IMG/VR virus record: IMGVR_UViG_3300030060_000361
Span: 1-24,225 of that record
Strand: one strand, 5' to 3'
From: a virus
DNA: 24,225 nt
The notes under the pieces were generated by a model. That model was not told the DNA's origin, searched no databases, and saw nothing but the letters and a program-made list of their open reading frames with translations. Both the position numbers and the translations under genes were made by a program. Shown here piece by piece: positions 1-24,225 of this stretch; position 1 is the stretch's first letter; every line of letters begins with the position of its first letter.

Positions 1-118
1 CATTTCTGTTCTTAATGTTTGCCTGCATGAAAATACCTTTGATTTTATGAGACTTCTTACCATTATCTTCTTCGATAATGTATTGTGCCTCATTTATTTC
101 TTCTCTAATTAGTTTCAT
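1..118 (-). CDS. gp21: Prohead core protease gp21, N-terminal fragment cut by the window edge
   Basis: Only the first 39 codons are in the window; the reading frame runs off the left edge. The peptide begins MKLIREEINEAQYIIEEDNG and continues with KGIF-QANIKNRN, which fits the start of T4-type prohead protease gp21, where an NRNGR-YP-like stretch follows. The family is a serine protease packed in the prohead that matures capsid and core proteins. None of its catalytic residues are in view, so the call rests on this N-terminus and on gene order (portal, gp67-like, then 21). The start is the ATG at 118-116, preceded by a GGGGA ribosome-binding site. A late-promoter-like CATAAATAG lies 23 bases upstream. 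It is short for a firm call, but position and sequence agree. Confidence 0.75.
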   Translation of the reverse strand, partial: MKLIREEINEAQYIIEEDNGKKSHKIKGIFMQANIKNRN

Positions 119-141
119 GTGCGTATTTTCCCCTTTTGTTC

Positions 142-149
142 TATTTATG
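142..149 (-). promoter_or_regulatory. Late-promoter-like CATAAATA before gp21
   Basis: Read on the minus strand the octamer is CATAAATA followed by G, one mismatch from the T4 late -10 element TATAAATA. It lies 23 bases before the gp21 ATG and abuts the stop codon of the preceding gene. T4 late promoters have no -35 element, so the octamer is all that is expected. The mismatch makes this weaker than the six exact copies elsewhere in the window. Confidence 0.4.
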
Positions 150-536
150 TTATCTGACCTCTAAAATGACGGAATAACTATCACCATTCACAAAATTGTG
201 AGTAGAGAACAGTATATCACCAGTTGGTGATGTTGCATTGTTAGCGATCTGTATTGCTGGTGTTTGTAAATCTATCGTGCCAGAACCACCAAGAAAGAGT
301 GCGGTTGCGTTAGTTGTGCCTTCAAACAATATTTCTACCGCACCTTTTGGGTCAGTAGTGTTGATTGAATACACAACCCTTGCAATCTTTGTAGAGGTAG
401 ACAAGTGGTTCAAAGACGCACTTGTCATTTTCTCTACTAAACTCTCACCTGTACCGTCAGATTTATTGGTAAACTTCATTACCGTTTTACTACCAGCAAC
501 ATCTGCTATAGTTTGACTTGTTACAGTATCAGCCAT
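150..536 (-). CDS. Small beta-rich protein, tandem paralogue B, probable virion component
   Basis: 128 residues, starting MADTVTSQTIADVAGSKTVM. I do not recognise a named function. The sequence is rich in beta-branched and small residues, without a signal peptide or membrane segment, and looks like a compact beta-sandwich. Its C-terminal half (LFEG-T, then GSG, then TGDILF, ending in an EV-type strand) lines up with the product of the gene just upstream, so the two are diverged tandem duplicates. It lies between the portal/core genes and gp21, within the head-assembly genes, and its start overlaps the preceding stop by one base. Small proteins placed here in marine phages may decorate the capsid, but that is inference from position only. 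Start choice is clear: ATG at 536. Confidence 0.8.
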   Translation of the reverse strand: MADTVTSQTIADVAGSKTVMKFTNKSDGTGESLVEKMTSASLNHLSTSTKIARVVYSINTTDPKGAVEILFEGTTNATALFLGGSGTIDLQTPAIQIANNATSPTGDILFSTHNFVNGDSYSVILEVR

Positions 537-940
537 TATCTAGTTTGTCCTGATTGATTGTAACCTTTTGATTTAGTTACTTCAATAATGAAAGTACCAG
601 TTACGGCACTACCGTTTGTTATAAGAATATCACCAGTAACACCTGTACTTTCTGGGTTTGTGATTAGTGGTTGTTTACCATGAAAACCAAACTCACCAGA
701 ACCATGTACTGTGATTGCGTGATCGTCTGTACCTGCGTCAAACAAAAACTTTACATTACTTGTTGCCGCTGTTGTATTCCATTTAATACTTCTTATGTGT
801 AGTGTTGGGTTAGACGAATGACCTCTTAAGGAACTTGCGTCAACACACACTACCGCTGAGTTTGTGTCATTGTTGATTTCGAACATTCTTACTGTTCGTG
901 TTTCACTATCAACAAGATTTCTTGCGTTTACTATTGCCAT
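536..940 (-). CDS. Small beta-rich protein, tandem paralogue A, probable virion component
   Basis: 134 residues, starting MAIVNARNLVDSETRTVRMF. No function recognised. It shares with its downstream neighbour the pattern LF-AGT...GSG...I-N-ES-GVTGDIL...V-GTF-IEV over about the last 75 residues, while the first 55 residues differ more. The start ATG at 940 has a strong AAGGAGAG ribosome-binding site, better than those of its neighbours, so the protein may be made in quantity. That would fit a virion surface protein. A scaffold role is less likely because the sequence looks beta-rich rather than helical and acidic. The C-terminal tail after IEVTKSKG is short, polar and absent from the paralogue. 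Confidence 0.8.
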   Translation of the reverse strand: MAIVNARNLVDSETRTVRMFEINNDTNSAVVCVDASSLRGHSSNPTLHIRSIKWNTTAATSNVKFLFDAGTDDHAITVHGSGEFGFHGKQPLITNPESTGVTGDILITNGSAVTGTFIIEVTKSKGYNQSGQTR

Positions 941-952
941 TTTTACTCTCCT

Positions 953-1201
953 TTATATGGTTAGACCTGTTTCTTTTTCGAAATAAGTCTCAATATCTTT
1001 TGGTTGTACTCTATATTTTTTACTCACATCTCTAACAACCTTTGGAAATGTGGTCAAAACTTTTTGCGGTTGTTTACTCATCATACCAAACAAATCATCT
1101 ACCGCCTTCTTTACTTTAGGGGCAAGTCGTCTGTATGCTGGTGAACGCTTATGTTCGCCCTTTTCTTTAATCGTCAATTTCAGTTGGCTCAGGGTCAACA
1201 T
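953..1201 (-). CDS. Small basic protein in the gp68 position
   Basis: 82 residues, strongly basic in the first 35 (many Lys and Arg, including RSPAYRRLAPKVKKAV), probably helical throughout. It follows the gp67-like gene and overlaps it by 35 bases, so the two are likely translationally coupled. In T4 the order is 20, 67, 68, 21, and gp68 is a prohead core protein. The position therefore suggests a core or scaffold role, but I cannot confirm sequence homology to gp68. The long overlap makes the start a little uncertain; no later in-frame ATG before residue 40 offers a good alternative. Confidence 0.65.
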   Translation of the reverse strand: MLTLSQLKLTIKEKGEHKRSPAYRRLAPKVKKAVDDLFGMMSKQPQKVLTTFPKVVRDVSKKYRVQPKDIETYFEKETGLTI

Positions 1202-1376
1202 CTAACTTGTCCGCTTCTAATTCTTTGTTGAGTAAAGTACCCGCTAGGTCTTTTCTCTTTGTATCTAATTCAACACCTACTTTATCTGATAGTGAAGCCT
1301 TGAAAGCCTTTTCTGCCTCTACGGTATCACCTTTGTCTAAAGCATTAATCATATTTTTAGTATCTTCTATACTCAT
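1167..1376 (-). CDS. gp67: Prohead core protein, gp67-like
   Basis: 69 residues. The first 45 follow the pattern of T4 gp67: a helix with IN-L--GD-VEAE-AF, then a second helix with K-G-ELD-KRK-LA-TLL. A short acidic tail (ELEADKLDVDPEPTEIDD) follows. T4 gp67 is an 80-residue internal core protein with a long acidic tail, needed for correct prohead shape and cleaved by gp21. The gene starts directly after the portal gene with a one-base TAATG overlap. It has an ideal GGAGGA ribosome-binding site at 1382-1387, inside the portal's last codons, which suits a core protein needed in many copies. The tail is shorter than in T4. Confidence 0.75.
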   Translation of the reverse strand: MSIEDTKNMINALDKGDTVEAEKAFKASLSDKVGVELDTKRKDLAGTLLNKELEADKLDVDPEPTEIDD

Positions 1377-2911
1377 TAAAATCCTCCGTCATCATCTTTT
1401 TGGTTAGGGTCTTTAACTATACCCTGCTCGATTTCTTGTTTGATTATTTCTCTTTGTTTTTCTACTTCATTGTCATTCATCTTTAGAACATGTTTGTTAA
1501 CATAGTCCTGTGAATAAACAGTACCTATCATACCATTGTCTTTCATGGATCTGAATATTTCCATACGATCTTTAAACATTTCACTTTCTTTTATTTCTGC
1601 AAAATATCCATCGTTAACATATTCATACTTGATAGTTTGTGATAAAGAGTTTTCCCAATCCTCGATAGTAACCACACCTTTGAGAATAAGTTGAGTTTTC
1701 AATAAATCATGGAATAGTGTGTTAAATCTATTTCTTAATCTACTGATAAACTTTGTAAATTTAATTTCGTCTCTATTTACCTCAGTTGATCTACCAAGTT
1801 GTAAACCACCTGCAGCCTCACTATCTAATCTGCTGTAAGGTACATTAAGACTTTGATATAGTTTCTTTTGAAAATATTTGATATCATCTATTTCGCCAAG
1901 ATTTGAACCCCCAGGTAAAGTTGTAATCTCTGTCCCTCTACCACCTTCTCGTCTTGGTAACCAAAAATCTTCTAACATACTCATATACTGTCTATCGTCT
2001 CTAATCTCTCCTGTAGAGGCGTCATATACAAGTTTATTTCTATATCTGTTCATTACATCTTTAAGGTATTGTTCTGCCTTTACTTTTGGTAGATTACCTA
2101 CATCAATGTAAAAAATTCTTCTTTCTGGTGCCCTAGATATTCTGTATATGACCACAGAATCCTCAATCATTCTTAACTGATTGACTGGTTTGATTGCCTT
2201 ATGTAAATAAGACAAGACCATATTTCTTTGTTGATCTACTAGACCACTTACACAATGAGCAATACTATCTTTTGCAATCTTTAATCCAGTTGTTGCACTT
2301 GCACCTGGTTGTACACCTTTTTCATTGTAAATATAAAATTCATCAAATTCAACACTAGGTGGTTTGTTTGGATCTTTTGGTGCAAACTCTTCACCTGGTT
2401 TTGATTTAGGTGCTCTTACTTTCTTAATCTTTCTTGGGTCGATGTATCTTAATTCTGTTATACCATTTTTTGGATTTTTAGGGTCGATTAATTTATGATA
2501 TACGATACGACCATCAACATACCATCGTCTAAAAATATCATGCCCTTTTTGTTCAAACTCCAATAATCTAATTACATTTTCAAACTCTTCGCCAATTCTT
2601 TTCTTTACTGCCGCTGAGAATGGTATATTATTTACATTTAATCTTACTACTTCTTGTTTATCATCAACAACAATTGCCTCATTGATGATATCTTCAACTG
2701 CCATATCACATTCTGGGTGTATGGAAACTTCTCTATATCTTCTTATTAAGTCTGCTTCGTTATTAATTTTACCTTCTTGGTCGAGGTAAGTACCAAAGTG
2801 CCCACCACCCATAATAGTTTGTACACCGTCCTCTGCGGTTGGTGCCGTAAACGATTGAGAGGTGCTTTGTTGAGCCTTTCTTTTTATTTCGAAACCAAAT
2901 ATTTCTGCCAC
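1376..2911 (-). CDS. gp20: Portal vertex protein gp20
   Basis: 511 residues from the GTG start chosen here; T4 gp20 has 524. The portal is a dodecamer at one capsid vertex through which DNA is packaged and to which the neck attaches. Recognisable blocks are the N-terminal AEIFGFEIKRK, then FRRWYVDGRIVYHK-IDP around residues 130-147, the DPRKIKKVR segment near 165, RISRAPERRIFYIDVGNLP near 270 and DDIKYFQKKLYQSLNVPYSRL near 360. A reading frame exists from a TTG at 2929, but that would bury the AAGGAGA ribosome-binding site inside the gene. The GTG at 2911-2909 sits 7 bases after GGAG and gives the usual MAEIFGFE-like N-terminus. A stem-loop and an out-of-frame ATG-TAG precede the start. Confidence 0.95.
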   Translation of the reverse strand: MAEIFGFEIKRKAQQSTSQSFTAPTAEDGVQTIMGGGHFGTYLDQEGKINNEADLIRRYREVSIHPECDMAVEDIINEAIVVDDKQEVVRLNVNNIPFSAAVKKRIGEEFENVIRLLEFEQKGHDIFRRWYVDGRIVYHKLIDPKNPKNGITELRYIDPRKIKKVRAPKSKPGEEFAPKDPNKPPSVEFDEFYIYNEKGVQPGASATTGLKIAKDSIAHCVSGLVDQQRNMVLSYLHKAIKPVNQLRMIEDSVVIYRISRAPERRIFYIDVGNLPKVKAEQYLKDVMNRYRNKLVYDASTGEIRDDRQYMSMLEDFWLPRREGGRGTEITTLPGGSNLGEIDDIKYFQKKLYQSLNVPYSRLDSEAAGGLQLGRSTEVNRDEIKFTKFISRLRNRFNTLFHDLLKTQLILKGVVTIEDWENSLSQTIKYEYVNDGYFAEIKESEMFKDRMEIFRSMKDNGMIGTVYSQDYVNKHVLKMNDNEVEKQREIIKQEIEQGIVKDPNQKDDDGGF

Positions 2912-2917
2912 TACATT

Positions 2918-2924
2918 TCTCCTT
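2918..2924 (-). promoter_or_regulatory. Ribosome-binding site that fixes the portal GTG start
   Basis: AAGGAGA on the minus strand. Its GGAG core ends 7 bases before the GTG at 2911-2909 and only 2 bases before an out-of-frame ATG at 2916-2914 that is followed at once by TAG. Normal spacing therefore selects the GTG. A longer in-frame TTG start at 2929 would place this site inside the coding region. Confidence 0.8.
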
Positions 2925-2934
2925 TTCAATATTT

Positions 2935-2956
2935 AGTGGGGTCCTAAGACCCCACT
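2935..2956. terminator. Perfect 9-bp stem-loop between tail tube and portal genes
   Basis: AGTGGGGTC (2935-2943) pairs exactly with GACCCCACT (2948-2956) across a 4-base loop. The run of five T at 2956-2960 follows on the plus strand, so the canonical terminator orientation faces plus-strand (antisense) transcripts. In the sense (minus) direction the hairpin is preceded by AAAAA and followed by AAATATTG, with no U-tract. It could be a 3'-end stabiliser or partial attenuator between gp19 and gp20, or an antisense terminator. Confidence 0.6.
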
Positions 2957-2970
2957 TTTTATAACAACAA

Positions 2971-3498
2971 TTAAGTTGTAGTGTTTGATTCCCAGTATTG
3001 GTATCTCCAAGTACATTCAAATGTTTCTAATGCTGTTACCTGATCATAGTTTAAGTCAACCTGACCTATGATAGTTGGGAACATACCTCTAAAAGTATAA
3101 CTTTTAATTGTATTACCATTTCTATCTAGGTGATCAACAAAAGCGTCAACCTGATAATCAACTGGGTTATTTAACCCTTCGTTATCTGAATGATTGTTAA
3201 TACCATTCGACCATCTTTCAATCGCATTTCTGATACCAAAGTCAGTATCATTAATGATAGTTGTACTCCAAGTTTGGAATGTTCTATCACCTGCCATGTA
3301 GATAGGTCTACCACGGAAGTTTACAGCAATTTCTCCTAATTCACTTGTAGGTAGTATAGTTGATGAACATAAGAAAGCCATACTTTCTGTTTCACCACCA
3401 ACTGCCGCAAATCCAGGAAAAGGCATAGTTACTTTAAATTGGTTTTGTCTTGCTCCACCGCCTTTTAGTTTTGAGACAAAATCTGATACATTAGCCAT
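2971..3498 (-). CDS. gp19: Tail tube protein gp19
   Basis: 175 residues (T4 gp19: 163). It polymerises into the rigid inner tube of the contractile tail, through which DNA passes. Family features seen are the N-terminal DFVSKLKGGGARQNQFKVTM-FPG, then ESMAFLCSSTILP, GRPIYMAGDRTFQTW (about 63-77), FGIRNAIERWSNGIN (about 86-100), SYTFRGMFPT and a C-terminal ETFECTWRYQYWE. The start ATG at 3498 has a GGAGATAAATT leader. It follows the sheath gene by 10 bases, so sheath and tube are co-transcribed from the late promoter before gp18. This matches their roughly equal copy numbers in the tail. Confidence 0.97.
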   Translation of the reverse strand: MANVSDFVSKLKGGGARQNQFKVTMPFPGFAAVGGETESMAFLCSSTILPTSELGEIAVNFRGRPIYMAGDRTFQTWSTTIINDTDFGIRNAIERWSNGINNHSDNEGLNNPVDYQVDAFVDHLDRNGNTIKSYTFRGMFPTIIGQVDLNYDQVTALETFECTWRYQYWESNTTT

Positions 3499-3508
3499 AA
3501 TTTATCTC

Positions 3509-5509
3509 CTATGCTCCTGCCACTTCACTAAACGCAACGCCTGTTCTAGTCGCTACAAAGTTTAGTTTGATGAAATTGATTGAACGATTTGGTTTGATAA
3601 AGATATCTGCCACAAATTCGTTTCTGTCAATAATATCACCCGTGTTGTTTGTTTCATCACAGACTACTGAAAAATCTGTAATACCTCGTCTACCTTGGAT
3701 ATCTCTAAGGAAAGGTTCTACTAGGTTTCTAAATTGTGCTCTTGTAAATTCATCATTGAACTCAAAGAGTTGGAATTTAGCAGCCGTAGATATTGCTTTC
3801 TCTAATGTTAAGAATAATCTTCTTACATTAATTCTATCAAAGGCACTAGGTTTTGCTTGTGCTGTTTTATCACCAAACAAGACTGTGCCTTGTCCAGGGA
3901 ATGTAACAACTGGATTTACTCTTGCTTTGTAGAGTATATCTCTTTGTGATTGGTTTGGATCAAATGCTAATTTTACTGCACCTCTAATCTGACCTCTGTT
4001 AAATCCAGCAGGTGAGAAGAATGGGTCAGCAACATTATCTGTTCTAGCACATAATCCCGCAATATCACCGTTTAATGGTACAAATCTGAATACATCATTG
4101 TACTTATCGTACATATATTTGTAACCACTATCAATGACAGCGTATGATGAACTTGATAAACCATCAGCAAAGTTTTTAACATTTTCAGTTGCAACGATTT
4201 CATTTGCCGCGTTTACAACATCTGCTCTCGCAGGTGAAATAAATGCCACACAATCTTTTCTTGCTTCTGCAATATCAATTACTTTTGTTGCGTGTGTGTC
4301 TCCAGTTGCGTCTGCCGCTGTAGCACCACCACCTTGAGATGGTCCGCCTATAAGTAAATTAATCTCTTGTGTTTCTGGATCACCAAACTTATCGTATGCT
4401 AATGCCATTTCACCAAGAGTTGGTTCATTATCAGTTGTACCTCCTGAAAGACTTGAACTAAAGATAGTAATACCTTGAGTACCAGTATTGTCGAAAGTTT
4501 GACCTACTTTTGAACTACCTGCGTTAGCAAGTGTACTTTCGTGGTCTAACCAATAAATGTATTTACTATTTGCATATAGGTAATCTACATAATAGATTGA
4601 ACTACCTGTAGCACCTTTTGCGTCTGAGGCTTGTGAAAGTCCCTCATGTGTTTCTAATATTGTACCAGCAGTACCAGTTATACCACCATCTTCATCAACT
4701 ACAACGATATGTAATTCGTCATTACTACCGCCTGCATTTGATACATCATCAGTGGTTGTTGGTGCCGCACTAAAGTTGAAATGGTATTCCCAAAATCTTC
4801 TAAAGTATGCGTTATCATCTACAGCGTGTCTTAATCCGCCTGTTTCAGTTGCACCAGTTGCCTGATTAAATCTTGCAATTGTAAGTGTGCCTGATGAATT
4901 ACCAGTAACTTTGTAATAGAATCCAGAAGGTACAGCAGTAAAGTTACCACTTGTATCTCCAAATTCAATAATGTCGCCTACTTGGATCTTGTCTCCACCA
5001 CCATCATCAATTGTGATAGTAGTATCGCCAATAGCCGCACTTGCGTCATTTACAAGGTTAGAACCTCCACCCGCACTTGAATATGCGTTTGAGTTGGTAC
5101 ACATAGATACTTTTAAATTGTTACCTTCAGTTCCTGCTTCTCTTGCTCCAAAAGAACCATTAGATGCTGAACCGTCAGAATAGTTGTTTAAGTAATGAGT
5201 AGTATTTTTGATTTGTAAGCCTGTACCATCAGAGGTAGCATTCTTATTACCTGTTACTGCTCTTACCACTTTAAGGGTGTTACCGTACTGTAAAAAGTTG
5301 GTTGCGCTAAAAAAGTATTCGAAGTTTGCGGCAGTTGGTTTCCCAAAAACTTCCACATATTCGTCTTCACTAGAGATAGTTACTACCTCATCCATCGGCC
5401 CTTTCTCACTAATAACCCCAATCGCACCAATACTGGTAGAGACTGCTGGAATTACATTAGTTAGATCCTTTTCCGTAACATTAACGCCCGGTGATACTAA
5501 AAAAGCCAT
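3509..5509 (-). CDS. gp18: Contractile tail sheath protein gp18
   Basis: 666 residues (T4 gp18: 659). It forms the contractile outer sheath around the gp19 tube. The N-terminus MAFLVSPGVNVTEKDLTNVI and the C-terminal third are typical of the family: AFDRINVRRLFLTLEKAIST, then FEFNDEFTRAQFRNLVEPFL, GRRGITDF-VVCD, RNEFVADIFIKPNRSINFI. The middle, roughly residues 100-340, is rich in Gly, Ser, Thr and Asp and looks like the exposed, variable protrusion domain. The ATG at 5509 has an AAGGAG ribosome-binding site (5517-5522) and an exact late promoter 39 bases upstream, so gp18 and gp19 form their own strong late unit. The gene follows gp17, as in T4. Confidence 0.97.
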   Translation of the reverse strand: MAFLVSPGVNVTEKDLTNVIPAVSTSIGAIGVISEKGPMDEVVTISSEDEYVEVFGKPTAANFEYFFSATNFLQYGNTLKVVRAVTGNKNATSDGTGLQIKNTTHYLNNYSDGSASNGSFGAREAGTEGNNLKVSMCTNSNAYSSAGGGSNLVNDASAAIGDTTITIDDGGGDKIQVGDIIEFGDTSGNFTAVPSGFYYKVTGNSSGTLTIARFNQATGATETGGLRHAVDDNAYFRRFWEYHFNFSAAPTTTDDVSNAGGSNDELHIVVVDEDGGITGTAGTILETHEGLSQASDAKGATGSSIYYVDYLYANSKYIYWLDHESTLANAGSSKVGQTFDNTGTQGITIFSSSLSGGTTDNEPTLGEMALAYDKFGDPETQEINLLIGGPSQGGGATAADATGDTHATKVIDIAEARKDCVAFISPARADVVNAANEIVATENVKNFADGLSSSSYAVIDSGYKYMYDKYNDVFRFVPLNGDIAGLCARTDNVADPFFSPAGFNRGQIRGAVKLAFDPNQSQRDILYKARVNPVVTFPGQGTVLFGDKTAQAKPSAFDRINVRRLFLTLEKAISTAAKFQLFEFNDEFTRAQFRNLVEPFLRDIQGRRGITDFSVVCDETNNTGDIIDRNEFVADIFIKPNRSINFIKLNFVATRTGVAFSEVAGA

Positions 5510-5527
5510 CTTGTTTCTCCTTATTGT

Positions 5528-5541
5528 GTTTAAATTTAAAC
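5528..5541. other. 14-bp perfect palindrome in the gp18 leader
   Basis: GTTTAAATTTAAAC reads the same on both strands. It lies between the late promoter (5549-5556) and the ribosome-binding site of gp18, about where the transcript should begin. It could be a weak AU-rich 5' hairpin on the mRNA or a protein-binding site. In AT-rich DNA a palindrome of this kind may also be chance. Confidence 0.35.
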
Positions 5542-5548
5542 TCGTAAC

Positions 5549-5556
5549 TATTTATA
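5549..5556 (-). promoter_or_regulatory. T4-type late promoter before gp18
   Basis: Exact TATAAATA on the minus strand, followed by G, in the gap between gp17 and gp18 and 39 bases before the gp18 ATG. The leader it would produce includes the AAGGAG ribosome-binding site. This is the expected place for a strong promoter, because sheath and tube are among the most abundant tail proteins. Confidence 0.8.
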
Positions 5557-5567
5557 AATTACTAAAT

Positions 5568-7202
5568 TTACCAACCTTTTATCTTGGACACAGGTGTCCA
5601 TGTTGTGCCGTATGGGTCTTTGAAACTTTCTGGTTCATTAAGACCATCATCAACAAAACCAAACGGTGCCATATCTTGTTCCATAAGATGTGATTGTTCA
5701 TCAACCAATCGTTGTCTTATATCTTGGTCAGTTAATTCTTTGAAATATGTTTGATTTGATAACCATGCAAACATCACCAAACACATAACCAAATCGTCTG
5801 TACTACCTTCTTCAGCCTCGTACTTTTCTTTGCCTTTTAATATATATGTTGACAATTCTGCAATAATATCAAAGTCTTGTATGATAAACTTATCTGTTTC
5901 TATCATGGTCTTTAAGTTAGAACAACCAATTTTCTTTGTTGCCTTTGTTGTTCTTAATCCTAGTTGAGATTGTTTGCCACTAAAACCTGTACCTGCAATC
6001 TGACCAGAACGACCTCGTTGATTGACCATAATCATATTGTCATATTCTAAATCAAATTGTAAAGTATCTGCAACTTGACCACCAATATCATTTACCTCTA
6101 CTAACACCTCTGCCATATTATAACTCTTTGCAATCTTATGAATGATTTGTGGAAATAACATAGGTCTTATTTCATTGTTACGATACTTACCTACAATCTT
6201 GTATGGTATGCGTGTTGCGTCTGTTATGACAAAAGCAGAATAATCATTTACGGTACCTCTTGCAACATCAACTGTAATCACATAACGGTGCCCTTGTTGT
6301 GGCATTTCGTATATGTCTAGTCCTGCGTTTTGTTGTATAGGTGTAATGTGTGATAGTGTTCTTAACTTTGCACTATTGATAAGTGTATCAACACTACCTA
6401 AGAACTCACATTCAAACTCCGTTCTAAATTGTTGTTCACTTGTATTCTTTATTGTTTCTTGTTTCCATTTTTCGTCTCTACCTGGTACCTCTGACCAATG
6501 CACTTCAATTGGTTTATAACTATTTCTTTCATGTTGAGCATCATTCCATAATTTATAAAACATGTTCATACCATGTGGTGTAGATACGATCATAACTTTA
6601 GAACTTTTACCAGATGAGATTGTAGGATAAACTGAACTAAAAAATTGTTCAGCAATATTGTTTGGTACATAGGCAAACTCATCTAAAAATATTACATTGT
6701 AAGAACCACCACGCACGGCACTTGATGATGTTGCAGCCGCAAGTATCTTACTACCATTTTCTAATTCTAAACTACCTTTGTTCCAATTGATAACACCTTG
6801 TTGTAAAAACTTTGGTAAGTTTTCATATGCAAGTTGTAAACGACCTAACAAATCTCTTGCCACTGCCGCCTTGTTTGCAAGTATGGCAATATTTACATTT
6901 GCATTAAAGATAGCATAATGTAATAGATAGGCAATAATCGTAGTTGACTTACCAGTCTGTCTTGGTAACTTACAGATTGTAAAACGATTATTATGAAATG
7001 TATCGACCATTTCTTTTTGAAAGTTATACATTCTAAATGGTTGTAAACCATGATCAAGTGTTACAATCTTTAGATAGTGTGTAATAAAATAGATAGGGTT
7101 ATCTTGGCACTTAATAAATTCTTCTACTTGTTTTTTAGTATACCTAGTCTTTTGGTTTGCAGCCTTAAGATTAGGGTTACCAAGATATGTTTTATTTTCC
7201 AT
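5568..7202 (-). CDS. gp17: Terminase large subunit gp17
   Basis: 544 residues (T4 gp17: 610). This is the ATP-driven motor that packages DNA through the portal and cuts the concatemer. The N-terminal ATPase shows Walker A LPRQTGKST at residues 79-87, Walker B IFLDEF at 171-176 with catalytic Glu175, and the coupling motif STP at 207-209. The C-terminal RNase H-like nuclease shows VDVARG with Asp312, VEVNDIG with Glu369 and Asp372, and a late acidic pair in STDDLVM near 469-470. The start at 7202 overlaps gp16 by 11 bases, as expected for coupled terminase subunits. A linker or C-terminal extension of T4 gp17 is missing, which is usual in marine relatives. Confidence 0.97.
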   Translation of the reverse strand: MENKTYLGNPNLKAANQKTRYTKKQVEEFIKCQDNPIYFITHYLKIVTLDHGLQPFRMYNFQKEMVDTFHNNRFTICKLPRQTGKSTTIIAYLLHYAIFNANVNIAILANKAAVARDLLGRLQLAYENLPKFLQQGVINWNKGSLELENGSKILAAATSSSAVRGGSYNVIFLDEFAYVPNNIAEQFFSSVYPTISSGKSSKVMIVSTPHGMNMFYKLWNDAQHERNSYKPIEVHWSEVPGRDEKWKQETIKNTSEQQFRTEFECEFLGSVDTLINSAKLRTLSHITPIQQNAGLDIYEMPQQGHRYVITVDVARGTVNDYSAFVITDATRIPYKIVGKYRNNEIRPMLFPQIIHKIAKSYNMAEVLVEVNDIGGQVADTLQFDLEYDNMIMVNQRGRSGQIAGTGFSGKQSQLGLRTTKATKKIGCSNLKTMIETDKFIIQDFDIIAELSTYILKGKEKYEAEEGSTDDLVMCLVMFAWLSNQTYFKELTDQDIRQRLVDEQSHLMEQDMAPFGFVDDGLNEPESFKDPYGTTWTPVSKIKGW

Positions 7203-7596
7203 TCTTCTTTATCAACTTTTGTAATTCTGCTGTTGACCCTACAAATAAATTATTCTCAACTTTGTTAGGTACTTTCTTTGTTTCTTCACCTAACTTTTTC
7301 ATCTTCTCTTGTAACTCTAAAAGTTTTTCTGTTACTTCACCAACATTCTTAATGAGTTGCCCTGCCACTTCGTATGTTCGTGGGTGTTCAGTTTCTTTTG
7401 CAAGAGTGAGAATACCATCTATTGCGTCTTGCCCTCTTTCAACTAGATTATACAAATTTTCTCTACTGTATTTGTAGTCGCTTGTAATATCTTCTTGTTC
7501 ATTCGGCCTAGGTATAACTGGCTTACTTTCAGTCTCAACGATTGTTTTATCCGTAATGTCTAAAATCTCGTTGAGTTTATCCTCAACTTTTTTCAT
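7192..7596 (-). CDS. gp16: Terminase small subunit gp16
   Basis: 134 residues (T4 gp16: 164). It recognises DNA and regulates the gp17 motor. The central helical segment is characteristic: YKYSRENLYNLVERGQDAID at about 42-61, then ILTLAKETEHPRTYEVAGQL, followed by a long Lys/Glu-rich coiled coil. The C-terminus ends in the conserved NNLFVGSTAELQKLIKK, thought to contact gp17. The start at 7596 shares one base with the gp15 stop, and the end overlaps gp17 by 11 bases. The N-terminal 35 residues are acidic and variable. Confidence 0.93.
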   Translation of the reverse strand: MKKVEDKLNEILDITDKTIVETESKPVIPRPNEQEDITSDYKYSRENLYNLVERGQDAIDGILTLAKETEHPRTYEVAGQLIKNVGEVTEKLLELQEKMKKLGEETKKVPNKVENNLFVGSTAELQKLIKKNGK

Positions 7597-8414
7597 TAGG
7601 ATTCTTTATCTGTACCAGAAGCAGGATCGTATTCGTCAGCGTCTTGGAAGAAAGAGTGTGTTTCATTGAATCCAAAATTATCGTCAGCGTCTGCTGTTGT
7701 TGGATTAGGTGTAACAACAATTCTTTGTTCTCTTTTTGCCACATTGACATTTGTATCTGTATATTGATCCACTTGTACTCTCTTAATAATTTTAGAACTT
7801 GTTACAGGTCCGTATAGATACATTTTCGCTGTAAAGTTTAGAGTGTACATAATAACTCGTCTTTCAGTAAAGTTACCATCGTAAGTATCTTCATATGATA
7901 CATCATTTAAAACGATTGGTACATCACGCACTATTTCCATTGTTGGTAATACATTCAAACTAATTGTATAGTCTGGTTGAAACATTGGTAATATTTGTTC
8001 AACAATTTGTAATGCGTCTTCACTATTTTTTGCCATTGCAAATAAACTAAAACCTACATTGTATGGCACAGGCATATAACTATGTTGTAATGACTTACTA
8101 TCTGCCCCTTTTACTTTTCTAAACTTTTGTATTCTATTTAATTTTCTTGGTGCGTCATATGTAAGTGTAGTCATTTCAAAACCTATACGAGGTAAAGTCA
8201 ACGCCGTTGTCTTACCATCATCTGAGGTTCTAGCACTATCTTGTTCTAGTCTTACTAGAAATTTTTGTTTTGGGCCATATGCTAATGGCACTTTCATTTT
8301 TTGTATTACTTTACCAGTTGAGTTTTTACGATAAACATACATATCGTTAAACAGCGTACCAAACGCAACGACCGTCTTTCTTATCAACTCATGGTATTGG
8401 GCATCCTTAAACAT
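7596..8414 (-). CDS. gp15: Tail completion and sheath stabiliser protein gp15
   Basis: 272 residues, the same length as T4 gp15. It forms the hexameric ring that caps the finished tail tube and sheath and joins the neck. Family features are MFKDAQYHELIRKTVVAFGT at the N-terminus, VPLAYGPKQKFLVRL near 42-56, LPRIGFEMTTLTYD-PRKLNR near 75-95, and YMPVPYN-GFSLFAMAKN-EDALQIVEQILP near 113-144. The C-terminal 50 residues (VAKREQRIV onward) are polar and Asp-rich. It overlaps the gp14 stop and the gp16 start by one base each, in the T4 gene order 13-14-15-16-17. Confidence 0.95.
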   Translation of the reverse strand: MFKDAQYHELIRKTVVAFGTLFNDMYVYRKNSTGKVIQKMKVPLAYGPKQKFLVRLEQDSARTSDDGKTTALTLPRIGFEMTTLTYDAPRKLNRIQKFRKVKGADSKSLQHSYMPVPYNVGFSLFAMAKNSEDALQIVEQILPMFQPDYTISLNVLPTMEIVRDVPIVLNDVSYEDTYDGNFTERRVIMYTLNFTAKMYLYGPVTSSKIIKRVQVDQYTDTNVNVAKREQRIVVTPNPTTADADDNFGFNETHSFFQDADEYDPASGTDKES

Positions 8415-9283
8415 TATTTACTCCTTGGGTCTCCAAATGGGTTATTTTCAGAAAAGTCGAATATATCATTATTAGGATCAAAGTCATCTAATCCTGCGGC
8501 AGCGTCAAAGGCTTTGTTATCAGCGTCTGTACTTTCTGTCGCCAAGTTATCTGTTAATGCGTCTTCTAGTATTATATATTCGTTATAATCTGGATCATCT
8601 TCGTATAAGATATTATCACCATCTGTTTCGTCTATTAGGAACTCACCTGCTTCTGTCAATACTGCTTCTACATCACCTGAAATATTTTCAGTTAGTAATG
8701 AACCTGCACTTGTTGTACCACTCTCTAAAGTTATTTGATTTTCTAGGACATCCATAGTAACTTGGTCAAGTTTGTTATCTATTTCTGCTAATCCAGTTTC
8801 AACACTTTCTGAAGCGTAATCCCATGTAGAACATTTTAATTTGAATATTGGCAAGTCTGATATTTGATACATAGGATCCTCGTCCTCAACAAAATCAATT
8901 TGCCAAAACTTTTTGAATAAAGGCATGTATATAACATCACCTTCTCTTGGTCTATTAAATGTAAGTGTGTTTGATGGTTGGTCAACTAATAATTCAAATG
9001 TTCGTCTTGCAACGACATAAGTTATTTCGTCTTTCATGTCCAATCCAAACTTACCAATCAAGTCGCCTTGACCAGCAAAACCATTTACTTCTTCGACATA
9101 CATTTCAATCATGTATTCGTCAGTAAACTTATCTGTGGTATTACCTAGTATACCATCTTCAAATAGATTTTCTCTAGGCATGTAATGAACATCATGCCCA
9201 TAAATCTTTAATTGTTCGATTATTAAATCTTCGTATAGATTTTTTTCTGAACGAGTACCTTGTGAAAAATATGTACTTCGCAT
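8414..9283 (-). CDS. gp14: Neck protein gp14
   Basis: 289 residues (T4 gp14: 256). With gp13 it builds the neck complex that closes the filled head and allows tail joining. The N-terminus carries YFSQGTRSEKNLYEDLIIEQ, then KIYGHDVHYMPRE, EYMIEMYVEEVNGFAGQGDL, and the central YMPLFKKFWQIDFVEDEDPM, all in the usual family order. The C-terminal 110 residues, after DYASESVETGLAE, are strongly acidic and low in complexity and probably form a flexible extension, which accounts for the extra length over T4. It begins one base after the gp13 stop with only a weak ribosome-binding site, so translation is probably coupled. Confidence 0.94.
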   Translation of the reverse strand: MRSTYFSQGTRSEKNLYEDLIIEQLKIYGHDVHYMPRENLFEDGILGNTTDKFTDEYMIEMYVEEVNGFAGQGDLIGKFGLDMKDEITYVVARRTFELLVDQPSNTLTFNRPREGDVIYMPLFKKFWQIDFVEDEDPMYQISDLPIFKLKCSTWDYASESVETGLAEIDNKLDQVTMDVLENQITLESGTTSAGSLLTENISGDVEAVLTEAGEFLIDETDGDNILYEDDPDYNEYIILEDALTDNLATESTDADNKAFDAAAGLDDFDPNNDIFDFSENNPFGDPRSK

Positions 9284-9284
9284 T

Positions 9285-10112
9285 TTAACCCATCATGTAA
9301 TTGGGTGGTAACTCGTAACTTAATTGTATCTGCTCTTCTAATTTGTTTATTTCTTCTTGCGCTTGTGAATAGATTTGTTCACCATTCATTTGAACACCAC
9401 CTAACATAGCGACACCTTGAAACTTACTTAAATTAGTACCCCATTGTTTTTTGATTAATTGTATTAGGTATTTCTTTAAAAAGATATCATCAAATATATC
9501 TGTAAATGTTGATGGATCTAGTTTTCTATAACATTCGATAATAATAAAATCACCAGCGTCAATATCATTTGACCAGTCCATATCAATGTATAGTCTGTTC
9601 TTATGTTGATTAAATCTGATTGGTCTTTCACCTACAAGTATATGATCTAACATATCTAAATGCCTTAATGTCATATCGTAGTGAATGATTGATGTAGATG
9701 AAAAATCGTATAAGTCGTTTAGTCTTAATTGATATCTTACATCAAATAAATTTAGATTTGCCTTGTCTGTGAAATCAAATATTCTTGTAACTGAAACAAC
9801 ACTAGAGGGCATTGGTATATAGTTTTTGCCTTCTACGAAACTGGCAGTAACTGTACTATCTGCCGTATCCGTTACTGTGGATAATGTCTCATTAGTTTTT
9901 GCCCTAGTTATATCGTCTGCTGTAACTTGATATTTTAAATACATTCTCTCAACACCATCATAGTGATATTGAGCAAAGTATTGTAACGCCTCGTCAATAC
10001 GGTCCTCTACCTGATCATCTTCTACATTTATTTCGATTACAGGTTTACCTAATGCTCGAAGGCAATATTGTTTAAGGGTCTCTCTAGTCGTTATTGGGTT
10101 ATTTTGTGCCAT
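9285..10112 (-). CDS. gp13: Neck protein gp13
   Basis: 275 residues (T4 gp13: 309). It is the head-proximal neck component acting with gp14. Family features are the N-terminal TRETLKQYCLRALGKPVIEI, then NVEDDQVEDRIDEALQYFAQ and YHYDGVERMYLKY, with MTLRHLDMLDHILVGERPIRFN in the middle and LKKYLIQLIKKQWGTNLSKFQG near the C-terminus. It is the first gene after the fibre block and has its own exact late promoter 19 bases upstream. It thus heads the tightly packed unit gp13-14-15-16-17, whose members are joined by overlaps or single-base gaps. Confidence 0.95.
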   Translation of the reverse strand: MAQNNPITTRETLKQYCLRALGKPVIEINVEDDQVEDRIDEALQYFAQYHYDGVERMYLKYQVTADDITRAKTNETLSTVTDTADSTVTASFVEGKNYIPMPSSVVSVTRIFDFTDKANLNLFDVRYQLRLNDLYDFSSTSIIHYDMTLRHLDMLDHILVGERPIRFNQHKNRLYIDMDWSNDIDAGDFIIIECYRKLDPSTFTDIFDDIFLKKYLIQLIKKQWGTNLSKFQGVAMLGGVQMNGEQIYSQAQEEINKLEEQIQLSYELPPNYMMG

Positions 10113-10131
10113 ATTATAGTCCTTATGAGAC

Positions 10132-10139
10132 TATTTATA
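10132..10139 (-). promoter_or_regulatory. T4-type late promoter before gp13
   Basis: Exact TATAAATA on the minus strand, followed by G, 19 bases before the gp13 start and in the 38-base gap after the 1017-residue fibre gene. It would drive the neck and terminase unit. Confidence 0.75.
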
Positions 10140-10150
10140 AGGAAAATAAC

Positions 10151-13100
10151 TTAATATCTTACAACTACTCTATCGCCTGAAGCAGGTGCCGCATCAAGGG
10201 TTAATGTAGTACCAGAGATTGTAAAGTCCTCAGTAGGTTCTTGTACAACCCCGTTGATTGTTACCAAGAATTGGTTTACATTATAACCTGAAGCAATTGT
10301 AACAGTTGTGGTAGATCCATCACCATCTAGTGTTGCTTTGTTGGCACCAGATGATACTTTGAAAGTTTCGTTTGGTATACTAACTGTTCTATCTGCTGTA
10401 GGGTCAATTACAGTAAGAGTTGTTTCAAAACTGTCTGCTGTACTACCTTCAAATACAATGTTACCACCTAGATTTATGCCTGCATTGAAAGTTGTTTCCC
10501 CTGCCGCACTACCATCTATTGTTACGAAAGTTGTATCCGCACTACCGTCAGTACCTTTGAAGATAATATCTGTATCATTACCTTGAGCGTCTATTGTAAT
10601 ATTACCAGAAGTTGTGGTTACATTTACAGCCGCGTCCCCAGCAGTAAAGTCATCATATGCTAATGATATACCACCTTGCATGTAGGTCTTAACAGTTGTA
10701 ACATTAGTCATTCTCATAGTGCCGCCATCGTTAATTAAGATACCGTCACCGTCTGCTAATGCAGTTGTACCTCTACTTGTACCTCCGTCAATTAAATTAA
10801 TCTCTGCAGGTGTAGCCGTAATTTGATCTGTACTTGCAGCCGCGAAAGGTTGTAATGTACCACCTATGTTTGCAAGATTGATTGTTCTATCTGCTGTTGG
10901 ATCAACAACACCTAATGTTGTTTCGAATGAATCCGCAGTAGAACCTTCAAATATGAAACTACCAGTTGTAGTCGTATTACCAGTAATTGCTGGTGTAGCA
11001 ATTGTAGGACTTGTTAAAGTCTTGTTTGTTAATGTAGCAGTATTATCAGTACCAACAAGAGTTGTAGTATCCGCAGGTAAAGTAATTGTTATGTTACCAG
11101 AAAAATCTGAGTGTGCCGGAGCAGTTAATGCCGCATAGTGAGCATTTGAACTTTCACAATACATTCTGATAGCAGATTGAGCACCATCGTTTTTAAGGTC
11201 AATCAAACCAGTTGTAAATGTAATTCTATCATTACCACCAAGTCTAAAGTCTATTTGGTCATCTGAACTAGCAGTAATTGATGTATCAGCGTCAGCGTCT
11301 AATATCAACTCACTACCGTTCATGTCTATATCACCTGCAACTAATATTGATGATCCTGAAAGTACATTGAAAGTATTAGCAGTAAATGTGAAATCGTCAG
11401 CGTTTGCAATCTTAATATCAATCTGGTCGTCTGTACTTGCATGTATAGAAGTATCAGCGTCTTCATCTAATATTAATTCACTACCATTTAAATCAAAAGA
11501 TTTTAATTGTAATGCGACAGTACCACTATCGTTAGGTAGATTAATTGTTCTATCTGCTGTAGGGTCAACTACATTTAAAGTTGTTTCAAAAGAGTCCGCA
11601 CTTGAACCCTCAAATATGATACCACCAGATAACTCAACATTTGAGAATGCCGCAGATCCACCCCCGGTTACATCTGTTAGAAATGCAACGGTACCAGAAC
11701 CATTTTGGAATGTAATTGTTCTATCTGCTGTTGGGTCAACAACCGCAAGAGTTGTTTCAAAACTGTTTGCTGTAGCACCTTCAAATACAACTGAACCAGT
11801 TGTTGTAATTGTATCTGAAGCAAGAGTACCTGCAAAAGTTACATTAGCACCATCAAAGGTTGCCGCAGTAGTTGTACCAGATTTAATAATTAAGTTATTT
11901 GAATTGTTTGTTAATGAAGCGAATTGTGAACCACCATCTAATAATAGTACATCACCGCCGTCAGCGTCAACTTTAATATCGCCAGGTGCGTCTAGTGTTA
12001 TGTCAGTTGCACCATTTAGTACAAAGTCTAATGCTGTTGTACCCCCAGCCTTCAATGTAATATTATCACCGTCAGCGTCTAATACAATGTCTGTAGCCGC
12101 GTCTAGTGTAATAGTAGAACCTGAATCAATTTCAGTTATGACTGGAGTTGTTAAAGTTTTATTTGTTAGAGTATCAGTTGTATCTCTACCAACTAACTGT
12201 GTAGTTGCGTTTGGTATTGTAACTGTTCTATCTGCTGTTGGATCTTCTACTGTTAAAGTTGTTTCAAAACTATCACTTGTTGAACCCTCAAAAGTAAATG
12301 AGTTTGTTACATCAATAGTTGAGGAATCAATTGTAGTAGTTGAACCAGAAACTGTTAAGTTACCTGCAATGGTAACATTTGCACCAGACATTGTGATTGC
12401 AGTAGTAGGTGTAGAACCTGATTGGATTCTTAAATTACCACCGTTGTTATTCAATGCACCAAATGTAGTGCCACCATCTTTTAATGTAATGTCTGCCCCA
12501 TCAGCGTCTAAAATAATGTCAGTAGCGGCGTCTAAAGTTATAGAACCAGTACTATCTATTTCAGCGATAACAGGAGTTGTTAATGTCTTGTTTGTTAATG
12601 TATCAGTAGTATCTCTACCAACAAGAGTTGTTGTTGCGTCTTGTATAGTTACTGTACGATCTGCTGTTGGATCTGCAACCGCAATAGTAGTTTCAAAACT
12701 GTCTGCTGTGTTACCTTCAAAAATTAATGGACTCGCATTTGAGAAGATACCTTGAGTACCAGTAATTGTTGATGAAGATGTAATCGCACCAGAAGCCACT
12801 GTACCTGCAAAAGTTACATTTGATCCTGAAAAAGTTGCCGCGGTAGAAGCGGAAGATGATGATTTAATAATTAACTCACCACCAGATTGTGTAAATCTAC
12901 CAAATTCTGTTCCGTCGTCTTTTAAGACGATATCTGCTCCACCAGCGTCTAAATTAATATCCGTTGTTGCGTCTAATGTGATAGTAGAACCACTATCTAT
13001 TTCAGCGATAACTGGTGTTGTTAAAGTTTTATTTGTTAAAGTTTGAGTAGCACTATCAGTAACTAACGCAAAACCACCTGCTGTAGATCCGTCATGTAAT

Positions 13101-13204
13101 CTAAGCGTATCTAGTGTGGTATCTACACTAATCTCACCTACAGCACCTGTAAAACTGTTATTTTGAGAGGTAGTACCTCTTCTAAATTGTAGTTGCGTTG
13201 GCAT
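10151..13204 (-). CDS. Repetitive tail-fibre-like protein, 1017 residues
   Basis: The N-terminus (PTQLQFRRGTTSQN, then GAVGEISVDTTLDTLRLHDG) matches the Mtd-type N-terminal domain found on phage receptor-binding fibres, which usually anchors the fibre to the virion. Then come six copies of the FEGS-ADSFETTL-DPTADRT module, alternating with ITLDA-TDI-LDADGAD-TLKD-GT blocks of about 60 residues. A segment around SAIRMYCESSNAHYAALTAP and the last 64 residues closely match the 439-residue fibre at 20846. Such regular beta-rich repeats usually form long trimeric shafts. It lies just before gp13, where T4 has wac and gene 12. Whether it is a short or long tail fibre, or a neck whisker, cannot be told from sequence alone. 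Confidence 0.85.
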   Translation of the reverse strand: MPTQLQFRRGTTSQNNSFTGAVGEISVDTTLDTLRLHDGSTAGGFALVTDSATQTLTNKTLTTPVIAEIDSGSTITLDATTDINLDAGGADIVLKDDGTEFGRFTQSGGELIIKSSSSASTAATFSGSNVTFAGTVASGAITSSSTITGTQGIFSNASPLIFEGNTADSFETTIAVADPTADRTVTIQDATTTLVGRDTTDTLTNKTLTTPVIAEIDSTGSITLDAATDIILDADGADITLKDGGTTFGALNNNGGNLRIQSGSTPTTAITMSGANVTIAGNLTVSGSTTTIDSSTIDVTNSFTFEGSTSDSFETTLTVEDPTADRTVTIPNATTQLVGRDTTDTLTNKTLTTPVITEIDSGSTITLDAATDIVLDADGDNITLKAGGTTALDFVLNGATDITLDAPGDIKVDADGGDVLLLDGGSQFASLTNNSNNLIIKSGTTTAATFDGANVTFAGTLASDTITTTGSVVFEGATANSFETTLAVVDPTADRTITFQNGSGTVAFLTDVTGGGSAAFSNVELSGGIIFEGSSADSFETTLNVVDPTADRTINLPNDSGTVALQLKSFDLNGSELILDEDADTSIHASTDDQIDIKIANADDFTFTANTFNVLSGSSILVAGDIDMNGSELILDADADTSITASSDDQIDFRLGGNDRITFTTGLIDLKNDGAQSAIRMYCESSNAHYAALTAPAHSDFSGNITITLPADTTTLVGTDNTATLTNKTLTSPTIATPAITGNTTTTGSFIFEGSTADSFETTLGVVDPTADRTINLANIGGTLQPFAAASTDQITATPAEINLIDGGTSRGTTALADGDGILINDGGTMRMTNVTTVKTYMQGGISLAYDDFTAGDAAVNVTTTSGNITIDAQGNDTDIIFKGTDGSADTTFVTIDGSAAGETTFNAGINLGGNIVFEGSTADSFETTLTVIDPTADRTVSIPNETFKVSSGANKATLDGDGSTTTVTIASGYNVNQFLVTINGVVQEPTEDFTISGTTLTLDAAPASGDRVVVRY
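10350..13045 (-). repeat. Six-copy fibre module array in the 1017-residue gene
   Basis: Six units begin with FEGxxxxSFETT, the first at about 12721 and the last at about 10453, with LTNKTLT and TLDADGAD-type blocks between them. Two copies carry variants: one leads into SFDLNGSELILDEDADTSI and one into FQNGSGTVAFLTDVTGG. Codons differ among copies, so the repeat is better conserved in protein than in DNA. Limits are approximate. Confidence 0.8.
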
Positions 13205-13235
13205 TTGTTGTCTCTCCTATTATCTAATCTCTATC

Positions 13236-13243
13236 TATTTATA
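13236..13243 (-). promoter_or_regulatory. T4-type late promoter before the 1017-residue fibre gene
   Basis: Exact TATAAATA followed by G on the minus strand, 31 bases before the ATG at 13204. A TAGGAGAG ribosome-binding site at 13212-13219 lies in the predicted leader. This is a well-formed promoter and leader. Confidence 0.8.
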
Positions 13244-13251
13244 ACATTTTT

Positions 13252-15180
13252 CTATGCGACACTACCTAAATCTACCGTAACACTTGAACCTTTAGGGTTC
13301 ATCATATCATAAGATGTTCCTGTGATAACACCAAAAGCGTCAGTAATACTTTCAAACGGACTTTCACCACCTGCCAAGTCAGCGTTACCACTTGCCGCAG
13401 GGTGAGTAGTTGTTGTTGAATTATCAAAGAATACATCTGTGGTTGTTGCGATTGTGCCTGTACTTGTTGGTAATGTTAAAGTAATATCCGCAGAAGGGTT
13501 ACCTGGTGCAAGTGTAGTCTCAAAACTATCCGCACTTGATCCCTCAAATATTAAGTTAGTTGAAATAGTACCATTAAAGGCAACAGTATCAGTTGCCGCG
13601 TCTCCTAATGTTATAGTGCCACCATTAAATGTTGTTGTACCAGTAACTGTTAAGTTACCTGCCACTGTGGTATTTGCACCACTCATAGTCATATTGGTAG
13701 TAGATGAACTACCAGATTTTATTTGTAATTCACCACTATTGTTTGTAAATCTACCGTATTCAGTACCACCGTCTTTGAGTATTACATCAGCACCGTCAGC
13801 GTCTAGGTTTACATCACCTGCACTATCTAAAGTTATAGATGAACCAGTAATATTTGTAATGACTGGATTTGTTAAAGTCTTATTTGTTAATGTGTCCGTA
13901 GTATCTTTACCTACTAGAGTGTCAGTTGCATTTGGTAATGATACTGTTCTATCTGCGGTAGGGTCAACTACTGTTAATGTAGTTTCAAAACTATCTGCTG
14001 TAGAACCCTCAAAGATAACATTACCAGTTGTAGTAGTGTTACCTGTGATTGCAGGTGTTGTCAATGCAGGACTTGTTAATGTCTTGTTTGTTAAAGTATC
14101 AGTTGTTGCTTTACCAACTAATGTATCACTACCAGAACTTGGTAAAGTTAATGTGATATCAGCAGATGGGTTACCTGGTGTAAGTGTAGTTTCAAAACTA
14201 TCGTCTGTACTACCTTCAAAAACAAGATTACCTGTAATTGTACCACCAAATGATACCGTATCACTTGCACTATCACCTAGTGTGATTGTAGAACCATTTG
14301 CCGTTGCATTACCTGTTACTGTTAAGTTACCTGCGATAGTAGTATTCGCACCTGACATTGTAAGGTTTGTTGTTGAACTACTACCTGATTTGATTTGTAA
14401 TTCACCAGAGTTGTTTGTAAATCTACCAAACTCTGTCCCTGCGTCTTTTAAAATTATATCTGCCCCATCAGCGTCTAATGTAATGTCGCCTGCGGAATCT
14501 AATGTGATTGTACTACCATCTATTTCTGTTATAATAGGTGTAGTTAATGTTTTGTTTGTAAGTGTTTGTGTACTTGCAAGACCCACTAAAGTATCTGAGG
14601 CACTTGCAGGTAATGTTAATGTAATATCTGAACTAGGGTTACCTGGTGCAAGTGTAGTTTCAAAACTATCACCAGTTGAACCTTCAAAGACTAAATTGCC
14701 TTGAATTGTACCACCAAATGTAACTGTATCAGTTGCGGCATCCCCTAAAATAATATTACCATCACCATCAGTTGTACCAGTAACAGTTAAGTTACCTGCG
14801 ACAGTAACATTCGCACCACTCATAGTTATAGCGGTTGTTGTACTTGATGATGACTTGATAACTAATTGACCACCTGAGTTTGTAAATCGTCCAAACTCTG
14901 TTCCGCCATCTTTTAAAACAATGTCCGCACCGTCAGCGTCTAGTATAATGTCTGCCGCACTATCTAATGTAATGTCGCCAGATGATGTTGAAAATCCACT
15001 ACCAAACTCTATGGCATTACCTGCCGCATTTACTTTTAAGACTTGACCAGCAGTACCTAATGTTGATAACCCTGTACCACCATGGGCGTGTCCTACTGTT
15101 TCGCCTGATTGAAATTCTGCAAGTCCTGTGGCATTACCACTACTATCAAAGACCGTACGAATTGGAACTTTATCTGTCAT
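13252..15180 (-). CDS. Repetitive tail-fibre-like protein, 642 residues
   Basis: The N-terminus (MTDKVPIRTVFDSSGNATGL, then GGTGLSTLGTAGQVLKVNAA) contains the GGTGL-LGTAGQ-LKVN motif common near the start of phage fibre proteins; the 243-residue fibre has it too. The body holds four FEGS-DSFETTL modules, three of them in the PGNPS-DITLTLP variant rather than DPTADRT. They alternate with DGADIILKDGGTEFGRFTNN and SSTTN-TMSGANTTVAGNLTVTG blocks. The C-terminal 60 residues (FFDNSTTTTHPAASG to the end) are unique in the window and may be the tip or a trimerisation domain. The start ATG is only 5 bases from an exact late promoter. Confidence 0.85.
   Translation of the reverse strand: MTDKVPIRTVFDSSGNATGLAEFQSGETVGHAHGGTGLSTLGTAGQVLKVNAAGNAIEFGSGFSTSSGDITLDSAADIILDADGADIVLKDGGTEFGRFTNSGGQLVIKSSSSTTTAITMSGANVTVAGNLTVTGTTDGDGNIILGDAATDTVTFGGTIQGNLVFEGSTGDSFETTLAPGNPSSDITLTLPASASDTLVGLASTQTLTNKTLTTPIITEIDGSTITLDSAGDITLDADGADIILKDAGTEFGRFTNNSGELQIKSGSSSTTNLTMSGANTTIAGNLTVTGNATANGSTITLGDSASDTVSFGGTITGNLVFEGSTDDSFETTLTPGNPSADITLTLPSSGSDTLVGKATTDTLTNKTLTSPALTTPAITGNTTTTGNVIFEGSTADSFETTLTVVDPTADRTVSLPNATDTLVGKDTTDTLTNKTLTNPVITNITGSSITLDSAGDVNLDADGADVILKDGGTEYGRFTNNSGELQIKSGSSSTTNMTMSGANTTVAGNLTVTGTTTFNGGTITLGDAATDTVAFNGTISTNLIFEGSSADSFETTLAPGNPSADITLTLPTSTGTIATTTDVFFDNSTTTTHPAASGNADLAGGESPFESITDAFGVITGTSYDMMNPKGSSVTVDLGSVA
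13435..14960 (-). repeat. Four-copy fibre module array in the 642-residue gene
   Basis: FEGS units start at about 14688 and recur to about 13548. Each is followed by an LVG-TLTNKTLT stretch except the last, which leads into the unique C-terminus. Copies with PGNPSSD/PGNPSAD dominate, in contrast to the 1017-residue gene. Limits are approximate. Confidence 0.75.
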
Positions 15181-15185
15181 GTTAC

Positions 15186-15193
15186 TATTTATA
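15186..15193 (-). promoter_or_regulatory. T4-type late promoter abutting the 642-residue fibre gene
   Basis: Exact TATAAATA followed by G on the minus strand, in the 23-base gap between two fibre genes, but only 5 bases before the ATG. A transcript begun at the usual distance would start at or just past the start codon. The octamer also separates an AAAGGA ribosome-binding site from the ATG. Function as a promoter for this gene is therefore doubtful despite the perfect match. Confidence 0.5.
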
Positions 15194-15203
15194 TCCTTTT
15201 ACT

Positions 15204-18200
15204 TTAAAACAGGAATATTACCTCTTCCTGTGCGGTCAATGCTGAACCGTCTTGTTTAGTGAAGGCTCTAAACACATAGTTTAGGTTTCCTGATGCCGCA
15301 AACTGAAAGTTTACATTGGCAGTAGATAAATTACCTTTCTTAAAAAATGGCACAACCCTTATCGCTTTACCTGTACTTTCTTGGGCCTTTGCGATTGCAA
15401 CTGTACCAACTTTAGAACCTTCTGGCAAAGTTGCACCTGCCGCAGATATGGCAATATTACCAGTATTATCTGAACTAATTGTTGCACCACCTAAATCAAT
15501 CGTACTTGCACTTACGAATAATGTTCGCCATCTTAAACTAGCAGAACCAAGATCGTATGTATCATTTGCCGCAGGTATAATATGTGAGTTAACTCTTGCA
15601 TTGAAAACAACTGTATCTGAGGTTGCGTCTCCTAAAGTAACATTACCAGTAGTTGCAAGTGTAGTGAATGAACCTGCTGCCCCACCACCTGTTACATCAG
15701 TTAAGAATGCTAGAGTACCACTACCATCTTGTAGTGTGATTGTTCTATCTGCTGTAGGATTTGTAACTGTTAATGTAGTTTCAAAACTATTCGAACTACT
15801 ACCTTCAAAAACAATTGAACTATCAGATAAATTTAAACCTGATACTGTAGGACTTGTTAATGTTTTATTTGTTAAAGTGTCAGTAGTTGCACGACCAACA
15901 AGTGTGTCTGTAGCGTTTGGTAATGTAAGTGTTCTATCCGCAGTTGGGTCTGTAACTTGTAATACAGTTTCAAAACTATCTGCTGTACTACCTTCAAAAG
16001 TTAATGTGCCACCTACTGTTAAGTTTGTAATACTTGGACTTGCGTCTAAGGCAATAGCAATATTATTATCACTTACAGTTGTTGTAATATTACTACCACC
16101 TTCAAAGTTTAGTGTATCTGTCGCCAAAGAAACAGTATCGTTTGATCCACTATCCGCACCAACAGAAAGTGCCGTAGTAATACTGGCAGTTGAAAGAGAT
16201 GTTACAAGTCCTTTTGCGTTGGCAGTTATAACTGGTATAGCAGTTGAACTACCTGTGGCACTTGTATCTGAATTTACAGTTGCAAGTGTAACCGCACCAC
16301 TTGATGATACAGTAGCGTCCCCACTAAACATACCATGAGTTATAACAGTACCAGTTGCATTTGGTAAAGTGATTGTTCTATCTGCTGTTGGATCTGTTAC
16401 TGCTAGAGTTGTTTCAAAAGAGTCCGCAGTAGAACCTTCAAATATAATTTCATTAATATTTGGACTTGTTAAAGTTTTATTTGTAAGTGTTTCTGTTCCT
16501 GTTAATGAAACAAAACTATCACCTTGTAGTCCTGCATTGAACTCACCAAGAGTACCAGTAAATGTTCCTAAATCATCAAGGTCTATGTGTAATGTATTGG
16601 CATTACTGTTAATCGTTTTATTTGTTAATGTATCAGTTGTTGCCTTACCAACAAGTGTATCACTAGCACTTGACGGGAGCGTTAGTGTAATATCACTTGA
16701 CGGATTGCCTGGTGTTAAGGTTGTTTCAAAACTATCGTCAGTAGAACCTTCGAAGACTAGAGAGCCTGTAATGGTACCAGATAATGCGATTGTGTCTGTA
16801 GCGGCATTACCAAGTGTGATTGTACTACCTTGTGTTGATGATGTACCAACAACTGTTAAGTTACCTTCAACTTGTACATTAGCACCTGACATAGTAAGTG
16901 CCGCGGTAGATGAACTACCAGACTTGATGACTAACTCACCTGAACTATTTGTAAATCGACCAAACTCTGTTCCGTCATCTTTTAAAATTATATCTTGTTC
17001 ACCTGCGTCTAATACAATGTCAGTTGCCGCGTCTAATGTAATACTACTATTACTATCAATCTCAGCAATTACAGGTGTTGTTAAAGTTTTATTTGTAAGT
17101 GTATCAGTTGTATCTTGCCCTACTAAAGTTGTAGTAGCGTTTGGTAATGATACCGTTCTATCTGCTGTTGGATCTACTGTGGTTAAAGTTGTTTCAAAAC
17201 TATCCGCACTTGATCCTTCAAATACTAAAGCATTCTGTACTTCTATTGTAGAACTATCAACCGTAGTAGTAGAACCTTGTACAGTAAGATTACCTGCTAC
17301 TGTAACATTACCTGCGGCAGTTACATTTGCACCAGTAAATGTTAAGGCGGTTGTTGAACCTGATTTAACAATCAGATTACCAGATGAATTTGTTAGACTA
17401 CCATATTGTGTACCGTCATCTTTTAAAACTACATCACCGCCACCTGCGTCTAATGTAATATCTTGTACAGCGTCTAACTCAATACCACCTGTACCAACTA
17501 TCTCAGCGATAACTGGTGATGTAAGTTGTTTGTTTGTTAATGTTTCACTACCTGTTAATGATACAAAACTTTCTGATTGTAATGCACTATTAAATTCTGC
17601 AAGTGAACCAGTAAGTGTATTATTACCTAAATCTATACTTTTATTTGTAAGTGTTTCACTACCTGTTAAAGAGGCGAAACTATCACCTTGTAGTCCTGCG
17701 TTAAACTCTGCCAGTGTACCAGTAAATGTACCTAGATCATCTAAATCAATATGTAAAGTATTTGCATTACTATTGATTGTTTTATTTGTAAGTGTTTGTG
17801 TTGACGCTAAACCAACTAAAGTATCAGAAGCACTTGATGGTAAAGTTAAAGTTATATCTGAACTTGGATTACCAGGTGTTAATGTTGTTTCAAAACTATC
17901 TGCTGTACTACCTTCAAAAGTTAAACTACCTGTAATTGTACCACCAAAAGCAATAGTGTCTGTAGCGGCGTCTCCTAATGTTAAAGTACCACCATTAAAT
18001 GTTGTTGTGCCTGTTACTGTAAGATTACCACCTACATCTAAATTACCTGCGGCAGTTATATTTGCCCCACTAAATGTTAATGCTGTTGTATCACTTGAAC
18101 TTGATTTAATTACTAACTCACCTGAACTGTTTGTAAACTGACCAAATTTAGTACCACCATCTTTTAATTGTATATCGCCACTGTCAGCGTCTAGTGTAAC

Positions 18201-18719
18201 ATTACCACTAGCGTCTAGTGAAATGTTAGTACCATCAATGTGATTGATTTGAGGTGTTAATAATATTTTATTTGTAAGTGTTTCTGAACCTGTAAGTGAA
18301 ACAAAACTATCATCTTGTAATGCGGTATTAAATTCTGCTAATGTACCTGATAAGGTATTGCTATCTAAATCTATTGACTTGTTTGTAAATGTAATTGTAC
18401 CAGAGGCGTCTTGGGTATCAATATATGCCTTAAGACTTTCACCAGAATGTATTGATATAGATGAAGCACCTGCAAGTGTATCACTATCAATAGGTGCTGT
18501 GCCAATAAAGTTACCACCGTCAGATTGTATCTGAATAAAAGTACCCGCTGAGGTTGCATTAATTGTTGTATCTGTTAGTGAGGAAAGAGTAGTAACATTG
18601 GTAACGGCACCACCTGCCGCAGGGACTTCAACTGAAACCTGTTGTGGACCAGCAGAATTAGTCGAAGTAATCTTCGCTTTTTTCTTGTTTGAATTTGATA
18701 CTCTACCCTTTAATGCCAT
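15204..18719 (-). CDS. Repetitive tail-fibre-like protein, 1171 residues, largest gene in the window
   Basis: The N-terminal 60 residues are Lys-rich and then Thr/Ser-rich (MALKGRVSNSNKKKAKITST) and differ from those of the other fibres. The body carries six FEGS-SFETTL modules. It also has four copies of a second repeat, LAEFN-ALQ-DSFVSLTGSETLTNK, found only in this protein. Near the C-terminus is ANDTYDLGSASLRWRTLFVS, a motif seen in other phage fibres, followed by a unique 75-residue end with PFFKKGNLSTANVNFQFAAS and FRAFTKQDGSALTAQEEVIF that may be the receptor-binding or folding tip. An exact late promoter lies 19 bases upstream. A 38-bp direct repeat (15967-16004 and 17887-17924) is in frame. 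Confidence 0.85.
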   Translation of the reverse strand: MALKGRVSNSNKKKAKITSTNSAGPQQVSVEVPAAGGAVTNVTTLSSLTDTTINATSAGTFIQIQSDGGNFIGTAPIDSDTLAGASSISIHSGESLKAYIDTQDASGTITFTNKSIDLDSNTLSGTLAEFNTALQDDSFVSLTGSETLTNKILLTPQINHIDGTNISLDASGNVTLDADSGDIQLKDGGTKFGQFTNSSGELVIKSSSSDTTALTFSGANITAAGNLDVGGNLTVTGTTTFNGGTLTLGDAATDTIAFGGTITGSLTFEGSTADSFETTLTPGNPSSDITLTLPSSASDTLVGLASTQTLTNKTINSNANTLHIDLDDLGTFTGTLAEFNAGLQGDSFASLTGSETLTNKSIDLGNNTLTGSLAEFNSALQSESFVSLTGSETLTNKQLTSPVIAEIVGTGGIELDAVQDITLDAGGGDVVLKDDGTQYGSLTNSSGNLIVKSGSTTALTFTGANVTAAGNVTVAGNLTVQGSTTTVDSSTIEVQNALVFEGSSADSFETTLTTVDPTADRTVSLPNATTTLVGQDTTDTLTNKTLTTPVIAEIDSNSSITLDAATDIVLDAGEQDIILKDDGTEFGRFTNSSGELVIKSGSSSTAALTMSGANVQVEGNLTVVGTSSTQGSTITLGNAATDTIALSGTITGSLVFEGSTDDSFETTLTPGNPSSDITLTLPSSASDTLVGKATTDTLTNKTINSNANTLHIDLDDLGTFTGTLGEFNAGLQGDSFVSLTGTETLTNKTLTSPNINEIIFEGSTADSFETTLAVTDPTADRTITLPNATGTVITHGMFSGDATVSSSGAVTLATVNSDTSATGSSTAIPVITANAKGLVTSLSTASITTALSVGADSGSNDTVSLATDTLNFEGGSNITTTVSDNNIAIALDASPSITNLTVGGTLTFEGSTADSFETVLQVTDPTADRTLTLPNATDTLVGRATTDTLTNKTLTSPTVSGLNLSDSSIVFEGSSSNSFETTLTVTNPTADRTITLQDGSGTLAFLTDVTGGGAAGSFTTLATTGNVTLGDATSDTVVFNARVNSHIIPAANDTYDLGSASLRWRTLFVSASTIDLGGATISSDNTGNIAISAAGATLPEGSKVGTVAIAKAQESTGKAIRVVPFFKKGNLSTANVNFQFAASGNLNYVFRAFTKQDGSALTAQEEVIFLF
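15680..18240 (-). repeat. Six-copy fibre module array in the 1171-residue gene
   Basis: FEGS units run from about 17918 to about 15809 with LTNKT-type linkers. A degenerate seventh (FEGGSNITTTVS) lacks the SFETT part. The LAEFN-ALQ repeat occurs four times, once upstream of the first FEGS unit near 18330. Two units contain an exact 38-bp DNA match. Limits are approximate. Confidence 0.8.
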
Positions 18720-18738
18720 ACAACCCCTAGTATAACAC

Positions 18739-18746
18739 TATTTATA
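18739..18746 (-). promoter_or_regulatory. T4-type late promoter before the 1171-residue fibre gene
   Basis: Exact TATAAATA followed by G on the minus strand, 19 bases before the ATG at 18719, in the 32-base gap after the 113-residue gene. An AGGGG ribosome-binding site lies between promoter and start. Confidence 0.75.
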
Positions 18747-18751
18747 TAGAT

Positions 18752-19093
18752 TTATCTGGTAGCGTTTGGACTTACTGTAACAATTCCTTGAATTACACGG
18801 GTAACTGAACTATCTGAGGTTTTTGTTAATTCAACATCATACACATATCTACCTTCTTCTAATGCGGCAGTTTGTGTAGGTGTAAGTGAGATAGTAATTT
18901 CACCTGTTGTTCTATCGTCTGCAAAGGCAACAGTAAAAGTGGCACTAGCACTTGATGAACTATAAGACTTTCTTATTTGAGACGCACCAGTATGACCAGT
19001 TGTATCAAATAGGGAATCGTCATCATTAAATACCGTAATGGTACTTGTAAATGTTGCCCCTTGGTCTATGAGTAAATTTGCTATTGCAGCCAT
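18752..19093 (-). CDS. Small beta-rich virion-associated protein, 113 residues
   Basis: Begins MAAIANLLIDQGATFTSTIT, then IRKSYSSSSASATFTVAFAD, DRTTGEITISLTPTQTAALE, EGRYVYDVELT and RVIQGIVTVSPNATR. The alternating strands and the closing R-VIQG-VTVSP pattern look like one Ig-like or baseplate-upper-protein-type beta domain. Small proteins of this kind lie beside fibre genes in marine T4-like phages, so a baseplate or fibre-connector role is plausible but unproved. The start ATG lies 5 bases after the stop of the 71-residue gene and has no clear ribosome-binding site, which suggests translation by re-initiation. A GATAAATAG promoter-like sequence overlaps that stop codon. Confidence 0.8.
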   Translation of the reverse strand: MAAIANLLIDQGATFTSTITVFNDDDSLFDTTGHTGASQIRKSYSSSSASATFTVAFADDRTTGEITISLTPTQTAALEEGRYVYDVELTKTSDSSVTRVIQGIVTVSPNATR

Positions 19094-19098
19094 AAAGA

Positions 19099-19314
19099 CT
19101 ATTTATCGTCTTTTGGTTCTTCTTTCGCTGTATCTACTGTTATTTCTTTTGGTATAGTTTGTTCGTAATATTTCAACAATACATCTATCTTTTCTATTTC
19201 TAGTTGATGTTTTAGTTTAGATTGTTGTAATATCTGATATTGTTCTGCATGTAATTTACCTTTTGGCGACAATGCGTCCATATCTATTGTATCAACTTTT
19301 TTTTCTTCAGCCAT
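19099..19314 (-). CDS. Small charged helical protein, 71 residues, unknown function
   Basis: No family recognised. The sequence is highly charged, with a predicted central helix or coiled coil (HAEQYQILQQSKLKHQLEIE, then KIDVLLKYYEQTI) and acidic/Lys-rich ends. It has no membrane segment or signal peptide. The start ATG at 19314 overlaps the end of the dioxygenase gene by 8 bases (ATGGCTGA) and has a good GAGGAG ribosome-binding site within that gene. Overlap with the dioxygenase and the 5-base gap to the 113-residue gene make a three-gene cassette inside the fibre block. A partner or chaperone role for its neighbours is possible but speculative. Confidence 0.7.
   Translation of the reverse strand: MAEEKKVDTIDMDALSPKGKLHAEQYQILQQSKLKHQLEIEKIDVLLKYYEQTIPKEITVDTAKEEPKDDK
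19100..19107 (-). promoter_or_regulatory. Late-promoter-like GATAAATA before the 113-residue gene
   Basis: GATAAATA followed by G on the minus strand, one mismatch from TATAAATA, 6 bases before the ATG. It overlaps the last codons and stop of the 71-residue gene, so part of the match is constrained by coding. Weak candidate. Confidence 0.3.
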
Positions 19315-20017
19315 TATCTTGCTCCTCTAATTTTTTTTCTCTTGCTTTAATCATCTTATCATCTACCACATCAGATGGTGATCCTTGTTTTGTTGGGTCA
19401 AACTCGACATCATCATTAGGCACGCCAAACAATTTATTTAAATCTAGTATGCCAGGACCTACATAACAATTATCTCTTATTAACCATCTTACAGATAATC
19501 TAGCAATATTTGGTTTTGTAAATGCTTGACCTCTATGCATGTCAGTACATGGAAAACAAACTACTCTACCATGTTTAAATGGCACAGTTACATTTTGTGT
19601 TTCATTTATAAAATGACCACCAATATCTTCACCATGTGTATCTTCATCTGCCAACATTAGTATATATGACCAATCATCTGGGTGCACACTATCTGTATGG
19701 TCTGTGCCTTCCATGCCCATAAATTGTATGTTAGTAGAAATCAATCGCAATACAGGTAGTTGTTTCATTCGCATAGCGATTTGATATACTGGGTCTATCA
19801 ACTGATTTGCTAATTCGTAGTTTGCTTGGTCGTAATGTATAACACTTAAATTGTGTCTCTCAAATAATGTACTGCCCATTATTTTATGATTGCCTTTATG
19901 ACCATAAGGCCATGTATGGCGACCTGCAATATTATTTGATTTGCAATTTGATTCGATTACTTTTTGTGATAGTTGCCTTAAATATAGGTCATCAAATATA
20001 TCGTCAAAATATTTCAT
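19307..20017 (-). CDS. 2-oxoglutarate/Fe(II)-dependent dioxygenase, prolyl-hydroxylase type
   Basis: 236 residues. The facial triad is visible: His107-x-Asp109 in GTDHTDS and His161 in FPCTDMHRGQ. Arg173 in ARLSVRW fits the residue that binds the 2-oxoglutarate carboxylate. Between them lie a GGHF turn (133-136) and the VPFKHGRVVCFP strand (146-157), the usual double-stranded beta-helix layout of the P4Hc type. Enzymes of this family hydroxylate proteins or small molecules using O2, Fe(II) and 2-oxoglutarate. They are common in marine T4-like phages and their substrates are mostly unknown. The C-terminal 45 residues are polar and outside the fold. The gene lies between two fibre genes and has an AAAGGAT ribosome-binding site and a TATAAGTA promoter-like element. 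A role in modifying virion proteins is inference. Confidence 0.88.
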   Translation of the reverse strand: MKYFDDIFDDLYLRQLSQKVIESNCKSNNIAGRHTWPYGHKGNHKIMGSTLFERHNLSVIHYDQANYELANQLIDPVYQIAMRMKQLPVLRLISTNIQFMGMEGTDHTDSVHPDDWSYILMLADEDTHGEDIGGHFINETQNVTVPFKHGRVVCFPCTDMHRGQAFTKPNIARLSVRWLIRDNCYVGPGILDLNKLFGVPNDDVEFDPTKQGSPSDVVDDKMIKAREKKLEEQDNG

Positions 20018-20033
20018 TATAATCCTTTCAAGT

Positions 20034-20049
20034 GTGTTCTATTGAACAC
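20034..20049. other. Short hairpin in the dioxygenase leader
   Basis: GTGTTC pairs with GAACAC across a 4-base loop, between the promoter-like element (20053-20060) and the ribosome-binding site. A 6-bp stem is modest. It could lie at the 5' end of the dioxygenase mRNA or at the 3' end of the upstream fibre transcript. Confidence 0.35.
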
Positions 20050-20052
20050 TAA

Positions 20053-20060
20053 TACTTATA
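20053..20060 (-). promoter_or_regulatory. Late-promoter-like TATAAGTA before the dioxygenase
   Basis: TATAAGTA on the minus strand, one mismatch from TATAAATA, immediately after the stop of the 243-residue fibre gene and 35 bases before the dioxygenase ATG. It is placed correctly for a leader with a ribosome-binding site, but the mismatch lowers confidence. Confidence 0.4.
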
Positions 20061-20792
20061 CTACTTAATAAAAGTAACTGTCTGTGAGTTCACTTGGAAA
20101 GCAGGTGATCTTGCACTTCCGTTTTGTGAAGTACCATACTGTAACTGTATTGATGGTGAGTTAGAGTTGGTAGTGTAATAACCAAAGAAAGTATTTGTAG
20201 TATTTGAAGCCGCAGAAGTTTGACCAGTATAAGTTGTTGGTAAACCTCCACCCCCTAACCCGTAAGGGCCAGTTGCACTTGATGATGTTCTACTTAATTG
20301 TGTAAGTGATATGTTAGAAGAAGTATAAGAGTAGTTGTATGAACCAATGTGGTTACCTGCTCTTAATTGACCAAATGTCCATGAAAAGTTAAACAACCCA
20401 GTACCAGTTGGTATAGGTGAAACAGAAGCAGTTGATGAACTTGATTGTCCGTGACCACCTGTATTCAATGTAACATTACTTGGTGAAACAGTTGCAACAG
20501 TTAGTCCGCCAGCAGTACCAAATTCTAATGCCGTAGCACCTGAATTAACTTTGATTGCCTGCCCAGCAGTACCTAAAGATGTAAGTCCAGTACCACCTTT
20601 TGATACAGGTAATGTGCCTAGTCTTGCCTCAGGTAAGATACCTGATCCAATATTTGCCGCGTCTGTTGTATCAGTTGTTGCACTTGCAGCCAAACCTGTT
20701 AGTTTGGAATCGTCAATAGCCGCAGATGCATTGACATCAGCGTTTACAATTGTTCCGTCAGTAATTTGACTTGACTTAATTCTAGTAACCAT
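20061..20792 (-). CDS. Short tail-fibre-like protein, 243 residues
   Basis: The N-terminus MVTRIKSSQITDGTIVNADV with NASAAIDDSKL and the GGTGLTSLGTAGQAIKVNSG motif (about 67-86) are typical N-terminal segments of phage fibre proteins. The GGTGL motif is shared with the 642-residue fibre. Unlike its neighbours it has no FEGS module. Residues 100-243 are Ser/Thr/Asn/Gly/Tyr-rich (LRAGNHIGSYNYSYTSSNIS, GPYGLGGGGLPTTYTG) and probably form a compact glycine-rich receptor-binding or adhesin-like tip. The start ATG has a TAGGAGAG ribosome-binding site and an exact TATAAATA 20 bases upstream. It may be a tip or adhesin that joins a longer shaft made by another gene, but this is inference. Confidence 0.82.
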   Translation of the reverse strand: MVTRIKSSQITDGTIVNADVNASAAIDDSKLTGLAASATTDTTDAANIGSGILPEARLGTLPVSKGGTGLTSLGTAGQAIKVNSGATALEFGTAGGLTVATVSPSNVTLNTGGHGQSSSSTASVSPIPTGTGLFNFSWTFGQLRAGNHIGSYNYSYTSSNISLTQLSRTSSSATGPYGLGGGGLPTTYTGQTSAASNTTNTFFGYYTTNSNSPSIQLQYGTSQNGSARSPAFQVNSQTVTFIK

Positions 20793-20812
20793 CTTTTACT
20801 CTCCTATAATAG

Positions 20813-20820
20813 TATTTATA
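20813..20820 (-). promoter_or_regulatory. T4-type late promoter before the 243-residue fibre gene
   Basis: Exact TATAAATA on the minus strand, here followed by C rather than G, 20 bases before the ATG at 20792 with a TAGGAGAG ribosome-binding site between. A 7-bp inverted repeat, AGTATTT/AAATACT (20811-20831), includes the element, possibly by chance. Confidence 0.75.
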
Positions 20821-20845
20821 CAAAAAATACTTTCAAATTAAATTT

Positions 20846-22165
20846 TTAATATCTTATTACTACCCTATCGCCACTTCCCGGAGCAGCGTCTAGTGTAATA
20901 GTTGTCCCCGAATATGTAAAGTCCTCTGTAGGTTCCTGATCCACACCGTTGATTGTTACAAAGAACTGATTAACATTATAACCACTACCCACAGTAATAG
21001 TTGTAGTTGATCCATCTCCATCTAACACAGCCTTATTCGCATATGAATTAAGTTTAAATGTTTCGTTAGGTAATGTGATTGTTCTATCCGCAGTTGGATT
21101 TACTACTGTTACCGTAGTTTCAAAACTGTCAGCACTACTACCTTCGAATACGATTGAACTATCTGTTAATGATAAACCTGAAACAAGTGGTGATGTTAAA
21201 GTTTTATTTGTTAATGTATCAGTAGTTGCACGACCAACAAGTGTATCAGTTGCCGCAGGTAAAGTTACAGTAACATTACCAGCATATGCACTATGTGCCG
21301 CACTTTGTAATGCCGTGTAGTGTGCGTTAGAACTTTCACAATATAATCTTATAGCAGATTGAGAACCACTGTTCTTAATCTCTATTAAACCTGTTGTAAA
21401 TATAATATCAGAATCCCCAACTAATTTAAATTCTATGGTATCGTCTGATTCGGCCTTAATAGATGTATCACCATCTTCGTCTAATACTAATTCACTACCA
21501 TTTAAATCAAAAGATTTTAATTGTAACGCAACCGTTCCACTATCGTTTGGAAAAGTTATTGTTCTATCTGCTGTTGGGTCTGTTACTGCCAGAGTTGTTT
21601 CAAAACTATCGTCTGTCGCCCCTTCGAATACAATTGAACCCGTTGTTGTAATTGAACCAGAAAATGATCCACTAAATGAACCACCATTAATTGTAGGTGA
21701 TGTTAAAGTTTTATTTGTTAATGTTTCAGTAGCAGTGATTAAAGATACAGTACCAGTTGCATTTGGTAAAGTAATTGTTCTATCTGCTGTAGGGTCTGTA
21801 ACAGCGATTGTAGTTTCAAAACTATCTGCCGTACTACCTTCAAAAATAATTGTTGGTGATGTGATAGTTTGGTCAGTAAATAAGTTTGCCGCAGTTAAGG
21901 CTCTTAACTGTCCACTACTTGTATCAACCATAATGAACTCGTCATTACTTGCCGGGCCTGCACCTAAATTACTTTGTGCTGTAATTGTTGCCGCAGAAAA
22001 TCCAGCAACCTCTGCCTCTAACTCGTTCATCGCCGCAACCAAGTTACTCGCACTAATAGACGAACTTAATTGTGAGATATCACCAAAGTCTGTCGCTGAT
22101 AAAGTGTTAAAGGTAGTCCTTAACTGTTCTATCGTTGCGTCTGCTGCTACTTGTCTTGCTGCCAT
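20846..22165 (-). CDS. Repetitive tail-fibre-like protein, 439 residues
   Basis: The N-terminal 75 residues are distinct: MAARQVAADATIEQLRTTFN, then FGDISQLSSSISASNLVAAM, a helical segment suited to an anchor or trimer coil. Three FEGS-DSFETT modules follow. The stretch SFDLNGSELVLDEDGDTSIK, then SAIRLYCESSNAHYTALQSA, and the last 64 residues (54 identical) match the C-terminal part of the 1017-residue fibre. This protein therefore looks like a shortened relative with a different anchor. The start ATG at 22165 overlaps the 78-residue gene by 19 bases. No promoter lies in a gap before it, but a TATAAATA occurs within the upstream gene at 22221-22228. Confidence 0.84.
   Translation of the reverse strand: MAARQVAADATIEQLRTTFNTLSATDFGDISQLSSSISASNLVAAMNELEAEVAGFSAATITAQSNLGAGPASNDEFIMVDTSSGQLRALTAANLFTDQTITSPTIIFEGSTADSFETTIAVTDPTADRTITLPNATGTVSLITATETLTNKTLTSPTINGGSFSGSFSGSITTTGSIVFEGATDDSFETTLAVTDPTADRTITFPNDSGTVALQLKSFDLNGSELVLDEDGDTSIKAESDDTIEFKLVGDSDIIFTTGLIEIKNSGSQSAIRLYCESSNAHYTALQSAAHSAYAGNVTVTLPAATDTLVGRATTDTLTNKTLTSPLVSGLSLTDSSIVFEGSSADSFETTVTVVNPTADRTITLPNETFKLNSYANKAVLDGDGSTTTITVGSGYNVNQFFVTINGVDQEPTEDFTYSGTTITLDAAPGSGDRVVIRY
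21050..21844 (-). repeat. Three-copy fibre module array in the 439-residue gene
   Basis: FEGS or FEGA units start at about 21844 and recur to about 21148, all of the DPTADRT or NPTADRT type, with LTNKTLTSP linkers. The second unit leads into the SFDLNGSEL block, as does the matching unit in the 1017-residue gene, so the arrays share order and not only units. Limits are approximate. Confidence 0.75.
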
Positions 22166-22383
22166 TTACTTACCATTCCTTTTAAAATTTCTTTTATTTC
22201 AAACATTTCTGCTTTCAAATTATTTATATCTCTCACGGCATTTCTCAAATCGTTTTGACTTGCTCTTGCCTCTTTTATTCTTTGTACATGTACAGCGTAG
22301 GCACTTCTATCAGTATTGATAATTGCACCAGATCGTGTGTCTCTTACAATTGATCTATGACCTTCTACTTTTAATATACTCAT
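22147..22383 (-). CDS. Small coiled-coil protein, 78 residues, unknown virion role
   Basis: Begins MSILKVEGHRSIVRDTRSGA followed by IINTDRSAYAVHVQR. From about residue 33 to the end it is a likely amphipathic helix or coiled coil (NDLRNAVRDINNLKAEMFEI, then KEILKGMV). I know no function. The DTRSGAI-NTDRSAY stretch looks conserved and may bind a larger partner. It starts with a TAATG overlap with the upstream structural gene and overlaps the 439-residue fibre gene by 19 bases, so it is translated between a tail protein and a fibre protein. A small tail or fibre assembly component is plausible. Confidence 0.8.
   Translation of the reverse strand: MSILKVEGHRSIVRDTRSGAIINTDRSAYAVHVQRIKEARASQNDLRNAVRDINNLKAEMFEIKEILKGMVSKWQQDK
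22221..22228 (-). promoter_or_regulatory. Possible internal late promoter for the 439-residue fibre gene
   Basis: Exact TATAAATA on the minus strand, but inside the coding region of the 78-residue gene (Asp-Ile-Asn-Asn codons) and followed by A. It lies 55 bases before the 439-residue gene's ATG, a usable distance. In AT-rich coding DNA it may be coincidence. Confidence 0.3.
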
Positions 22384-24225
22384 TATACTGCCAATGCAAT
22401 CCCTCTCATATCTGTTATTCTTGGTGGATATGCAGGGTTCGTACCTTTCATTACAATCTTAATTTTAAAAGATGTAAATTCATTTATACCATTTTCATTA
22501 AACTCATAATCAAAGAAATCTGATTTGAAATTATCTGAATAAGGTGATTGACTTCTACCTTCAGCAGATATTGCCACATTTGCTTGTGTCATTTGTACAT
22601 AAGGTATATCTTTCATTTCTCTATCATCATCAATACCTTTTACTTTTCTAAACACTTCGATTGAAGATGTTGGGAAAACACTTGCCGCAATTCTTAAATC
22701 TAATGCCGTAGATGGATTGTCTAAACTTATTTCTCTAGTTACATATTTTGCACCTGCACTACCACCAGTTGGATCTGTTTCTGCAACGAATCCAGTTGTG
22801 TTACCAGATGTTGGACTATCTAGTCTGTTATGTATTGCATATAAACTTGTTCTACTTAAATCTATAACAGGACTTACATTTGCATTTGTTGATGACAATG
22901 TAATATTATAGAATAATGATTTAACGCTTGACAAGTGAGTTGTTTCGTTTATAGTTGACAATACTGCCTTTGCACTTGTAAAGTAGAAGTTATCATTTGG
23001 TACGATACTTGTAAATGAACTGTCCGTAGTATATGCTGTTTCACTACCATGTACTGATTGAGTAGATGTAGTTTTGATACTATGAACTGAGGTAGTATCT
23101 GGGAAGTTTAACATACCAATTTTAGGCATTACACTTTCAAAGGCACGATCTTGCGTTGCCACTACTGCGGTACCACCTACACTACCAGTTGATGTTGCAG
23201 GATCACCACTTAATGTAATAGTGTATGAATCCTCAGTAACATTACCAATATCATGTGTGCCATTAATTACACTACCTTGAATACCGTTAAAGTCAGTTGT
23301 TGCACCAAGACCAGAGATTGTAACTTTACTTGGACTACTATCATTCATACCATGATGTTTATGATTAATCTTAATGATGTTAGGGTTACCACCAAACGCA
23401 CTACCACTACCAGCAGTAGAGTTTGTTTCGATTGGATTGTTCTCTAATGTCTTACTTGCAAGAGCGTCATTTGTCATTTCGAAAGTACCAGTAGTACCAG
23501 TTGTAAAGTCTGCTTTATGTAAAGTCATTTTCAAATCTTCCATTTGATCATCTGTCCATAGTGTTGCATTTTGTGATCTGAATAGTGAACCAAATAAAGG
23601 TTGTGTAGTAACTCGTCTAGTGCCACCAACATCAGTATCACCTAATCTACTTACCCATGCTTTATATTTTTGACTATCTGGTTTTAGAACAATCGCATAT
23701 TCTTTACCACCTTGTAGATATACAGGTGATGGGAATGTTACAGTAGTTGCTGTTGCAGCCGTTGATGATGTATTTACATCTGCTGCCGCAACTGTAACCT
23801 CAGAGAATGGTAAAATTCTTTGACCAGGTCTACTTTCAATTGTTTCAACTAGATATACTTTGATTGGTATTGTACTATCTTTTTCTTCGAAGAATAAATC
23901 TACTTTGGTTAAGAATATACCCTCTATGTTTTCTACTTTGAACGATTGTGCTAATGGGTCTGGATTATTTGGTGGTCCTTGTTCAATATTAATACCAGCA
24001 TTTATTCTATCTACTGTTCTTCTTACTTCGTTTTCTGTTACAGTGGTAGAACGAATAATTGGCACTCTAGTGGATTCAATTGTTTCTTGTTTTGTCATTT
24101 GTAAACCACGAGCAGTAAATTTACCATCAGCAAAAGTATCAACATCATCATCTATCTTACTGTTAGTAGATGAACTTGTCAATCTGAATATTCTATCACC
24201 TGTTCTAAATCTGTTAGCGTCAGTA
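22383..24225 (-). CDS. Large tail/baseplate-associated structural protein, C-terminal part, cut by the window edge
   Basis: At least 613 residues. The frame stays open to the right edge: codons before the TTG at 24182 read TDANRFRTGDRIFR, continuing into LTSSSTNSK without a stop. That TTG is therefore internal and the true start lies outside. Visible blocks are GPPNNPDPLAQSFKVENIEG, then IFLTKVDLFFEEKDSTIPIK, SPVYLQGGKEYAIVLKPDSQ, and a C-terminal FTSFKIKIVMKGTNPAYPPR, then TDMRGIALAV. This combination is typical of large virion proteins near the baseplate genes of marine T4-like phages. The middle is Thr/Ser/Gly-rich and probably beta-structured. It occupies the place of T4 baseplate genes 9-10, but I cannot assign a T4 gene number. 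Confidence 0.8.
   Translation of the reverse strand, partial: TDANRFRTGDRIFRLTSSSTNSKIDDDVDTFADGKFTARGLQMTKQETIESTRVPIIRSTTVTENEVRRTVDRINAGINIEQGPPNNPDPLAQSFKVENIEGIFLTKVDLFFEEKDSTIPIKVYLVETIESRPGQRILPFSEVTVAAADVNTSSTAATATTVTFPSPVYLQGGKEYAIVLKPDSQKYKAWVSRLGDTDVGGTRRVTTQPLFGSLFRSQNATLWTDDQMEDLKMTLHKADFTTGTTGTFEMTNDALASKTLENNPIETNSTAGSGSAFGGNPNIIKINHKHHGMNDSSPSKVTISGLGATTDFNGIQGSVINGTHDIGNVTEDSYTITLSGDPATSTGSVGGTAVVATQDRAFESVMPKIGMLNFPDTTSVHSIKTTSTQSVHGSETAYTTDSSFTSIVPNDNFYFTSAKAVLSTINETTHLSSVKSLFYNITLSSTNANVSPVIDLSRTSLYAIHNRLDSPTSGNTTGFVAETDPTGGSAGAKYVTREISLDNPSTALDLRIAASVFPTSSIEVFRKVKGIDDDREMKDIPYVQMTQANVAISAEGRSQSPYSDNFKSDFFDYEFNENGINEFTSFKIKIVMKGTNPAYPPRITDMRGIALAV

Follow-up and report, generated by a model that had tools for sequence, protein, structure and literature searches.

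Few accessory genes of marine cyanophages and pelagiphages are as numerous as those for iron- and 2-oxoglutarate (2OG)-dependent oxygenases, of which families such as T4-GC 101, 104, 155, 240, 412 and 611 (PF13640/PF13759) are carried in high copy number per genome (PMC3037559, PMC9602691, PMC9599517); a search of the literature for substrates of these cyanophage and pelagiphage enzymes found no report. Pelagimyophages also possess a hypervariable island, the host recognition cluster, which extends from VrlC to the neck genes and in which fibres are mixed with cargo, glycosyltransferases and radical SAM genes being the cargo that was stressed in its description (Zaragoza-Solas et al. 2020, PMC7029224). 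The gene considered here belongs to the same oxygenase superfamily and the same phage setting, as one distinct family among these enzymes, and can be compared with two counterparts in named phages. The first, HTVC008M gp076 (YP_007517942, hypothetical protein), is 34% identical over 178 aa, comes from the same kind of phage and shares the iron and 2OG ligands and the segment NIAxRxxWPYGxxGxH, but lies between the sheath stabiliser and the small terminase with other 2OG genes and a flavin halogenase nearby, and lacks a C-terminal extension of about 50 aa. The second, 32% identical and located in the 2OG cluster of Synechococcus phage Sf-CH1b (SfCH1b_33 to _43), is found a few genes downstream of a tail collar protein as one of several consecutive oxygenases from different families, whereas the copy described here stands alone between fibres. 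Among characterized enzymes, the prolyl 4-hydroxylases (PBCV-1 vCPH, PHD2 and bacterial P4H) have the same double-stranded beta-helix fold and HxD...H motif, although at 10–15% identity and a TM-score of just about 0.5.

The window, i.e. the whole stretch of DNA that was analysed, is contig IMGVR_UViG_3300030060_000361 (24,225 nt), which covers only 24 kb of the phage genome. Its minus strand encodes the portal, tail tube, sheath, large and small terminases, sheath stabiliser, neck genes, fibres and VrlC, and the contig represents the late module of a T4-type pelagiphage similar to HTVC008M. The nearest named genome is that of Pelagibacter phage HTVC008M, with the same gene order and 80% DNA identity within the matching parts. 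The host is probably a member of the SAR11 bacteria. The position of the oxygenase between VrlC and gp14, and its variability among relatives, fit auxiliary metabolic gene cargo of a host recognition cluster, one that differs from the published examples in being short (~13 kb) and in carrying a 2OG oxygenase (Table 1). The first-pass annotation had placed the gene between fibre genes, and this order was confirmed both in the window and in near-identical relatives. The short fibre directly upstream shares its N-terminal ~100 aa with other fibres and ends in a Gly/Ser-rich C-terminal tip.

Table 1. Features of the oxygenase locus and its surroundings in the window
Feature	Position	Strand	Remarks
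Host recognition cluster (VrlC to gp14 neck gene)	9285..22383	-	Gene order; definition per PMC7029224
Large fibre protein	15204..18719	-	
L-shaped tail fibre assembly-type protein (phrog_1084/3304)	18752..19093	-	Slot marker in this analysis
71-aa protein, HTVC008M gp060 homologue	19099..19314	-	ATG overlaps oxygenase stop by 8 bases
Fe(II)/2-oxoglutarate-dependent oxygenase, 236 aa, phrog_274-type family	19307..20017	-	ATG at 20017, stop ends 19307
C-terminal extension of oxygenase, residues 184-236, with predicted charged helix 214-234	19310..19468	-	Low model confidence
R173 of R-x-S motif (R173-x-S175), predicted 2-oxoglutarate ligand	19499..19501	-	Invariant, 25 aligned sequences
Third iron ligand H161	19535..19537	-	Invariant, 25 aligned sequences
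HTD, first two iron ligands H107 and D109	19691..19699	-	Invariant, 25 aligned sequences
GTGTTC-AATA-GAACAC hairpin between fibre and oxygenase genes	20034..20049	-	No T run
Weaker late-like box TATAAGTA, one mismatch	20053..20060	-	35 bases before oxygenase start; chance possible
Short tail-fibre-like protein, 243 aa, directly upstream of oxygenase	20061..20792	-	
Exact T4-type late box TATAAATA, likely promoter for short fibre and oxygenase	20813..20820	-	20 bases before short fibre
Fibre protein, HTVC008M gp059 homologue	20846..22165	-	

The oxygenase is encoded by an intact open reading frame, and the complete Fe(II) triad and 2OG arginine claimed for it from the sequence proved to be invariant in an alignment of 25 sequences, most of which are just ~30–40% identical to the window protein. 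The conserved segment noted above, which is N-terminal, is likewise shared with phrog_274 relatives. Against PF13640 (2OG-FeII_Oxy_3) the window protein scores 20.6 bits, under the curated cut-off of 27 bits, although E <= 0.01 is reached by 19 of the 25 sequences in the alignment; the phrog_274 profile matches residues 1–178 of the window protein (E 2.8e-12) and 24 of the 25. The protein is treated as a diverged member of the 2OG-Fe(II) oxygenase superfamily. An alignment-based AlphaFold model predicts a double-stranded beta-helix (pLDDT 73, pTM 0.70) and was used in place of a single-sequence model that reached just pLDDT 32. When this model was compared by Foldseek, solved 2OG oxygenases ranked at the top (probability 1.00, TM about 0.5), with a Burkholderia enzyme, PiuC, PHD2 and the chlorovirus enzyme vCPH among the top matches, while a sequence search of solved structures returned no confident relative. 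The structural scores from this predicted model place the protein in the superfamily without singling out prolyl hydroxylases, such that the original description as 'prolyl-hydroxylase-type' holds for the fold class and does not extend to substrate specificity, which cannot be read from a fold. The C-terminal extension is confined to this lineage, other relatives being about 170–201 aa long, and is possibly a docking element. Outside the family, a weak profile relationship was seen to one other phage 2OG family, a match in L010 was rejected as a spurious hit to a neck-type protein, and one scan of cellular genomes with a single peptide pattern returned no relatives.

Late control, which had been suggested for the gene from its context, appears well founded in the distribution of T4-type late boxes. 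All seven exact TATAAATA boxes in the window (minus strand; 5549, 10132, 13236, 15186, 18739, 20813 and 22221) are on the coding strand and none is on the opposite strand, with six of the seven falling no more than 60 bases from a start codon (binomial p about 1e-7); they precede fibre, neck and sheath genes, including the fibre gene upstream of the oxygenase. On that strand, the interval from the short fibre to the oxygenase yielded no terminator-like site, and the small hairpin in this interval is not a typical terminator, because it is not followed by a T run. The same hairpin was rejected as a regulatory element, being not significant (z -1.1). Given the late boxes, the absence of a terminator-like site and the 8-base overlap between the oxygenase stop and the following start, the oxygenase is likely to be co-expressed with the fibre genes during late infection.

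The oxygenase is under strong purifying selection, as dN/dS ranges from 0.00 to 0.11 across six near relatives (synonymous distance from the window copy <=0.19) and is about 0.09 for L007 against L008. Values for the adjacent short fibre among near relatives are higher, at 0.22–0.31.

The fibre-flanked arrangement is common to seven contigs at 96–100% identity, one of them cut inside the gene, and among family members a position beside fibres of this kind is restricted to this near-identical lineage. Elsewhere, the gene occupies a range of sites that includes early regions of the genome. In HTVC008M and its kin the homologue is located between the sheath stabiliser and the small terminase (gp3-terS) and the fibre slot is empty; the L043 member is also at gp3-terS. 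The S-RIM4 member adjoins tRNA-Leu, hli and psbA, other lineages carry the gene by thyX-phoH or nrdAB, L013 and L014 have it ahead of GroES and head genes, L015 by an exonuclease, and in Sf-CH1b and relatives it belongs to a 2OG cluster behind the collar fibre proteins. Over seven location labels, the family tree requires at least eight changes of location. The first-pass annotation had suggested testing whether the gene stays beside fibre genes across relatives, and took relatives in which it is early and far from fibres as refuting a role in fibre modification. In HTVC008M, S-RIM4 and the thyX-phoH and nrdAB lineages it is elsewhere, and with thyX-phoH, nrdAB and tRNA-Leu/hli/psbA as neighbours the second pattern is largely what was found.

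What recurs around the family is other oxygenases. Across 119 members in 35 lineages (75% identity), with neighbours counted within four genes, at least one other 2OG oxygenase was present in 25 lineages and at least two in 20, a 'ferrochelatase'-like gene in 11 and a flavin halogenase related to HTVC008M gp079 in eight. At a random point in complete cyanophage and pelagiphage genomes, a background that is different from the contigs scanned, at least one 2OG gene lies within 3 kb at a frequency of 0.19 and at least two at 0.05; 2OG genes cluster generally, 58% having another within 3 kb in these background genomes. In HTVC008M the same set is split between two late loci, gp068-gp072 and gp076-gp079. 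Among well-sampled lineages the window copy is the exception, being solitary and without an oxygenase or halogenase partner within 24 kb. Co-occurrence of 2OG oxygenases with 'ferrochelatase' has already been published for pelagiphages (PMC9599517, PMC11561400), and the cyanophage halogenase VirX1 accepts many aromatic compounds, with no natural pathway given in its table entry (PMC8407142). Eight unassigned marine phage contigs (L219, L244, L246, L247, L249, L254, L256 and L265) carry contiguous islands of several non-orthologous 2OG oxygenases together with ferrochelatase-like and/or flavin halogenase genes, and these look like a tailoring pathway.

A separate observation concerns the 'ferrochelatase' family itself (phrog_2954/3531; e.g. 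L001:28809-29450, which is HTVC008M gp068, L132:3953-4549 and L171:2225-2899). Its members have an invariant HxDR ... PGD ... HWR pattern (alignment positions H106, D108 and H159) that resembles an iron site of the 2OG/cupin type and is offered as a lead only. Profile comparison of this family with 2OG families was not significant, and Pfam returned no match for the single member that was scanned. The published pairing of pelagiphage 2OG oxygenases with ferrochelatase may stem from misannotation.

The best reading of these results, to which we assign a probability of roughly 0.6, is that the gene encodes a late-made, selectively maintained tailoring hydroxylase and is a portable, phage-only gene inserted in the fibre cluster. 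The window copy would be a solitary representative of a phage family whose members usually reside in islands that combine several different 2OG enzymes, in many cases along with a flavin halogenase and a 'ferrochelatase'-like gene. It would have been inserted behind the short fibre into the exchangeable host recognition cluster, where the late promoter of the short fibre would drive it. Fe(II) would be coordinated by H107, D109 and H161 and 2OG by R173, and O2 would generate an Fe(IV)-oxo species that hydroxylates the substrate with release of succinate and CO2, hydroxylation being the most likely outcome. The substrate, which could be a peptide, a protein or a small molecule produced within infected cells, would most likely be one that is also tailored by the other enzymes of the set, rather than the adjacent fibre. 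Counting against this reading, family members are also in virion modules in HTVC008M and L043 (gp3-terS) and in Sf-CH1b (behind the collar fibre), a lone copy without partners within 24 kb possibly acts on a substrate of its own, for instance the fibre next to it, and the C-terminal extension that other members lack could dock the enzyme.

The leading alternative is a fibre-modifying enzyme, which would hydroxylate Pro, Lys, Asn or Asp of the short or neighbouring fibre with an effect on stability or receptor binding, its extension docking on the fibre or its chaperone. A fibre substrate is possible in this lineage, given that the lone enzyme is invariably preceded by one and the same fibre and bears an additional C-terminal tail; its gene also lies directly between fibre genes under a late box, overlaps the gene before the fibre assembly protein, and is present in all near relatives that have the same fibre variant. 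However, these relatives are near-identical and represent one event, and other family members are located elsewhere. Across the ~79 fibre genes with the same N-terminus and a downstream neighbour, most lack a 2OG gene within three genes; five have one, three of which are the window lineage. Three lineages with this short-fibre N-terminus have as next genes the oxygenase, an unrelated enzyme set (2OG/JmjC/DUF6065) or a 112-aa gene.

The slot itself was surveyed in contigs picked solely for the neighbouring fibre assembly gene. In diverse relatives it holds unrelated 2OG oxygenases and Asp/Asn beta-hydroxylases, which favours a fibre-directed role, but also nitroreductases, radical SAM and acetyltransferase-type genes and others, which does not. 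In the isolate Mosig EXVC030M it contains two Asp/Asn beta-hydroxylases and a dioxygenase. As an observation on this isolate, its slot (L206, 54.1-63.1 kb) carries about a dozen redox and transferase genes in a run, comprising, besides the two beta-hydroxylases and a dioxygenase of TauD type, a peroxiredoxin, an FMN reductase, a nitroreductase, a desaturase, an aminotransferase, an acetyltransferase, a methylase and molybdenum-cofactor-type genes. Nor were PF13640 genes enriched near the fibre marker in ten complete genomes, with none within 10 kb against eight expected and eight within 15 kb against 12 expected, in a test of one family and one marker gene. A dedicated oxygenase slot as a general rule was rejected on the basis of the mixed cargo and this lack of PF13640 concentration; the slot before the fibre assembly gene accepts cargo in general. 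The general link to fibres that had been drawn from the position of the gene is likewise not borne out, the usual neighbours being other oxygenases and a halogenase. Fibre adjacency does not show that the oxygenase modifies fibres, since its relatives occupy many different sites, where their neighbours are mostly further oxygenases.

The analogy with collagen-type hydroxylases, by which hydroxylation had been proposed to stabilize fibre trimers, is without support here. Collagen-type prolyl 4-hydroxylases bind 2OG via Lys, whereas the ligand is Arg in all aligned members of this family. No window fibre, within 24 kb of genome, has a run of four or more Gly-X-Y repeats, such that a collagen-like substrate is lacking there, and proline makes up just 2–5% of these proteins. 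Some pelagimyophages do encode collagen repeats (PMC7029224). A literature search for hydroxylated phage fibres or virion proteins, itself incomplete, found no report. Overall, modification of the fibre is considered unlikely.

Action on host metabolism, by lowering or sensing 2OG or by hydroxylating a host metabolite with a consequent change in nitrogen or energy metabolism, appears improbable. It was proposed for cyanophage 2OG oxygenases (PMC3037559) and repeated since (PMC9602691), and several family members do keep company with early metabolic genes (thyX-phoH, nrdAB and the psbA region). The window copy, however, is under late boxes among virion genes, draining 2OG requires coupled turnover of a substrate, and the presence of up to 24 diverged copies in one phage (PMC9602691) is unlike bulk 2OG consumption. 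A more speculative proposal, of which we are rather doubtful, is that marine T4-type phages tailor their own late proteins with exchangeable oxygenase and halogenase sets, the solitary copy, with its added C-terminal tail, having become dedicated to its co-expressed fibre with hydroxylation as part of receptor recognition.

A nucleic-acid oxygenase, acting in AlkB-like repair or hydroxylating bases to modify DNA, is very improbable. Phage 2OG enzymes can act on bases, and the PHROG family of the window protein is labelled DNA endonuclease V; this label conflicts with the family's 2OG active site and fold, the closest folds are PKHD-type, PHD2 and P4H-type with AlkB-type matches ranking lower, and no DNA-modification partner gene is present beside the window copy. 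The endonuclease V identity itself was ruled out on the same fold and active site. The naming is an issue for annotation in its own right, as phrog_274 bears this name yet its members here are 2OG oxygenases, and BFVD entries called DNA endonuclease V also match the 2OG model of the oxygenase. That the gene is a neutral passenger, left over from gene exchange in a hypervariable island and without present function, would fit the gene turnover known for the region (PMC7029224) and the relatives that lack the gene in the same slot, but is scarcely credible, being largely refuted by the dN/dS values and the retention of all active-site residues.

The tailoring hydroxylase reading shifts the question from which neighbour is modified to what the set tailors. 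Within one family, the active site is under strong selection while the genome position changes, and the gene is usually accompanied by further oxygenases, a flavin halogenase and a ferrochelatase-like gene. Function within a hypervariable island should, with due caution, not be read from adjacency to fibres.
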